A DNA stretch of 64,000 bases. Source: Rhodopseudomonas palustris (GTDB lineage: Bacteria; Pseudomonadota; Alphaproteobacteria; Rhizobiales; Xanthobacteraceae). The DNA is taken from positions 1-64,000 of the forward strand of contig JACRJB010000023.1 of assembly GCA_016215605.1 (NCBI GenBank). Reading direction: 5' to 3'. Of this stretch, positions 1 to 64,000 are shown piece by piece. A program made the translations under genes and the position numbers. Position 1 is the first letter of the stretch; every line of letters begins with the position of its first letter. The notes beneath the pieces are model-generated. The model was not told the DNA's origin. It saw only the letters and a list, made by a program, of their open reading frames with translations, and did no database searches.

Positions 1-142
1 ACTCTGCAGTTCTGCCGCAGTACTTCCGGAGGACGACGAGGCGCCGCCAGAGCTTGCAGGCACCCATCCGAACCCAACCCGTATCGTCTCATCGCAACCT
101 CCGTCGTTGAAGTGTTGCGACGACCGGTTGAATCCGCCCAGC

Positions 143-197
143 ATTCCAGAGCCGTGATGCTCTGGAATACGGGATCCTCGGCTTTCGCGGAGGATGA
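143..197. repeat. Intergenic palindromic repeat at left edge
   Basis: A perfect 9-bp inverted repeat (ATTCCAGAG / CTCTGGAAT, 143-168, 8-nt loop) is followed by a second imperfect pair of arms around GGATCCTCG and CGCGGAGGATG. The layout resembles the REP-like palindromes found elsewhere in this window. Bases 1-256 hold no convincing gene; one frame is open to 243 but its translation looks non-coding. Confidence 0.5.
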
Positions 198-256
198 CGT
201 CGCGTTGAGCTGTGCGCGTGTGTCCCCACGCACGCGTCAGTAGCTGCTTGCCCGCC

Positions 257-1045
257 TTACGCCGCGGTCCAGCCGCCGTCCATCGACAGATTGGCGCCGG
301 TGATCTGGCTGGCATCGTCGCTGCACAGATAGAGCGCCAGCGCGGCGACCTGTTCGGACGTGACGAACTGCTTGGTCGGCTGCGCCTGCAGCAGCACGTC
401 GTTGATGACCTGCTCCTTGGTGAGCCCGCGCGCCTTCATGGTGTCGGGGATCTGCTTTTCGACCAGCGGCGTCCAGACGTAGCCCGGGGAAATGCAGTTG
501 CAGGTGATCTTGTGGGTGGCGACTTCAAGCGCCACGGTCTTGGTCAGGCCGGCGATGCCGTGCTTGGCGGCGACGTAGGCCGATTTGAACGGCGAGGCGA
601 CGAGCGAGTGCGCCGAGGCGGTGTTGATGATGCGGCCCCAGCCGCGCTTCTTCATGCCGGGCACCGCGGCGCGGATGCCGTGGAACGCCGACGACAAATT
701 GATGCCGATGATCGCATCCCACTTCTCGATCGGGAAATCCTCAATCGGCGATACGAACTGGATGCCGGCGTTGTTGACCAGGATGTCGACCGAGCCGAAG
801 CTCTTTTCGCCGAGCGCAACCATTTCGGCGATCTCGGCGGGCTTCAGCATGTCGGCCGGCGAGTATACCGCCTTGACGGCGAAGTCGGCCTCGATCGACT
901 TGCGCTCCTTCTCGATCGCGTCCGCATCGCCCATGCCGTTCAGCACCACATTGGCGCCGGCCTTGGCGAAGGCGCGCGCATAAGCGAGGCCGATGCCCGA
1001 GGTCGATCCGGTCACGACAGCGGTCTTGCCCGTGAGATTAGCCAT
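257..1045 (-). CDS. bdhA: D-3-hydroxybutyrate dehydrogenase (SDR family)
   Basis: A 262-residue short-chain dehydrogenase that fits 3-hydroxybutyrate dehydrogenase, which oxidises 3-hydroxybutyrate to acetoacetate with NAD+ in cytosolic polyhydroxybutyrate turnover. Visible motifs are the dinucleotide-binding TGSTSGIG near the N-terminus, NNAG in the middle, and the YVAAK active-site pair preceded by the conserved serine region. The reading frame extends upstream, but an AGGAG lies 6 nt before the ATG at 1045 (MANLTGK), giving the usual family length. It lies 46 nt downstream of the patatin-like gene on the same strand, so the two are probably cotranscribed. Family membership is secure; substrate is by similarity. 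Confidence 0.9.
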   Translation of the reverse strand: MANLTGKTAVVTGSTSGIGLAYARAFAKAGANVVLNGMGDADAIEKERKSIEADFAVKAVYSPADMLKPAEIAEMVALGEKSFGSVDILVNNAGIQFVSPIEDFPIEKWDAIIGINLSSAFHGIRAAVPGMKKRGWGRIINTASAHSLVASPFKSAYVAAKHGIAGLTKTVALEVATHKITCNCISPGYVWTPLVEKQIPDTMKARGLTKEQVINDVLLQAQPTKQFVTSEQVAALALYLCSDDASQITGANLSMDGGWTAA

Positions 1046-1091
1046 CATCTGCTCCTGTTCGATCGTCTGACGACGCGGCGTCGAGTTGCCG

Positions 1092-2228
1092 CTATTTGAA
1101 CCCATCCCGGGTGAGGTCCCAGGTCACCATCGCCTCGCCGTCCTGCGGCCCGCGCTGCCACTCCTGGTGGCGCATCGAGACATAGACATCCTGCTCGCCG
1201 GATTTCCAGTGCTCGATCATGTTGAGGCGGGAGAAATCGTAGTCCTTCGAGGACGCCTCGTAGTCGCGTTTGCGGTAGATCAGGTGCACCACGGTGACGG
1301 CATTTTCCTTCGCCGCCTCGTGCAGGATGGCATAGGCCGGGTCGTTGCGCAGTTCGTCCGGCAGCCTCTCGATCAGATGGCGCAGCGCCTTGCGGGTGTT
1401 GTGGATCTGCTTGTTCTTGTCGGTGTTCATGCGGGTGCGGCTGGAAAAGCGGATGTCCTTTTCGCGCTCCGCGGCTTCCAGCAAGGTCTGCGGCAGCCGG
1501 CCATGGGCGCTGAACAGGTCGACCTGAAAGACCAGCAGACTGTCACGCTGCTCGCTGTCGAGCACGTAGTCGAGCGGCGTGTTCGAGGCGATGCCGCCGT
1601 CCCAATAATACTGGCCGTCGATCTCGATCGCCGGAAAGCCCGGCGGCAGCGCGGCCGAGGCCATGATGTGCTCCGGTCCGATCGTCACGCGGGTGTTGTC
1701 GAAATATTCGAAATTGCCGGTGACGACGTTGACCGCGCCGACGCTGAGCCGGATGCCGTTGGTGTTGAGCAGATCGAAATCCACCAGGCGTTCGAGCGTC
1801 GCGCGCAGCGGCCTGGTGTCGTAGTAGCTCAGGGTTTCCGGATCGGCGGTCGGCATCAGATGCGCGGGCGGAAACCGCGGCGTGAAGAAACCCGGCACGC
1901 CGAATGCCGCGATCACCGCGGCGCTGGCCTCGTTGAACAGCGAATGCGCGTGGTCGGTGTGCAGCATCGGCTGCCACGGCACCGGCGACGAGGCCAGTTC
2001 CCAGAACTGCTTCAGCTTCTCGACACGTTTCTCTCGCGGATTGCCGGCGATGATCGCCGCGTTGATCGCCCCGATCGAAATCCCGGCGAGCCATTCGGGC
2101 TCGAAATCATGATGGCACAGCGCCTGATAGGCGCCGGCCTGATACGAACCGAGCGCGCCGCCGCCTTGCAGCACCAGAACACGACGCGGATGAGAGGCGG
2201 GTTTGGGATGGTGGTGGGTGGGATTCAT
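1092..2228 (-). CDS. Patatin-like phospholipase family protein
   Basis: A 378-residue patatin-fold acyl hydrolase. It shows the oxyanion glycine run GGGALG at about 22-27, the nucleophile elbow GISIG (Ser51), and the catalytic DGG with Asp210 in YYWDGG, so the Ser-Asp dyad is intact. The C-terminal third matches the extension (DUF3734 type) that accompanies this subfamily in Rhizobiales. No signal peptide is evident, so it is probably cytosolic or membrane-associated. Its position just upstream of bdhA suggests a link to lipid or polyhydroxybutyrate turnover; this is inference. The start is uncertain: a methionine 14 codons upstream (2270) is also possible. Confidence 0.85.
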   Translation of the reverse strand: MNPTHHHPKPASHPRRVLVLQGGGALGSYQAGAYQALCHHDFEPEWLAGISIGAINAAIIAGNPREKRVEKLKQFWELASSPVPWQPMLHTDHAHSLFNEASAAVIAAFGVPGFFTPRFPPAHLMPTADPETLSYYDTRPLRATLERLVDFDLLNTNGIRLSVGAVNVVTGNFEYFDNTRVTIGPEHIMASAALPPGFPAIEIDGQYYWDGGIASNTPLDYVLDSEQRDSLLVFQVDLFSAHGRLPQTLLEAAEREKDIRFSSRTRMNTDKNKQIHNTRKALRHLIERLPDELRNDPAYAILHEAAKENAVTVVHLIYRKRDYEASSKDYDFSRLNMIEHWKSGEQDVYVSMRHQEWQRGPQDGEAMVTWDLTRDGFK

Positions 2229-2315
2229 GAGGTTCGCCACGGACAGGACGGGCACCGTGGCGCTCCGCATCCACGGCGTCAATCACGCGACCGGTCAAAC
2301 CCGATCACGCCCGGG

Positions 2316-2843
2316 TTATCGCGGAGGCTCGGTCGATGCCAGGATCAACGTCCAGAACACTTTATATTTCGTCTTCGGCGCATAGACCGCGGCGATGCCG
2401 AGCTTGGTGACGCCGCTCTTCAGCATGTTGGCCCGATGCGGCGGCGAGTCGCGCCAGCCGGAAAAGGCTTCAGCCAGGGTGTGATAGCCGGCCGAGACGT
2501 TCTCGACCGCGACCGAGGCCGGATAGGACGAGGCATTCAGCCGCTGCGCCAGCGGCGCCTTGGCGTCGTGGTCGAGCTTGTTGCGCCGTGCCATGTTGGC
2601 CGACTGCTCCTCGGCGAGCCGCGTCAGCGCCGGATCGACCATCACCGGGCCGAGACCGTTGTTCTGGCGATATTGCGAGATCATCGTCGCCGCGGCGAAC
2701 GAGTCGACCTTGGCGCCTTCGCGCGCCATGCTCGCATACATCGACGGCGTGTCGACCGTCGGCGCCACCTCGCCGGCGCAACCCGCCAGCAGCACGAGGC
2801 CGAGCACGGCCATTACCCCACGGAACATCCAGCAATTCCCCAT
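2316..2843 (-). CDS. CAP (SCP/PR1) domain lipoprotein
   Basis: A protein of about 175 residues with a short hydrophobic leader ending in a lipobox (LLAGC), so it should be lipidated and anchored at the periplasmic face. The rest is one CAP/SCP domain: an N-terminal YRQNNGLGPV helix, the region around NKLDHDAKAPLAQRL, the VAVENVSAG strand and the PPHRANML motif typical of bacterial YkwD-like members. Molecular function of bacterial CAP lipoproteins is poorly defined. Alternative starts exist at 2828 and 2867; the lipobox distance favours 2843 or 2828. It is separated from the patatin gene by about 90 nt. Confidence 0.8.
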   Translation of the reverse strand: MGNCWMFRGVMAVLGLVLLAGCAGEVAPTVDTPSMYASMAREGAKVDSFAAATMISQYRQNNGLGPVMVDPALTRLAEEQSANMARRNKLDHDAKAPLAQRLNASSYPASVAVENVSAGYHTLAEAFSGWRDSPPHRANMLKSGVTKLGIAAVYAPKTKYKVFWTLILASTEPPR

Positions 2844-2973
2844 CCGCGCATGCGAGCCGATCCCCATCGGCTTCGCGGCGCGCGAATGTTGTTGCACATC
2901 AACCGTGGCTGAAAGGTGAAGACGTGAGGCGGTACGGCGGATCACCGACTGCGCCCCACACCCGGCGCGCTCC

Positions 2974-2997
2974 CTCGCCCCGCTCATGCGGGGAGAG
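2974..2997. repeat. Small GC-rich hairpin repeat
   Basis: A CTC-G-CCCCGC / TCAT loop / GCGGGG-A-GAG hairpin within a GCTCCCTC...GAGAGG context. Very similar hairpins occur at 6013-6037 and 50430-50453, marking a dispersed intergenic repeat family. Confidence 0.5.
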
Positions 2998-3041
2998 GTG
3001 CGCCGAGCGCTCCGGCAAGACGGCCTCCCCTCAAACGACAA

Positions 3042-3065
3042 CGGCCCGGACTTGCGTCCGGGCCG
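3042..3065 (-). terminator. Rho-independent type terminator of glnII
   Basis: A perfect 9-bp stem (CGGCCCGGA / TCCGGGCCG, 6-nt loop) lies about 50 nt past the glnII stop. Reading on the minus strand it is followed by TTGTCGTTT, a weak T-rich tail. Confidence 0.65.
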
Positions 3066-3112
3066 TGTGCGGATGCCCTGGAGGAGGAAGGCACCCACGG
3101 GTCAACGATTGA

Positions 3113-4147
3113 TCAGGCCGCGGCGGCCTTCGAGGTGGGGACTTCCGAGATCGTCTTCAGGATCTGCGAAGCGATCTGGTAGGGGTCGCCCATCGAGTTC
3201 GGGCGGCGATCTTCCAGATAGCCCTTGTAGCCGTTGTTGACGAAGGAATGCGGCACGCGGATCGAGGCGCCGCGGTCCGCCACGCCGTAGGAGAACTTGT
3301 TCCACGGCGCGGTTTCGTGCTTGCCGGTCAGGCGCATGTGGTTGTCCGGACCGTACACGGCGATGTGGTCGTGCAGGTTCTTCTCGAACTGGCCCATCAG
3401 CGCTTCGAAATAGTCCTTGCCGCCGACTTCGCGCATGAACTTGGTCGAGAAGTTGGCGTGCATGCCGGAGCCGTTCCAGTCGGTGTCGCCGAGCGGCTTG
3501 CAGTGCCATTCGATGTCGATGCCGTAGCTTTCGCACAGCCGCAGCATCAGATAGCGCGCCATCCACATCTGGTCGGCGGCGGTCTTCGAGCCCTTGCCGA
3601 AGATCTGGAATTCCCACTGGCCCTTCGCCACTTCAGCGTTGATGCCTTCGTGGTTGATGCCGGCGGCGAGGCAGAGGTCGAGATGCTCCTCGACGATCTT
3701 GCGCGCGATGTTGCCGACGTTCTTGAAGCCGACGCCGGTGTAGTACGGACCCTGCGGCGCCGGATAGCCGGCCTCCGGGAAGCCGAGCGGACGGCCGTCC
3801 TTGTAGAAGAAGTATTCCTGCTCGAAGCCGAACCAGGCGCCTTCATCGTCGAGAATGGTGGCGCGGGTGTTGCTGGCATGCGGGGTGACGCCGTCGGGCA
3901 TCATCACTTCGCACATCACCAGAATGCCGTTCTTGCGGGTGGCGTCGTGGAACATCGCGACCGGCTTCAGCACGCAGTCCGAGCTGCGGCCCTCGGCCTG
4001 CATGGTGGAGGAGCCGTCGAAGCCCCACAGCGGCAGTTGCTCGAGCGTCGGGTAGATCTCGAATTCCTTGATCTGCGTCTTGCCGCGCAGGTTCGGCACC
4101 GGCGTGTAGCCGTCGAGCCAGATGTACTCGAGCTTGTACTTTGTCAT
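3113..4147 (-). CDS. glnII: Type II glutamine synthetase
   Basis: A 344-residue eukaryote-like glutamine synthetase (GSII) that makes glutamine from glutamate, ammonia and ATP in the cytosol. The N-terminal MTKYKLEYIWLDGYTP, the central WGFDGSST and NHEGINAEVAKGQWEFQ blocks and the RPNSMGDPYQIA region closely match GlnII of Bradyrhizobium and Rhizobium. The ORF can be extended by 8 codons, but ATG 4147 gives the conserved family N-terminus. GSII is not adenylylated like GSI and is normally transcribed by sigma-54 with NtrC under nitrogen limitation; a matching promoter lies upstream at 4237-4253. The gene is monocistronic with a terminator at 3042-3065. Confidence 0.95.
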   Translation of the reverse strand: MTKYKLEYIWLDGYTPVPNLRGKTQIKEFEIYPTLEQLPLWGFDGSSTMQAEGRSSDCVLKPVAMFHDATRKNGILVMCEVMMPDGVTPHASNTRATILDDEGAWFGFEQEYFFYKDGRPLGFPEAGYPAPQGPYYTGVGFKNVGNIARKIVEEHLDLCLAAGINHEGINAEVAKGQWEFQIFGKGSKTAADQMWMARYLMLRLCESYGIDIEWHCKPLGDTDWNGSGMHANFSTKFMREVGGKDYFEALMGQFEKNLHDHIAVYGPDNHMRLTGKHETAPWNKFSYGVADRGASIRVPHSFVNNGYKGYLEDRRPNSMGDPYQIASQILKTISEVPTSKAAAA

Positions 4148-4236
4148 GCGGTTCTCTCTGTTGATCTGCAAAGGGTTGTGGACCCGAAGCGGACTTGGAA
4201 CCGCGCTTCCCGGCGGCCGATGTCCGGCCCATCTGA

Positions 4237-4253
4237 AGCATTTGTTATGCCAA
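4237..4253 (-). promoter_or_regulatory. Sigma-54 (-24/-12) promoter of glnII
   Basis: On the minus strand the sequence TTGGCATAACAAATGCT carries GG and GC separated by exactly 10 nt, the invariant spacing of sigma-54 promoters (consensus TGGCAC-N5-TTGC). It is about 90 nt upstream of the glnII start. rhizobial glnII is a known NtrC/sigma-54 target, which supports the call. No clear NtrC dyad was identified. Confidence 0.7.
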
Positions 4254-4424
4254 ATGCTTCGCAGCTGCGGTGATCTCGCGGGTGCGTGAACACGGCTCGG
4301 CGGGGCCGTCCGAAACCGCTTTCAGCCGATTCGGCTGGGCTCAAAAATCATCGATTCGACAGGGATTTGCCGAGGTCGAGCGCGCGAAACAAAATTAACC
4401 GATCGGGCGCACGCTTCTTCATCA

Positions 4425-4446
4425 GGAACAATCTCTGGATTGTTCC
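4425..4446. repeat. Perfect 8-bp inverted repeat in glnII/DUF2735 gap
   Basis: GGAACAAT-CTCTGG-ATTGTTCC is a perfect dyad with a 6-nt spacer in the 491-nt divergent intergenic region 4148-4638. It may be an operator or an RNA hairpin; no T-run follows. Apart from this dyad and the glnII promoter nothing else was recognised in the gap. Confidence 0.5.
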
Positions 4447-4638
4447 GCAACCAAGCGGGCCGGGAAACGTTGCCGGCACGTGACCAACGGGCGAGCACAA
4501 GACGATCTGCCTACAATCCAGGCGGCAGATGATATTTCCTTGAGCATATTGCACCACGCTTGGGCGCGGCCGATATCTACAGACCCGCAGCACCATCGCG
4601 CACGAAGGACTGCAAGCGAAGGAGAGAAGGAGAAGAGA

Positions 4639-4818
4639 GTGTCCCTACCAAATCTGAACCAGACGTCCGCAAAGATCTATCAATTTCCCGTCGGCGGTCG
4701 CGGTGGCCTTGTCCGGCGCGAGCCGGCCCACGAAACGACCACGCAGAGCGTCGTGACTAGCTCGAGCTGGTACCACGAAGCCGCGATGCTCGACGAGCAG
4801 CCCCGAAAGCCGCAATGA
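4639..4818 (+). CDS. DUF2735 family microprotein
   Basis: A 59-residue protein starting at GTG 4639, preceded by the purine-rich GGAGAGAAGGAGAAG. It carries the SAKIYQFPVGGR motif near the N-terminus and a SSSWYHEAAMLDE block near the C-terminus, the hallmarks of DUF2735 proteins of Rhizobiales. It has no membrane segment or signal. It is divergent from glnII, a neighbourhood in which this family is also found in other rhizobia (from memory), so a nitrogen-related role is plausible but unproven. An upstream in-frame ATG at 4480 would add residues with no family similarity. Confidence 0.8.
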   Translation: MSLPNLNQTSAKIYQFPVGGRGGLVRREPAHETTTQSVVTSSSWYHEAAMLDEQPRKPQ

Positions 4819-4928
4819 AACCAACGCCAACGACGCCGCAGGGCGTGATTGTCCAGAACTGACGAAGGGCCGGCGTGCAAGCGTTTCGGCCCTTTGGTTT
4901 GTCGTCTGGCCGTCTCTGAGTTCGCAGC

Positions 4929-5864
4929 TCAGACGCCGAAGATCGACCAGCCCAGCCGCTTGGTCAGCGCCTCCAGCGCGATCCGGCCGAGATGGGAATT
5001 GCCGGAGGCATCGAGCCCCGGTGACCACACCGCGATCGACGCTTTCCCCGGCGCGATCGCCAGGACTCCTCCCCCGACCCCACTCTTTCCGGGCAGACCG
5101 ACCCGATAGGCGAATTCGCCGGAGCCGTCGTAGTGCCCGCAGGTCAGCATCAACGCGTTGATGCGGCGGGCGCGCTGCGCCGTGACGACGTTGTGTCCGG
5201 TGGTCGGATTCCGTCCGTTATGGGCGAGAAAGCGCCCGGCCATCGCGAGCTGGCGGCAGCTCATCGCGATCGCGCAATGGTGGAAATACACGCCGAGCGT
5301 GTATTCGACCGGATTGTCGAGCACGCCGAACGATTTCATGTAGTTGGCCAGCGCGGCATTGCGAAAGCCGGTGCGCTGCTCCGAAGCGGCGACCGCCTCG
5401 TCGATCACGATCGAAGAATCGGCGGCGAGGAACTGCATGAAGCGCAGGATCTCGCCGAGCGCCTCGCGTGGCTGGTGCCCGGACAGGATCAGATCGGTCA
5501 CCGCGATCGCGCCCGCATTGATGAAGGGATTGCGCGGGATGCCGCGTTCCCGCTCGAGTTGAACGATGGAATTGAACGCGGACCCCGACGGCTCGCGGCC
5601 GACCCGGCGCCACACCCGGTCGCCGGCCTTGCCGAGCGCCAGCGTCAGCGTGAACACCTTCGAAATGCTCTGGATCGAGAACGGCAGGTCGGCGTCGCCG
5701 CCCGCCGCGACATGACCGTCGGCGTCGATCACGACGAGACCGAAGCGCTGCGGGTCGACCCCCGCCAGTTCGGGAATGTAGCTCGCGACCTCGCCGCGGT
5801 CGGTGCGCTGCGCCATCTCGCCGGCAATCTCGGCGACGACTTGATCGAGGTGAGAGGGGTTCAT
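4929..5864 (-). CDS. glsA: Glutaminase
   Basis: A 311-residue glutaminase of the serine beta-lactamase-like fold, hydrolysing glutamine to glutamate and ammonia in the cytosol. The catalytic Ser-x-x-Lys is visible as QSISK (Ser66, Lys69), followed by the [11 protein letters not shown] and NPFINAGAI blocks characteristic of GlsA/YbaS. The reading frame continues 26 codons upstream, but ATG 5864 gives the normal family length of about 310. It lies near glnII, so opposing glutamine-forming and glutamine-degrading enzymes sit about 1 kb apart; the genes are not in one operon because DUF2735 intervenes on the other strand. Confidence 0.92.
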
Positions 5865-6012
5865 GGTGGTGGAAGGAATGGCAAGCTCCGTCGCAAAGCA
5901 AGGCCAAAGAGGATGCAGAGGGGAGCTATTGCGGGAGTTCATTGCGAAGTACCGCCGCTCGCGTGGCAGGCAGTCGCAGAAAATGACGGGTCAACCGCAC
6001 CGGCGCTTTCTT

Positions 6013-6037
6013 CACCCTCCCCTGGACGGGGAGGGTG
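6013..6037. repeat. GC-rich hairpin repeat
   Basis: CACCCTCCCC / TGGAC / GGGGAGGGTG, a perfect 10-bp stem between glsA and the cys operon. It belongs to the same type of dispersed palindrome as those at 2974 and 50430. It could also help terminate transcription of the cys operon, which ends at 6121 on the minus strand. Confidence 0.5.
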
Positions 6038-6120
6038 ATCCTCGCAGCGTCGATGTGCTTTCAAATGATAGCCGGTGCCGCACGCGGGGAGAGGTTAGGC
6101 CCTGCTCGGCTCGATGATCG

Positions 6121-6630
6121 CTAAGTCGCCGTCACCTTGTGCCGCTGCTTGCGCAGTTGCAGGGCGCTCAGGTGGCCGTCGCCGGTCGGCTGATAGAACT
6201 CGGTGTAGCGATGCGTCGCCTCGTCGAAGGCGTGGGCATCCGCCTCCTTCTTGACGTCGAACGCGTCGAAGCCGTTGCGCAGCAGGAAAGTGAACTGGTC
6301 GCGCAACACCTGTCCGGTGGCGCGCAGCTCGCCGCGATAGCCGTAGATCTCGCGCAGCCGACGGGCCTGGCTGTGGGCGCGGCCGTCCCTGAAGGTCGGA
6401 AACACCAGCGCGACCAGCGCCAAACGGTCGAGCCACGGCTCGAGTTCGGCGACGTCGCGGTTGTTCGGCCAGACCACGCCGAGCGGGCGGTTGAGCTTGG
6501 TCAGCGCGTCGGCCTCGGCGAGAAAGCGCGCGGCCGGAACCAGCACCGCGCCGTCGGCCGGCAGCTCGGCATCGCCGTCGACCGATACGAAGTCGTCGGC
6601 AACGATCTGCCCGTTTCTAACGAGTGGCAT
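6121..6630 (-). CDS. DUF934 protein of the sulfite reductase operon
   Basis: A 169-residue DUF934 protein. It has no metal-binding cysteine cluster, signal peptide or membrane segment. Members of this family occur almost always beside cysI in proteobacteria and are thought to assist assimilatory sulfite reduction, possibly as an electron-transfer or assembly partner; the biochemical role is unresolved. The ATG at 6630 overlaps the 3' end of cysI by 14 nt, so translation is probably coupled. It is the last gene of the cysG-DUF2849-cysI-DUF934 operon as seen here; cysH, cysD and cysN do not follow. Confidence 0.85.
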   Translation of the reverse strand: MPLVRNGQIVADDFVSVDGDAELPADGAVLVPAARFLAEADALTKLNRPLGVVWPNNRDVAELEPWLDRLALVALVFPTFRDGRAHSQARRLREIYGYRGELRATGQVLRDQFTFLLRNGFDAFDVKKEADAHAFDEATHRYTEFYQPTGDGHLSALQLRKQRHKVTAT

Positions 6631-8272
6631 AGACGCGCTCCTTGAAGGGCTCGACGCCGAGCCGCTTGACGGTGTCGACGAACAGTTCCTCCGGCTTTTC
6701 GCGCAACGCCAGATAGGCCTCGACGATGTCCTCGATCACGTCCGCAACCTCGGCATAGGGCACCGCGGGACCGATCAGTTCGCCGAGCTTGGCGTGCTCG
6801 TCGGCACGGCCGCCGATCGTGATCTGATAGACTTCCTGATCGTTCTTCTCGACGCCGAGAATGCCGATATGGCCGACATGGTGATGGCCGCAGGCATTGA
6901 TGCAGCCCGAAATGTTGACGTGCAGCCGGCCGATCAGATTGGCGGTCTCGTGATTGGCGAAGCGCCGCGTCAATTCCTGCGCGATCGGGATCGAGCGGGC
7001 GTTGGCGAGCGAACAATAATCCAGCCCCGGGCAGGCGATGATGTCGCTGACCAGATTGACGTTCGGCGTCGCGACGCCGATCGCGTCGAGCGCGGCCCAC
7101 AGCGCCGGCAGGTCGCGCTTGGCGACGTGCGGCAGCGCCAGGTTCTGCTCGTGACCGACGCGGATCTCACCGAACGAATATTTGTCGGCGAGGTCGGCGA
7201 TCGCATCCATCTGCTCGGCGGTGGCGTCGCCGGGCGGTCCGCCGACCGGCTTCAGCGACAGCGTGACGATGGCGTAGCCGGGCTGGCGGTGCGGCGCGAC
7301 CGAATTCTTGCGCCACGCCTCGAAGCGCGGATCGGCCGCCGCCGCGCGCAGTTCGGCCGGCTCGGCCGAGAGCTTCTCGTAGGCGGGGTAGACGAAGCGC
7401 GAGCGGATGTCCTCGATCATCTCGTCGTCGAGCGTCAGCGGCCCGTCGGCGATCTCCCGCCAGGCCTGCTCGACTTCGGCGGCGAACTTCTCGATGCCGA
7501 GCTCGTGCACCAGGATCTTGATGCGCGCCTTGTAGATGTTGTCGCGGCGGCCGTACTGATTGTAGACGCGCAGGATCGCCTCGACATAACTGAGGATGTC
7601 GCGGCCCGGAACGAACGGCTTGATGGTCTTGGCGATGAACGGCGACCGGCCGAGCCCGCCACCGACCAGCACCTCGAAGCCGGTCTCGCCGGCGTCGTTC
7701 TTGATCAGCCGCAGCCCGATGTCGTGGACCTTGATGGCGGCACGATCGTGATCGGCCGCAGTGATGGCGAATTTGAACTTGCGCGGCAGGAACGAGAACT
7801 CCGGATGCAGCGCGGTGTGCTGACGCAGGATCTCGGCCCAGACCCGCGGGTCTTCGACTTCGTCGGGCGCGACGCCGCCCCACTGATCGGCGGTGACGTT
7901 GCGGGTGCAGTTGCCCGACGTCTGCATCGCGTGAATGCCGACCTCGGCGAGATCGGCCAGCGCATCGGGCAGATCCTTCAGCGCGATCCAGTTGAACTGG
8001 ATGTTCTGCCGCGTGGTGAAGTGGCCGTAGCCGCGATCGTATTTGCGCGCGACATGGGCGAGCTTGCGGAGCTGCGCCGACGACAACGTGCCGTACGGGA
8101 TCGCGACGCGAAACATGTAGGCGTGAAGCTGCAGATACACGCCGTTCATCAGGCGAAGGACCTTGAACTCGTCCTCGGTCAGTTCGCCGCTGAGCCGCCG
8201 CTGCACCTGATCGCGAAACTCCGCGACGCGCTCGTTGACCAGCGTGCGATCGATTTCGTCGTAAGCATACAT
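6617..8272 (-). CDS. cysI: Assimilatory sulfite (nitrite/sulfite) reductase hemoprotein
   Basis: A 551-residue siroheme/[4Fe-4S] reductase of the nitrite/sulfite reductase family, reducing sulfite to sulfide in the cytosol. Two ferredoxin-like half domains alternate with siroheme-binding domains. The cluster cysteines are visible as CPGLDYC (first pair) and SGCINACGHH (second pair), the last cysteine bridging to siroheme. The neighbouring cysG (siroheme synthase) and DUF934/DUF2849 genes mark it as the sulfite rather than the nitrite enzyme. Start ATG 8272 (MYAYDE) lies 10 nt after the DUF2849 stop; the open frame upstream lies inside that gene. Confidence 0.9.
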   Translation of the reverse strand: MYAYDEIDRTLVNERVAEFRDQVQRRLSGELTEDEFKVLRLMNGVYLQLHAYMFRVAIPYGTLSSAQLRKLAHVARKYDRGYGHFTTRQNIQFNWIALKDLPDALADLAEVGIHAMQTSGNCTRNVTADQWGGVAPDEVEDPRVWAEILRQHTALHPEFSFLPRKFKFAITAADHDRAAIKVHDIGLRLIKNDAGETGFEVLVGGGLGRSPFIAKTIKPFVPGRDILSYVEAILRVYNQYGRRDNIYKARIKILVHELGIEKFAAEVEQAWREIADGPLTLDDEMIEDIRSRFVYPAYEKLSAEPAELRAAAADPRFEAWRKNSVAPHRQPGYAIVTLSLKPVGGPPGDATAEQMDAIADLADKYSFGEIRVGHEQNLALPHVAKRDLPALWAALDAIGVATPNVNLVSDIIACPGLDYCSLANARSIPIAQELTRRFANHETANLIGRLHVNISGCINACGHHHVGHIGILGVEKNDQEVYQITIGGRADEHAKLGELIGPAVPYAEVADVIEDIVEAYLALREKPEELFVDTVKRLGVEPFKERVYATR

Positions 8273-8282
8273 GAAAGAAGCC

Positions 8283-8597
8283 TTAGGCTTGAGCAGGCAG
8301 CGCGATGGTGACGCCGGTCTTGCGGATCTGTTCGCGCAGATTGCCGGGAATGACGGCGCCATCGCCGCCGAGCTTCACCGGCGCGATGTAGGCACCGACC
8401 GCGCCGATATCGTCGGCGACGGATTCGGCGAGCAGCGCGCGCGCCGGGTCCGCCTCGCGGACGATCGCGGCATCGGCGAGTTCGGTCGACCAGCCGCCGC
8501 TCCCGGTGCGGTAGATCACCACACCGTCGTCCGTGCGGTTCGCGGTCACCACCGATGGGCCGGTGATCTTGATCTTCTGTTGCAGCGGAGAGGTCAT
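8283..8597 (-). CDS. DUF2849 protein of the sulfite reductase operon
   Basis: A 104-residue protein of the DUF2849 family, with an N-terminal KITGPSVVTANRTDDGVVIYR block. These small cytosolic proteins are found between cysG and cysI in many Rhizobiales; function is unknown. Its ATG at 8597 overlaps the cysG stop in an ATGA, and cysI starts 10 nt after its own stop, so all three are translationally linked. No cofactor motif is visible. Confidence 0.85.
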   Translation of the reverse strand: MTSPLQQKIKITGPSVVTANRTDDGVVIYRTGSGGWSTELADAAIVREADPARALLAESVADDIGAVGAYIAPVKLGGDGAVIPGNLREQIRKTGVTIALPAQA

Positions 8598-10030
8598 TCG
8601 GCGGCCACCTGATAGGTCGAGACGAGTTGCTGAAGTTGTTGCCGGCGCCACGGCGCCGAATGCGCGACGACGTCGCCGATCACCAGAATGGCCGGGCCGC
8701 CTTCGACCTGCGCGACCAGCGCCGGCAGATCGTCGAGCACACCGACCGCCGCCTTGGAGTCCGGACGCGTCACACGCGCGAACACGCCGACCGGCGTCTG
8801 CGGCGAGCGGCCGGCTTGCAGCAGGCCGGCGCGAACGGTCGGCGCAGCGCTCATGCCCATATACACGACGACGGTCATCTTCTCGTCGGTGAGCACCGTC
8901 CAATCGACCGCCTCGGCATCCGTGGCCTTGTGTGCGGTCAGAAACGTGATGCGGAGTGCCTCGTGTCGATAAGTCAGCGGCACCTCGAACTCCGCGGCGC
9001 CGCCGAAGCCGGCGCTGATGCCGGGCACAATGGAATACGACACGCCGGCGTCGCGCAGCGCCTCGACTTCCTCGCCGCCGCGGCCGAACACGAACGGATC
9101 GCCGCCCTTCAGGCGCACTGCGCGCTGGCCGGCCTGGGCGGCTTCGATCAGCAGCTTGTTGATCGCCTCCTGGCCGATGCCGGGCTTGTTGACGCGGCGG
9201 CCGACCGGCACGCGCGCGGCGTCGCGACGGATACGATCTAAGATCTCCGGAGACACCAGCTCATCGTAGAACACCACGTCGGCGTCCTGCAGAGCGCGTA
9301 GCGCCTTGATGGTCAGCAAGTCGGGGTCGCCGGGACCGGCACCGACCAGCGTGACATGGCCATCCGCGTGAGCCGACACCGAGCCGCGCGCATAGGCCGA
9401 CGGATCCACGATCGCTCTCAATTCAGCTTCCGCCTCGGCTCCGCGGCCCTCGAGCACAGCGGCGCCGATCGAGCCATCGACGACGCGTTCCCAGAACCGG
9501 CGGCGCAGCGGAAACTCCGGCAGCCGCGCCTTCATCGGATGACGCCAGCGCCCGATCAGCGTGGCAAGATCGCCGATCCGCGCCGGGAGCATCTTCTCGA
9601 TCATCTCACGGACGCGGCGCGCCACCACCGGCGACGACCCGCCGGTGCCGACAGCCACCACCACGTCGCCGCGGTCGACGATCGCCGGAAAGATGAAGGT
9701 CGAATGCGAGAGTTCGTCCATGACGTTGACCGGCACGCCGAGCGTGCGGGCCTTCGCGGCGAGCGGCGCGGCAAGATCGCCGGCGCCGGCGCACAGCAGC
9801 GCGATGGCGCCGCCGAGATCGGCCTGCAGCGGATCGCCGTCCGCGAAGCTGATGCGGGCACGATCGGCCTCGTCGACGCCCGACAGGTCGCGGTCGCCAT
9901 CGGTCGCGTGCCAGCGCACCGTCGCGCCGGCCGATAGCAGCAGCCGCAATTTGGCGCGCGCCATCTCTCCGGCGCCAACCAGCACCACCGGCCCTGCCGC
10001 GAGATCGAGAAAGACCGGAAGAAACCGCAT
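8594..10030 (-). CDS. cysG: Siroheme synthase (uroporphyrinogen-III methyltransferase/dehydrogenase/ferrochelatase)
   Basis: A 478-residue trifunctional CysG. The N-terminal part (about 1-210) is the NAD-dependent precorrin-2 dehydrogenase/sirohydrochlorin ferrochelatase with the nucleotide-binding VVLVGAGEMARAKLRLL; the C-terminal part (about 220-470) is the SAM-dependent uroporphyrinogen-III C-methyltransferase with VTLVGAGPGDPDLLT and RLKGGDPFVFGRGGEE. It supplies siroheme for the downstream CysI. It heads a four-gene operon and is transcribed away from sbp across a 351-nt gap. Length is close to the E. coli enzyme. Confidence 0.93.
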   Translation of the reverse strand: MRFLPVFLDLAAGPVVLVGAGEMARAKLRLLLSAGATVRWHATDGDRDLSGVDEADRARISFADGDPLQADLGGAIALLCAGAGDLAAPLAAKARTLGVPVNVMDELSHSTFIFPAIVDRGDVVVAVGTGGSSPVVARRVREMIEKMLPARIGDLATLIGRWRHPMKARLPEFPLRRRFWERVVDGSIGAAVLEGRGAEAEAELRAIVDPSAYARGSVSAHADGHVTLVGAGPGDPDLLTIKALRALQDADVVFYDELVSPEILDRIRRDAARVPVGRRVNKPGIGQEAINKLLIEAAQAGQRAVRLKGGDPFVFGRGGEEVEALRDAGVSYSIVPGISAGFGGAAEFEVPLTYRHEALRITFLTAHKATDAEAVDWTVLTDEKMTVVVYMGMSAAPTVRAGLLQAGRSPQTPVGVFARVTRPDSKAAVGVLDDLPALVAQVEGGPAILVIGDVVAHSAPWRRQQLQQLVSTYQVAAE

Positions 10031-10149
10031 GAGCGCTCCGTTGCCCCTTTCGGGTCAGCAAGAATTATTTTCTACGTGGAATTCTTACAAGTCGCGGCGA
10101 AAGAAAACCAATCCTTTGCACCACGGCGCAGCTCTCTGGAATTTCCATC

Positions 10150-10168
10150 CCTCCAGACAGCCTGGGGG
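10150..10168. other. Hairpin in the cysG/sbp divergent leader
   Basis: CCTCCAG-ACAGC-CTGGGGG forms a 7-bp stem (one G-T pair) in the 351-nt gap 10031-10381 between divergent sulfur genes. It would sit in the cysG leader or the sbp promoter region. It does not match a riboswitch consensus I know; nothing else was recognised in the gap. Confidence 0.3.
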
Positions 10169-10381
10169 AGACGACCATTCTCCGGGCACCGGCTTGCGCT
10201 GATGCAACGAGCCCGCGCGCCGCGTGCAATCCACGAGCGGGCGCTTCACACCGACAATTAGCTCGACTATCTGACGACAATTGCCGCCTCGACCACGGAG
10301 GCGCAAACGACCGAATCCGCTGCGCGATTTCGTCACGTCGAAGCGATGCCGAATACCGTAGGCCAGCAATAAGGAGTTCTC

Positions 10382-11386
10382 GTGAACCGTTTCGCCCTTG
10401 CCCTGCTCGCCGGCCTCGGCGCCGTCGCGGCGCTGCCCGCGCAGGCACAGACATCCTCCACGCTGCTCAATGTCTCCTACGACATCGCGCGGGAACTCTA
10501 TGTCGAGATCAACGCCGCGTTCGTTCCGTATTGGAAGCAGAAGACCGGCCAGGACATCACCATCAACCAGTCGCATGGCGGCTCGTCGCGGCAGGCGCGC
10601 TCGATCCTCGAAGGGCTCGAGGCCGACGTCGTCACCTTCAATCAGGTCACCGACGTTCAGGTGCTGCACGACAAGGGCAAGCTGATCCCGGCCGACTGGG
10701 CCAAGCGGCTGCCCAATAATTCATCGCCGTATTATTCGCTGCCGGCGTTCCTGGTGCGGGCCGGCAATCCGAAGGGGATCAAGGACTGGGACGATCTGGT
10801 GAAGCCGGACGTCAAGGTGATCTTCCCGAACCCGAAGACCTCCGGCAACGCCCGCTACACCTATCTGGCCGCCTACGCGTTCGCCAAACACAAATACGGC
10901 AGCGAGACCGAAGCCGACGCCTTCATCAAGAAGCTGTTCGCCAACGTACCGGTGTTCGACACCGGCGGCCGCGCCGCGACCACGACCTTCGTCGAGCGCC
11001 AGACCGGCGACGTGCTGATCACTTTCGAGGCCGAGACCAGCGCGATCCGCGATCTCGCCGGCGCCGACAAGTATCAAGTGGTGGTGCCGCCCACCAGCCT
11101 GCTCGCGGAGTTCCCGGTCAGCGTCGTCGACAAATACGCCGACAAGCACGGCACCCGCGCGCTCGCCACCGCCTATCTCGAATATCTGTACTCGCCCGAG
11201 GGCCAGACCATTCTGGCCAAGGCGTACAACCGCGTGCACGACAAGGCCGTGGTCGAGAAGTTCAAGGACAAGTTCCCCGACGTGAAGCTTTACAAGGTCG
11301 AGGACGAGTTCGGCGGCTGGGACAAGCTGAACGCCGACCATCTGGCCTCGGGCGCGAAGCTGGATCAGTTGTTCGGGGGGCGGTGA
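10382..11386 (+). CDS. sbp: Sulfate-binding periplasmic protein
   Basis: A 334-residue solute-binding protein of the sulfate ABC transporter. A signal peptide (about 1-22) ends at AQA. The mature part shows the NVSYDIARELY start, the QSHGGSSRQARSILEGLEADVVT sulfate-loop region and the NPKTSGNARYTYLAAYAF block typical of Sbp/CysP. It captures sulfate in the periplasm and delivers it to CysT/CysW encoded downstream. The start is GTG 10382, with AAGGAG 7 nt upstream. A 409-nt gap with palindromic repeats separates it from cysT, unusual within a transporter operon. Confidence 0.92.
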   Translation: MNRFALALLAGLGAVAALPAQAQTSSTLLNVSYDIARELYVEINAAFVPYWKQKTGQDITINQSHGGSSRQARSILEGLEADVVTFNQVTDVQVLHDKGKLIPADWAKRLPNNSSPYYSLPAFLVRAGNPKGIKDWDDLVKPDVKVIFPNPKTSGNARYTYLAAYAFAKHKYGSETEADAFIKKLFANVPVFDTGGRAATTTFVERQTGDVLITFEAETSAIRDLAGADKYQVVVPPTSLLAEFPVSVVDKYADKHGTRALATAYLEYLYSPEGQTILAKAYNRVHDKAVVEKFKDKFPDVKLYKVEDEFGGWDKLNADHLASGAKLDQLFGGR

Positions 11387-11444
11387 AGCCCCAGGGCGAG
11401 GGCCTAGCCGTTACGGGCCTTCCACGCGTCACGATCTCAAAGTT

Positions 11445-11581
11445 CGTCATTCCGGGGCGCGCCAACGGGTCCGGCCTCCGGCCGGCCCGATGACAGGCTC
11501 CGCGCGAGCCCGGAATCCATAACCACCACCGGGAATATGGATTCCGGGCCTGCGCGCAAGAGCGCGCATCCCGGAATGACG
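11445..11581. repeat. REP-like element with inverted termini
   Basis: The segment begins with CGTCATTCCGGGG and ends with CATCCCGGAATGACG, long-range inverted arms that bracket a second pair (CCCGGAATCCAT / ATGGATTCCGGG). This CGTCATTCCGGG type element is a typical dispersed intergenic repeat of Bradyrhizobiaceae. It lies between sbp and cysT. Confidence 0.65.
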
Positions 11582-11627
11582 AACGAGAGGTTGTTCGTCG
11601 TCTCGGAATGACAACGCTGATTTTGTC

Positions 11628-11703
11628 GTCATTGCGAGGAGCGAAGCAATCCAGCGCCGTGCACTGAGCTGGATTGCTTCGTCGCTTCGCTCCTCGCAAT
11701 GAC
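11628..11703. repeat. Long inverted repeat (GTCATTGCGAGGAGCGAAGC type)
   Basis: Left arm 11628-11654 is repeated inverted in 11669-11703, with a short insertion in the right arm. The arms read GTCATTGCGAGGAGCGAAGC and its complement, the classic mobile palindrome of Rhodopseudomonas and Bradyrhizobium intergenic regions. It lies immediately after the 11445-11581 element, still inside the sbp-cysT gap. Confidence 0.7.
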
Positions 11704-11795
11704 GGGGCCGACTCTTCGCTCATAACTGTTCTGTCGTTTGACTGCCCTGCCTTCACTCTCGAACTGCCCTGTCTTCACTCACCCGGATCATCCCC

Positions 11796-12626
11796 TTGCG
11801 ACGCAGCGTCATTCCCGGATTCGGTCTCGGCCTCGGCATCACGCTGCTGTATCTCGGCGCGATCGTGCTGCTGCCACTGGCTGCCCTGATCCTGAAGGCG
11901 TCGGATATCGGCGCGGCGCAGTTGTGGGCGATCCTGTCGTCGCCGCGAACGCTGGCGGCGATCCGGCTGACGGTGACGATGGCGCTGGCGGCCACGATCT
12001 TCAATGCGATCTACGGCACGCTGCTGGCCTGGGTGCTGGCGCGCTATACGTTTCCGGGCAAGCGCGTGCTCGACGCGCTGGTCGACGTGCCGTTCGCGCT
12101 GCCGACGGCGGTCGCGGGCCTCGCCCTCACCGCGCTGTTCGCAAAGACCGGCTGGTTCGGCTCCGTGCTGGAGCCGCTTGGGCTGAGCGTCGTCTATACC
12201 CCGCTCGGCATCGGCATCGCGATGGCGTTCACCAGCATTCCGTTCGTGGTGCGCACGGTGCAGCCGGTGATCGAGGATCTCGGCAGCGACGTCGAGGAAG
12301 CCAGCCGCTCGCTCGGCGCCAGTGACCTGCAGATCCTCGCCAAGATCATCTTTCCGTCGATCTTCCCCGCACTGCTGGCCGGCGCGTCGCTGGCGTTCGC
12401 GCGCAGCCTCGGCGAATTCGGCGCGGTGATCTTCATCGCCGGCAACCAGCCGATGAAGACCGAGATCGTCGCGCTGCTCGCCTTCATCCGGCTCGAGGAA
12501 TACGACTACCCGGCCGCCGCCGCGATCGCCACGGTGATGCTGGTGATGGCGTTCGCGATGCTGATCGTCACCAACGCGGTGCAGGCCTGGCAGCTGCGCT
12601 ATCTCGGGCGGGGCAACGCCAAATGA
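11796..12626 (+). CDS. cysT: Sulfate ABC transporter permease CysT
   Basis: A 276-residue inner-membrane permease with about six membrane helices. The cytoplasmic ATPase-contacting EAA loop is visible as EEASRSLGASDLQILAKIIFPSI, and the RSLGEFGAVIFIAGN block is diagnostic for CysT/CysU. It forms the channel heterodimer with CysW. The start appears to be TTG 11796 (LRRSVIPGFG) without a strong ribosome-binding site, so it is tentative. Its last codons overlap the cysW start in ATGA. Confidence 0.9.
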   Translation: MRRSVIPGFGLGLGITLLYLGAIVLLPLAALILKASDIGAAQLWAILSSPRTLAAIRLTVTMALAATIFNAIYGTLLAWVLARYTFPGKRVLDALVDVPFALPTAVAGLALTALFAKTGWFGSVLEPLGLSVVYTPLGIGIAMAFTSIPFVVRTVQPVIEDLGSDVEEASRSLGASDLQILAKIIFPSIFPALLAGASLAFARSLGEFGAVIFIAGNQPMKTEIVALLAFIRLEEYDYPAAAAIATVMLVMAFAMLIVTNAVQAWQLRYLGRGNAK

Positions 12627-13492
12627 CGACAAAGCCGAGTCGCCGCGTGAAAGCGGATTGGATGGTGACGCCGGTCGGTGCGGGCCCCGTGGCGCGCTTC
12701 GTCGTGCTGAGCCTGGTCGGCGTGATCACGCTGTTCATCCTGGTCGCGCCGCTGGCGGTGATCCTCGCCTCGGCGTTCGCACAAGGCGTCGGCGTGTTCC
12801 TGCGCAATCTCGGCGATCCCGGAACGCTGCATGCGATGTGGCTGACCACGATCACCGCGCTGATCGCGGTACCGGTCAACATCCTGTTCGGCCTCGCCGC
12901 GGCCTGGACCGTGACCAAGTTCGAATTCCCGGGCCGCACGCTGCTGATCGCGCTGATCGAGCTGCCCTACTCGATTTCGCCGATCGTCGCCGGCGTCGCC
13001 TATCTGTTCGTCTACGGCTCACAGGGCTTATTCGGGCCGCTGCTCGAACAGCTCGGCCTCAAGGTGATGTTCGCGCTGCCCGGCATCGTGCTCGCCAGCA
13101 TGTTCGTCACCGCCCCTTACGTCGCCCGCGAGCTGATCCCATTGATGCAGGTTCAGGGAACCGACGAGGAGGAAGCCGCAGTGACCCTCGGCGCCGGCGG
13201 CTTCGCCACCTTCCTCCGGGTCACGCTGCCGAACATCCGCTGGGCGGTGCTGTACGGCGCGATCCTCTGCAACGCCCGCGTGCTGGGCGAATTCGGGGCG
13301 GTATCGGTGGTGTCCGGCAACGTCCGCGGCCAGACCACGACCCTGCCGCTGCAGATCGAGCTGCTGTACCAGGACTATAATGTCGCAGGCGCCTTCGCGG
13401 CGGCGACCACCCTGACGGCGGTGGCGGTGGTCACGATCCTGCTGAAAATGCTGTTGGAGCGGCTCGCCGGGGACGAACATCCGTTGTCATAA
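12623..13492 (+). CDS. cysW: Sulfate ABC transporter permease CysW
   Basis: A 289-residue membrane protein, partner of CysT. It has about six hydrophobic helices, the EAA-type loop EEEAAVTLGAGGFATFLRVTLPNI and the NARVLGEFGAVSVVSGNVRG block characteristic of CysW. The ATG overlaps the cysT stop by 4 nt. The expected ATPase gene cysA does not follow; the next gene, glcB, begins 146 nt downstream and is unrelated, so the ATPase must be encoded elsewhere. Confidence 0.9.
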   Translation: MTTKPSRRVKADWMVTPVGAGPVARFVVLSLVGVITLFILVAPLAVILASAFAQGVGVFLRNLGDPGTLHAMWLTTITALIAVPVNILFGLAAAWTVTKFEFPGRTLLIALIELPYSISPIVAGVAYLFVYGSQGLFGPLLEQLGLKVMFALPGIVLASMFVTAPYVARELIPLMQVQGTDEEEAAVTLGAGGFATFLRVTLPNIRWAVLYGAILCNARVLGEFGAVSVVSGNVRGQTTTLPLQIELLYQDYNVAGAFAAATTLTAVAVVTILLKMLLERLAGDEHPLS

Positions 13493-13595
13493 GTCGCGGC
13501 CGGCGCCCTGGGGCCTTCCAATGGCCTCGCCTTTGGCGCTAAAAGAGGCACCCCGAGGCCGCCTCCGCGGTCATCGGCTCATTTTGACCCCCTGA

Positions 13596-15812
<2,217 letters not shown>

Positions 15813-15846
15813 TTTCGTAAAGCCGATTATCGGCTGGTGACGATCA

Positions 15847-15877
15847 AGACCTCTCCCGCAAGGGAGGGGTCTTTTTC
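15847..15877 (+). terminator. Rho-independent terminator of glcB
   Basis: GACCTCTCCC-GCAA-GGGAGGGGTC stem (10 bp, one G-T pair) followed directly by TTTTT. Textbook intrinsic terminator about 35 nt after the glcB stop. Confidence 0.9.
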
Positions 15878-15935
15878 AATTGGCAGCGGATTACTTTCGC
15901 GCGTTTTCAAGCGACTGCTTGCCGCAGCGCAGCCC

Positions 15936-15960
15936 GGAACCTTCACTCAGGCCGTCCGTT
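15936..15960 (+). promoter_or_regulatory. EcfG promoter of csbD
   Basis: GGAAC (15936-15940), 16 nt, CGTT (15957-15960): an exact match to the alphaproteobacterial general-stress sigma factor EcfG consensus. It ends 28 nt before the csbD ATG, consistent with a leader of about 20 nt. EcfG itself is encoded in this window at 21587. Confidence 0.85.
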
Positions 15961-15988
15961 GATCGGCATCCGAACCATGGAGAGCACG

Positions 15989-16189
15989 ATGAATTGGGAC
16001 CGCGTTGAAGGCAACTGGAAGCAGTTCAAGGGCACCGTCAAGGAGAAGTGGGGCGAGCTCACCGACGACGATCTCGACAAGATCGCCGGTCGCCGCGACC
16101 AGCTCGAAGGCAAGCTGCAGGAGCGCTACGGCTACGCCAAGGACAAGGTGAGCAGCGACGTCGACGACTGGTTCAAGACTCTGCGCTGA
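15989..16189 (+). CDS. csbD: CsbD family stress protein
   Basis: A 66-residue CsbD-like hydrophilic protein, beginning MNWDRVEGNWKQFKG and containing the KWGELTDDDLDKIAGRRDQL repeat typical of the family. CsbD proteins accumulate in general stress responses; molecular function is unknown. ATG 15989 has GGAGAG 6 nt upstream and gives the conserved N-terminus; an ATG four codons earlier (15977) is less likely. An exact EcfG promoter precedes it and a strong terminator follows, so it is a monocistronic member of the PhyR-EcfG regulon by sequence. Confidence 0.93.
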   Translation: MNWDRVEGNWKQFKGTVKEKWGELTDDDLDKIAGRRDQLEGKLQERYGYAKDKVSSDVDDWFKTLR

Positions 16190-16224
16190 TGCGCGCCGCT
16201 GGTAGCAACAGCTGCCGTGAACGA

Positions 16225-16259
16225 GAAAGCCCCGACCAATCCGTCGGGGCTTTCTTTTT
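16225..16259 (+). terminator. Rho-independent terminator of csbD
   Basis: GAAAGCCCCGAC-CAATCC-GTCGGGGCTTTC, a perfect 12-bp stem followed by TTTTT, 36 nt after the csbD stop. Confidence 0.92.
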
Positions 16260-16305
16260 GACCAGGAGCCCATCGCGCTGGACGGCGAGCGGCCGTCACA
16301 ACAAT

Positions 16306-16331
16306 GGGGCGTACGTCGTCACGTACGCCCC
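16306..16331 (-). terminator. Perfect 11-bp inverted repeat, probable terminator
   Basis: GGGGCGTACGT-CGTC-ACGTACGCCCC. On the minus strand, about 55 nt after the two-helix gene stop, it is followed by ATTGTTGT, a weak T-rich tail, so it most likely ends that transcript. Confidence 0.5.
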
Positions 16332-16386
16332 TCATTCGCATCCGCTTTGTCGGCGAGCGGCACGGCTCGCGCGCCCCGCGCGGCCG

Positions 16387-16542
16387 CTAGAAGACGGCCA
16401 GATATTTCAGCAGCGAGATGATGCCGATGATGATCACGACGACGCGCGCGATCTGCTTCGCGCGGCCGTCCAGCGGCAGCAGGTTGATCAGATACAGCAC
16501 CAGAATGACGACAAGAAATGTAACCAGAATACCGATCAGCAT
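16387..16542 (-). CDS. Two-helix membrane microprotein under EcfG promoter
   Basis: A 51-residue peptide, too short for most gene callers. It begins MLIGILVTFLVVILVLYLIN, has a polar turn LLPLDGRAKQIAR, and a second helix VVVIIIGIISLLKYLAVF ending at TAG, giving two inner-membrane helices. It resembles small proteins annotated in other proteobacteria as Thivi_2564-type membrane proteins. Start ATG 16542 has GGAT 7 nt upstream. An exact EcfG promoter lies at 16582-16606 in the right orientation and spacing, which is strong support that the gene is real and stress-induced. Confidence 0.82.
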   Translation of the reverse strand: MLIGILVTFLVVILVLYLINLLPLDGRAKQIARVVVIIIGIISLLKYLAVF

Positions 16543-16581
16543 CGAAGGATCCTTTCACCCGCGGCCCACCCGCACCCCACC

Positions 16582-16606
16582 AACGATGGGCGGGCGCAAC
16601 GGTTCC
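16582..16606 (-). promoter_or_regulatory. EcfG promoter of the two-helix membrane gene
   Basis: On the minus strand GGAAC (16606-16602), 16 nt, CGTT (16585-16582). Exact EcfG consensus, 40 nt upstream of ATG 16542. Confidence 0.83.
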
Positions 16607-16660
16607 ATCCACGGAACTGCGATGAGTGGGTTCGGGCCGGATCGCAGCCGCTGAACTGGC

Positions 16661-17314
16661 TTAGTTCGCCGCCAGCACCGGGATCTTGCCGTACCCGACG
16701 CGGATCGACGCCGGCGCGGGTGTGAAGTTCAACGCCCCTTCGCGACGGTCGGTCCGTCCAGCGATCTTCAATCCATCTTCACTGGCGACGATGTCGCCCC
16801 TGCGAACGGTCGGATCGTCTTCGATCTTGATCTTCGCCAGCCCGAACTGATCCTTGCCGTTGCAGGTGCAGCCGGCGACGATCTCGGTGCGATATTTGAA
16901 AGCGTTCGGCAGTTCTGAATACGACTTCCCGTTGGACGCCCTGGCGCTGTCGATGTTCGAGCCGTAGACCACCTTGGTGTCGCTGGCCGGGCAGAAGCTG
17001 TTGCAGACTTCGTCCTTGCTGTCGCCGCCGGTCGCGGAAATCGGGAAGTAGCGGCCGTCACAGGTCCGCACGCAATAGGCTTGGCCGCCGCTGGAATAGA
17101 CCCGCGGAGATCGGGGCGCCCGGGGCGCATAGTCGCCCTCGCTGGCGAACGGATAAGCCCGCTCCACCGGAGGCGCATATCCGCGCGACGGCGCATCGAA
17201 GCCGTGAAACAGCGCCGAGAAGAAATCCTGCGCCTTCGCGGTCGGACTGGTCGCGGCTACTGCCAGCAGAGCCGCGGCACCAATCCCGATTGTCCTTGCA
17301 GCAGAGCGACCCAT
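16661..17314 (-). CDS. DUF2865 secreted protein
   Basis: A 217-residue exported protein. A signal peptide (about 1-29) ends at AKA-QDFF. The mature part contains cysteine-bearing blocks YCVRTCDGRYFPIS, CNSFCPASDTKVVYG and AGCTCNGKDQFGLA, the DUF2865 signature; the six cysteines probably form disulfides in the periplasm. Function is unknown. ATG 17314 has GGAGG 6 nt upstream, preferable to the upstream methionine at 17341. It begins 26 nt after the L,D-transpeptidase stop, so it probably shares that gene's EcfG promoter and acts at the cell envelope. Confidence 0.85.
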   Translation of the reverse strand: MGRSAARTIGIGAAALLAVAATSPTAKAQDFFSALFHGFDAPSRGYAPPVERAYPFASEGDYAPRAPRSPRVYSSGGQAYCVRTCDGRYFPISATGGDSKDEVCNSFCPASDTKVVYGSNIDSARASNGKSYSELPNAFKYRTEIVAGCTCNGKDQFGLAKIKIEDDPTVRRGDIVASEDGLKIAGRTDRREGALNFTPAPASIRVGYGKIPVLAAN

Positions 17315-17340
17315 GGTGGACCTCCGGCCCGTTCTGATCA

Positions 17341-18096
17341 TTAGTCGGACGACGAGACGGACATGTTCATGGCCTGCCGATCCGGCCGGGCCCTGGTGAC
17401 TTCACGGCCGGGAGTCGACTTCGGCAGCACCACCACCCGGGTTCCGACCGAGGTCCGGCTGAACAGGTCCGCAACGTCCTCGTTGGTCAGCCGGATGCAG
17501 CCGGACGACACGAACTTGCCGATCGTCGACGGATCATTGGTGCCGTGGATTCGGTATTCAGTCGAACCGAGGTACATGGCGCGTGCCCCCAGCGGATTGC
17601 CCGGACCGCCCGCCATGAAGCGCGGCAGATAAGGCTGACGCGCGATCATCTGCGCCGGCGGATGCCAATCCGGCCACTCCGCCTTGCGGGTGATGGTCTG
17701 GGTGCCGGCCCAAGTGAAGCCCTCGCGGCCGACGCCGACGCCGTAGCGGATCGCCCGGCCACCGCCGAGGACGTAGTACAGATAGGTATTCGCGGTATCG
17801 ATGACGATCGTGCCGGGGGGCTGGTTGCTGTTGTAAGCGACGACCTGCCGCCGCAGCCGGTCGGACAGTTGCGCATCTTCATCGCCAGGCATCGCCGCAT
17901 CGGGCGTCTCCGACGGCGGGGCGGCCAGCACCTCGTCGTCGCTGCCGAACGGGCCGGCCTGAGGGGCCGCCGCGTAGCCGAGCATCTGCGCCGATGCGAC
18001 GCCGGGAAGCGCGGCGGCGAACGTCAACGCCGCAGCAAACACGATGAGCGGTCGCGCCACCGAATTGCGTCGCGCTGCATGTGCCGAAGTCATCAT
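17341..18096 (-). CDS. L,D-transpeptidase (YkuD family)
   Basis: A 251-residue periplasmic peptidoglycan cross-linking enzyme. A signal peptide (about 1-36) ends ASA-QMLG. The YkuD domain spans about 95-225, with the catalytic His184 (YRIHGTN) and Cys200 (SSGCIRLTNEDV). It can make 3-3 cross-links in peptidoglycan or attach proteins to it. Two adjacent ATGs (18096, 18093) can serve as start. An exact EcfG promoter at 18142-18166 places it in the general stress regulon, together with the downstream DUF2865 gene. Confidence 0.9.
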   Translation of the reverse strand: MMTSAHAARRNSVARPLIVFAAALTFAAALPGVASAQMLGYAAAPQAGPFGSDDEVLAAPPSETPDAAMPGDEDAQLSDRLRRQVVAYNSNQPPGTIVIDTANTYLYYVLGGGRAIRYGVGVGREGFTWAGTQTITRKAEWPDWHPPAQMIARQPYLPRFMAGGPGNPLGARAMYLGSTEYRIHGTNDPSTIGKFVSSGCIRLTNEDVADLFSRTSVGTRVVVLPKSTPGREVTRARPDRQAMNMSVSSSD

Positions 18097-18141
18097 GGCG
18101 ATATCCCCGCATGTTCTTGCATCGTTGCGATGCTGCTAACA

Positions 18142-18166
18142 AACGCGATTTGTCCCCGACAGTTCC
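18142..18166 (-). promoter_or_regulatory. EcfG promoter of the L,D-transpeptidase operon
   Basis: Minus strand GGAAC (18166-18162), 16 nt, CGTT (18145-18142): exact consensus, 45 nt upstream of the ATG. Confidence 0.83.
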
Positions 18167-18215
18167 CGCGATTTCGCGGGCATTGCTGCGCCGTTCGACG
18201 GACGCTGCCGGCTGA

Positions 18216-18240
18216 GGAACTTTCGCGAATAGTTCATGTT
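18216..18240 (+). promoter_or_regulatory. Near-consensus EcfG promoter of the AI-2E family gene
   Basis: GGAAC (18216-18220), 16 nt, TGTT (18237-18240), one mismatch in the -10. It is 92 nt upstream of GTG 18333 and divergent from the exact promoter at 18142-18166. Confidence 0.5.
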
Positions 18241-18332
18241 GAGGCAGCGGACTGCCGCGCATCCGCCGGCAGCTCGTTCGCCGCCCTGCGGCGTCTTCCA
18301 GAGCGATCGAACGCAGAGCAGGATAGGGTCTG

Positions 18333-19436
18333 GTGCGAAGTCTTCCCGTCGAACCGGCCGGCGCGCCGCTTCCGGAAAGCAAGGAAGAACGGCCCCCGTT
18401 GATCCGGCGAACCGAGGTCGTCGCTTTTGCGCTGGCGACCTTGCTGATCATCGTCATCATCGGCCTGCTGTATGTCGCCAAGCCGTTCTTCCTGCCGATC
18501 GTCACGGCCTTCGTGATGGGCACCATGCTGTCGCCGGCCGCGACCTATATAGAGCGATGGCGGATTCCGCGCGCCGTCTGCGCGGTGCTGATCGTGGCGG
18601 TGGCGCTGGCGGGCGTCGGCTTCATGGTGGCCCTGATCTCGGGCCCGCTCATCGAATGGAGCAGCCGCCTTCCCGAACTCGGCGGAATCCTGCGCGACAA
18701 ACTGCACTTCTTCGAGCGTCCGCTCGCTTTCTGGCGACAAATCCAGTCGGCGCTGGGCGGATCCGAAGCGCTTCCGTCGGCGCCGATCCAGATGCCGCAA
18801 ATCGACTGGATGCAGCCGACGCTCGAATTTCTGTCACCCACCCTGACCGAATTTCTGCTGTTTCTCGTCACGCTGGTGCTGTTCATCGCCAGCTGGAACA
18901 ACCTCCGCCGCGCTTTGGTGATGAATTTCGCCGGTCGCAACGCGCGTCTGCGCACGCTGCGGATTCTCAACGAGATCGAGCAAAGCCTCGGCGGCTATCT
19001 CCTGACCGTGACGGTCATCAATCTTTGCTATGGCGCCGCGACCGGCGTGATCTGCGCCATGGCAGGCATGCCGAACCCCGCGGGGCTCGGGGCTCTCGCC
19101 GCGATATTGAACTTCATCCCGATCATCGGACCGACGGTGATGTTCGTGGTGCTGACATTGGTCGGGATCATCAGCATGCCGACCCTGGGCGCCGGCCTGC
19201 TGGCTCCCTTCGGCTTCGCCCTGCTGACCTTCGTGGAAGGGCATTTCATCACGCCGACCATCATCGGCCGAAGGCTGGCGCTGAACGCACTGGCGGTGTT
19301 CATTGCGCTGGCGTTCTGGACCTGGCTGTGGGGCCCGATGGGCGGCTTCCTGGCCTCACCGATCCTGATCGTCGGGCTGGTGCTGAAAGAGCATCTGATG
19401 CCGGCCGACACCCCGCAATTGCCGGGCGGTGAGTAA
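18333..19436 (+). CDS. AI-2E transporter (PerM/UPF0118) family membrane protein
   Basis: A 367-residue inner-membrane protein with about eight hydrophobic segments: two near the N-terminus (VVAFALATLLIIVIIGLLYVA region), a pair near 85-105, and a cluster from about 165 to 340. The pattern and the NFIPIIGPTVMFVVL and EGHFITPTIIGRRL blocks identify the AI-2E/PerM family. Members export small molecules or ions, and substrates vary widely, so autoinducer transport should not be assumed. Start is GTG 18333. An EcfG-like promoter lies upstream. Confidence 0.88.
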   Translation: MRSLPVEPAGAPLPESKEERPPLIRRTEVVAFALATLLIIVIIGLLYVAKPFFLPIVTAFVMGTMLSPAATYIERWRIPRAVCAVLIVAVALAGVGFMVALISGPLIEWSSRLPELGGILRDKLHFFERPLAFWRQIQSALGGSEALPSAPIQMPQIDWMQPTLEFLSPTLTEFLLFLVTLVLFIASWNNLRRALVMNFAGRNARLRTLRILNEIEQSLGGYLLTVTVINLCYGAATGVICAMAGMPNPAGLGALAAILNFIPIIGPTVMFVVLTLVGIISMPTLGAGLLAPFGFALLTFVEGHFITPTIIGRRLALNALAVFIALAFWTWLWGPMGGFLASPILIVGLVLKEHLMPADTPQLPGGE

Positions 19437-19519
19437 GTCGCCCCTTGTTATTGAGTCAGGACGAGACCGCTCGACAGTCAGCACAACGTACGCCCCAATT
19501 CGTGTTCGAGCAGTGATCA

Positions 19520-19550
19520 AACGAAAACATCCGCCACGATGTGGCGGATG
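19520..19550 (-). terminator. Terminator of the 19585-19956 gene
   Basis: CATCCGCCAC-GAT-GTGGCGGATG, a perfect 10-bp stem; on the minus strand it is followed by TTTTCGTTT. About 35 nt after the stop of the gene. Confidence 0.8.
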
Positions 19551-19584
19551 CGATGGAGGCGGTGAGAAGCTGCGTGGTGACCGA

Positions 19585-19956
19585 TCAGGTCATGCAGCGG
19601 CCAGGCTGGAGCTGCTTGGCGACGTCGGTCAGGACGCTGACGACCGGCTCGCAGGCCACCATGGCCCGACGGGGGGCGGCCGGCTGCTGAGCACGCGTGC
19701 GGGTGGCCTGCCCGACCTGGGCGTCCGGGACGCGGACCAGAACCGATTGGCCGACAAGAGTAACCCCGTAGGTCTGGCCAGGCTGTGCCTGCCCCGTGGT
19801 GGCCACTCGATCAGCCTTGTTGCCGCGATTGACGTCCTGCACCGCGCTTTCACGCAGGCTCTGCCGTCCGAGATCGCCGCCGACCGCCAATTGGGCAGCG
19901 CCCAACGTTCCGGCAATTGCGATGGCGCCCAAAATTCCCCGCACGATATGTGACAT
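19585..19956 (-). CDS. Hypothetical exported protein
   Basis: A 123-residue protein not recognised beyond a likely signal sequence (MSHIVRGILGAIAIAGTLGAAQLAVG). The rest is polar with the segment DRVATTGQAQPGQTYGVTLVGQSVLVRVPDAQ and two cysteines near the C-terminus (VACEPVV, GRCMT) that could form a periplasmic disulfide. It is monocistronic, with its own terminator at 19520-19550. No EcfG promoter was found upstream although it sits inside the stress island. Confidence 0.75.
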   Translation of the reverse strand: MSHIVRGILGAIAIAGTLGAAQLAVGGDLGRQSLRESAVQDVNRGNKADRVATTGQAQPGQTYGVTLVGQSVLVRVPDAQVGQATRTRAQQPAAPRRAMVACEPVVSVLTDVAKQLQPGRCMT

Positions 19957-20109
19957 GGTATCCAGCCGCTCGTTGTGTCCGCGGCAGGATCGCCGCTTCG
20001 GTTTTCAGCGGCTTTGTCAAGACCCGCCGCACCAATTAATCGTTCTGGCGCGCGCTCGGTTCGATAACGATCGATCAACTAAGTGTGTGAAATTTCCGAC
20101 GGCGGCGTT

Positions 20110-20135
20110 GGAACGTTAGTCAGCCGCTCAACGTT
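20110..20135 (+). promoter_or_regulatory. EcfG promoter of a small RNA
   Basis: GGAAC (20110-20114), 17 nt, CGTT (20132-20135): exact EcfG elements at the alternative accepted spacing. No ORF follows; instead a terminator ends transcription about 80 nt later. Confidence 0.8.
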
Positions 20136-20141
20136 GTGCCG

Positions 20142-20223
20142 GCGCCGGTTAGTCCCCCTGCCCCAATTGACCGGTGATCCAGGGCGCAGCTGTGGTGATG
20201 CCAGCTGCGCCCTGTTCTTTTTG
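20142..20223 (+). ncRNA. Candidate EcfG-dependent small RNA (GsrN-like architecture)
   Basis: A free-standing transcription unit of about 80 nt beside phyR. It starts 6-7 nt after an EcfG -10 element. The 5' part can fold as CGCCGGTTA (20143-20151) against TGACCGGTG (20168-20176), 9 bp with G-U pairs, exposing a loop of about 16 nt with two C tracts (CCCCC and CCCC). The 3' part is a perfect 12-bp stem (20181-20192 with 20202-20213) followed by GTTCTTTTT, an intrinsic terminator. No coding frame is credible. Caulobacter GsrN, a SigT-dependent sRNA, has the same layout: a C-rich 5' loop that pairs with purine-rich leaders plus a terminator. Homology is inferred from architecture only. Confidence 0.72.
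20181..20223 (+). terminator. Intrinsic terminator of the small RNA
   Basis: AGGGCGCAGCTG-TGGTGATGC-CAGCTGCGCCCT followed by GTTCTTTTT. Perfect 12-bp stem with no coding gene immediately upstream on this strand. Confidence 0.88.
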
Positions 20224-20285
20224 ATAGATCTCGTCGCCATCGAGATCGGCAGACCGAGCCGCAGCCATTCCAAGTCTTTCTCATG

Positions 20286-20318
20286 AAAAAGCCGCCCGCG
20301 CCTGAGGCGCGAGCGGCT
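20286..20318 (-). terminator. Rho-independent terminator of phyR
   Basis: On the minus strand a 13-bp stem (AGCCGCTCGCGCC / GGCGCGGGCGGCT, one G-U pair, TCA loop) is followed by TTTTTC, about 20 nt after the phyR stop. Confidence 0.9.
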
Positions 20319-20336
20319 GATTCACCGATCGGACTA

Positions 20337-21143
20337 TCAGGACGCCGCGGCGTTGGGCGTCCTGTTGCGCGAATTGCGCTGGAAGAACAACGCCTGGCTG
20401 GCCACCGCTGAAACCATGGCCGGCTGGAACGGCTTCGAAATCAGAAACGCCGGCTCCGGACGCTCGCCGGTGAGGAAGCGTTCCGGATAAGCGGTGATGA
20501 ACACCACCGGTACCTCGAAGGTCTTCAGCAACTCGTTGACCGCGTCCAGGCCGGAGCTGCCGTCGGCGAGCTGAATGTCGGCCAGGATCAGGCCCGGCTT
20601 CTTGGTGCGGGCCAACGCGATCGCATCGGCATGGGTACGGGCAACGCCGATGACGTTGTGGCCGAGATTCTTGATCAGGCTCTCGATGTCCATCGCGATG
20701 AAGGTTTCGTCCTCGATGATCAGGACGTCCGTCGCGATCTCCTCGGCCATCTCGCGACCGGCGGCGTCGGCCAATTGACGGACCTCACCGACCTCGGTGT
20801 GGAGCACGAAGGCGACCTCTTCCTCAGAGAAACCTTCGAGCGACAGCAGCAGAAACGCCTGCCGCGGCAGCGGCGTGATCGCCGACAGCCGCCGCTCCGA
20901 CGGCATCGGCAGCGAACGGACTTCGGAGTCGTCATTCAGCGCGACGGAATTCCAGATTTGTGCAAATAGGCGGAAAAGACCCGCCCGCGGCCCGTGCCGC
21001 TCGTCGAGCAGGCTCGGATCCTGCAGCAGGGCCTCCAGCATCGCCGCGACATAGGCATCACCCGAAGCCTGACTGCCGGTCAGCGCCCGCGCATAGCGAC
21101 GCAGCAACGGTAAATGCTCGGCAACCAATTGCGATCTCGACAT
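20337..21143 (-). CDS. phyR: PhyR anti-anti-sigma response regulator
   Basis: A 268-residue PhyR, master activator of the alphaproteobacterial general stress response. The N-terminal part (about 1-135) is an ECF-sigma-like domain (LRRYARALTG start, SLEGFSEEEVAFVL region 4); the C-terminal part (about 138-258) is a receiver with acidic pocket Glu144/Asp145 and phosphoacceptor Asp189 (LILADIQLADG). When phosphorylated, PhyR sequesters NepR and frees EcfG. ATG 21143 with GGAG upstream is preferred over the in-frame ATG at 21182. It is divergent from nepR-ecfG, and a near-consensus EcfG promoter precedes it, implying positive feedback. Confidence 0.96.
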   Translation of the reverse strand: MSRSQLVAEHLPLLRRYARALTGSQASGDAYVAAMLEALLQDPSLLDERHGPRAGLFRLFAQIWNSVALNDDSEVRSLPMPSERRLSAITPLPRQAFLLLSLEGFSEEEVAFVLHTEVGEVRQLADAAGREMAEEIATDVLIIEDETFIAMDIESLIKNLGHNVIGVARTHADAIALARTKKPGLILADIQLADGSSGLDAVNELLKTFEVPVVFITAYPERFLTGERPEPAFLISKPFQPAMVSAVASQALFFQRNSRNRTPNAAAS

Positions 21144-21213
21144 CCCCACTCCGATCCTGAATTTATCGCGGCCCTTCACCAAGCGGGGCGGCCGGGCTCC
21201 CCTTCAGGCTACC

Positions 21214-21238
21214 TACGCCGAAGCGGGCGAAAAGTTCC
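21214..21238 (-). promoter_or_regulatory. Near-consensus EcfG promoter of phyR
   Basis: Minus strand GGAAC (21238-21234), 16 nt, CGTA (21217-21214), one mismatch. A second GGAAC at 21249-21253 points the other way towards nepR, giving a GTTCC-N10-GGAAC pair of back-to-back -35 elements, but 16 nt beyond the latter is AATT rather than CGTT. Confidence 0.65.
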
Positions 21239-21365
21239 ATCGACAGGGGGAACTTTACCGCTGCGACTGAATTAGGCTCCCAGTGACACTGCAAAACCTT
21301 CAAAAATCAAGCAAAACCCTAGCAGTTTCAGGGGACTTGACCATGGGGAAGACATTGGATCAGTC

Positions 21366-21587
21366 ATGAAAGATTTCAAGGCTCAGACAACCAAGAAGTC
21401 GGCGCCTGGCAGCAAAGGCGGCCTGAACCAAGAGATTCAGGCCCGGATCGGCCACCAGCTCCGTGCCATGTACGACGACGTCGTCAAGCAGGGCGTACCT
21501 GATCGGTTCGCCGACCTGATCAAGCGTCTCGACGAACCTCCTCAGGGCGGTCACGTCGCGGCGTCTGAAAGCGAGAGGAGGGACTAA
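21366..21587 (+). CDS. nepR: NepR anti-sigma factor
   Basis: A 73-residue NepR, which binds EcfG and is displaced by phospho-PhyR. The conserved core is visible as IQARIGHQLRAMYDDVVKQGVPDRFADLIKRLDE, two amphipathic helices that contact sigma regions 2 and 4. N- and C-terminal tails are low-complexity, as is usual. The stop TAA shares its last base with the ecfG ATG (TAATG), so synthesis of sigma and anti-sigma is translationally coupled. Confidence 0.95.
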   Translation: MKDFKAQTTKKSAPGSKGGLNQEIQARIGHQLRAMYDDVVKQGVPDRFADLIKRLDEPPQGGHVAASESERRD

Positions 21588-22132
21588 TGCCTCTCACAGA
21601 TTCTCTTCGCGACGACATTCTTGCCGCCGTCCCGAGTTTGCGCGCGTTCGCGATCTCGCTCAGCGGCAACGGCGACCGTGCCGACGACCTCGTGCAGGAA
21701 ACCTTGTTGCGCGCGCTCGCCAACATCGATTCCTTCCAGCCGGGTTCGAACCTCCCGGCGTGGTTGTTCACGATCTTGCGCAACCTGTTCCGGTCCGATT
21801 ACCGGAAGCGGCGGCGCGAGGTGGAAGATGCCGACGGCAGCTACGCCAAGACCCTGAAGTCACAGCCCGGCCAGAATGCTCATCTGGAGTTCGAGGAATT
21901 CCGGACGGCGTTGGATAAGCTTCCTCAGGACCAGCGGGAAGCTCTGATCCTGGTCGGCGCCTCCGGCTTCTCCTATGAAGACGCAGCCGCGATCTGCGGT
22001 TGCGCGGTCGGTACCATCAAGAGCCGCGTCAACCGTGCCCGTTCGAAGCTGAGCGCCCTGCTCTACGTCGACGGTGCTGAAGACTTCGGTCCCGATGACA
22101 CGGTGCGCGCCGTGATCGGCAGCAACGGCTGA
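21587..22132 (+). CDS. ecfG: General stress response ECF sigma factor EcfG
   Basis: A 181-residue ECF sigma factor. Region 2 covers about 10-80 (SGNGDRADDLVQETLLRALANIDSFQPG) and region 4 about 105-165 (LPQDQREALILVGASGFSYEDAAAICGCAVGTIKSRVNRARSKL). It directs RNA polymerase to GGAAC-N16/17-CGTT promoters, of which several exact copies lie within 6 kb. It is encoded with nepR and next to phyR and a sensor kinase, the standard arrangement of the system in Rhizobiales. Confidence 0.95.
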   Translation: MPLTDSLRDDILAAVPSLRAFAISLSGNGDRADDLVQETLLRALANIDSFQPGSNLPAWLFTILRNLFRSDYRKRRREVEDADGSYAKTLKSQPGQNAHLEFEEFRTALDKLPQDQREALILVGASGFSYEDAAAICGCAVGTIKSRVNRARSKLSALLYVDGAEDFGPDDTVRAVIGSNG

Positions 22133-22163
22133 TCTGCCGGTTTTCATCCTGACCAACGCAATG

Positions 22164-22188
22164 CGAAGTGGGCCCTCGGGCCTCTTCG
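22164..22188. terminator. Possible bidirectional terminator between ecfG and the kinase gene
   Basis: A hairpin with outer arms CGAAG / CTTCG and inner GGCC pairing lies in the 111-nt convergent gap. No T-run follows, so the call is weak. Confidence 0.35.
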
Positions 22189-22243
22189 TGGTTGCCAGAG
22201 CGATGGTCGCCATCAAAGCGACCGGTCAGCGCTCGGCGTTTGC

Positions 22244-23899
22244 TCAGCTACGGCGGAGCGGCGCCGAGATCTGGCCGGTTCTGTCGCGTTCGTTGATATC
22301 CACCACCGTCTCCATCGGAGCCGTCAGCTCGTAGACGTAGCTGACATCGGTGAAATAGCGCTTCGAGGTGCCGCCGAGGGCTTCCGGCGCGACGCGGTCC
22401 AGCAGGATCACACCGAACTCGCTGTCGGCCCGGCGCGTCGCCTCGCTGGTGTTGAACTCCTCCCAGCGGAAGCTGAAGGTGGATTCGTCCCCTTCGCCCT
22501 TGACCTCCCAGCTCGCGACGATATGCGGGTGCTTGCCGACCAGGGACAATCCCTCGTCGGAATGGGACGCGAGTTCGAAGAACAGCAGCGACAGGCTCTG
22601 CGCCGCACGCGCGCTGACTGCGATATCCGGGCCGTTGACCGCGATGCGGTCGGCATGCGGGATCGCCCGCGCCTCGAACAGCCCTTTCAGCATGACGCCC
22701 TGCCACTGGCTCTCGCTCAGCAGCGAGACGACGTTCGACATCGCGTGAATCCGCCCGATCAGCAGTTCGCGGGCCACGTCCATGTCCGAACCGTGGCGCA
22801 GCGTTCGCGTCACGATCGACTGGATGACGGCCAGGATATTCTTGACCCGATGGTTGAGTTCGTCGATCACCGCGGTCAGCCGTCGCTCGAACCCGATCCG
22901 CATCTGGATTTCGCGCCGCAACCTGACATTGCTGTGGCTGACATAGCCGAACAAGCCGCAGACGATGAAGGTCAGCGCCAGGCCGATCGCGGCGACGATC
23001 GCCGCCACCTGCTGCGCCCGGACGAACGGATTGACGCGCGCGTAGTAGGCGAGCGACCAGTCGCGATCGCCGAAGGTGACCGTCCGCACGATGGTGGGCG
23101 CCTCGTCGTTCGGGCTGCCCGGACGCTCCTGCACCCGGCCGCGGTCGTCGGCGACGAGTTCGACGCCCGCCTTCCGCGGGTCCTTCAGTACGACGGAGAA
23201 CAGAGACATGTCGTCGTTGGTGAGCATCAGCGACGACAGATCGTAGGAGAAGGTGATGAAGCCGACGGCCGTGGCGGAGTCCGCGCTCAGCACCGGCGCC
23301 GCCAGCACGACACCGATCGGCCCGTCCGGCCCCCTCAACTGGATCGGGTCGGAGGCTTCGGGCTTACCTTCCTCGAGCGAACGCGCGAACATCCGGCCCA
23401 GCGCCGGATGATCGTCGAGCGACCGCCCCGGCAGTGCGATCGTTTCGGCATTGCGCGGCTCGATATCCATCACCACGTCGAGCGGCTGCTGGAGTGTCGC
23501 CGGATCGATCGCCGTGCCGTCGGAATGTCGGATCGTGGTGTCGGAGAATCCGGCCTTCGCCAATTCGGCTTCCGCGGCGGCGAACTCGTCGGGCTTCAGC
23601 CGCACCACCCAACTCGCCAGCAGGAAGTCGGTCTTGAACGCATAGATCGACGAGCGCAGCGGCTGCAGCATGTCCGCCTTGATCACCGCAGGCGTGCGGA
23701 ACAGTCCTGAAGCAACCCTGCCGAGCAGTTCACGCTCGGTGAGCCGGTCCTGCACCTGACTCGCATGCACGTCGATCGCCCGGCCCAAAGCGATCCGCTC
23801 GACCGCAGACTCCTGATCGTAGATTCGATAAGCCGCGAAGCCGGACAACAGCATCCCGACGACGGCAACCAGCCCGATGATAAAGCCCAGCCGAACCAC
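22244..23899 (-). CDS. CHASE-domain HWE/HisKA_2 sensor histidine kinase at the phyR locus
   Basis: A 551-residue membrane sensor. Helix 1 is at about 5-25, a periplasmic CHASE-type domain covers about 30-290, and helix 2 is at about 298-320. The cytoplasmic part has the HWE/HisKA_2 motif ELNHRVKNILAVIQ with His350. The following ATPase domain is atypical: the N-box position reads FFELASHSDEG where HWE kinases have HELATNA, so the usual Mg-ATP asparagine is missing, and EFGVIL replaces the glycine box GFG. It probably controls PhyR, possibly more as a phosphatase or inactive partner; this is inference. The start is GTG 23899. An exact EcfG promoter lies about 160 nt upstream. Confidence 0.85.
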   Translation of the reverse strand: MVRLGFIIGLVAVVGMLLSGFAAYRIYDQESAVERIALGRAIDVHASQVQDRLTERELLGRVASGLFRTPAVIKADMLQPLRSSIYAFKTDFLLASWVVRLKPDEFAAAEAELAKAGFSDTTIRHSDGTAIDPATLQQPLDVVMDIEPRNAETIALPGRSLDDHPALGRMFARSLEEGKPEASDPIQLRGPDGPIGVVLAAPVLSADSATAVGFITFSYDLSSLMLTNDDMSLFSVVLKDPRKAGVELVADDRGRVQERPGSPNDEAPTIVRTVTFGDRDWSLAYYARVNPFVRAQQVAAIVAAIGLALTFIVCGLFGYVSHSNVRLRREIQMRIGFERRLTAVIDELNHRVKNILAVIQSIVTRTLRHGSDMDVARELLIGRIHAMSNVVSLLSESQWQGVMLKGLFEARAIPHADRIAVNGPDIAVSARAAQSLSLLFFELASHSDEGLSLVGKHPHIVASWEVKGEGDESTFSFRWEEFNTSEATRRADSEFGVILLDRVAPEALGGTSKRYFTDVSYVYELTAPMETVVDINERDRTGQISAPLRRS

Positions 23900-24056
23900 G
23901 CTTCTACTCGATCAACGATGGAGGGCGCCGTTGCCATCCATATCCATCATGTGCCGACGCCCGCGACGACCAGGGTGATGCATCCGTCGCGAGGCAGCGA
24001 GAGAATGTCACTGCCAGCATCGCTTTACAGCGTGACTGTCAGGCCCCAAGCGGTGC

Positions 24057-24081
24057 AACGTGAGCAGCCTCCTATTGTTCC
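24057..24081 (-). promoter_or_regulatory. EcfG promoter of the sensor kinase gene
   Basis: Minus strand GGAAC (24081-24077), 16 nt, CGTT (24060-24057): exact consensus. It would give a leader of about 150 nt before GTG 23899, in which no other gene was found. Confidence 0.75.
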
Positions 24082-24130
24082 CGTGAGCGTTAAAATTTCG
24101 TCGGGAGCTCAAAGAGTTAGAAGTTGAACG

Positions 24131-24763
24131 TCAGGCTGTCCCGGCGGTCGGCTTCAAGCCGCCTTTCGTCTCGATGAAACTGATGATGCGGTCGAGCCCA
24201 TCGCGCTTCTTCAGATTGGTCATCACGAACGGCCGCTCGCCCCGCATCCGCCGGGCATCGGTGTCCATCTTTTCCAAGGACGCGCCGACATGGGGCGCGA
24301 GATCAATCTTGTTGATCACCAGCAGATCCGATCGGGTGATGCCAGGGCCCCCTTTGGAGGGAATCTTGTCACCCGCGGAGACATCGATGACATATATCGT
24401 CAGGTCGGCGAGTTCGGGGGAAAAAGTCGCCGCAAGGTTGTCGCCGCCGGACTCGATCAACACCAGATCGAGGCCGGGAAACTTGGTCCGCATCTCGGCA
24501 ACGGCGGCCAGGTTCATCGACGCGTCTTCGCGGATCGCGGTGTGCGGACAACCGCCGGTTTCCACCCCGGCGATCCGATCCGGCGTCAGCGACCCCGAGC
24601 GCACCAGGAATTCGGCGTCCCACTTGGTGTAGATGTCGTTGGTAATCGCCGCAATGTCGTAACGCTCGCGCATCGATTTGCAGAGCAGGTCCATCAGCGC
24701 CGTCTTGCCGGAGCCGACCGGCCCGCCGATGCCCACGCGCAAAGGACCGTGATGAGCTGACAT
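24131..24763 (-). CDS. ureG: Urease accessory GTPase UreG
   Basis: A 210-residue SIMIBI GTPase that delivers nickel into urease. The P-loop [12 protein letters not shown] is at about 13-24, [17 protein letters not shown] carries the nickel-coordinating Cys-Pro-His, ESGGDNL is the G3 region, and NKIDL the guanine motif. Everything needed for activity is present. No urease structural or other accessory gene (ureABCDEF) adjoins it in this window, which is unusual, since ureG normally ends the urease operon. Confidence 0.95.
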
Positions 24764-24909
24764 GGATGTTTCCCGATGACGCAGGCTTTGCAGGCTGATG
24801 GGACAGCGTCAAACGACAATGACACCGCGCGACGGAGCGAATAAGAACGATGCCGGCAGAGATTGCAAGACGCCGGCGGCCGTCGGGAATAGGCCGCTTG
24901 AACGGCGGA

Positions 24910-25158
24910 TCAGGCCGCCTTGGTCGACGGGTCCTTGCCGCCGCCGTCCTTGACCGCGCTGTCCTTGCTCTTCGCCTCGTGACGAGGTTCGGCGCCCGAG
25001 GGCTTCTTTGCCGGCTTGCCGTAGCGTGACAGCGCCGCGAGTTCGGCTTCCAATTCCGCCTGACGCGCAGCCACTTTTTCAGAAAGTTTCTGGGTCGCTT
25101 CGTCGCGCAACGACGCCAGTTCCTCGATGCTGAGCGCGTCGAGATCGATCTTCGCCAT
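24910..25158 (-). CDS. H-NS-like coiled-coil protein lacking the DNA-binding tail
   Basis: An 82-residue protein beginning MAKIDLDALSIEELASLRDEATQ, the dimerisation-helix start seen in H-NS/HvrA family proteins of Rhizobiales. A coiled coil spans about 8-45 (KVAARQAELEAELAAL). The C-terminal half is a disordered Lys/Ala/Ser-rich tail (about 48-82), and the aromatic-rich AT-hook-like H-NS DNA-binding motif is absent. GGGAGA lies 9 nt before the ATG. It may be a nucleoid protein or a dominant-negative partner of HvrA-type proteins; function unknown. Confidence 0.75.
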   Translation of the reverse strand: MAKIDLDALSIEELASLRDEATQKLSEKVAARQAELEAELAALSRYGKPAKKPSGAEPRHEAKSKDSAVKDGGGKDPSTKAA

Positions 25159-25288
25159 CGAATGTCTCCCGATTGAAGCCGTGGGCTACCGGGTACCGCC
25201 TTACGCCGCAAGCGATCGGCGGAATTATCCACCGATCGGACGAGCGCGCGAGCATTTCGATTGACGCCCGGAAGCGGGGGACTCAAAG

Positions 25289-25726
25289 ATGAGGCTGGGG
25301 ATCACAATGACTTCATCGAAACTGCCAGACAGCGAGCTTTTCGCGCGTCCTGCGACGCCCAATGCCCGCCCGACCACTTCGGCCTCCGACAAGTCGACCG
25401 AAGATCGGCCTCAGGTAGTGCCGCAGAACCAGCTAACAGACCAGGCGCCGCGCAATGTCGACGCGTCCCCGCGCGGCACAGCTTCCGCTGCGGGCAGCAC
25501 GCCGGCCGTCACAAATCCTCGATCAGCCTCCGAGATCCCCCCGGCATCCGCTGCAACTCCCAATGGCGTGGCAAGCGCAGCCGACGAACGCGCCGAAATC
25601 CTGAAACGCATTGCTGCATTCCGAAATTTGCAGGTCAGGCTGCGCCAGGATCGCGAAAAGTACTACGACGAGACGCTGGCGCGCACGCGCTCGCTGCTGT
25701 CCCAGCCGATGAAGCCGCGGCGCTGA
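25289..25726 (+). CDS. Hypothetical protein with C-terminal coiled helix
   Basis: A 145-residue protein not assigned to a family. The first 95 residues are Pro/Ser/Thr/Ala-rich and look disordered; the C-terminal 45 (DERAEILKRIAAFRNLQVRLRQDREKYYDETLARTRSLL) form one long amphipathic helix, suggesting a protein-binding module. A second start at 25310 (MTSSKLPD) is equally possible. It runs opposite to the H-NS-like gene. Confidence 0.6.
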   Translation: MRLGITMTSSKLPDSELFARPATPNARPTTSASDKSTEDRPQVVPQNQLTDQAPRNVDASPRGTASAAGSTPAVTNPRSASEIPPASAATPNGVASAADERAEILKRIAAFRNLQVRLRQDREKYYDETLARTRSLLSQPMKPRR

Positions 25727-26090
25727 CGGCCTCGGCCTCGCGCAAACGCCGGTTAGTCCCACTACGTCTTTGGTTGCACAAATATCCCGCGATGCGGGCG
25801 CATTGCGCCTTATTCGAGCAGCATGCGTGCTCGATCGTGGCGAATCAGCGCACCCGGCAACGGCGCGTAGCGCCAACCCGCCGCGAAAACACGACGCTCA
25901 GCCGACATCTGATCAGCACAATCCCTGTATTTACTACCTAAGCCGTGCTGATTTTCGCCAAAATCTGAACTAAGCACGCCTTAAGCGAATGCTAACCGAC
26001 GCGGCCCTGATCAGTTAGAATTCGTGAAATTGAGAATTGTCGACAGGGAACGAGTGTAGTAGAAGGGCGCTTCACTAAAGGAGCCTACGC
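25727..26090. other. Intergenic stretch with weak EcfG-like site
   Basis: Of 364 nt, nothing is coding that I can support. It contains a short CCCGCGATGCGGG hairpin and, at 26047-26071, GGAAC-N16-CGCT, one mismatch from EcfG consensus, 20 nt upstream of the next gene. Confidence 0.4.
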
Positions 26091-26354
26091 GTGGCAAAGA
26101 AAGCTAAAGCCAAGACTGCGAAGACCGCAGCAAAGTCGAAGAAGGCGAAGACCGTAGCGAAAACCGCTACCAAGGCCGCCAAGAAGACCAAGATCACTCG
26201 GCGCGAATATACCAAGGAAGACATCAAGGAGTTGCGCGCGCATTCGAAGGCGCGGACCCCGGTGGCTCAGATCGCCAAGTTGACCAAGCGGACCGTCGGC
26301 TCGCTGCGTCAGAAGGCGCTCAAGCTCGGTATCGGCCTCGGCCACCAGCGCTAA
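26091..26354 (+). CDS. Lysine/alanine-rich histone-like protein with helix-turn-helix tail
   Basis: An 87-residue very basic protein. Residues 1-34 are a repetitive Lys/Ala/Thr tail (MAKKAKAKTAKTAAKSKKAK...) resembling histone H1-type C-terminal domains; residues 38-87 (REYTKEDIKELRAHSKARTPVAQIAKLTKRTVGSLRQKALKLGI) look like a homeodomain-like helix-turn-helix. The two parts suggest a small DNA-binding nucleoid protein. Start is GTG 26091 with AAAGGAG 8 nt upstream. Similar proteins occur in Bradyrhizobiaceae but their role is not known. Confidence 0.82.
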   Translation: MAKKAKAKTAKTAAKSKKAKTVAKTATKAAKKTKITRREYTKEDIKELRAHSKARTPVAQIAKLTKRTVGSLRQKALKLGIGLGHQR

Positions 26355-26423
26355 GTCCGGAAAGACCCGCCTCGCGAAGCGACAACGACTGCCGATCGGC
26401 GGCTTCGGCCGCAAGTTTGGAGA

Positions 26424-28535
26424 TCAGTCGCGCTTCGCGAGCGGCGGTAAGGCCTTCTTCGCCCACACTTTATTGTCGTGAAACGCAGCACCACCGTGCG
26501 GCGCGATCGAATCTGCGCTGGTCAGCACGTTGATCCCGCGGCCGCCTTGATGCGCGCTGTTGGGAAAGACCGACTCGGCGATCAGGACGCCCCGGCGCAA
26601 TCCGCCGTCGAGCCTGGCGGTGAGCATGGTCTCGCCCCGCTGGTTACCGAGCGTCACCGCATCCCCTTCCTCGACTCCGATCATTTCAGCGTCCGCCGGA
26701 TGTATCATCACCGTCGGCGCGCCTTCGCGCGCGCGTGACGACGGTGTCTCGTTGAAGGTGGTATTGAGAAAACTGCGCGCCGGGCTGGTCGCCAATCGGA
26801 ACGGATGCGCGATATCCGGCTGTTCCGTGACCGCCCAGTGGTCGGGAAGGCTCGGCATCGCCTGCCATGGGCCCAGTTTCATCTGTCGCGGCACCTTGAC
26901 GTTGCTCCAATCCGCGCGGAAATGGAATTTGCCGTCGGCATGCGCGAAGCCGTCGAGGAAGTGAGCCGTCCGGAAATCCGGCTGCAAGTCGCGCCAGAGA
27001 TCGGCTTCGAGCTCCTCGATCGTGCCCCGCCCGCTTTTTTTCAGCGTCGCGTCGATCACTTCGCGCGGCGTCATGTCGAAGGCCGGATGGCGGACCTCGA
27101 GCCTCGCCGCCAGCCCCTGCAGCACTTCGTGGTTGGACCGGCATTCGCCGGGCGGCTCCACCAGCCTGGCGCCGACCGAAATATGCTGGTGGCCGCCGCC
27201 GTAATACAGATCATCGTGTTCGAGAAACATGGTCGCTGGCAGTACGATGTCGGCCATCAGCGCAGTCTCGGTCATGAACTGCTCGTGTACGGCAACGAAC
27301 AAATCGTCCCGCGCAAAGCCTGCGCGGACCAGATTCTGCTCCGGCGCAACCGTCATCGGGTTGGTATTCTGGATCAGCATCGCCTTGACGGGCGCGCCGC
27401 CACCGAGCGCCTCGGCATCGCCGGTGAGGATGCGGCCGATCTTCGACTGATCGAGCACACGGGTCGAAGGGTCCAGCGTATCGAGGCCCTCGATCAGCGT
27501 CTTGTCGAAGCCGAAGATGGCACCGTTGTTGAAGAAGGCGCCGCCGCCTTCGTACTGCCAGGCGCCCGTCACCGCCGGAATGCACAGCGCCGCGTGCATC
27601 TGCGCCGCACCATTGCGACTGCGGGTGAAACCGTAACCGAGCCTGAAGAAACTACGCTTGGTCTCGCCGACCGCACGGGCGAACGCTTCGATCTCCGCCA
27701 CCGGCACCCCGCAGATGGCCGACGCCCATTCCGGCGTCCGCGTCTGCAGATGCGCCTCCAGCTCATCGGGGCAGTCGGTGTAGCGGCCGAGATAGTCGCG
27801 GTCGGCGTAGCCGTCTCGAAACAACACGTGCATCACGCCACACGCGAAGGCGCCGTCGGTCCCCGGACGCAGGATGATCCGGATATCGGCCTGCTTCATG
27901 GTTTCGTTGTCGTAGATATCGACCGCGACGATCCGCGCGCCCCGTTCCTTACGGGCGCGTGACGCATGCGTCATCACATTGACCTGGGTCGAGACCGCGT
28001 TGGTGCCCCAGATCACGATCAGATCCGATCTCGCCATCTCCCGGGGGTCGACCCCCGCGACCTTGCCGGTCCCGGCGGCGTAGCCCGACCAGGCCACATT
28101 GGAGCAGATGGTCGAGTAGAACCGCGAGTACTTCTTGGTGTTGGCCAGCCGGTTGATGCCATCCCGCATCACCAGCCCCATGGTGCCGGCGTAGTAATAC
28201 GGCCAGACCGACTCGGCGCCGAACTCGGCTTCGGCCGCATTGAAGCGGGCCGCGATCTCGTCCAAGGCCTCGTCCCAGCCGATGCGGACGAACTGCCCCG
28301 ATCCCTTCGGCCCGGAGCGGCGCATCGGAAATGTCAGGCGATCGGGGTGATGGATGCGCTCGGCGTAGCGCGCGACCTTGGCGCAGACGACACCCGCCGT
28401 GTAGGTCTGGCGTTTGGATCCGCGCACCCGACCGATGGTCGTGCGGTCGATCACCTCGACGTCGAGCGCGCAGGCCGACGGGCAATCATGCGGACAGGTC
28501 GAATGGCGGATATCGATCTTCGCAGTCTGGTTCAT
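26424..28535 (-). CDS. Molybdopterin-dependent oxidoreductase (DMSO reductase family)
   Basis: A 703-residue cytosolic member of the Mo-bis-MGD family. The N-terminal [4Fe-4S] site is CPHDCPSAC...C (Cys14, Cys18, Cys22, Cys51). The Mo-cofactor region follows (YSTICSNVAWSGYAAGTGK, IWGTNAVSTQVN), and the C-terminal dinucleotide-binding domain begins near 590 (ATSPARSFLNTTF). There is no twin-arginine signal. No partner FeS or membrane subunit is adjacent, so it may use a soluble donor. The substrate cannot be assigned; it resembles the formate-dehydrogenase-like or assimilatory-type orphans common in Bradyrhizobium. Confidence 0.88.
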   Translation of the reverse strand: MNQTAKIDIRHSTCPHDCPSACALDVEVIDRTTIGRVRGSKRQTYTAGVVCAKVARYAERIHHPDRLTFPMRRSGPKGSGQFVRIGWDEALDEIAARFNAAEAEFGAESVWPYYYAGTMGLVMRDGINRLANTKKYSRFYSTICSNVAWSGYAAGTGKVAGVDPREMARSDLIVIWGTNAVSTQVNVMTHASRARKERGARIVAVDIYDNETMKQADIRIILRPGTDGAFACGVMHVLFRDGYADRDYLGRYTDCPDELEAHLQTRTPEWASAICGVPVAEIEAFARAVGETKRSFFRLGYGFTRSRNGAAQMHAALCIPAVTGAWQYEGGGAFFNNGAIFGFDKTLIEGLDTLDPSTRVLDQSKIGRILTGDAEALGGGAPVKAMLIQNTNPMTVAPEQNLVRAGFARDDLFVAVHEQFMTETALMADIVLPATMFLEHDDLYYGGGHQHISVGARLVEPPGECRSNHEVLQGLAARLEVRHPAFDMTPREVIDATLKKSGRGTIEELEADLWRDLQPDFRTAHFLDGFAHADGKFHFRADWSNVKVPRQMKLGPWQAMPSLPDHWAVTEQPDIAHPFRLATSPARSFLNTTFNETPSSRAREGAPTVMIHPADAEMIGVEEGDAVTLGNQRGETMLTARLDGGLRRGVLIAESVFPNSAHQGGRGINVLTSADSIAPHGGAAFHDNKVWAKKALPPLAKRD

Positions 28536-28672
28536 TTGCGAACCGTTAGCATGTTAAGTGGCAGCTGAGAATATCCGGCTGCGGTCGCGAGGTGCGCTTC
28601 GAAAAGCGAGGGCCTGTCGCAACTTCCCGGCTGCTCGGCGGTTAGTCCGGTCCATCACAGATCGGACCATCC

Positions 28673-28975
28673 GTGCACCCAGCCAAAGTCTTCGAATTCG
28701 AACGCCTCGTGAAGGAATTCGTCGCCTGGCGCGCGGTCCCGTGCGACGAACGCGCCCCCGCAGCGGCGTGGTGGTGGGGGCCGGCGATGGCACTGCGGAC
28801 CGAAACGAACCCGATGCCGGCCGAGTTTTGCACAACCTTCGATTTGCCGGACGGCGCATCCTACGCCGATGCGGCGCAGAGCTTGATGGCGTTCCTGGCG
28901 CCGCAAACGTCTCAGGCGCCCTCGACCGGGTTCCCGCGTCGGCCGAAACGGCTGCAGGAGGACGCGGCGACCTAG
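28673..28975 (+). CDS. Conserved hypothetical protein
   Basis: A 100-residue soluble protein, not assigned to a characterised family. The N-terminal FEFERLVKEFVAWRAVPCDERAPAAAWWWGPAM block with its tryptophan run is distinctive and I recall similar proteins in Bradyrhizobiaceae. Start is probably GTG 28673, without a clear ribosome-binding site. Overlapping antisense frames are less protein-like. It is convergent with the channel gene 20 nt downstream. Confidence 0.65.
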   Translation: MHPAKVFEFERLVKEFVAWRAVPCDERAPAAAWWWGPAMALRTETNPMPAEFCTTFDLPDGASYADAAQSLMAFLAPQTSQAPSTGFPRRPKRLQEDAAT

Positions 28976-28994
28976 TCGGCCGTGGCGCGTTCGC

Positions 28995-30254
28995 TCAGGC
29001 GGTCTTCTCCAGGGGCGTCGCAGCCGGAGGCGGCGTCACTTCGTCCTGCCCCTCCAGATCGGCAATCTCCAGATTGAGATTGCGACCGGTCCTGCCCTCG
29101 ACGATCTGGTTGATCTTGCGCGCGATCCCCGGCTCGCGGCTGATCAGTGCGCGAAGATCGGCGGCGTCGAGCACGAGCAATCGCGTGCGCGACACCGCTT
29201 TCACCGTCGCCGAGCGTTCGACGCGCTTCAGCACGGCGATCTCGCCGAAGAAGTGCCCGCTGCCGAGCCGGACCAGCCGTCCCTTTTCCTCAGGACCCAG
29301 CTCGATCTCGACGTCGCCCTCGGCGATGAAGTACATCGCCGTCGCCGGATCGCCGCGGCGAAAGACGGTGTCGCCCCGATCGATCTGGCGTGCCTGCAAC
29401 AACTGCATGATGTGGGCGATGTCGCCGGCGGTCAGGTGCGAGAACAACGGCACCCGGGCGACCATGCTCCAGTTGACGATGAAATCGCGCCGGTGAATGA
29501 CCTCCGAGAAGGCGTTGGCGACGATGCCGACCGGCAGCGCGATCATCACCAGGCCGCCGACGATGGTGACCGAGGCGATCATCCGGCCGATGCCCGTCGC
29601 GGGGACCACGTCGCCATAGCCGATCGTGGTCAGGGTGACGATCGCCCACCACATCGCGTCGGGGATGGTGCCGAACTTGTCGGGCTGAACGTTGCCCTCG
29701 ACGATATGCATCGCAGTCGCGGACACCAGCGTCGCACAGCCCAGGATCACCAGGCAGGCCAGCAGCGCTCGCCGCTCGGCCTCCAGAACTTCGAGCAGCG
29801 ACCGCATTCCAGACGAGTACCGCGCGAACTTCAGCACACGCAGCACGCGAAGGATGATCAACACCCGAAGGTCGTCGAAGCCGAGCATTGCGACCCAGAG
29901 CGGCATCACCGCGAGGCAGTCGACGATGCCCTGGGCGCTCGTCATGTAGGCCCACGCGGCCCGGACCGGCCCCATCTCCCGGAACGGGACGTGCTCCGCC
30001 GCGATCCAGATCCGGATGTAATACTCGATCGAGAAGAACACGAGGCAGACGAATTCGAGCGCGCGGAACGTTGCGCCGTAGTCGTCGCGGAAGCGCGGCA
30101 CCGACTCCATCACCGTGATGCCGATGCTCAGAATGATGAAGAAGACGATGACGCGATTGACGACGACGCCGACGCGCGTGTCCTGCGCGTGCGATTCGAG
30201 AACCTCGTAGAAATATTGCCGAGCTCTGAGCAGGCGCGGCCGGGCTTCGGGCAT
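28995..30254 (-). CDS. Potassium channel with C-terminal cyclic nucleotide-binding domain
   Basis: A 419-residue six-helix voltage-gated-like K+ channel. S1-S4 occupy about 30-170, with an arginine-bearing S4-like segment (DLRVLIILRVLRVLKFARY). The pore loop has the selectivity filter TTIGYGD. S6 is followed by a cNMP-binding domain (about 270-390: LQARQIDRGDTVFRRGDPATAMYFIAEGDVEIEL). This matches the MlotiK1-type bacterial cyclic nucleotide-gated channels. ATG 30254 (MPEARP) has GAGG 8 nt upstream and is preferred over 30278. It is 50 nt downstream of aadR on the same strand and may be cotranscribed with it. Confidence 0.9.
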   Translation of the reverse strand: MPEARPRLLRARQYFYEVLESHAQDTRVGVVVNRVIVFFIILSIGITVMESVPRFRDDYGATFRALEFVCLVFFSIEYYIRIWIAAEHVPFREMGPVRAAWAYMTSAQGIVDCLAVMPLWVAMLGFDDLRVLIILRVLRVLKFARYSSGMRSLLEVLEAERRALLACLVILGCATLVSATAMHIVEGNVQPDKFGTIPDAMWWAIVTLTTIGYGDVVPATGIGRMIASVTIVGGLVMIALPVGIVANAFSEVIHRRDFIVNWSMVARVPLFSHLTAGDIAHIMQLLQARQIDRGDTVFRRGDPATAMYFIAEGDVEIELGPEEKGRLVRLGSGHFFGEIAVLKRVERSATVKAVSRTRLLVLDAADLRALISREPGIARKINQIVEGRTGRNLNLEIADLEGQDEVTPPPAATPLEKTA

Positions 30255-30304
30255 CGTTGGGCCTCGAGTAGATCCCAAACAGATGCGCCGGCGGAGGAAC
30301 CGAT

Positions 30305-31024
30305 TCAGGCCGCGGCGAGCGCGTCGAAACGCTTCGGATCCAGCACGCGCACCCCGTCCGGGACGATCACAATCAGCTTTTCTCGCTCGAGCTTGGTAAA
30401 GGTGCGGCTAACGGTTTCGATGGTCAGGCCGAGGAAATCGGCGATGTCCTGCCGCCCCATCGGCAGACTGACCGTCTTGGTGACGCCTTCGAGCCGGGCA
30501 AGACGATCGCGCCAGCCGACGAGGAAGGCCGCGACCTTTTCCTCGGCCGAACGGCGGCCGAGCAGCAGCATCTGATCCTGCGCCAGGCTCAGCTCGCGGG
30601 TGGCGAACTCATTCATGCGCATCAGCATATGCGGCCTGTTTTCGATGAACCGCAGAAACGGACCACGGAAGAACTTGCAGACGGTGACGCCGCCGATGGA
30701 GTCCGCCGAGAACGAGTAGCGGGCGGATGGCGCCATTCCGAGAAAATCGCCCGGCAGCGCGAAACCGATGATCTGGCGTCGGCCGTCGGGTAGCAACTTG
30801 TAGAGTCGCGCGATACCCTCGACCAGACTGTACACCGCGTCGGCGACTTCGTCTTCGGAGAACAACGCTTCCTTGGCGCCATAGCGAACATGCTGCGCCA
30901 GGCGTTCGAACTCCTCGTGCTCGACTTGCTCGAGTTCGCCGCAAATCGCCAGCGGGCGCACCGCACAATGCGTCTCGCAGCGGAAACCGTCGCAAGTCGA
31001 GTTTGGAAAAGCGAGGTGCGGCAT
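30305..31024 (-). CDS. aadR: AadR/FnrN oxygen-responsive Crp-Fnr regulator
   Basis: A 239-residue Fnr-type regulator. The N-terminus has cysteines 11, 16, 20 and 28 and there is an internal Cys116 (GVTVCKFF), enough to bind an oxygen-labile [4Fe-4S] cluster. The cNMP-like beta-roll spans about 40-130 and the helix-turn-helix is QDIADFLGLTIETVSRTFTKLE with the E..SR recognition pattern that reads TTGA-N6-TCAA. It corresponds to AadR of R. palustris (anaerobic regulation, including aromatic acid degradation) and rhizobial FnrN. A perfect-half-site Fnr box at 31126-31139 lies upstream, suggesting autoregulation. Confidence 0.93.
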   Translation of the reverse strand: MPHLAFPNSTCDGFRCETHCAVRPLAICGELEQVEHEEFERLAQHVRYGAKEALFSEDEVADAVYSLVEGIARLYKLLPDGRRQIIGFALPGDFLGMAPSARYSFSADSIGGVTVCKFFRGPFLRFIENRPHMLMRMNEFATRELSLAQDQMLLLGRRSAEEKVAAFLVGWRDRLARLEGVTKTVSLPMGRQDIADFLGLTIETVSRTFTKLEREKLIVIVPDGVRVLDPKRFDALAAA

Positions 31025-31125
31025 CCATCACTCCATGCGGTCGCCAGATCGAATTCTTGCCGCGCACTGCGTCGAATGCGTCATGCGCCAGTCAGGGCAA
31101 TATGTCGGCAAATCGTCAAGGAAGC

Positions 31126-31139
31126 TTGACACAGATCAA
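31126..31139. promoter_or_regulatory. FNR/FixK box between aadR and cytochrome c gene
   Basis: TTGACACAGATCAA, exact TTGA-N6-TCAA. It is 101 nt from the aadR start and 67 nt from the cytochrome start, so it could control both divergent genes. Confidence 0.8.
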
Positions 31140-31206
31140 GGCCGCTCGACGGGGCGCCATCGATGGTTCGTCCGCGACTTTGCGCCTTCTCCAATCCGAG
31201 CGCCCG

Positions 31207-31575
31207 ATGCGAATCATTGCCGCCTGTCTCGCGATCTTGCTTCCCATGATCACGACGGCTTCGGCCGCAACCCCGGCTGAGCGCCACGGGTTTGCCTTCG
31301 CAAAGTCACACTGCGCGCGCTGCCATGCGATCGGCCTGACAGGTACCAGCCGATTGAAAAAAGCCCCGCCATTCCGCACGTTGCACGACCGCTACCCGGT
31401 CGAGACGCTGGCCGAGGCCTTCGCCGAAGGCATCTACACCGGACATTCAAAGATGCCCGCCTTCGAGCTCGAACCGGATCAGATCAACGACCTTTTATCG
31501 TACCTGAAGAGCCTGGAGCGGGCCGGACCTCGGGGGCGTTCGCACCCGCCAGGCTATCCACGGTCCATGGAATAA
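31207..31575 (+). CDS. Small periplasmic class I cytochrome c
   Basis: A 122-residue monohaem cytochrome. A signal peptide (about 1-20) ends ASA-ATPA. The haem motif is CARCH at about 36-40 and the sixth ligand is the methionine of HSKMPAF at about 80. Size and spacing fit a small electron carrier. The upstream open frame carries no signal, so ATG 31207 is chosen. An Fnr box 67 nt upstream implies low-oxygen expression. The 3' end overlaps the convergent mlaD-like gene by 92 nt, and the C-terminal tail (GPRGRSHPPGYPRSME) beyond the haem domain is unusual. Confidence 0.87.
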   Translation: MRIIAACLAILLPMITTASAATPAERHGFAFAKSHCARCHAIGLTGTSRLKKAPPFRTLHDRYPVETLAEAFAEGIYTGHSKMPAFELEPDQINDLLSYLKSLERAGPRGRSHPPGYPRSME

Positions 31576-32653
31576 GCTCCTTGGCGGTCGCATCGAACGC
31601 TGCTTCGAACGCGGCAACAGCGGCACCAGGGTCCGGCTTGTCGAGCTTAGCGGACTGCTGAAACAGTCGGGCGCCGATCAACTTTCCATTCTTGTCGATG
31701 ATCTTGGCGCCGAAGGCGACCTTCGCGCTCGGTCCGCCCTCACCTGCAATCAGAAAATTTCGAATGTCGATCAGCAGCTGGTAATCCGGCTGCACGGCGT
31801 CGTTCGGCCGCAGCGGCGGATGCGCGATGTCGTAGTTCTCGAAGCTCTGGAGCAGCTTCTCCTGGAGCATCTTCGGAATGCTGTCGCTCCATTGTGCGCC
31901 GGCAAAGGCCGGCAGGTCGAGCTCCGGCGCCAGCAGCATCTTCTGCGAATCGAACAGCACCACCGTGGTCGGCTCGGGGATCGTGAGCTGACCCTTGAGC
32001 GACTTGGTCGGCGGCGGAAACCCAGTGGCGGGCTGCAGATCATAGACGACCTTCTTGACCACCGGCTCGTTGGCGCCAGTCATGCGCTCGACACCGCCAA
32101 GAATACCATCGAGCGCTCCAGTCTTGCTCGACAGCCACTCCGAGAAGGTCTTCAGGTTGCCGATGGTTTCCTTGAGCGGCTGCGAATTCTCGCCGAGCAC
32201 CGAATCGACCTTGCGCAGCGCCTCGCGCGCCGCCTGGGTCATGCTCATCCCCGCCCCCGGCTCGGCGATCAGCGTGGTGGCGATCGCGGATCCGGTCAGA
32301 TCCTTGCCGCCTTCCAGCGCGACCACGGGCACGCCCGTGAGCCCCTGGAAGTCGAGCCCAACCTTGGTGTCCGGCCGCACCGGCGTATCGGTCGCCACGG
32401 CGATTGTCGCGTTGACCCGGCGCGGATCGTCGGACGCGAGACCGAGCGCGGTCACCTCGCCGACGCGGATGCCGTTGAACAGCACCGCCGCGCCGATCAG
32501 AAGGCCGGGGACCGGATCGCGAAACTGGATGTGGTAGCTGGTGCGCGCGCCGATGCCGGTGGTGTTGTGCAACCAGAATACGAATCCGAACACTGCGAGG
32601 ATGGCCGCGAGTACGAACGCGCCGACGATGACGAAGGGAGCACGGGTTTCCAT
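31484..32653 (-). CDS. mlaD: MCE-domain lipid transport protein fused to ABC-transport auxiliary domain
   Basis: A 389-residue inner-membrane-anchored protein. One N-terminal helix (about 8-30) is followed by an MCE domain (about 38-120: YHIQFRDPVPGLLIGAAVLFNGIRVGEV), a helical stretch and, from about 225, a domain like the ABC-transport auxiliary lipoprotein family (TTVVLFDSQKMLLAPELDLPAFAGAQWSDSIPKML). In other bacteria these two parts are separate proteins; here they are fused. It would shuttle phospholipids across the periplasm. It follows mlaE and mlaF with a 7-nt gap. Confidence 0.88.
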   Translation of the reverse strand: METRAPFVIVGAFVLAAILAVFGFVFWLHNTTGIGARTSYHIQFRDPVPGLLIGAAVLFNGIRVGEVTALGLASDDPRRVNATIAVATDTPVRPDTKVGLDFQGLTGVPVVALEGGKDLTGSAIATTLIAEPGAGMSMTQAAREALRKVDSVLGENSQPLKETIGNLKTFSEWLSSKTGALDGILGGVERMTGANEPVVKKVVYDLQPATGFPPPTKSLKGQLTIPEPTTVVLFDSQKMLLAPELDLPAFAGAQWSDSIPKMLQEKLLQSFENYDIAHPPLRPNDAVQPDYQLLIDIRNFLIAGEGGPSAKVAFGAKIIDKNGKLIGARLFQQSAKLDKPDPGAAVAAFEAAFDATAKELIPWTVDSLAGANAPEVRPAPGSSGTIKGR

Positions 32654-32660
32654 GGGCGTC

Positions 32661-33437
32661 CTAGTCCTGTTTGGGGCGCAGCATCTCGGAGCGCTTGCCG
32701 TGGAAATAGGCCCGCACCCAGGGATGTTCGGATTGCAGCAGCTCGGTCATAGGACCGATCGCGACGATCTTGCCGTCTGCCAGCGCCGCGACGCGGTCGC
32801 AGACGACGTTCAGGCTGGCGAGATCGTGCGTCACCATGAACACGGTGAGACCGAGCGTGGTTTGCAGCGTCTTGATCAACTGGTCGAAATCGCCGGCGGC
32901 GATCGGATCGAGGCCGGAAGTCGGCTCATCGAGAAACACGATCCCCGGATCGAGCGCCAGCGCACGCGCCAGCGCGACGCGCTTGGTCATGCCGCCGGAC
33001 AGCTGCGCCGGATACTTATCCCAGTCATCGGGGCCGATCCCGACCATCTCAAGTTTGGCAGTCGCGATCTCGTCCTGCAGCTTTTCGGAAATGTCGAACG
33101 TCTCGCGTAGCGGAAACTGCACGTTCTGCCGGGCGGTCAGCGACGAGAACAACGCGCCCTGCTGGAACAGAATGCCCCAGGTGGCGGCGATCGCAGTGCC
33201 ACGGCCGAGCCCCCGTTCGCTGTCGCGCCCCATTATGCTGATCTGTCCGCCCTGCTTCGGGATCAGCCCGATGATCGTGCGCATCAGCACCGACTTGCCG
33301 CCGCCCGAGGCGCCGACCAGCCCGAGAATTTCGCCGCGACGGACGTCGAGCGACAGATGGTCGATCACCGTCTGGCGCCCGAACCCGACCACGAGATCGG
33401 ACACGCGGATCGCGTAAAGATCGGCAAGCGCGTTCAT
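32661..33437 (-). CDS. mlaF: ABC transporter ATPase MlaF
   Basis: A 258-residue ABC ATPase of the Mla phospholipid transport system. Walker A is GASGGGKSVLMR, the signature is LSGGMTKRVALARAL, Walker B is IVFLDEPTSGLDPI and the switch histidine is in MVTHDLASL. ATG 33437 (MNALADLYAI) starts 2 nt after the mlaE stop; the upstream open frame overlaps mlaE and is not coding. It energises MlaE. Confidence 0.93.
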   Translation of the reverse strand: MNALADLYAIRVSDLVVGFGRQTVIDHLSLDVRRGEILGLVGASGGGKSVLMRTIIGLIPKQGGQISIMGRDSERGLGRGTAIAATWGILFQQGALFSSLTARQNVQFPLRETFDISEKLQDEIATAKLEMVGIGPDDWDKYPAQLSGGMTKRVALARALALDPGIVFLDEPTSGLDPIAAGDFDQLIKTLQTTLGLTVFMVTHDLASLNVVCDRVAALADGKIVAIGPMTELLQSEHPWVRAYFHGKRSEMLRPKQD

Positions 33438-33439
33438 CG

Positions 33440-34612
33440 CTACATCCCGATCGAAGCGAAGAACACGGCGAACAGCCCGTCGAGCACGATCACCAGGAAG
33501 ATCGACTTCACCACCGACGTGGTGGTCTGCAAGCCGAGCGATTCGGCGCTGCCCTTGACCCGCAGTCCCTCGCTGCAGGCGACGATGCCGATCACCAGCG
33601 CCATGAACGGCGCCTTCCAGATTCCGACTTCGAAGCTGTTGAGCGACACCGCCTCGTGCAGCCGGGCGATGTACACCGCAGGCTGCATACCGCCGTAGAA
33701 CCACGCGGTCAGCAATCCGCCGTACAACGCCGCCATCGAGCCGATAAAGGTCAGGATCGGCAACGCAAGCACCAGCGCGATGATCCGCGGCAGAATCAGC
33801 ACCTCGACCGGATCGAGCCCCATGGTCGAGAGCGCGTCGATCTCCTCACGCATCTTCATCGAGCCGAGTTCGGCCGTGTAGGCGCTGCCGGAGCGGCCGG
33901 CGACCATGATGGCGACGATCAGGACGCCGATCTCGCGCAGCACCAGGATGCCGACCATGTCGACCACGTAGGATTCCGCACCGAACTTGCGGAAATGAAA
34001 GATGCCCTGCTGCGCGATGATCGCGCCGATCAGGAAGGTGATCAGCACGACGATCGGAATCGCCCGCCAGCCGACGCGATAGACCTGGTAAGTCAGCGAG
34101 GTCAAACGCAGCGACCGCGGCCGCCGCAAGACCCCGAGCAGGGCGACGCCGAGGGCGCCGAGCATATCGAGAAACACCGAGATGTCGTGCGTCGCGCTCC
34201 AGGCCGAGCGACCGACCTGGTCCAGCCGCGCGATGATCGGATTGACTTTGGGACGCGGCGTCGGCCCGCGACGATTGACCTGACGGACCTCTTCGATCAG
34301 ACCGGCATAGCGGTCCGCGACGCCGACGAAGTGCGCGGTGCGGCCGGCCTGCGCCGCGGCACGCGACACCTTCTCCAGCAGCCAGGCGCCGATGGTGTCG
34401 ATCTCGACAACGTCGGTCATATCGATCTTGAGGGATTTGGCGGCCGCGACCTGCGCCGCGACGCCATCGAACAGCCGTTCGAGGACAGCCGAATGTGTCG
34501 CGATCCAGGCACCGCCCGGATGCAGTTCGAGCACATCGCCATCCGTCGCCGCATTCAGCACCGGCGCCGAACTCACTGCCGCTCCCACCCGGTTGTCAAC
34601 GCCACCATTCAT
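33440..34612 (-). CDS. mlaE: STAS-MlaE permease fusion
   Basis: A 390-residue permease. Residues 1-130 form a STAS-like domain (DMTDVVEIDTIGAWLLEKVSRAA) corresponding to MlaB, and residues 135-390 form MlaE with about five helices (YRVGWRAIPIVVLITFLIGAIIAQQG; SGSAYTAELGSMKMREEIDALSTMGLDP is the coupling segment). Fusion of MlaB to MlaE is common in Rhizobiales. It is the first gene of mlaE-mlaF-mlaD. An exact Fnr box lies 70 nt upstream. Confidence 0.92.
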   Translation of the reverse strand: MNGGVDNRVGAAVSSAPVLNAATDGDVLELHPGGAWIATHSAVLERLFDGVAAQVAAAKSLKIDMTDVVEIDTIGAWLLEKVSRAAAQAGRTAHFVGVADRYAGLIEEVRQVNRRGPTPRPKVNPIIARLDQVGRSAWSATHDISVFLDMLGALGVALLGVLRRPRSLRLTSLTYQVYRVGWRAIPIVVLITFLIGAIIAQQGIFHFRKFGAESYVVDMVGILVLREIGVLIVAIMVAGRSGSAYTAELGSMKMREEIDALSTMGLDPVEVLILPRIIALVLALPILTFIGSMAALYGGLLTAWFYGGMQPAVYIARLHEAVSLNSFEVGIWKAPFMALVIGIVACSEGLRVKGSAESLGLQTTTSVVKSIFLVIVLDGLFAVFFASIGM

Positions 34613-34681
34613 TGCTCCGCTGCGATTCGTTCACCGCCGAAGCGGTCGCCTTGAGCCGACAGCTTGCGTCGCGAACTACGA

Positions 34682-34695
34682 TTGATGCAAATCAA
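34682..34695. promoter_or_regulatory. FNR/FixK box between mlaE and an unknown gene
   Basis: TTGATGCAAATCAA, exact and fully symmetrical TTGAT-N4-ATCAA. It is 59 nt from the unknown gene (34754) and 70 nt from mlaE. Which of the two is regulated cannot be decided from the sequence. Confidence 0.82.
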
Positions 34696-34753
34696 TTATC
34701 GCTTCCCGGCGCTGCGTAAGCTTTGTGCCCGACGCGACGACAGGATCGATCCG

Positions 34754-35164
34754 ATGACCAAGGGCTCTCCGTCCGCCATCCTCAACACTTCTTTGCCCGC
34801 GCGCTTCCGCCAGATCCGGCTCGAGCTCGCGCGCGAACCCGGTCATCCCGACGGCGAATCGCATATCGCCTATGTGATCGTCGCGCCGCTCGACGAAAAC
34901 GACCACATCGACGCCGAGACCTGGAAGAAACACCGTGAGGCCTGCCGCGTTGCGCGGCAGCGGCCGCAACAGCCGGACAGCCTTGGACATCTGATCCATC
35001 GTCCGGGCGGCTCGTGGGCCTTCCAATACGACGCCAACGCCAACATCCCGGATGAAGCCGGCTATCACTTCGGCGACGAACGGTTCGTACAAGGCGAATA
35101 CGTGTCGATCCGCGAGGAAGGCGATATGCATACGTTTCGCGTCGTCTCGGTAAACCGGTTGTAA
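34754..35164 (+). CDS. Conserved protein of unknown function, probable low-oxygen regulon member
   Basis: A 136-residue soluble protein, not assigned to a family I know. It has an N-terminal RFRQIRLELAREPGHPDGESHIAYVIVAPLDENDHID block and a C-terminal HFGDERFVQGEYVSIREEGDMHTFRVVSVNRL block that looks like a small beta-barrel. No signal, membrane helix or cysteine cluster. The reading frame opens upstream, but ATG 34754 follows the Fnr box at a typical distance. Both promoter context and composition support a real gene. Confidence 0.82.
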   Translation: MTKGSPSAILNTSLPARFRQIRLELAREPGHPDGESHIAYVIVAPLDENDHIDAETWKKHREACRVARQRPQQPDSLGHLIHRPGGSWAFQYDANANIPDEAGYHFGDERFVQGEYVSIREEGDMHTFRVVSVNRL

Positions 35165-35216
35165 ACCCTTTCCTCAGATCGGACGCGGCGTCACCGAGCC
35201 GCGCGATGCGGCTCGC

Positions 35217-37940
35217 TCACGCCTTTGCGACGGCGCGCGCAGACTCGTCGGTCAGCGGGAGCGTCACGTTGAGGATGTCCGGCTCGGAGTGATCGGTCTT
35301 GGCCTCGAAGCCCAGCTGGCGGCACATTCGCAGCATCGCGGTGTTCTCGCGCAGGACCTGGCCGCAAACGAATTTCAGCCCTTCGGCGCGCGCGTATTCG
35401 ATGATCAGCTTCATCAATGCCCAGCCGAGGCCTTTGCCCTTGAGGTCCGAGCGCAGCAGGATGGCGTACTCGCCGCTCTCGTACATCGAGTCCGAGTGAA
35501 TCCGGACCACGCCGAGCGTCTCTCCGGTCGCCTCGTCGAGCGCGATGAAGGCCATTGCGCGAGCGTAGTCGATCTGGGTCAATCGCGCGATGAAGGCGTG
35601 GCTGAACTCCTTCATCGCTGCAAAGAACCGCAATCGGAGATCTTCCGACGTCACGTGGGTGAGGAATTCGTGGATTGCCGGCTCGTCATCGGGTCGGAGC
35701 GGCCGCGCCAGCACCCGCCAACCGTCCTTCATCACCAGATGCCGCTGCCATTCCGACGGATAAGGTTTCACGGCGAAGGTGGCGTTGCCGAGGCCGGCGA
35801 ATTTGCGCACCGCCTTGCGCACGACAACGCGGGCGTCGATCGCCACCACCCCGCTCTCGTCGGCGAGCAGCGGATTGATGTCGAGTTCGTGAATCTCGGG
35901 CAGGTCCGCCGCCATCTGTGACAGCTTGACCAGCGTCAGCGCCACGGCGCCGTCCTTCACCGCCGGCACATCGCGATACGCCTGCAGCAGTTTCGACACC
36001 CGGGTGCGGGCGATCAGCGAGTTGGCGAGCGGCAGGTCGAGCGGCGGCAGCGCCAGCGCGCGATCGTCGATGATCTCGACGCCGGTCCCGCCATGGCCGA
36101 ACGCAATCACCGGCCCGAACGTCGGATCATCGGCGATGCCGACAGTCAGCTCCCGCGCCTTGCGGCGCATGATCATCGGCTGCACCATCACCCCGTCGAG
36201 CCGCGCCTTCGGCCGCAACTTCGACGCTCGGGCGAGGATTTCGTCGGCTGCGGCACGTACCGCCTCGGCGCTGGTGAGGTTGAGCACGACGCCGCCGACA
36301 TCGGATTTGTGGGTGATGTCGCGCGACATCACCTTGACCACCACCGTAACGCCCTGCGCCAGGAACGGCTCGGCCCACGCCACCGCCGCATCGGCATCGG
36401 CTGCGGCAAGGGTCGGAACCATCGGGATCTGGTACGCGGCGAACAGCGCCCCGACCTCGATCGGGTCGAGCCACGAACGCCCCTCCGCCAGCGCCTTTTC
36501 GACCACCGCGCGTGCCGCCTCGGTGTCCGGATCGAACTCCTTCGGCAGACTCGGCGGCACCTCGGTCAGGAGTTGCGCGGCCTCGCGATAGCGCACCAGA
36601 TTGATGATGCTGCGGACCGCATCGTCCTCGGTCGGATAGTTCGGGATCGCGGCCGCGTCGAACGCATGCGTCACCGATTCGTCGGCGCCGACCCAGACCG
36701 CGAACACCGGCTTGAAGAAGCTGCGGCGAATCCGCTCTTCTCCGACCAGCCGGATCACCGCCTTGGCAATCTCGCTGGACGACGTCATCGCGGTCTGCAC
36801 GTTCATCACCAGAACGGCGTCGTTGTCCGGATCGGCGAGCAGCACCGACAGCGCCGCGGCGTAGCGCTCGGCATCGGCATCGCCGGTGATGTCGATCGGG
36901 TTCGACCCCGACCAAGTCGGCGGCAGCACCGCATCGAGCTTGTCGCAGACCTCTTTCGAGAGCGTCGCCGGGATGCCGCCGAGTTCGGCCAGCCGGTCGA
37001 CCGCAAGCACGCCGATGCCGCCGCCATTGGTCAGGATCGCGACGCGTTTACCGCGCGGAGCGCTGACCCGACCGAGCGTTTCGGCGCAGTCGAACAATTC
37101 GCGCAGATCGAACACCCGCAGCATGCCGGCGCGGCGAAACGCGGCGCCGTAAACCGCATCGGCGCCGGCCAACGCGCCGGTATGCGTCGCCGCAGCCTTG
37201 GCGCCGTGCGCCATCCGCCCGGACTTCACCACCACCACCGGCTTGACCCGCGCCGCGGCGCGCGCCGCCGACATGAATTTGCGGGCGTCTGTGACCGCTT
37301 CGATGTAGAGCAGAATTGCACGGGTCTCGATGTCGCCGGCGTAGAAATCCAGCATGTCGGCGATGTCGACGTCGAGTTGGTCGCCGATCGAAACGATTGC
37401 GGAAAATCCGATGTCCTTGACGGCGGCCCAGTCGACCATGCCGGCCGCGATCGCGCCCGATTGCGAAATCAGCGCCAGATGCCCCCGCCGCGGCATGTGC
37501 GCGGCAAAGCTGGCGTTGAGATTGGAGCTCGGCACCATGATGCCGAGGCAGTTCGGGCCGATCAGCCGGATCCCCGATTTGCGCGCGGCCTGATTGGCGG
37601 CCTCCGCGTAAGAGCCCTTGCCCCGGCCCATCTCCGCGCTGATGATGATGGCGCCGGCGACACCGCGCTCGCCGGCTTCGGTGACGATCTTGGCCACCGT
37701 CCGCGACGGGGCGGTAATGACGATCAGATCGGGCACGAAGGACAGATCGGCCAGCGAACGAACTGTCTTGAAACCGCCGATCTCGGGATAGCGCGGATTG
37801 ACGACGCCGATCTCGCCCTTGAAGCCGGCGTTGCGTAAATTCTCGAGCACGGCGCGGCCGAGCGATGCTGGCCGTGGGCTGGCACCGATCACCGCCACTG
37901 CAGCGGGCGCCAGGAGATTGCTCAATCGATAAGTCGACAT
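35217..37940 (-). CDS. ADP-forming acyl-CoA synthetase fused to GNAT acetyltransferase (Pat-like)
   Basis: A 907-residue fusion. It has an N-terminal CoA-binding domain (about 10-100: GASPRPASLGRAVLENL), succinyl-CoA-ligase-like domains (about 140-450), an ATP-grasp domain (about 480-690: AMVQPMIMRRKARELTVGIADDPTFGPVIAFGHGGTGVEI), and a C-terminal GNAT domain (about 730-890) with the acetyl-CoA loop RSDLKGKGLGWALMK. This is the architecture of Pat/PatZ protein lysine acetyltransferases, in which the synthetase part is usually catalytically inactive, of ADP-forming acetyl-CoA synthetase type. It lies downstream of a CBS gene and an Fnr box, so it may respond to low oxygen. Confidence 0.88.
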   Translation of the reverse strand: MSTYRLSNLLAPAAVAVIGASPRPASLGRAVLENLRNAGFKGEIGVVNPRYPEIGGFKTVRSLADLSFVPDLIVITAPSRTVAKIVTEAGERGVAGAIIISAEMGRGKGSYAEAANQAARKSGIRLIGPNCLGIMVPSSNLNASFAAHMPRRGHLALISQSGAIAAGMVDWAAVKDIGFSAIVSIGDQLDVDIADMLDFYAGDIETRAILLYIEAVTDARKFMSAARAAARVKPVVVVKSGRMAHGAKAAATHTGALAGADAVYGAAFRRAGMLRVFDLRELFDCAETLGRVSAPRGKRVAILTNGGGIGVLAVDRLAELGGIPATLSKEVCDKLDAVLPPTWSGSNPIDITGDADAERYAAALSVLLADPDNDAVLVMNVQTAMTSSSEIAKAVIRLVGEERIRRSFFKPVFAVWVGADESVTHAFDAAAIPNYPTEDDAVRSIINLVRYREAAQLLTEVPPSLPKEFDPDTEAARAVVEKALAEGRSWLDPIEVGALFAAYQIPMVPTLAAADADAAVAWAEPFLAQGVTVVVKVMSRDITHKSDVGGVVLNLTSAEAVRAAADEILARASKLRPKARLDGVMVQPMIMRRKARELTVGIADDPTFGPVIAFGHGGTGVEIIDDRALALPPLDLPLANSLIARTRVSKLLQAYRDVPAVKDGAVALTLVKLSQMAADLPEIHELDINPLLADESGVVAIDARVVVRKAVRKFAGLGNATFAVKPYPSEWQRHLVMKDGWRVLARPLRPDDEPAIHEFLTHVTSEDLRLRFFAAMKEFSHAFIARLTQIDYARAMAFIALDEATGETLGVVRIHSDSMYESGEYAILLRSDLKGKGLGWALMKLIIEYARAEGLKFVCGQVLRENTAMLRMCRQLGFEAKTDHSEPDILNVTLPLTDESARAVAKA

Positions 37941-38066
37941 CTCACCTCGGCGTCGGGCAATCAGCGGCCGATGTCAGAATCTGCATCGAACCAAGGCTGC
38001 CCGCCGCCTTGTAATACAAATGCCTCGACGTTTCCAATCCGGCCGCTGCGGCCGGGCGCCGCGTGG

Positions 38067-38582
38067 TCAGGGCCGCTGCTTGGTGAAGCTTGCGAGCGCC
38101 TTGATCACATCCTCACGCGAGATGATGCCTTCGAGCTTTCGATCGGCATCCAGCACCGGGATGCTGCGGGTCTGGTGTTCGACCATCAATTGCAGCACCC
38201 GCGTCAGCTTCGTATCGGCGTGAACGTAGATGAAGTCCGGCGTCATGATGTCGCCGACGGTCCGATTCATCAGGTCGTCATAGTGCGGCAACATCTGGGT
38301 GGGGTGAAACGCGAAGCAATTGAGAAAATCATACTTCGTCACCAGCCCAACCACGCGCGCCTCTTCCACCACCGGATAGGCGTTGTAGTCGTCGCGCTCG
38401 AACTGGTCCTCCAGCTCGCGCATGGTGATTTCCCGCGACACGGATTTCACCGAGCGCGTCATGTGGTCGGCAACAGTTGCCTCGAGAAACTTGTACAAGA
38501 CCAGATTCCAATCGGTCGGGCTGCGATCATGGGCGCGCCAGCAGAGTGTATCGAGGCACCTGCTAATCGCCCTTTTTGGCAA
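38067..38582 (-). CDS. CBS-domain pair protein
   Basis: A 171-residue cytosolic protein with two CBS motifs: about 35-95 (VADHMTRSVKSVSREITMRELEDQFERDDYNAYPVVEEARVVGLVTKYD) and about 108-165 (VGDIMTPDFIYVHADTKLTRVLQLMVEHQTRSIPVLDADRKLEGIISREDVIKAL). Such stand-alone pairs bind adenine nucleotides. It lies 27 nt from an exact Fnr box on the minus-strand side and upstream of the Pat-like gene. Confidence 0.87.
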   Translation of the reverse strand: MPKRAISRCLDTLCWRAHDRSPTDWNLVLYKFLEATVADHMTRSVKSVSREITMRELEDQFERDDYNAYPVVEEARVVGLVTKYDFLNCFAFHPTQMLPHYDDLMNRTVGDIMTPDFIYVHADTKLTRVLQLMVEHQTRSIPVLDADRKLEGIISREDVIKALASFTKQRP

Positions 38583-38608
38583 ATTGACCGCAGCTTTGCG
38601 GAATTGAA

Positions 38609-38622
38609 TTGATCAGGGTCAA
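38609..38622. promoter_or_regulatory. FNR/FixK box between CBS gene and APH-kinase gene
   Basis: TTGATCAGGGTCAA, exact TTGA-N6-TCAA. It is 27 nt from the CBS start and 117 nt from the APH-kinase start. The CBS side is closer but unusually near its ATG, leaving a very short leader. Confidence 0.75.
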
Positions 38623-38738
38623 TCCGGCGGTGTTTTCCCGGACGTCTTGTCATCTTCCGCGACAGTGCCCAACATGTCGGCACGGTGCTGTGCGGCATTG
38701 ATCCATCGTCGGACATTCGGATTTCCCAAGTAGTCAGC

Positions 38739-40304
38739 ATGGCAGAGCCGATCACCGCATCCGACAAAGTCGGACAGGCCGAAATCTTCCGTTTCGTCGC
38801 AGATCCGGCGACGCATGCCGGTGCCGATGTCGTACAGATCGATACGCACGGCGCCGCCGTTTTCCTGGCCGGGAACCGCGCGTTGAAGATCAAGCGCGCA
38901 GTCCGGTTCCCGTTCCTGGACTATTCGACACTGGCAAAGCGCAAGACTGCCTGCGACCAGGAGCTCGCGGTCAATCGACGGTTCGCGCCGCAGATCTATC
39001 GCCGCGTGATGCCGATCACGCGAGCCGCCGATGGAACCCTGCAGATCGACGGACCTGGCGAGCCGGTCGAATGGGCGGTCGAGATGACGCGTTTCGACGA
39101 AGGGCGAACCATCGATCACCTCGCCGCCGGCGGGCCGCTCGACCTCGACCTCGTCGCGGCCATCGCCGATGCGATTGCTGCGTCGCATCGCGCCGCGCCA
39201 CGAGCCGCGACCGCGCCCTGGATCGCGTCGATCATTCCGATCAACGCCGACAACATCCCGTCGTTTGGTGCGGGCGGCTTTCCGGCCGATCAGGTCGCCG
39301 ACCTCGATCGCGCCACCCGCGCCGCGTTCGACCACAGCCGCGGACTCCTCGAACAGCGCGGTGCGGACGGTTTCGTGCGCTGGTGCCATGGCGACCTCCA
39401 TCTCGCCAACATCGTGTTGATCGACGGCACGCCGGTGCTGTTCGATGCGATCGAGTTCGATCCCGCCTTCGCGTCGGTCGACGTGATGTACGACCTCGCC
39501 TTCCCGCTGATGGACTTCCTTCGCTATGGCCGCAGCGAGGAGGCCGCCGAACTGCTGAACCGCTATCTCGCCGTCAGCGACGACGCCCATGCCGATGCGC
39601 TCGGCGCACTGCCGCTGCTGCTGTCGATGCGCGCGGCGATTCGCGCCAAAGTGATGCTGTCTCGCCCGGCCGGCGATGCCGACGCGAGGCGTCACCATCG
39701 CCAGACCGCGGACCTCTATTTCGCCCTCGCCGCACGCCTGATCGCGCCGCCGTCGCCCCGGTTGATCGCCGTAGGCGGATTGTCCGGCACCGGCAAGTCG
39801 GTGCTCGCGCGCGCCCTCGCCGGTCATATCGCGCCATTGCCGGGCGCCGTGGTGCTGCGCTCCGATGTGGTGCGCAAGCGGCATTTCGGCGTGGCCGAAA
39901 CCGAGCGACTGCCGGCGGCCGCCTACGCACCCGAGGTGACGATGCAGGTGTATCGTAGCCTCGGCGAGCGCGCCTCGCGCATTCTGGCACAGGGTCATTC
40001 GGTGATCGTCGATGCCGTGTTCGCCAAGGCGGACGAACGGCAGGCCATCGAATCAATTGCGACGCAGGCGAAGTGCCAGTTCGCAGGCCTGTTTCTCGTG
40101 GCCGACCTCGCGACCCGGATCAACCGTGTCAGCAGCCGCATCGGAGACGCATCCGATGCCACGCCCGAGATTGTCCGGCAGCAGCAGGCCTATGAACAGA
40201 GCGCGGTCGGCTGGACCGAGGTCGACGCCGCCGGCACGCCGGACCAGACGCTGGCGCGAGCCGTGTCGGCGTTGCAGGGCCGCGATCAGGCCTGCAGCAC
40301 GTAG
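38739..40304 (+). CDS. APH-like phosphotransferase fused to P-loop kinase
   Basis: A 521-residue two-domain protein. The N-terminal half is aminoglycoside-phosphotransferase-like, with the catalytic loop WCHGDLHLANIVL (about 217-221) and metal-binding DAIEFDPAF. The C-terminal half (about 340-521) is an adenylate-kinase-like P-loop domain, with Walker A GGLSGTGKSVL (about 346-354). The same fusion occurs in other proteobacteria, often in low-oxygen or stress clusters. The substrate is unknown; antibiotic resistance should not be inferred. ATG 38739 is chosen over the upstream start at 38685. Its 3' end overlaps phaC convergently by 19 nt. Confidence 0.86.
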   Translation: MAEPITASDKVGQAEIFRFVADPATHAGADVVQIDTHGAAVFLAGNRALKIKRAVRFPFLDYSTLAKRKTACDQELAVNRRFAPQIYRRVMPITRAADGTLQIDGPGEPVEWAVEMTRFDEGRTIDHLAAGGPLDLDLVAAIADAIAASHRAAPRAATAPWIASIIPINADNIPSFGAGGFPADQVADLDRATRAAFDHSRGLLEQRGADGFVRWCHGDLHLANIVLIDGTPVLFDAIEFDPAFASVDVMYDLAFPLMDFLRYGRSEEAAELLNRYLAVSDDAHADALGALPLLLSMRAAIRAKVMLSRPAGDADARRHHRQTADLYFALAARLIAPPSPRLIAVGGLSGTGKSVLARALAGHIAPLPGAVVLRSDVVRKRHFGVAETERLPAAAYAPEVTMQVYRSLGERASRILAQGHSVIVDAVFAKADERQAIESIATQAKCQFAGLFLVADLATRINRVSSRIGDASDATPEIVRQQQAYEQSAVGWTEVDAAGTPDQTLARAVSALQGRDQACST

Positions 40305-42064
40305 CTGCCAGGCGCGTCCGCCAGCTCGGCCGGATTCGCATCCGGCAGACCGATGCGGGGCGGCGCGACCGGGTCACCCGACCGCGCGCCGAGCCATTGC
40401 ACCCATTCGGTCCACCACGAGCCTTCGGCGTGCGGCGCCTCCTCGACCCAGGCGTCCGGGCCGACATAGGGACCGTCCGCTTCCTTCGTCATCACCTGGT
40501 AGCCGCGCGCTTTCGACGACGGCGGCGAGACGATGCCAGCGTTGTGGCCTCCTCCGGTCAGACAATAGGTGATCTCGGCATCCGCCAGCAGGTGAATCTT
40601 GAAGGTCGAGCGCCACGGCGCGACGTGGTCGCGCAGCGTCCCGACCACGAACATCGGCGTGTGGATGTCCGACAGGGCGATCGCCTTGCCGTCGACGACG
40701 TAGCGGCCCTCGGCCAGATCGTTGTCGAGGAACAGCTTGCGAAGATATTCCGAATGCATCCGATAGGGCATCCGGGTCGCGTCCGCGTTCCAGGCCATCA
40801 GGTCGTTCGGCTCGGAGCGCTCGCCCATCAGATAGTCACGCACCATCCGCGACCAGACCAGGTCGTTGGAGCGCAGCATCTGGAATGCGCCGGCCATCTG
40901 GGTGGCGTCGAGCACGCCGCGCTTCCACATGATGTCCTCAAGAAAGGCGACCTGGCTTTCGTTGATGAACAACGTCAGTTCGCCGGCCTCGGTGAAATCG
41001 GTCTGCGCCGCGAGTAGCGTGATCGATTTAAGGCGGCCATCGCCGTCGCGCGACATCGCCGCCGCGGCGATCGACAGCAATGTGCCGCCGAGGCAATAAC
41101 CTACTGTATGGATCGGCTGGTGCGGAACGATGGCCCCGATGGTGTCGATCGCGGCCATCACGCCGAGACGACGATAGTCCTCAAGCGCGATGTCCCGATC
41201 CTTCGCGGTCGGATTGCGCCACGAGATCACGAACACGGTGAAGCCGTGTTCGGTGAGGTACTTCACCAGCGAATTGTGCGGCGACAGATCGAGAATGTAG
41301 TACTTCATGATCCAGGCCGGCACGATCAGGATCGGCTCCGGCCGGACCTCGCCGGTCGTCGGCAGATACTGGATCAGCTCGATCAGTTCATTGCTGTAGA
41401 CCACCTTCCCCGGCGTCACCGCGACATCGCGACCGACCTCGAAGTCCTGCTTCAGTGCGGTGTCGTGCGACATCAACTGCAACAGATCTTCCCACCAGTT
41501 GCGCAGGCCCGATGCGACGTTGCCGCCTTCGGAGGCGAGCGTCCGGCGGATCACTTCGGGATTGGTCAGCGCGCAGTTCGACGGCGCGAAAACGTCGAGC
41601 ATCTGCCGCACCGAGAACTCGACGATTTTCTCGTTCTGCTGCGAGACGCCGCGGACGCCGGTGGTGGCGTCGTGCCACCATTCTTCGGCGAGCAGAAAGC
41701 TCTGCGCCATGAGATTGAACGGTGGCTGCTGCCATTCTGGCGCGGCGAAGCGGCGATCCTGCGGCTGCGGCGCAATCAGCGACCAGGGCGGGGTGGCCTG
41801 GACCGACGCCTCCGTCCATTGCGAAGCACGGCGCAGCGCTTCGCGCGCGAGGTCGAGACGGCGCGCCGGCGCCCAGAACAGATGCGAGAGCCAGTCCGCA
41901 TAAGCGAGCGACAACGCGGTCGGCGACAATCCGCCGGTCAGCGGCGCCAACGTCGCGTGCAGCGACCGATCGCTGTCGTTCGGCCCGGCATGTTTCACAG
42001 GGGCCAGCGACGAATGCGGCTCGCCGGCGGTTGGGGTGGCGGGGACTCGGGTCGGCAACATCAT
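40286..42064 (-). CDS. phaC: Class I poly(3-hydroxyalkanoate) synthase
   Basis: A 592-residue class I PHA synthase, polymerising 3-hydroxyacyl-CoA into granules. The lipase-like box is VGYCLGGTLL, with nucleophile Cys324, and the conserved N-terminal LAEEWWHDATTGVRGV and C-terminal GGGHNAGIVSPPS (catalytic His) are visible. No phaA, phaB or phasin gene is adjacent. An exact Fnr box 197 nt upstream and the surrounding low-oxygen genes suggest oxygen-regulated carbon storage. It is functionally linked to bdhA at the start of the window. Confidence 0.93.
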   Translation of the reverse strand: MMLPTRVPATPTAGEPHSSLAPVKHAGPNDSDRSLHATLAPLTGGLSPTALSLAYADWLSHLFWAPARRLDLAREALRRASQWTEASVQATPPWSLIAPQPQDRRFAAPEWQQPPFNLMAQSFLLAEEWWHDATTGVRGVSQQNEKIVEFSVRQMLDVFAPSNCALTNPEVIRRTLASEGGNVASGLRNWWEDLLQLMSHDTALKQDFEVGRDVAVTPGKVVYSNELIELIQYLPTTGEVRPEPILIVPAWIMKYYILDLSPHNSLVKYLTEHGFTVFVISWRNPTAKDRDIALEDYRRLGVMAAIDTIGAIVPHQPIHTVGYCLGGTLLSIAAAAMSRDGDGRLKSITLLAAQTDFTEAGELTLFINESQVAFLEDIMWKRGVLDATQMAGAFQMLRSNDLVWSRMVRDYLMGERSEPNDLMAWNADATRMPYRMHSEYLRKLFLDNDLAEGRYVVDGKAIALSDIHTPMFVVGTLRDHVAPWRSTFKIHLLADAEITYCLTGGGHNAGIVSPPSSKARGYQVMTKEADGPYVGPDAWVEEAPHAEGSWWTEWVQWLGARSGDPVAPPRIGLPDANPAELADAPGSYVLQA

Positions 42065-42260
42065 CGCCTCATCTCTCAGCGCGTCGACACGATCTAAGGA
42101 CAGCCGCCGGTTCGCGGCAGCCCCGCGCCTTCAACATATAGGATGACGAAGCTGTCATCGCGCCGTCACGCATCCGTAGATTGCCGCGGCACTCGACCAA
42201 TGGTTAAGGGATCGTAGCGCCGCGATACGTCGCAGCATCGCAGCCGGCGGCGATGCGTCG

Positions 42261-42274
42261 TTGACGATGATCAA
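42261..42274. promoter_or_regulatory. FNR/FixK box upstream of phaC
   Basis: TTGACGATGATCAA, exact TTGA-N6-TCAA, in the 257-nt gap between phaC and the universal stress protein gene. On the minus strand it is 197 nt upstream of the phaC ATG. Confidence 0.72.
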
Positions 42275-42321
42275 TGCGGAACTCTACGTAGTTCACCGGC
42301 ACGCTGCGCCGGTCACGTGCC

Positions 42322-43158
42322 TCAGCGCGCCAGAAACGCGCAGCGGGTGGTCTGCTCGATCAGATGCTGGGTGACGCCACCAAGGATCCACTCGCGGAAT
42401 CGCGAATGACCGTAGGCGCCCGCAATAATGATGCCGGCGCCCGCTTCGGTCGCGACCGTTTCGAGTTGCTCGGCGACATACCCGGTCGCAGACGGCACTT
42501 CGGCGACGGCGTGGATATGATGCCGGGACAGCCAGTCGACCACGTCGTGGACGCCGGCGAGCGCCTGGGCGCGGTCGCCGTCTTCCTCGACGATTTCGGC
42601 GACGGTGACATGGCTCGCCTGACGCAGCAGCGGGAGTGCGTCGACGATGGCGCGACGGGCCTCCGGATTGTCCTTCCAGGCCACCAGCACGCTCGACAGA
42701 TCGACACGGCAGACGTCGGCCGGCACGACCAGCAACGGGCGCCCGATCCGCATCACCAGATCGGCGGGCTCCGCCACCGAGAACGGATCGCTCAGCGGTC
42801 CCTGCGTCGCTGTGCCGACAACGGCAATGTCCGCCGCGCGAGCCTGCTGCACGATGTATTTGGCGGGCTGTTCGATCGCCGACCGCCATTGCAGCTCGCG
42901 GGCATGGCCTTGCATCGCCTGCCGGAATTCTGTCTCCAATTCGCCGAGGCGCTGCCGGATCGTGGCAAGGCCCTGCTCGAGCAGCCGCTCGGCCAGATCG
43001 CCCGACGTATAGTATGGCGGCGGGCTGAGATCGGAAGCCGCGATGCCGATCAACCGGGCCTCGAACCGCTCCGCCAGTTCAGCGGCGACCCCGAGGGGGC
43101 ACGCGTTCGGCCGATCGCACGACAGGGCAACCATCACCGTCGTATACGTCATCCGCAC
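42322..43158 (-). CDS. Tandem universal stress protein
   Basis: A 278-residue protein with a weak N-terminal UspA-like half (about 1-140) and a well-formed C-terminal one (about 150-278). The ATP-binding signature G-2x-G-9x-G(S/T) is represented by GAYGHSRFREWILGGVTQHLIEQT. It probably binds adenine nucleotides in the cytosol. It is divergent from a second Usp gene across a near-match Fnr box. Start ATG 43158 gives the typical beta-strand MTYTTVMVALSCD. Confidence 0.85.
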   Translation of the reverse strand: MRMTYTTVMVALSCDRPNACPLGVAAELAERFEARLIGIAASDLSPPPYYTSGDLAERLLEQGLATIRQRLGELETEFRQAMQGHARELQWRSAIEQPAKYIVQQARAADIAVVGTATQGPLSDPFSVAEPADLVMRIGRPLLVVPADVCRVDLSSVLVAWKDNPEARRAIVDALPLLRQASHVTVAEIVEEDGDRAQALAGVHDVVDWLSRHHIHAVAEVPSATGYVAEQLETVATEAGAGIIIAGAYGHSRFREWILGGVTQHLIEQTTRCAFLAR

Positions 43159-43252
43159 CTCCCAGAGTTCAGCCGACTCGAACTAATCGCTCTGCCGGGC
43201 ACCTTATTGCTGCAACCGAGCCATGTTTCTGCAGCAGACCCGGCGCAACACG

Positions 43253-43266
43253 ATGAGCTAGATCAA
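43253..43266. promoter_or_regulatory. Near-match FNR/FixK box between the two Usp genes
   Basis: ATGAGCTAGATCAA, one mismatch from TTGA-N6-TCAA. It lies 61 nt from ATG 43328 and 94 nt from the divergent Usp gene. Confidence 0.5.
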
Positions 43267-43327
43267 AGTGTGGTGCTTTGATGCCGGTATATTGCACGGC
43301 AAATCGCATCATGCGGAGAGCCCAGCC

Positions 43328-44161
43328 ATGCTGAATGATATTGTCGTGCACATTCCGGCCGACAGGCCGGCCGACGGCATCGTCGAATGCGCCGTCTCCG
43401 TCGCCAAGGCGTTCGACGCTCACCTCGACGGCATCGTCTGCACCTATCAGCCGATCAATCCTGCGATCGTGGTCGGCGCGTCGGCGGCGTACTACGCCGC
43501 GGCCAATCAGTACAACACCGACAACGACGAAGCCTCGGCGCGCCTCGATCAATTCGAGATCGCCGCCCGCGCCGCCGGCATCACGCACGGAGCGCGAAGC
43601 ATCTGCGACACCCCGGTGCTCGCCAACGAGTCGCTGTCGGAAATTTCCCGCCTCTACGATCTCAGCGTGGTGCCGCAGCCCGATCGCGCCCGGCCTGGTC
43701 ACCAGGACCCGCTGCCGGAAAGCATCCTGTTCAATTCCGGCAAGCCGTTGCTGATGGTGCCCTACATCCAGACCGAACCGATGCATCTCGACCGGATGCT
43801 GATCTGTTGGGACGGCGGACGGCAGGCGGCCCGCGCCGTGCACGACGCCATGCCGTTCCTGCGTCGGGCCAAGACGATCGACGTCCTGGCGGTCAACGAG
43901 GACGAGGAGGAGGTCGGTCAGGCTTCGACGGACGCCCTGCTGGCGCATCTGCTGCGACACGACCTCGCCGCGACCGCGCACCGCTTCACCTCGCCGCCGA
44001 CCAACATCCACAACACCATCCTGTCCCTGGCGGCCGATATCGGCGCCGACATGCTGGTGATGGGCGGTTACGGCCATTCGCGGCTGCGCGAATTCATCCT
44101 CGGCGGCGTGACCCGCGGCATCTTCAAATCGCTGACACTGCCGGCGCTGATCTCTCACTGA
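43328..44161 (+). CDS. Tandem universal stress protein
   Basis: A 277-residue protein with two Usp-like halves. The second ends with GGYGHSRLREFILGGVTRGIFKS, an intact nucleotide-binding loop. Strand 1 is MLNDIVVHIPADRPAD. ATG 43328 follows the in-frame open sequence and is the typical start of the fold. It is followed after 84 nt by a CBS-BON gene on the same strand; paralogue of the divergent Usp gene. Confidence 0.86.
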   Translation: MLNDIVVHIPADRPADGIVECAVSVAKAFDAHLDGIVCTYQPINPAIVVGASAAYYAAANQYNTDNDEASARLDQFEIAARAAGITHGARSICDTPVLANESLSEISRLYDLSVVPQPDRARPGHQDPLPESILFNSGKPLLMVPYIQTEPMHLDRMLICWDGGRQAARAVHDAMPFLRRAKTIDVLAVNEDEEEVGQASTDALLAHLLRHDLAATAHRFTSPPTNIHNTILSLAADIGADMLVMGGYGHSRLREFILGGVTRGIFKSLTLPALISH

Positions 44162-44245
44162 GGTCGAATTTCTGCCGGCGGCGCCGATGGGTGCCGCGCG
44201 GCTCCACAGATCGCGGCACCGCCGTGCCGGAGAGGATTCCAGACC

Positions 44246-44977
44246 ATGCGCGCGAACCAGATCATGACGGCCCAGGTGGTGACGATCGGGCCGGAAGCCT
44301 CGATCGTCGATGCCGCCAATGCCATGCTCGAGCATCACGTCAGCGGCCTACCGGTGGTCGACGACGACGGCAAATTGATCGGCATCATCTCCGAGGGAGA
44401 TTTCATCCGCCGTGCCGAGCTCGGCACCCAGCGCAAGCGCGGTCGCTGGCTGCGGCTGCTGCTCGGCCCCGGCACATGTGCGGCGGATTTCGTGCACGAG
44501 CACGGCCGGAAGGTCGGCGAGGTCATGACCCATCACCCGCACACGATCAACGAGGACACGTCGATCGAGGCCATCGTCAAGATGATGGAGAAGCATCACG
44601 TCAAGCGACTGCCGGTGATGCGCGGCGCCCGGCTGGTCGGCATCGTCACCCGCAAGAATCTGCTTCGGGCGGTCGCCAATCTGGCCCGGGAAGTGCCCGA
44701 CCCGACCGCGGCCGACGACAAGATCCGTGAAAAGATCGTCGCCGAGATCGAACGCAACGACTGGCGGCCATTCGGCCTCAGCGTGCTGGTGCGGGACGGC
44801 GTCGTTCACCTCAACGGCGTGATCACCGAGGAGCGGTCGCGCCAGGCGGCGATCGTGGCCGCGGAGAACGTCTGCGGCGTCCGGGAGGTGCACGACCATC
44901 TGTGCTGGGTCGACACCATGTCGGGCTTCTACCTCAATTCCCCGGAAGACGACCGTTCGGCCAAGAAGGCGATCTGA
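44246..44977 (+). CDS. CBS-CBS-BON domain protein
   Basis: A 243-residue cytosolic protein. Two CBS motifs (about 5-62: ANQIMTAQVVTIGPEASIVDAANAMLEHHVSGLPVVDDDGKLIGIISEGDF, and about 92-150: VGEVMTHHPHTINEDTSIEAIVKMMEKHHVKRLPVM) are followed by a BON domain (about 158-230: WRPFGLSVLVRDGVVHLNGVITEERSR). This architecture is common in low-oxygen and stress regulons of Bradyrhizobium. It is probably cotranscribed with the preceding Usp gene. Confidence 0.88.
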   Translation: MRANQIMTAQVVTIGPEASIVDAANAMLEHHVSGLPVVDDDGKLIGIISEGDFIRRAELGTQRKRGRWLRLLLGPGTCAADFVHEHGRKVGEVMTHHPHTINEDTSIEAIVKMMEKHHVKRLPVMRGARLVGIVTRKNLLRAVANLAREVPDPTAADDKIREKIVAEIERNDWRPFGLSVLVRDGVVHLNGVITEERSRQAAIVAAENVCGVREVHDHLCWVDTMSGFYLNSPEDDRSAKKAI

Positions 44978-45123
44978 CCTTTCCGGCCGATCCCCGATCT
45001 GACATCCATGACCGATGTGGCGGACAGCCCCTCCGCCGCAGCGGGTCTCGTTGTGCATTGCGTCCGTTGCGGATCAGAACACCTATATGATAAGAAAAAT
45101 ACATTGAGTTGCGAAGGTAGCGC

Positions 45124-46656
45124 GTGACGGACCAAGCCCTATCGTCATCGGAATCCCTGGCGCGCGACAGGCGGCTGCAGCAGGGGATCGACAACTACGG
45201 CGTCGGCAGCTGGGAGATGAATCTCGCCACGCGGGATTTGGTGTGGTCTGCGACGACGCGCCGGCTGTTCGGCATCGCGCCCGACACGCCGATCGACTTC
45301 GACGGCTTCCTGTTGCTGGTCGATCCGGAGGACCGCGACCGCGTCGCGCAAGCGGTGCAGCGCTCGATCGACAGCGGCGAAAATATCGACATCATGTTCC
45401 GCGTCACCGACAAGGGGCAGCCCGGGCATTGGCTCCGGGGCCGCGGCGGATTGGTCAAGGAAGCCGGCACCGCCGGTTATCTCTGCGGCATCATCCTCGA
45501 CGTCGACCAGCAGAAGGTGCTCGAACAGGAACTGCGGCTGCAGCAGAACCAGCTCCGCTCGATCCTGGACACCGTGCCGGACGCGATGATCCTGATCGAC
45601 GGCCGCGGCATCATGCGGTTCTTCTCCAGCGCTGCCGAGCGGATGTTCGGGCTGACCGAGAAGGAAGCGATCGGCCAGAACATCAGCGTTCTGATGCCCC
45701 GCCCCGACGCCACCCGTCACGACAATTACATCACCCGCTACAACTCCACCGGCGAGCGTCACATCATCGGCATCGGCCGCATCGTCACCGGCCAGCGCAA
45801 GGACGGCACGACGTTCCCGATCCATTTGTCGATCGGCGAGATGGAGTCCGGCGGCGAACGGTATTTCACCGGCTTCATCCGCGATCTCACCGAGTATCAG
45901 CAGACCCAGGCGCGACTGCACGAACTGCAAGCCGAGCTGGTGCACGTCTCGCGGCTGACCGCGATGGGCGAAATGGCGTCGGCACTGGCGCACGAACTGA
46001 ATCAGCCATTGTCGGCGATCAGCAACTACATGAAGGGCTCGCGCCGGCTGCTCGCCGGCAGCCAGGATCCGAACGTCTCCAAGATCGAGAACGCCATGGA
46101 GCGCGCGTCCGAGCAGGCGCTGCGCGCGGGACAGATCATCCGCCGCCTGCGCGACTTCGTCGCACGTGGCGAATCCGAGAAGCGGGTCGAGAGCCTCGCC
46201 AAGCTGGTCGAGGAGGCCGGCGCGCTGGGCCTGACCGGCGCCCGCGAACAAGGCGTCTTGCTGCGCTTCAACCTCGACACGCTGAGCGACCTGGTGCTGG
46301 TCGACCGGGTCCAGATTCAGCAGGTGCTGGTCAATTTGTTTCGCAATGCTCTTGAAGCGATGGCCAATTCAGAGAAAAAGGAATTGGTCGTTTCCAACGC
46401 CCGCGTCGCCGATCACATGATCGAGGTGTCGGTCGCCGATACCGGTGGCGGATTCCACGAGGATGTCAGATCGAACCTGTTTCAGACCTTTTTCACCACC
46501 AAAGAGACCGGAATGGGTGTCGGATTGTCGATAAGCCGCTCGATCATTGAGGCCCATGGCGGTCGGATGTGGGCCGAGACCAACCCATGGGGTGGCGCGA
46601 CCTTCCGCTTCACGCTTCCCGCCGCGGCGCAAGAGGACCTCGCCGATGCCACGTAG
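45124..46656 (+). CDS. fixL: Oxygen-sensing histidine kinase FixL
   Basis: A 510-residue haem sensor kinase. PAS-A (about 20-130) is followed by the haem PAS-B (about 140-255), with proximal His199 (ATRHDNYITRY) and distal Arg219 (HIIGIGR). The HisKA motif is SALAHELNQPLSAIS with His290, followed by an ATPase domain (NLFRNALEAM; DTGGGF; TTKETGMGVGLSIS). Deoxy FixL phosphorylates FixJ. It overlaps the fixJ start by 11 nt. No membrane helix is present, so it is soluble as in Bradyrhizobium. Confidence 0.95.
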   Translation: MTDQALSSSESLARDRRLQQGIDNYGVGSWEMNLATRDLVWSATTRRLFGIAPDTPIDFDGFLLLVDPEDRDRVAQAVQRSIDSGENIDIMFRVTDKGQPGHWLRGRGGLVKEAGTAGYLCGIILDVDQQKVLEQELRLQQNQLRSILDTVPDAMILIDGRGIMRFFSSAAERMFGLTEKEAIGQNISVLMPRPDATRHDNYITRYNSTGERHIIGIGRIVTGQRKDGTTFPIHLSIGEMESGGERYFTGFIRDLTEYQQTQARLHELQAELVHVSRLTAMGEMASALAHELNQPLSAISNYMKGSRRLLAGSQDPNVSKIENAMERASEQALRAGQIIRRLRDFVARGESEKRVESLAKLVEEAGALGLTGAREQGVLLRFNLDTLSDLVLVDRVQIQQVLVNLFRNALEAMANSEKKELVVSNARVADHMIEVSVADTGGGFHEDVRSNLFQTFFTTKETGMGVGLSISRSIIEAHGGRMWAETNPWGGATFRFTLPAAAQEDLADAT

Positions 46657-47263
46657 GGGCAGCGTGTATGTCATCGACGACGATCAGGCGATGCGGGATT
46701 CGCTCGAATTTCTACTCGGCTCGGCCGATTTCGATGTGAAGTTGTTCGAGTCGGCGCTCGACTTCCTGAACCAGATGCCGGGCCTGCCGTTCGGCTGCAT
46801 CGTCTCCGACGTGCGCATGCCCGGCATGAACGGCATGGACCTGCTGAAGCAGCTCAAGAACGATCGGGCGCGGCTGCCGGTCGTGATCATGACCGGCCAT
46901 GGCGACGTGCCGTTGGCGGTCGAAGCGATGAAGCTGGGCGCGATCGATTTCATCGAGAAGCCGTTCGAGGACGACCGGCTGATCGGCATGATCGAGACCT
47001 CGCTGAAGCAGGCCGGCGATGAAGCCCGGAGCGAGGCGGTGTCGCAGGACATCGTCACGCGCATCCAGTCGCTCAGCCCGCGCGAGCGCCAAGTGATGGA
47101 CGGGCTGATCGCGGGAATGTCGAACAAGGTGATCGCCCGCGAGTTCGATATCAGTCCGCGTACCATCGAGGTCTACCGCGCCAACGTCATGACCAAGATG
47201 CAGGCCAGCAGCCTGTCGGAACTGGTGCGCATGGCGATGCGCGGCGGCGTCATCAAGGATTGA
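46646..47263 (+). CDS. fixJ: Response regulator FixJ
   Basis: A 205-residue LuxR/NarL-type regulator. The receiver (about 5-120) has phosphoacceptor Asp55 (IVSDVRMPGMNGMDL), and the C-terminal helix-turn-helix is LSPRERQVMDGLIAGMSNKVIAREFDISPRTIEVYRANVM. Once phosphorylated by FixL it activates fixK. The ATG at 46646 (MPRRGSVYVIDDD) lies inside the end of fixL; the upstream in-frame sequence belongs to fixL in another frame. Confidence 0.94.
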   Translation: MPRRGSVYVIDDDQAMRDSLEFLLGSADFDVKLFESALDFLNQMPGLPFGCIVSDVRMPGMNGMDLLKQLKNDRARLPVVIMTGHGDVPLAVEAMKLGAIDFIEKPFEDDRLIGMIETSLKQAGDEARSEAVSQDIVTRIQSLSPRERQVMDGLIAGMSNKVIAREFDISPRTIEVYRANVMTKMQASSLSELVRMAMRGGVIKD

Positions 47264-47348
47264 GGCAGATCAACCTGCCTTCCGCGCCGGCGATTATTCT
47301 CTGACCCATGATGAAATTGCAGCCGGGTCGGGTGCGTGGGAACAGCTG

Positions 47349-47741
47349 ATGACCTCCGCGCCTCAAAAATCTGTTGTCTACGTCGTTGACGACGATCAGG
47401 GCGTGCTCGGATCGCTGCGTTTCTTGCTGGAAACCGACGGCTTCGAGGTACGCACTTTTCGCAGCGGCTCTGCCCTGCTCGATTCGCTCGGTGGCGGTCG
47501 GGTCGACTGCATCGTCGTGGACTACAAAATGCCGGGCATGAATGGCATCGACCTCGCCCAGAAGCTGCGGGATCGCAAGATTGCAACGCCCGTTGTGATG
47601 ATCACCGGCTATCCGGACGAGAGCATTTCCAGTCGCGCTGCCGCCGTCGGCGTGCGGCACGTGGTGTTGAAGCCGCATCTCGAAGAGAGCCTGGTCTTCC
47701 ACATCCGCGACGCGCTGCAGGGCAGCGACGCTTCGGCGTAA
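47349..47741 (+). CDS. Single-domain response regulator between fixJ and fixK
   Basis: A 130-residue receiver with no output domain. The acidic pocket VVDDDQG, phosphoacceptor Asp in IVVDYKMPGMNGIDL, Thr in VMITGYP and Lys in VLKPH are all present, so phosphotransfer should work. A gene of this kind in the same place, between fixJ and fixK2, is known in Bradyrhizobium. It could act as a phosphate sink or a competitor of FixJ for FixL; this is inference. Confidence 0.9.
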   Translation: MTSAPQKSVVYVVDDDQGVLGSLRFLLETDGFEVRTFRSGSALLDSLGGGRVDCIVVDYKMPGMNGIDLAQKLRDRKIATPVVMITGYPDESISSRAAAVGVRHVVLKPHLEESLVFHIRDALQGSDASA

Positions 47742-47838
47742 AAGCCGACGCCGCGGCGCGCGGCCGTCAAGACAATGATTCAATTGATGTTTTGATCGCC
47801 TTGCCCGAAGGCGGGGCGGCGCCGCCTCCGTAAAAATA

Positions 47839-47858
47839 CTTAGGGGGACCCCCTTAAG
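47839..47858. promoter_or_regulatory. Palindromic element in the fixK promoter
   Basis: CTTAGGGGGACCCCCTTAAG, an almost perfect dyad about 83 nt upstream of the fixK ATG. It may be a FixJ or other operator; it does not match TTGA-N6-TCAA. Confidence 0.45.
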
Positions 47859-47940
47859 ATATGGGGCGAAATACCTGGTCCCTGAAATCTTCATTACAAC
47901 CTCGCCATCCGATCCAGATACCCCGATAGGAGATGGCAAG

Positions 47941-48630
47941 ATGCTGAACCAGTCGCTCAGGGCCCCGACCGCCGCCAAAGCTCCGGTTGACCCTTCCTGT
48001 TCTCCGGCTGATCAGTTTTTTGCGACCACCGGCCACGCCGGCCTGATCGCCTCCGAATTCACCTACAAGAAGGAAGAGGAAATCTACGGCGAGGACGAGC
48101 CCTCCGAGTACGTCTACCAGGTCGTCTCCGGCGCGGTCCGCAGCTACAAGCTCCTCTCCGACGGCCGCCGCCAGATCGGCGCCTTCTATCTCCCCGGTGA
48201 CGTGTTCGGGTTGGAATCGGGACCGACCCATCGCCTCACCGCGGAAGCCATCGTCGACACCACGGTTCGCCTGCTGAAGCGCCGCAGCCTTGAACAGGCC
48301 GCCGCGACCGACGTCCACGTCGCCCGCAGCCTGTGGTCGATGACCGCCGGTGAGCTGCGCCACGCCGAAGATCACATGCTGCTGCTGGGCCGCAAGAATG
48401 CGATGGAGCGCGTCGCCAACTTCCTGCTGGAAATGGATCGCCGCCTCGCCGTGGCCGGTCTGATGGCGCTGCCGATGTGCCGCCGCGACATCGGCGACTA
48501 TCTCGGCCTCACCCTCGAAACCGTCTCGCGCGCACTGTCGCAACTGCAGAGCCAGGGCATCCTCGGCTTCTCCGGCGCCCGTCAGATCGAGCTGCGCAAC
48601 CGCCAGCAGCTCCGCAACCTCGACGCCTGA
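47941..48630 (+). CDS. fixK: FixK transcription regulator (FixK2 type)
   Basis: A 229-residue Crp-Fnr regulator without N-terminal cluster cysteines, so not itself a cluster-based oxygen sensor. The beta-roll covers about 35-125 and the helix-turn-helix is CRRDIGDYLGLTLETVSRALSQL. Cys180 corresponds to Cys183 of B. japonicum FixK2, whose oxidation blocks DNA binding. It is the output of the FixLJ cascade and would activate TTGA-N6-TCAA boxes such as those at 31-43 kb. It ends in a strong terminator at 48699-48723. Confidence 0.94.
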   Translation: MLNQSLRAPTAAKAPVDPSCSPADQFFATTGHAGLIASEFTYKKEEEIYGEDEPSEYVYQVVSGAVRSYKLLSDGRRQIGAFYLPGDVFGLESGPTHRLTAEAIVDTTVRLLKRRSLEQAAATDVHVARSLWSMTAGELRHAEDHMLLLGRKNAMERVANFLLEMDRRLAVAGLMALPMCRRDIGDYLGLTLETVSRALSQLQSQGILGFSGARQIELRNRQQLRNLDA

Positions 48631-48698
48631 GCGCGTTTGCGGCCCTTGGACGATGGCGGCACCGCCATCGTCGATGGGGCAGATATCTCTCCAGGACT

Positions 48699-48723
48699 GG
48701 CCGCCAGCAATGGCGGCCTTTTT
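48699..48723 (+). terminator. Rho-independent terminator of fixK
   Basis: GGCCGCCA-GCAA-TGGCGGCC followed by TTTTT, perfect 8-bp stem, about 70 nt after the fixK stop. Confidence 0.9.
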
Positions 48724-48874
48724 GTTGCGAGCAGGACGCGGCATCACGCGTCAGCACGCTCACGACTCGAAAGAATTTTCTCTTCGGTTCCGATTTGATT
48801 GAAGAATGAACGCCTGACGGACAACCTATCGCCAGTTCATAGATTTTTATTTCACAGAACTGATTGACTTGGAC

Positions 48875-48900
48875 GGACGCCCCCGACCTCATGGGCGTCC
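48875..48900 (+). other. Hairpin in the metY leader
   Basis: GGACGCCC-CCGACCTCAT-GGGCGTCC, a perfect 8-bp stem about 75 nt upstream of the metY ATG. It is within the presumed 5' leader. metY genes of alphaproteobacteria are often controlled by SAM-sensing riboswitches, but I do not recognise the SAM-II conserved core here. Confidence 0.4.
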
Positions 48901-48975
48901 CGGCGAACCTTCGCGTCGACCACCGGAGCCACACGGCGGCGGGGTTTGCCTCTCACATCGCCGCAGGATTCAGCC

Positions 48976-50283
48976 ATGACCGAGACACTTCATCCCGAAA
49001 CCCTCGCGCTGCACGCCGGCTGGCGCGCCGATCCGGCGACCGGTTCGGTCGCCGTGCCGATCTTCCAGACCACGTCGTATCAGTTCAACAACACCGAGCA
49101 CGCGGCGAACCTGTTCGCGCTGAAGGAACTCGGAAACATCTACACGCGCATCGGCAATCCGACGACCGACGTGCTGGAAAAGCGGGTCGCCGCGCTGGAA
49201 GGTGGCGTCGCCGCACTGGCGGTCGCGTCCGGCCAGGCGGCCTCGGCCTTCGCGCTGCAAAATCTCGCCCGCGTCGGCGACAATGTCGTCTCTTCGACCG
49301 ATCTCTACGGCGGCACCTGGAATCTGTTCGCCAACACCCTGAAGGACCAGGGTATCGAAGTCCGCTTCGTCGACCCCGCCGATCCGGAGGCATTCGAGCG
49401 CGCCACCGACGACCGCACCCGCGCCTACTACGCCGAGACGCTGCCGAATCCAAAGCTCGCGGTGTTTCCGATCGCCGAAGTCGCTGCGATCGGCCGCAAG
49501 CACGGCATTCCGCTGATCGTTGACAACACCGCCGCGCCGCTGCTGGTGAAGCCGCTCGAACACGGCGCTGCGATCGTCGTCTATTCGGCAACCAAATATC
49601 TCGGCGGCCACGGCACGTCGATCGGCGGCCTGATCGTCGACGGCGGCAATTTCGACTGGGAGAAATTCCCGCAACGCCAGCCGGCGCTGAATACCCCGGA
49701 TCCGAGCTATCACGGCGCCGTGTGGGTCGAGGCGGTGAAGCCCCTCGGGCCGATCGCCTACATCATCAAGGCGCGCACCACGCTGCTGCGCGACATCGGC
49801 TCGGCGCTGTCGCCATTCAACGCCTTCCAGATCCTGCAGGGCCTCGAGACGCTGCCGCTGCGAATCGAGCGCCACGTGCAGAACGCCCAGGCCGTGGCCG
49901 ACTATCTCGAGAAGCGGCCCGAGGTCGTCAAAGTGATCCACCCGTCGAAGCAGAGCGGCGTTGCCCGCGAACGCGCCGACAAATATCTCAAGGGCAAATT
50001 CGGCGGCCTGGTCGGGTTCGAACTCGCCGGCGGCCTCGACGCCGGACGCAAGTTCATCGACGCACTGCAGTTGCTGTATCACGTCGCCAATATCGGCGAC
50101 GCCCGCAGCCTCGCGATCCATCCGGCAACGACCACGCACTCGCAATTGTCGACCGAGGATCAGCTCGCCACCGGCGTGTCCGACGGCTATGTGCGGCTGT
50201 CGGTCGGCCTCGAACACATCGACGACATCATCGCCGATCTGGAACGCGGCCTCGCTGCGGGGCGGCTGGCGAAGGCGGCGTAA
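48976..50283 (+). CDS. metY: O-acetylhomoserine sulfhydrylase
   Basis: A 435-residue PLP enzyme of the Cys/Met metabolism family. It condenses O-acetylhomoserine with sulfide to homocysteine. The PLP lysine is in VVYSATKYLGGHGTSIGG, and the SGQAASAFAL and DNTAAPLLVKPLEHGA blocks are diagnostic of MetY. The start at 48976 (MTETLHPETLALHAGW) has AGGA upstream. It uses the sulfide made by CysI, encoded 40 kb away in the same window. A large palindrome follows at 50302-50326. Confidence 0.93.
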   Translation: MTETLHPETLALHAGWRADPATGSVAVPIFQTTSYQFNNTEHAANLFALKELGNIYTRIGNPTTDVLEKRVAALEGGVAALAVASGQAASAFALQNLARVGDNVVSSTDLYGGTWNLFANTLKDQGIEVRFVDPADPEAFERATDDRTRAYYAETLPNPKLAVFPIAEVAAIGRKHGIPLIVDNTAAPLLVKPLEHGAAIVVYSATKYLGGHGTSIGGLIVDGGNFDWEKFPQRQPALNTPDPSYHGAVWVEAVKPLGPIAYIIKARTTLLRDIGSALSPFNAFQILQGLETLPLRIERHVQNAQAVADYLEKRPEVVKVIHPSKQSGVARERADKYLKGKFGGLVGFELAGGLDAGRKFIDALQLLYHVANIGDARSLAIHPATTTHSQLSTEDQLATGVSDGYVRLSVGLEHIDDIIADLERGLAAGRLAKAA

Positions 50284-50301
50284 GTTTGGACTAGAACTTT
50301 T

Positions 50302-50326
50302 CCGGTTCTGATTGAATCAGAACCGG
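50302..50326. repeat. Perfect 12-bp palindrome after metY
   Basis: CCGGTTCTGATT-G-AATCAGAACCGG, with flanking partial symmetry CTAGAAC...CTCTAG extending to about 50291-50333. This is a recognisable dispersed repeat type of Bradyrhizobiaceae; it may also terminate metY. Confidence 0.6.
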
Positions 50327-50429
50327 AGCTCTAGATTCTTGTTTTGACGCGTTTTCTTCACGCGAACCGGTTTCCACTTCGCTCGAAAACGCTCCAATAT
50401 ACGCTCCCTCTCCCCGAGCACAGCGCGCT

Positions 50430-50453
50430 CCCTCTCCCGCTTGCGGGAGAGGG
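50430..50453. repeat. GC-rich hairpin repeat (CCCTCTCCCGC type)
   Basis: CCCTCTCCCGC-TT-GCGGGAGAGGG, a perfect 11-bp stem, with a related copy at 50531-50554 (ACCTCTC...GGAGAGGT). They fill most of the 270-nt gap between metY and nuoN, and belong to the family seen at 2974 and 6013. Confidence 0.6.
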
Positions 50454-50553
50454 TTGGGGTGAGGGCGATACAAGCACTGACTCAACAAGCATGGAGCGGG
50501 GTGCCCTCACCCGGATCGCTGCGCTATCCGACCTCTCACGCAAGCGGGAGAGG

Positions 50554-51915
50554 TTAAGGCAGGGCGAGCCTCACCACGTCGATCAGCACCACCGGCGCGA
50601 CGCCGAACAGCACGATCAGAATCACACACAACGCGAGAAGTCCCTGGTCGACCCGCGGCAGCGGCTCGGCCTCGTCGTGCGACTGGCCGAGGAATGGCGC
50701 AGTGAAGAACCGCGCATAATAAAAGAAGCCGAGCGACGCACCGGCGACCACGATCGCGAGCAGCAGCCACAGGCCGCGATCGACCAGCACGTGCAGCAGA
50801 TACAGCTTGCCGATGAAGCCGCCTGCAGCCGGCAACCCCGCCAGCGACAACAGCGACAACGACAACGCGATCGCTTCCAACGGGCGGCGCTTGATGAGCC
50901 CGTGCAGATCGTACAGCGTCGGGGCGCGGCCGAGTGCGGCCGACACGCACAGCGCGCCCAGCATCGCCGGCGCGTAGACGCCGAGATAGAACAGGACAGC
51001 CTCGGCCGCGCGCGGCGCGCCCGAGGCCAGAATCAGCGCGATGTAGCCGGAATGCGCGATCGTCGAATAGCCGAGCATCCGCGGCAGTTGCGGCTGGCGC
51101 AGCGCCAGCAGATTGCCGACCAGCACCGAGGCGGCGCCGAGCGCGGCGAGGCCGCTGCTCCACACCGGCTCCGGCAGATGCGCAGTGAGGAACAGCCGCA
51201 GCAGCACGATCGCCACCGCGGCTTTCGACACCACCCCGGCCAGCGCCGCGGCACTTGCGGGCGAAGCCTCGAACGCATCCGGCGTCCACATGTGGAACGG
51301 GGCCAGCGAGAACTTGAAGGCGAGGCCGGCGAGCAGCAGCGCGGTGCCGAGGGCGGCCAGCGCGCCGTGGCCGGTCCACCCGACAAAATCCAGCGCGCCG
51401 GTCTCGGCGTAGATCAGCGCGACGCCGAGCAGCAGCGCGGACGAGGCGAGCCCGCTCATCACCAGAAATTTGTAGGCCGCCTCCAGCCCTTGCCGCGACA
51501 GCCGGAATGCGAACAGCGCGATCAGCGACAGGCTGACGATCTCGATGCCGAGAAACAGCGTCGCGGCGTGACCGGCGCCCGCCAGCGTCGCCGCGCCGAG
51601 CGCAACCAGCACCAGCAGCGCAGGCGCTTCCTTGGCCGGCACCCCGGTGCGCAAGAAGATCAACGCGCCGAGTGATGCGAGACAGGCATAGGCAATGCCG
51701 AAACGCGCCAGGCCATCGTCGGTGAACAGCGCGCCCAGCGGCGCAGCCGGCGCGCCGACGCGCAGCAACACCAGCCCGGCCGCCAGCGCCAGACCGGCGC
51801 CGGCCGCGGCCTGCGCGGCTTCGATGCGCGCCAGTGGCACCAGCATCATCGCCGCGACAGCGGCGATGGCCAGCACCACGAGCGGCGAGAGCGCGGCGAA
51901 TTGGGCTGCGGTCAT
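50554..51915 (-). CDS. nuoN: NADH:quinone oxidoreductase subunit N
   Basis: A 453-residue antiporter-like membrane subunit of complex I, with about 14 helices. The proton-channel block with its conserved lysines is seen as GLEAAYKFLVMSGLASSALLLG and FKFSLAPFHMWTPDAFEASP. ATG 51915 overlaps the nuoM stop in ATGA. It is the last gene of the operon; the sequence after it carries the CTCTCC-type hairpins. Confidence 0.92.
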   Translation of the reverse strand: MTAAQFAALSPLVVLAIAAVAAMMLVPLARIEAAQAAAGAGLALAAGLVLLRVGAPAAPLGALFTDDGLARFGIAYACLASLGALIFLRTGVPAKEAPALLVLVALGAATLAGAGHAATLFLGIEIVSLSLIALFAFRLSRQGLEAAYKFLVMSGLASSALLLGVALIYAETGALDFVGWTGHGALAALGTALLLAGLAFKFSLAPFHMWTPDAFEASPASAAALAGVVSKAAVAIVLLRLFLTAHLPEPVWSSGLAALGAASVLVGNLLALRQPQLPRMLGYSTIAHSGYIALILASGAPRAAEAVLFYLGVYAPAMLGALCVSAALGRAPTLYDLHGLIKRRPLEAIALSLSLLSLAGLPAAGGFIGKLYLLHVLVDRGLWLLLAIVVAGASLGFFYYARFFTAPFLGQSHDEAEPLPRVDQGLLALCVILIVLFGVAPVVLIDVVRLALP

Positions 51916-53357
51916 GGCAGAGGCAGCACCAGAGCGGCCTTGATCGCCGGCTCGAGCAGCGCCAGCAGGCTCTGCGGATACAGGCCGATGACCAGCGTGG
52001 CGAGGCTCATCACCAGCACCGGCCAATACTCGCGCCAGTTCAGATCCGCGAGCGGCGCATTCGGCCGCGGCTGGCCGAACACCAGGCCCTTGAGCAGCCG
52101 CGTGGCGTAGATCACCGAAACGATCAGCGTCGACAGCGCCAGCAGCGCGAACACCCAGTTCACCTGGAAGATGCCGACCACCACCAGCGCTTCGCCGACG
52201 AAATTCGCCGTTCCGGGCAATGCCAGCAGCGCCGAACAGAACAGCGCAAACGCCGCGGCGAAGCGCGGCGCGATCTGCTGCAGGCCGCCGAGCTGGCGCA
52301 GGTCGCGGGTGTGGGTGCGTTCGTACAGCGCGCCGATCAGGAGGAACAGGGCTGAAGCCGAGAACGAATGCGCGATCATCTCGACGGCGGCGCCCGCCAG
52401 CGCGTAGTGCACGCCGGCGGCGATGCCCATCAGCACGATGGACATATGCGCAATCGACGTATAGGCGACCAGCCGTTTCGCATCGTTCTGGCCGCAGGCG
52501 ACGAGACCGCCATAGAGAGCTCCGGCGGCGCCGAGCGCGATGCCGTAAGGCGAGACAGCCGCGAGCCCTTGCGGAAACAGCATCGGCGCAAACCGGAACA
52601 GCCCGTAGGCGCCGGTCTTCAGCAGCACGCCGGCGAGCAGGATCGAGCCCGCGGTCGGCGCCAGCGTATGCGCCTCCGGCAACCACGCGTGGAACGGCGG
52701 GACGGACAGCTTGACCAGGAAGGCGAGCGAGAAGCCGAGCAGCATCCAGACCTGCACCGAGGTGCTGAGCTTCATCTCCGCGAGTTCGAAGGCGTTGAAG
52801 GTCATGTGGTCGGCCATCGACGCCAGCGCGAACGCCGCCGCCAGCAGGCCGAAGCCGGCGACCGCGTTGAAGATCAGGAATTTCAGCGCCGCGCCTTCCC
52901 TGTCGCCGTGGCCCCACACCGCGATCAGCGTGAACGCCGGCACCAGCATCGCCTCCCAGAAGAACGCGAAGATCAGCAGGTCGAACGACAGGAAGACGCC
53001 GATCGTGGCGGCGACCGTCCAGCACAGGCTGGCGTGAAACAGCCCGGACTGCGTGCGAATTTCCGACCACGACGCCATCACCGAAATGATGCCGAGGCCG
53101 GCGGAGATCGCGATCAGCGACGCCGACAGCCCGTCCATCGCGAAGTCGAGCGAGATGCCGAACGACGGCACCCACGGATAGGAGACCTGCGCGTACCAGC
53201 GGCCTTCCGGTGCGCCCGCAACGATCGCGACGAGCAGCACCAGCATCAGCGCGAAGGTCGCGATCGCGACCCAGCGTTCGCGCTCGCCTTGTCCTGCGAT
53301 GAAGAAGGCGATCAGGCCGCCGACGGCCGGCAGCAGAATGAGCGCAATCAGCGCCAT
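51912..53357 (-). CDS. nuoM: NADH:quinone oxidoreductase subunit M
   Basis: A 481-residue antiporter-like subunit with about 14 helices. Conserved elements are FFWEAMLVPAFTLIAVWG, KLSVPPFHAWLPEAHTLAPTAGSILLAGVLLKTGAYGLFR and YTSIAHMSIVLMGIAAG. ATG 53357 overlaps the nuoL stop by 10 nt; the ORF upstream of it lies in nuoL. It is one of three proton-pumping homologues (L, M, N). Confidence 0.93.
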   Translation of the reverse strand: MALIALILLPAVGGLIAFFIAGQGERERWVAIATFALMLVLLVAIVAGAPEGRWYAQVSYPWVPSFGISLDFAMDGLSASLIAISAGLGIISVMASWSEIRTQSGLFHASLCWTVAATIGVFLSFDLLIFAFFWEAMLVPAFTLIAVWGHGDREGAALKFLIFNAVAGFGLLAAAFALASMADHMTFNAFELAEMKLSTSVQVWMLLGFSLAFLVKLSVPPFHAWLPEAHTLAPTAGSILLAGVLLKTGAYGLFRFAPMLFPQGLAAVSPYGIALGAAGALYGGLVACGQNDAKRLVAYTSIAHMSIVLMGIAAGVHYALAGAAVEMIAHSFSASALFLLIGALYERTHTRDLRQLGGLQQIAPRFAAAFALFCSALLALPGTANFVGEALVVVGIFQVNWVFALLALSTLIVSVIYATRLLKGLVFGQPRPNAPLADLNWREYWPVLVMSLATLVIGLYPQSLLALLEPAIKAALVLPLP

Positions 53358-55420
53358 GACGTCCCCCAAGCATAAAGTAACAGCGCCGCGCAGCCGAGCG
53401 CGATCCACAGCGAATGGTCGCGGACGCGACCGGTCTGCAGCCGCCGCGCCTGCTCCCAGGCGTGGCCGAAACTGCCCGCGAACCCCATCCAACCCCGATC
53501 GATCTGGTCCGGACTGAAGCGCGCGACGAAGCTGCCGACGAACACGCGCGCCACGACGATCAGAATCCGGCCGACCGGGTCGCCGGACACGAGGCGCACG
53601 ACAGGCGTCTGCCCATCGGTCGCGCGCGCAATGAAATCCGGCTGAGCCGCCTCTCCCCCGAATGCGCGGCCCAGCGGATCGTCTGCCGCCAGCCCAGGCG
53701 CGTCAATGCTTTCGCGGCGCAGCGCCGCAGCCTGCGCGGCCGCTTCGGTGCCATCGGCGTTGCCGAGAACCGTGGCGATCGTCCGGAAGCGCCGGACGAA
53801 GTAATAATAGTACAGGATCTCGATCCGAAAGGCGCGGACATGGCGTAGCCGATGGGCGACCCGCTCCAACTCGCGCGGATGCCGCACCAACTGCCGCGCC
53901 AGCACCACGCCGAGGATCGGGGCGGCGGCGCCGAGCAGCGTCGGCAGCAGCGGAATATGCTCCGGCGCACCACCGGTGAAGCCGATCAGCGCACCGACCG
54001 ACAGGCCGCCGACGACGGCGACGAAGGTCAGCACGCCGAGCGGCACCATCACCGCCGCTCCGCCCCATGGCGGCGCGGCGAGATCTGCGGACTGGCTGCC
54101 GGCGACAAACACCACCCGGAACGCATAGGCGCCGGTCAGCATCGCCGCAGTTGCGGCCAGCAGCCACAGCGGCACGCCACACGGCCCGCTGCTCCACACC
54201 GCGGCAAGCACCGCTTCCTTCGAGTACCAGCCGGCCGTGATCACCGGCAGGCCGGCGAGCGAGGCGGCGCCGATTGCAAAACTCCAGAACGCCCACGGCT
54301 GGCGATAGCGCGCGCCGCGCAGCGCCTCGATCGCGGTCGAGCCGCCCGAGGCATGGCTCATCACGCCGGCGCTGAGAAACAGCAGCGACTTGAACGCGGC
54401 GTGGATGGCGAAATGCGCCAGCGCCACCGCCGGCGCGCCGAGCCCGAGCGCCAGCACCATGAAGCCGATCTGACTCATGGTCGAGAACGCCAGCAGCTTC
54501 TTGACGTCGGTCTGGATCAGCGCGATCAGCGCGCCGGCCGCCGCGGTGAGGATGCCGAGCATCGCCACCATCGCGGAAATCTCCGGCGCCGCTGCGAACA
54601 GCGGGGCGAGCCGCGCCAGCAGGATCACGCCGGCCGCGACCATGGTGGCGGAATGCAACAGCGCCGACACCGGCGTCGGGCCGGCCATCGCACTCGGCAG
54701 CCAGGTGTGGAACGGAAACTGCGCGGACTTGCCGAGCGCGCCCAGCGCAATCAGCCCTGCAATCGGCGCCAGCCGCCACGGATCCATCGCCGGCACGGCG
54801 GCGAGCATGCCGTCGAGCCGCGTCGTGCCGGCGGACAGGAACAGCATCATCAGGCCGGCGAGCAGAAAGGCGTCGGCGACCCGCGTGGTGATCAGCGCCT
54901 TGCGCCCGGCCGACACCGCCTTTGGCAGCTTGGTGTAGAATGCGATCAGCATGAAGCTGCACAGGCCGATGGTTTCCCAGCCGAGGAACAGCAGGATCAC
55001 GTCGGCAGCGAACACCACCGCGAGCATGCCGGCGAGAAACAGGTTCATCAGCGCGAAGTAGCGGCGCAGATCGGGCAGCGGCTCCGACGCCATGTAGGCC
55101 CCGGAATAGATCAGCACCAAGGCTGCGACCAGCGCAACGGTGCCGCCGGTGACCATGCTGAGCGGATCGAGCGACATCGCAATCTGCGCGACGAACACGC
55201 CGACGTCGATCGACAGGATCGGCACCGCCGCGCCGGCGACGCAGCCGCCCTCGAGGCACGACACCGCGACCGGCGCGAACAATATCGCCGGCAGCACCGC
55301 CGCGCCGACGCCGAGCGCGATCACCACTGTGCGCGACAGCGCCACCGGCATCAGCGACAGCACCAGGAAGCCGATCAGCGCCGGCACCGGGACGAAGGGG
55401 AGAAGCGAGGCCATGCTCAT
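53348..55420 (-). CDS. nuoL: NADH:quinone oxidoreductase subunit L
   Basis: A 690-residue antiporter-like subunit. The core 14 helices contain LFLGWETIGLCSFMLIAFY, SAQFPFHTWLPSAMAGPTPVSALLHSATMVAAG and FSTMSQIGFMVLALG. The C-terminal extension (about 560-690) carries the lateral helix spanning the membrane arm. ATG 55420 overlaps the nuoK stop in ATGA; upstream codons belong to other genes. Slightly longer than E. coli NuoL (613), the extra length lying in the C-terminal part. Confidence 0.93.
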   Translation of the reverse strand: MSMASLLPFVPVPALIGFLVLSLMPVALSRTVVIALGVGAAVLPAILFAPVAVSCLEGGCVAGAAVPILSIDVGVFVAQIAMSLDPLSMVTGGTVALVAALVLIYSGAYMASEPLPDLRRYFALMNLFLAGMLAVVFAADVILLFLGWETIGLCSFMLIAFYTKLPKAVSAGRKALITTRVADAFLLAGLMMLFLSAGTTRLDGMLAAVPAMDPWRLAPIAGLIALGALGKSAQFPFHTWLPSAMAGPTPVSALLHSATMVAAGVILLARLAPLFAAAPEISAMVAMLGILTAAAGALIALIQTDVKKLLAFSTMSQIGFMVLALGLGAPAVALAHFAIHAAFKSLLFLSAGVMSHASGGSTAIEALRGARYRQPWAFWSFAIGAASLAGLPVITAGWYSKEAVLAAVWSSGPCGVPLWLLAATAAMLTGAYAFRVVFVAGSQSADLAAPPWGGAAVMVPLGVLTFVAVVGGLSVGALIGFTGGAPEHIPLLPTLLGAAAPILGVVLARQLVRHPRELERVAHRLRHVRAFRIEILYYYYFVRRFRTIATVLGNADGTEAAAQAAALRRESIDAPGLAADDPLGRAFGGEAAQPDFIARATDGQTPVVRLVSGDPVGRILIVVARVFVGSFVARFSPDQIDRGWMGFAGSFGHAWEQARRLQTGRVRDHSLWIALGCAALLLYAWGTSWR

Positions 55421-55725
55421 CCCTTCATGCCGCTGATGATGTCGCTGTCGTCGCTGCCGGCGGTGCGGCGAATGCGCAGGAACAGCGCCAGTCCGACCGC
55501 AACCTCGGCGGCGGCGAGCGTCAGCACCAGAATGAACATGCCCTGCCCTTGCGGATCGGCATGATAGGCGCCGGCGGCGACGAAGCCGAGCGCCGGGCCG
55601 CTCAGCGCGACCTCCAGCGCGATCAGCTGAAACATGATGCCGCGTCGCGCCAGCACGCCGAACACCCCGATCGCGAACAGGCCGGCGGCGAGGATCATCA
55701 TCCCGATCAGGTCGGAGCCGGTCAT
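55417..55725 (-). CDS. nuoK: NADH:quinone oxidoreductase subunit K
   Basis: A 102-residue subunit with three membrane helices: [50 protein letters not shown] with the conserved membrane glutamate, and GMFILVLTLAAAEVAVGLALFL with the second. It overlaps both neighbours by 4 nt. Confidence 0.92.
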   Translation of the reverse strand: MTGSDLIGMMILAAGLFAIGVFGVLARRGIMFQLIALEVALSGPALGFVAAGAYHADPQGQGMFILVLTLAAAEVAVGLALFLRIRRTAGSDDSDIISGMKG

Positions 55726-56228
55726 GGGCGGCTCCTCGGCGTGCGGTCACTGCGGCCGATGTGGCGGACGCCGATCAGGCCGGCGAGCAGCAGCAGCGAG
55801 GCGAGCTCGATCGCCAGCGCCCACGGCCCGAACAACAGCCGCCCGACCTCCTGCGCCGACACCGGCGCGGCGGCGCTGGTCCCGGCGACGCCGAACTCGC
55901 CGAACACGAACGGCGCAAGGATCAGCACCGACAGCAGCAGTGGCAGCGGCCAGGCGCCGCGCAACGACGCCCGCTCGCGCGTGACCGATTCCGGGGAGAC
56001 CGGCATGGTCATCACCACGAACACGAACAGCACCACGATCGCGCCGGCATAGATCATGATCAGCAGCACGGCCGCGTACGCCGCCCCGAGCGCGAAGAAC
56101 GCCACCGCCAGCGCCAGCAGCAACACCACCAGATACAGCAGCGCATGCACCGCGTTCGGACGCGTCACCGCGATCGCCCCTGAGACGAGGGCGAAGGCAC
56201 CGGCGTAGATTGCGAGCAAGAGGCTCAT
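55722..56228 (-). CDS. nuoJ: NADH:quinone oxidoreductase subunit J
   Basis: A 168-residue membrane subunit with five helices, including the helix [26 protein letters not shown] characteristic of NuoJ. ATG overlaps the nuoI stop, and its stop overlaps nuoK. Confidence 0.92.
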
Positions 56229-56740
56229 GGCAGCAGCCCCTTCAGATCGACCGGCGGGGATTCGTGCTCGGCTTCGCCCTTGTCCTTGCCGTCGATCGCC
56301 TTGCCGGCCACCGACCAGTAGCGATAGCCGCGCACCTTGCCCTCACCCGAGATCAGCAAATCGTGCTTCTCGTAGACCAGCGCGTCGCGCCGCCATTCGC
56401 CGAGTTCGAAATCCGGCGTGAGCTGGATCGCCGAGGTCGGGCACGCCTCCTCGCAGAAGCCGCAGAAGATGCAGCGCGCGAAATTGATGCGGAAATGCTC
56501 CGGGTACCAGCGGCCATCGTCGGCGACCGCCTTGGCCAGATCGATGCAGCCGACCGGGCACACCACCGCGCAGAGATTGCAGGCGACGCAGCGTTCCTGC
56601 CCATCGGGATCGCGGGTCAGCACAATGCGGCCGCGCGTGCGCGGAAACAGCTTCGGCTTCTCTTCCGGATAGAGTTGCGTCTCCGGTTTGACGAACAGCT
56701 TGCGGCCGACCCGCAGCATCGCTCCCAGCCAGCCGATCAT
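56225..56740 (-). CDS. nuoI: NADH:quinone oxidoreductase subunit I (2x[4Fe-4S])
   Basis: A 171-residue peripheral-arm subunit carrying clusters N6a and N6b. The two ferredoxin motifs are [18 protein letters not shown] and [18 protein letters not shown], with all eight cysteines present. An N-terminal amphipathic stretch ([24 protein letters not shown]) docks to the membrane. ATG 56740 overlaps the nuoH stop in ATGA; the longer open frame upstream is antisense-free but lies within nuoH. Confidence 0.94.
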
Positions 56741-57696
56741 GGCGCGCTCCTCGCCACCACGACGACGCCGGTGAGCAGCAGATTGAGCAGTGACAGCGGC
56801 AGCGCGATTTTCCAGGCGAAGCTCAGCAATTGATCGTAGCGCGGCCGCGGCAGCGTCGCGCGCAGCCAGACGAACACCACGGCGATCACGGCGGTCTTCA
56901 GGCCGAACCAGACCGGCCCCGGCAGCCACGGCCCGAGCCAGCCGCCGAAGAACAGCGTCACCGCCAGCGCGGACACCAGCAGCACCGCGAGATATTCGCC
57001 GAGAAAGAACAGGCCGAACGACATTCCGGTGTATTCGGTGATGAAGCCGGCGACGAGATCGTTCTCGGATTCCGGCAGGTCGAACGGCAACCGGTGCGCG
57101 GCGGCGACGCCCGCGATGCAGAACAGCGCCGCGCCGAGCGGCTGCAGCACGACGAACCAGACGCCGTGCTGGGCCTCGACGATCGCGTGCATCGACAGCG
57201 AGCCGGCGAGCATCACCACGCCCATCAGCGACAGACCGAGGAACACCTCGTAGGCCAGCATCTGCGCCGCGGCGCGCATGCCGCCCATCAGCGAAAACCG
57301 GTTGTTCGAGGCCCATGCGCCGAGCACCGCGGCATAGGCGGTGAGCCCCATCATCCCGAGCAGAAACAGCACACCGACATCGACCGGGGCCAACGCCAGG
57401 CCATCGCCGAAGGCGACGACACCGAACCCGGCGAGCACCGGCGTCGCAGCGACCGCGGGCGCGAGGATATAGGCGAGCTTGTCGGCGCCGGGCGGCGGCC
57501 GGTCTTCCTTGGTGAGAATCTTGACGGTGTCGGCGACCCATTGCAGCGAGCCGAACGGCCCGACACGGTTGGGCCCGAGCCGTTCCTGCACGAAGCCGAG
57601 CAGCCGCCGCTCGACCCAGGTGAAGGTGCCGGCGACCACCAGCAGCACCATGATCATGGCGACCGAGATCGTCGCGGTGAGGACGAGGCCGATCAT
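56737..57696 (-). CDS. nuoH: NADH:quinone oxidoreductase subunit H
   Basis: A 319-residue quinone-site membrane subunit with eight helices. Signature [37 protein letters not shown] near the N-terminus and [21 protein letters not shown] in the middle are the conserved cytoplasmic loops. Overlaps nuoG and nuoI by 4 nt each. Confidence 0.94.
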
Positions 57697-60311
57697 CGCG
57701 CCGCCTCCACCCGCACCCGGCGCAGCGGACCGCGCGGCGCGTCGCCCCCGGCACTGATCGCCACGCAGCCGCGCGGTAGCGACGCGTCGAGCGACACCGG
57801 TGCGGCGAAAAGCCGGCCGTCGATCAGCACCGCGGCGCCGTCCGCGAGGCCGTGCAGCGCGGCGTCGTCGGGGTGCAGTAGCAGACGCGGTGCAGGCGCG
57901 CGCGCGGCAAGCAACGCGCTGACGCGGCTCAGCTCCCAGCCGGAGAACGCGTCGTGCAGGAGCACCAGCAGCAAACCTTCGCCCGTGACCGGCCCGGACG
58001 GCGGCGCATCGATCAGCGCGGCCTCGCTACGCTTGAGCAGCATCGCACCAGGATCTCCGCCGCGCAGCGGGCCGCCGACTTCCTCCAGGAAGCGCGTGAC
58101 GTTGTTGGCGGAGTGCTGTCCCGAGGTCTTGTAGCTGGTGATCAGCGCCGGCGGCACCGCGGTGCCGCGCGCGCCCTTGATGCCGAAGGTCATCGGTCCG
58201 TCGAGATCGACCGGAATCACCGCGTCGGCGAATTGCCCGGCACGGTCGTCCGCGGTGCGGCCGGAATAGGGTCGCGGCGCGCGCGTGACCTGCCCATCGG
58301 CCATCATGAAATCCGCATCCGGCGCGGCATCGGCGACGCCGACCAGATCGGGGCGTTCGACGATCAGATCGCCGATCAACTCGTCGAGATCGTGCCAATC
58401 TCCGGCGCCGAACGCGTCGAGCCGGCGCCACGCCGATGGCGCGGTCTCGTGGGGTGGCACAGCCGCGAAAAACCGCTGGGCGCGGCCCTCGTAGTTGACG
58501 AAAGTGCCGGCGCATTCGGTGAACGGCGCAACCGGCAGCGTCACCGACGCGCGCGCAGTGGTCTCGCTGGCCATCGAGTCCAGCGCGATCACGGATTTGG
58601 CGGCGGCGAACAATCGCTCGACGCCGGCGCGGGGCGCGCGCTCGAACAGATCGTTTTCCAGCACGATGGCGGTCTTGGCCGCGCCGCGTTCCAGCAATGC
58701 GGCCGCGCCGTCGAGACCGCCGCCGCCAAGCAAGGCCAGGCCGATACTGTTGGCCTCCGGCGGCAACAGCGCGATCCGGGCCTTGGCACCGAGCGCCGAA
58801 CCGAGCGCCGCGGCAGCCTCGATGATCCCGGCGACACCGAGCGAACTGCCCGCAATGATCAGCGGCCGCTCCGCAACCGCGAGAATTCCGGCGACGCGCT
58901 GCGCGTCGGCATCGCGAGCCGTCCCACCGCCGAGCACGCCCGCGACGTCGGCGCCGAACGCCGCGATCGCCAGCGGATCGCGTCGGAGCGCCATCACCGC
59001 GACATCGTCGAGCGGATCGGCGACCGGCGTCACCAGCATGATCGGGGAGCGCCGGCCTTCGCCGGCGGTGCGGACCGCCGGATCGAGCCAGCGCGGCACG
59101 CCCTTCTGCGCCGCGAGGTCGCGCTCGGCGCCACGCGCCGTCTGCCGCAACGCCAGCGCCACACGCGGCGAGGAGTTGGTCAGATCCTCGCCGAGCACCA
59201 GCACCGCGTCGGCCTGTTCGATGTCGGCGAGCGAGGCGACCTTGGCCGGGCCGGCGCGGAGAAGCGCCACGATGCGGCGGACCATGGCGGCTTCGGCGTC
59301 CGACACGCCGGCGAAGAATCGTTCCGGCCCGACCAGCCGCTGCAATGCGTAGTTCGCTTCCAGCGAGGCGCGCGGCGAGCCGAAGCCGATCGCGCCTTCG
59401 GCCACCGCGGCATGCGCCACTGCGCAGGCGTCATGCTCGGTGGCCGGCTCTCCGGCCAGCAGCGGCGCGCGGAGTCGTGCATCGGAGACGACATGCAGCG
59501 GGCCGTAGCGGCCGCGGTCGCAGATGAAATAGCCGTTGAGCGCGCCGTGATAGCGGTTCTGCACGCGCTTGACGCGCCCCTCGCGCTGGTCGACCAGGAT
59601 GTTGCAGCCGACCGCGCAATGCGGACAGACCGAGGGCGTCGCCCGCATGTCCCATTTGCGCGCATAGTCCTGCGACCAGCCCTTGTCGTTGAATACGCCG
59701 GTCGGGCACACCTCGGCGAGATTGCCGGCGAACGGGCTCTCCAGCGGGCCGTCTTCGGCGCGACCGAAATACACGTTGTCGTGGGCGCCGAAGGCGTCGA
59801 GGTCGCGGCCGCCGGCATAGTCGCGATAGAACCGCGTGCAGCGATAGCAGGCGATGCAACGGTTCATCTCGTGCGTCAGCAGCGGCCCGAGATCCTGATT
59901 GCGATGGGTGCGCTTGTCGAAGCGATAGCGGCGGATGTTGTGGCCGGTCGCGATCGTCATGTCCTGGAGGTGGCAGGAGCCGGCCTCCTCGCAGACCGGG
60001 CAATCGTGCGGATGGTTGACCATCAACCATTCGATCACCTGGGCGCGGAACGCCGTGGCCTCCGGATCGCTCACCGAGACGCGCTCGACGTCGGCGACCG
60101 GCGTCATGCAGCTCATGACGATGCGGCCCTCCTTGTCGTCGGGACCGGCATAGACTTTCACGGCGCATTGCCGGCAGGCGCCGACCGAGCCGAGCGCGCC
60201 GTGCCAGCAGAAATACGGCACGTCGATGCCGTGCGTCAGGCACGCCGACAGCAGATCCTCGCCGTCCTTGGCCTCGATGATGCGGCCGTCGATGTCGAGT
60301 TTCCGGGTCAT
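57693..60311 (-). CDS. nuoG: NADH:quinone oxidoreductase subunit G, long form
   Basis: An 872-residue peripheral-arm subunit. The N-terminal [2Fe-2S] ligands are [15 protein letters not shown], further cysteines are [10 protein letters not shown] (N5 region) and [17 protein letters not shown], and an N7-like site is visible near CPHCAVGCN. The molybdopterin-oxidoreductase-like body is extended relative to the roughly 690-residue form usual in alphaproteobacteria, resembling the E. coli subunit of about 900. ATG 60311 overlaps the nuoF stop in ATGA. Confidence 0.92.
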
Positions 60312-61594
60312 GCGCGCCCCACCGGACAACGGCCCGCGAGATGAGCCGTAAAGATATCGCCGAAGCGTTCGAGCCCGCTGCGCAGTGGCGTCAGCGCCCC
60401 GGTGTTGAGATCGCAGTAGCTGCGGCCCGACGGCCCGGTCAGCGCGACGTGCTGGTGCAACAGGTCAATATCGCCACGAGTGCCCTTGCCGGCTTCCAGC
60501 GTGTCGAGCAGTTTCGCCACCCACGGCAGGCCGTCGCGGCACGGCGTGCACAGCCCGCAGCTCTCGCGCGCGTAGAACCGCATGTGCCGCGCGATTGCCG
60601 CGACCGGGCAGGCCTGATCGTCGAGCACGATCAGCGCGCCGGTGCCGAGCGAAGAGCCGGCCTGCTTGGTGTGGGTGAAGTCGAGCGGCACGTCGAGTTC
60701 GGCGGCTTCGAGAAACGCCGTGGCGCCGCCGCCGGGCTGGAACGCCAACAGCGCGCGGCCGCCGCGGATGCCGCCGCACAGTTCGATCAACTCACGCCCG
60801 GTGGTGCCCATCGGCGCCTCGATCAATTGCGGGCGCGCAACACAGCCGGAGACACCGTACAACTTGGTGCCGCCCTCGTCCGTCCGCGAAAGCGATTGAT
60901 ACCACTCGGCGCCGTTCTCGATGATCGACGGCACCGCCGACAGCGTCTCGACATTGTTGACCGTGGTCGGACGGCCCCACAGCCCGCTGACCGCCGGATA
61001 AGGCGGGCGATGCCGCGGCACCGGACGTTCGCCTTCGAGCGCCGCGATCAGCGCGGTCTCCTCGCCGACGATGTAGCGGCCGGCCGAGGCGTGCACGCGC
61101 ATCGTCAGGTCGAAGCCCGAGCCGAGAATGTCGCGGCCGAGCCAGCCGGCCTGCTCCGCCTCGGCGATGGCGCGGGTCAGGGCCGCGGCGGCGGCGCGAT
61201 ACTCGTCGCGGACCAGGATGATCACTTCGGTGGCGCCGATCGCATAGGCCGCGATCGTCGCACCCACGATCAGCTGGTGCGGCAGCGCTTCCATCAGCAG
61301 CCGATCCTTGAACGAGCCCGGCTCGGTCTCGTCGCCATTGACGCAGAGATAGCGCGGCCCCGGCCCCGCCTTCTCCGCACCGAGACGCATGAAGCGCCAT
61401 TTGTTGGCGGTCGGAAACCCGGCACCGCCGCGGCCGCGCAGGCCGGCGGCCTCGACCAGCGCGATGATCGCCTCCGGGCTGTGGCGCTTCAGCGCCTGCG
61501 TCAGCGCAACGCCGCCGCCGAGGCCGCGCCAGACGGCGAGGCTGTGCGGCTGACGATCGGCACGCGCGCGGCCGGTGAGCGGCTTGTCGCTCAT
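60308..61594 (-). CDS. nuoF: NADH:quinone oxidoreductase subunit F
   Basis: A 428-residue NADH-oxidising subunit with FMN and cluster N3. The nucleotide/FMN loop is GLRGRGGAGFPTANKW, the region GDETEPGSFKDR is conserved, and the N3 ligands are ESCGLCTPCRDG. It overlaps nuoE and nuoG by 4 nt each, and the start at 61594 (MSDKPL) is set by the ATGA junction. Confidence 0.94.
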   Translation of the reverse strand: MSDKPLTGRARADRQPHSLAVWRGLGGGVALTQALKRHSPEAIIALVEAAGLRGRGGAGFPTANKWRFMRLGAEKAGPGPRYLCVNGDETEPGSFKDRLLMEALPHQLIVGATIAAYAIGATEVIILVRDEYRAAAAALTRAIAEAEQAGWLGRDILGSGFDLTMRVHASAGRYIVGEETALIAALEGERPVPRHRPPYPAVSGLWGRPTTVNNVETLSAVPSIIENGAEWYQSLSRTDEGGTKLYGVSGCVARPQLIEAPMGTTGRELIELCGGIRGGRALLAFQPGGGATAFLEAAELDVPLDFTHTKQAGSSLGTGALIVLDDQACPVAAIARHMRFYARESCGLCTPCRDGLPWVAKLLDTLEAGKGTRGDIDLLHQHVALTGPSGRSYCDLNTGALTPLRSGLERFGDIFTAHLAGRCPVGRA

Positions 61595-62079
61595 CGTGCA
61601 CCTCCGATCGCCTTGCCGTCGATCAGCGCGTCGAGAGCGTCCGGCGTCAGCGGCCCGACCAGCTTGCGCTCCGGGCCGACCAGCGCCACCGGCGCGCGGT
61701 CGCAACCGCCGACGCAGCAGATGTTGATCAGCGTGAATTTTCCATCGGTGGTGGTTTCGCCAAAGCCGATACCGAGCTTCTGCATCACCGCATCGCGTAC
61801 GGCATCGCCGCCGCACAGATAGCAGCTCAGCCCGTCGCACAGCAGGATCACGGTGTCGCCGACCGGGCTGCGGAAGATCTGGCTGTAGAACGTGGCGAGG
61901 CTGTCGATCTCGGCGGTGGTGACGCCGAGCACCTGCGCGGCTTCCTTGAGATGGGCGTCCGAGACCCAGCCCTCGGCCTCCTGCACCAACTTCAAGGCTT
62001 CCAGCATGGCGGCCTTCGGCCCGCCGTGGTTGGCGGCGGCCTGCGCGATCGCGGTCTTGATGGCGGGGCTGAGGCTCAT
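61591..62079 (-). CDS. nuoE: NADH:quinone oxidoreductase subunit E
   Basis: A 162-residue [2Fe-2S] subunit (cluster N1a). Ligands are visible in [11 protein letters not shown] and [10 protein letters not shown]. The N-terminal helical part has [36 protein letters not shown] 62079 overlaps the nuoCD stop; the longer open frame upstream is in nuoCD. Confidence 0.93.
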
Positions 62080-63821
62080 CGGTCGACGTCCGACATTACG
62101 TAGTCGATGCTGCCGAGATAGGCGACGAGATCGGCGACCATCATACCGGGCGCCACCGCCGAGATCATCTGCAGATGCGGGAACGACGGCGTGCGAATCC
62201 GCGTGCGATAGCTCGATGGCTCGCCGTCGGAGATCAGCGCGAATTGCGTGAGTCCGCGCACCGTCTCGACCTGCCCGGTGGTCTCGCCGGCGGGCAACAC
62301 CGGCCCCCAGCTGGCGCCGACGAAATGATGGATCATGGTCTCGATGTCGTGCAGCATCCGCTCGCGCGGCGGCGGCGTCGTCAACGGATGATCGGCCTTG
62401 ATCGGGCCCGACGGCATGTTGTCGACGCACTGCCGGATGATCTTCAGCGACTGGCGAATCTCCTCGACGCGCACGCAGGTGCGGTCGTAGCAATCGCCGT
62501 TGTGGCCGACCGGTATCTCGAAGTCGAAATGCTCGAAGCCGGCATAGGGCCGAGCCTTGCGCACGTCCCAGGCCTGGCCTGTCGCACGTAGTCCCGGCCC
62601 GGTCACACCCCATTCGTGCGCCATCGCGGTGTCGTAGGCGGCAACGCCCTTGGTGCGTGCGCGAAAAATCTCGTTACGCAGCACCATGCCTTCGTAGTCG
62701 TCGAGCCGCGACGGCATCCAGTCGAGAAATTCGCGCACCAGCCTGTCCCAGCCCTGCGGCAGGTCCATCGATAGTCCGCCGATGCGGAAGTAACCGGGAT
62801 GCATCCGCGCGCCGGTGATCGACTCGATCACGCGGTAGCCGCGCTCGCGGTCGGTGAACATGTAGAACACCGGCGACATCGCGCCTGTGTCCTGCGCCAT
62901 GGTGCCGTAGAATAAGAGGTGATTCATGATCCGGAACATTTCCGACAGCATGATGCGCACGGTGAGCGCACGGTCCGGCACGGTGATGCCGCAGGCCTTC
63001 TCCACCGCCTGCAGATACGGCATCTCGCCCATCACGCCGCCGAGATAGTCGACCCGGTCGGTGTAGGGCAGGAAGTTGTGCCAGGTCTGGCGCTCGGCCA
63101 TCTTCTCGGCGCCGCGATGGTGGAAGCCGATGTCGGGCCGCGCCGCGACGATCTCCTCGCCGTCCAGCGCCAGCACGATGCGGAACACGCCGTGGGTCGC
63201 CATCGAATGCGGCCCGTAGTTGAGGATCATCAGTTCGACGCCGTCGCGATGCGTCGGCAGGCCGAATTTTTCGGGATCGGCCGCGAGCGCGTGCTCCTTG
63301 GCGTCGAACAGCGCCGCCGTCATGTTGAACAGCGGCCGCTCGGTGGCGCGCCCCGGCTGCGTCTTGCGCATCGGATGGCCTTCCCAGCCGGGCGGCAGCA
63401 GAATGCGGTTCGAATGCGGCTGCAACTCGAATTCGACGCCGAACATGTCGTAGGCTTCGCGCTCGTACCATAGCGCGTTGGGAAACACGGTGCCGATCGA
63501 CTTCGCGCGTGGATACTCCGCATCGAGCGGCGTCTTGATCCGGATGTCGGCGTTGCGATCGTGCGACAGCAGATGGCTGGCAATGGTGATGCCGCTCGGC
63601 GGCTGACCCTCGCGATGTTTTCGCGCGGTCTCGTCGATCGCCCACAGGTCGACCAGCATCTTGAACGGCCGATCGATCTCGTCCTTCAGGTAACGATGCA
63701 CGGCGATCGTCACCTCGGGACGGATCCACACCGTCGGGAAGCTGTCGCGCGTGGTCTGCTCGCCCAGCACCGCGTCTCCGAACCGCGCGCTGAGTTCGCC
63801 GACGAGATTTGACGTGCTCAC
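62076..63821 (-). CDS. nuoCD: Fused NADH:quinone oxidoreductase subunits C and D
   Basis: A 581-residue fusion. NuoC-like sequence covers about 1-180 ([28 protein letters not shown]) and NuoD-like about 190-581 ([33 protein letters not shown], and the C-terminal [16 protein letters not shown]). It contributes to the quinone site with NuoB. The C-D fusion is typical of E. coli-like complex I. The start is GTG 63821 overlapping the nuoB stop in GTGA. Confidence 0.93.
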
Positions 63822-64000
63822 AATCGCTCCGGGGGATCGAGGAGGGTTTGGGCCATGCGTTCGTCGCGACGCTCATCGCGCCGGCGCGGCGCGTCGAAGC
63901 CGAGACCAGCGGAGTTGCCGACGGTGACGCCGAGCGGTCGGCGTTCCGAACCGATCTGCTGCTGCAGCATGATCAGCGCATCGAGCATCGCTTCCGGACG
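63818..64000 (-). CDS. nuoB: NADH:quinone oxidoreductase subunit B (C-terminal part, truncated by window)
   Basis: Only the last 60 residues are in the window. They begin [16 protein letters not shown], the segment following the conserved C-terminal GCPP motif (the residue before is beyond the edge), and end in a basic tail [22 protein letters not shown]. NuoB binds cluster N2. Its TGA overlaps the GTG of nuoCD. Upstream nuoA is presumably just outside. Confidence 0.88.

Follow-up and report, generated by a model that had tools for sequence, protein, structure and literature searches.

The stretch of DNA analysed here, which we call the window, comprises 64,000 nucleotides of Rhodopseudomonas palustris and includes the phyR, nepR and ecfG genes of the general stress response. 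Between phyR and a small divergent gene lies a short unit predicted to encode a small RNA (sRNA). The features of the locus are as follows, with positions given in the window.

15936, EcfG-type site ahead of or at the start of a CsbD-like gene
16582, minus strand, EcfG-type site ahead of or at the start of a short ORF of about 50 codons, hydrophobic-rich as read by eye
18142, minus strand, EcfG-type site ahead of or at the start of an L,D-transpeptidase gene
19585-19956, minus strand, small divergent protein upstream of the sRNA, family unassigned
20110-20135, plus strand, EcfG-type promoter GGAAC-N17-CGTT, read directly (GGAAC 20110-20114, 17-nt spacer, CGTT 20132-20135)
20142-20222, plus strand, predicted sRNA transcript of about 80 nt, its start placed from the -10 element (+/- 2 nt)
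20143-20176, plus strand, hairpin 1 (20143-20153 paired with 20166-20176), exposed C-rich loop CCCCCUGCCCC, the proposed seed
20180-20223, plus strand, intrinsic terminator with U tail, 13-bp perfect stem (20180-20192 with 20202-20214)
20290-20318, minus strand, terminator-like site belonging to phyR itself, from a terminator scan
20337-21182, minus strand, phyR, PhyR response regulator (NF006623, 6.4e-110, and PhyR domains), convergent with the sRNA
21366-21587, plus strand, nepR, anti-sigma factor (PF18557, 2e-16)
21587-22132, plus strand, ecfG, sigma factor (NF009192, 1.1e-119), Shine-Dalgarno region GGAGGGACTAATG
24057, minus strand, EcfG-type site ahead of or at the start of an HWE kinase gene

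The sRNA unit lies on the plus strand between two minus-strand genes, that at 19585-19956 and phyR, and the locus has as a further neighbour an HWE histidine kinase with a CHASE domain. The small protein of 19585-19956 gave zero matches when Pfam and NCBIfam were searched. A previous sequence-only reading of this DNA had claimed an EcfG promoter, GGAAC-N17-CGTT, ahead of the sRNA, and this promoter is indeed present at 20110-20135. By itself the exact pattern is not rare in the window, where five occurrences are seen against 0.94 expected; the five sites fit a local EcfG regulon, and the one at 20110 is the sole site that has no gene after it.

Hairpin 1 presents a loop of 12 nt, CCCCCTGCCCCA, at 20154-20165, and the two tracts that the earlier reading had placed in a C-rich loop of a 5' hairpin, CCCCC (20154-20158) and CCCC (20161-20164), both lie inside it. 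The unit ends, as had been read, in a terminator with a perfect stem, but one of 13 rather than 12 bp, with a 9-nt loop, TGGTGATGC, and the tail TTCTTTTTG. Our terminator scan admitted loops of at most 8 nt and did not list this terminator because its loop exceeds that limit; phyR has a separate minus-strand terminator-like site (20318-20290), in agreement with the claim that the unit is free-standing. The folding energy of the 82-nt RNA is -43.3 kcal/mol against a shuffle mean of -24.5 (z -6.35), and none of 200 shuffles is as stable. ORFs of 67 aa on the plus strand and 64 aa on the minus strand can be drawn through the unit, and relatives differ in length by 1 or 2 nt, which would disrupt both frames.

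Conservation and covariation of the RNA and its promoter

A BLAST search with the region matched 55 of the 198 genomes sampled from the window's family, and many of these matches start at 20144 (query position 85) and stop at the terminator, while the covariance model built for the unit matches the window at 20141-20224. An alignment of 30 relatives has a mean column identity of 80%; the stems vary, while GCCGG in the 5' arm, the greater part of the C-rich loop and the terminator-loop element GTGATGCC are invariant or almost so. Standard pairs occupy 98.6% of the pair cells in this alignment, and 13 of the 21 pairs have changed on both sides, a number that none of 500 shuffles reaches (mean 7.1). 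These shuffles ignore relatedness, and as a control that keeps it the pairing partner was slid by 1-3 columns, which leaves pairing at 27-52% and 0 to 4 double-changed pairs. The terminator helix, in which 11 of 14 pairs have double changes, holds most of the covariation, and in hairpin 1 within the near clade three of seven pairs are invariant and two have changed on both sides. The sRNA unit is a conserved RNA, with stem covariation well above the controls.

Searches with the covariance model, whose E-values are rough, detected the RNA at E <= 0.01 in 241 of the 391 family genomes, spread over 14 of 41 genera. The R. palustris genome itself carries a single copy by this model, with no paralogues at E <= 1. 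In a sample of the order, 23 of 397 genomes match, 21 of them within the window's family, and the two weak matches outside it were taken as chance. In a sample of the class, only 2 of 289 match, namely the own genome and one weak match on a stretch that has no phyR match; likewise, weak matches in other families (G238, G267, G831) lie on stretches with no phyR match and were taken as chance. Among the matches listed in a pattern scan were Bradyrhizobium (including B. diazoefficiens and B. japonicum), Tardiphaga and Afipia, together with many chance matches in other phyla, and the model confirms the sRNA in six of the scanned loci (L077, L083, L032, L034, L041 and L075).

A set of members was then defined blind to the promoter, by a model spanning the RNA and three bases before it, at E <= 0.001 over 182 loci. 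The 117 matches reduce to 111 distinct members, from which the diverged members of genera g3 and g32 were left out; the members are related, many being Bradyrhizobium, and their counts are not independent. An upstream GGAAC no more than 45 nt away is present in 110 of the 111, and GGAAC-N16/17-NGTN in 108. The -10 element in these 108 reads AGTC in 61, CGTC in 27, CGTT in 11 and otherwise in 9. The commonest form, AGTC, departs from the CGTT of the EcfG consensus given in the sequence-only reading, which counts against the stress-promoter interpretation. The conservation on which that reading had staked its claim is borne out by the covariance check in relatives, which finds stems, promoter, C-rich loop and phyR proximity all conserved. 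The sole member without GGAAC is a second, altered sRNA copy (L134:2936-3017), about 1.1 kb from the first copy and with both conserved loops changed, which looks like a decaying duplicate. As a separate observation, the Bradyrhizobium-type promoters of L036, L113 and L141 have the AGTC -10 element within an inverted repeat (ACGACTC ... GAGTCGT) that spans the promoter and is possibly a site for an extra regulator.

The two conserved loops differ little among members: the exact string CUGCCC of the first is kept in 109 of 111, and GTGATGCC at 20196-20203, which overlaps the terminator loop, is present in all 30 aligned relatives and likewise in 109 of the 111 members, despite its covarying stem. 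This second element is possibly another seed or a protein site. Genome-wide, the terminator-loop pattern occurs 191 times with at most two mismatches, against 69 for a reversed control, and these 191 matches are taken to be mostly coding. Terminator-only copies with the GTGATGCC loop were seen in genus g25 (L375, genome G138, around 3206), about 1.5 kb downstream of the sRNA, and in genus g27 (L373, genome G026, around 1610), elsewhere in the genome.

The position of the sRNA is equally stable. In all 65 members with phyR on the fetched stretch, it is convergent with phyR and beyond the phyR 3' end, at a distance of 72-6486 nt; the remaining 46 of the 111 have no phyR match on the fetched stretch. 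In five further genomes (G064, G138, G026, G105 and G024), the distance between phyR and the sRNA ranges from 1.7 to 15.5 kb, with the orientation unchanged. Intact copies thus occur as far as 6.5 kb from phyR, and in G024 at a distance of about 15 kb, so the unit holds together as a gene of its own. In all 107 members in which a relative of the 19585-19956 protein was found, it lies divergently upstream of the sRNA, even with phyR farther off; four of the 111 have a fetched stretch without it.

Relation to GsrN and to earlier predictions

The closest studied analogue of this RNA is GsrN of Caulobacter crescentus, whose C-rich loop is the target-recognition element, pairs with G-rich sites and activates katG (PMC5869019). 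Homologues of GsrN are typically found near the general stress response locus, while C. crescentus gsrN itself is distal, and that study reports BLASTn hits of GsrN only within Caulobacteraceae (PMC5869019). The sequence-only reading had likened the layout at 20110 to that of GsrN, and in architecture it was right: the RNA has an EcfG-type promoter directly upstream, and with it predicted control by an EcfG-family sigma factor, a place at the phyR-nepR-ecfG locus and a 5' hairpin with an exposed C-rich loop. By description it also resembles the GsrN-like RNAs predicted in Rhizobium, Sinorhizobium, Agrobacterium and Brucella, which likewise have an EcfG site, a stress locus and a 5' C-rich loop (PMC5869019). 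However, it differs from GsrN in two respects, and the class sample shows no clear sequence kinship with it, one weak match having been found beyond the own genome among 289 genomes. There is no katG site, as the leader of the single katG gene offers no good pairing (-5.1 near the start and at best -7.9 over -260 to +60, where the median gene start gives about -6.1). Finally, the RNA described here has a second nearly invariant element, the terminator loop GUGAUGCC.

Homologues of gsrN have in fact been predicted in R. palustris and B. diazoefficiens, with an EcfG site and a position near the stress locus as the sole grounds (Tien, Fiebig and Crosson 2018, PMC5869019, Fig. 9A), and the caution of the earlier reading that the RNA may already have been predicted was therefore apt. 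The phyR-adjacent sRNA is very probably the homologue meant there, being of the same lineage and supported by the same kind of evidence; we base this identity on place and promoter, because the site at 20110 is the only EcfG-type site in the window that does not precede an ORF, and the text of PMC5869019 gives no sequence for the homologues of either species. A search of the open-access literature found no study of the R. palustris or B. diazoefficiens sRNA later than this one. What is new here relative to the 2018 prediction is the conservation, the covariation, the reach of the family and the terminator loop GUGAUGCC. What had been predicted in two species by location and promoter only thereby becomes a well-supported RNA family that spans Bradyrhizobium and Rhodopseudomonas.

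Rfam 15 gave no match in the window at gathering score, and an Rfam-based annotation would therefore miss the sRNA. At relaxed E-values only weak chance matches fall over it, the best being ncS01 at 19.6 bits against a cut-off of 58, and Rfam searches of 16 related loci gave nothing over the sRNA. One of the loci holding a family member also holds a fluoride riboswitch (L125:1974-2036). BjrC denotes sRNA families of Bradyrhizobium and Rhodopseudomonas that have Rfam entries. The BjsR sRNAs of the same bacteria (BjsR1-10) are listed with RpoD, RpoN or no predicted promoter (PMC5082802); no Rfam family of any kind, BjrC included, matches the window.

Proposed function, target predictions and alternatives

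Under stress, phosphorylated PhyR sequesters NepR, and EcfG is freed. We consider it likely that the unit at 20110 is a free-standing gene for a trans-acting general-stress sRNA, transcribed by EcfG, whose C-rich loop pairs with G-rich mRNA leaders. The promoter match and its conservation suggest that EcfG would read the promoter at 20110, giving a transcript of about 80 nt that stops at the terminator. The loop of hairpin 1 is the likely seed because the C-rich loop of GsrN in Caulobacter pairs with G-rich sites; it may pair with G-rich stretches of mRNA leaders, and such pairing would be expected to change the translation or stability of the targets. The terminator hairpin may shield the 3' end of the RNA; a further role is probable for its loop GUGAUGCC, which hardly varies. 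Such an RNA suggests that in Bradyrhizobium and Rhodopseudomonas the general stress response also has a post-transcriptional branch, and its C-rich loop and terminator loop offer two precise elements to mutate.

Predictions of individual targets are less conclusive. They cover the 829 gene starts that a simple ORF-calling script gave for the window plus 800 kb of its own genome (about 864 kb), and an unrestricted duplex ranking was dropped because duplexes of the whole hairpin dominate it. Strong sites per 250 gene starts number 18 for the real loop, against 22 for the reversed loop and 11 and 14 for permuted loops; further loops give 19 (Bradyrhizobium), 16 (g3) and 40 (reverse complement). 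At -22 to -8, where the real loop has 8 strong sites, the reversed loop has 14. The controls give similar numbers, and therefore no target from this single genome exceeds what composition provides. Pairing of the C-rich loop with purine-rich ribosome-binding sites, as the sequence-only reading had envisaged, is thus plausible but not favoured by these counts, and the search of the loop against mRNA leaders that it had suggested brought out no target above the composition controls.

The lack of a predicted target above these controls would also be expected if the C-rich loop titrates a protein, such as Rho, a cold-shock protein or another RNA binder, instead of pairing with mRNAs, and it is the cytosine content of the loop, with no exact sequence, that stays constant across lineages. 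We nevertheless regard titration as quite improbable, since the retention of CUGCCC in 109 of 111 near-clade members is more than a site defined by composition alone needs, and since GsrN works by pairing (PMC5869019). An unlikely, though somewhat better placed, explanation is that the RNA mainly feeds back on its own circuit, with UUAGUCCC covering the ecfG Shine-Dalgarno sequence (GGGACUAA) and so limiting translation of EcfG. These two sequences share eight contiguous complementary bases, and the accessibility-corrected energy for ecfG is -13.3 kcal/mol; furthermore, nepR and sigT RNAs are enriched with GsrN in Caulobacter (PMC5869019). This places ecfG at rank 38 of 829, however, which is only about the top 5%, and nepR only at rank 108. 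Moreover, much of the clade retains the ecfG leader GGGAGGGACTAATG as a ribosome site irrespective of the sRNA sequence, and the Bradyrhizobium sRNAs carry UUAUUCCC or CUAUUCCC without a matching change in the ecfG leader. Because this conserved ribosome site does not follow the changes in the sRNA, ecfG may be considered only a weak lead as a target.

That the unit is not regulatory at all, being the remnant of a terminator, the distal half of a terminator that serves phyR bidirectionally, a leader or a small ORF, is very improbable and strongly disfavoured. It is short and lies beside a gene end, and ORFs of 64-67 aa can be drawn in it; yet phyR has its separate terminator-like site, the unit remains intact at the distances from phyR given above, the promoter is kept, substitutions leave both hairpins intact, and any reading frame is broken by indels. 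A trans-acting, putatively EcfG-dependent sRNA remains the reading we prefer.

The nepR leader was tried as a target and set aside, as its upstream ORF and a CAGGGGACUU site had seemed promising on inspection but the leader reaches only the rank given above and the site is not in all relatives. In this leader (21329-21370), an 8-codon ORF starting with the ATG at 21343 overlaps the nepR start codon, and many near relatives retain the G-rich site that precedes this ORF. Translational coupling of nepR with this upstream ORF is possible.

Similar units beyond the near clade

With laxer filters, weak model matches appear in two further genera of the family, g3 and g32 (E 5e-5 to 0.005). All seven of these loci have phyR at least partly on the same stretch, and each has GGAAC upstream and a C-rich loop, which in L207 (g3) reads CCCCC-T-CCCCCC; their -10 element is irregular and the terminator loop GUGAUGCC/GTGATGCC is absent. 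We also scanned phyR loci in other genera and families for a combined unit of promoter, C-rich hairpin and terminator within 600 nt past the phyR 3' end. It was found at 16 of 84 distinct phyR loci, the window's included, against about 0.45 expected from shuffles (0.0053 per flank); at one of the 16 (L250) the same-strand hit looks spurious, and a convergent unit was found there by a separate scan. Elsewhere in the 372 kb scanned there were seven further combined units, two of them true members farther from phyR; the shuffle expectation over the entire set is 3.3. The other 68 of the 84 loci have no combined unit within 600 nt at the thresholds used, so either the unit is not universal or the filter was set too strictly; five loci known to hold members came out negative in a separate scan because their sRNA lies beyond the fetched flank.

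The units found in families f39 and f15 are convergent with phyR and those in family f26 are on the same strand as phyR, and units also occur in more genera of family f1. When 19 of the 5' hairpins from diverse lineages were folded, their stems differed in sequence and length, and the densest C stretch was unpaired at 0.76 or more in 16 of them. In the remaining three (two from f39, one from f15) it was unpaired at 0.45-0.66, in one case because the script chose a stem arm. With stems that differ and a C loop that is mostly unpaired across lineages, the shared parts are therefore GGAAC control, place and the C-rich hairpin loop.

We speculate, as a tentative possibility that we would not yet favour, that across a broad section of the order the PhyR-NepR-EcfG cassette has this RNA as a permanent fourth component. 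The RNA would have descended in place while the stems and the letters of the loop turned over, with only EcfG control and an exposed C-rich loop kept, and the Bradyrhizobium/Rhodopseudomonas clade would have gained a second contact site (GUGAUGCC), making the RNA a two-headed regulator that may also tune ecfG. On two stretches of genome G004 that have no phyR match (L213 and L219), we also observed two C-rich hairpin units, each with an upstream GGAAC.
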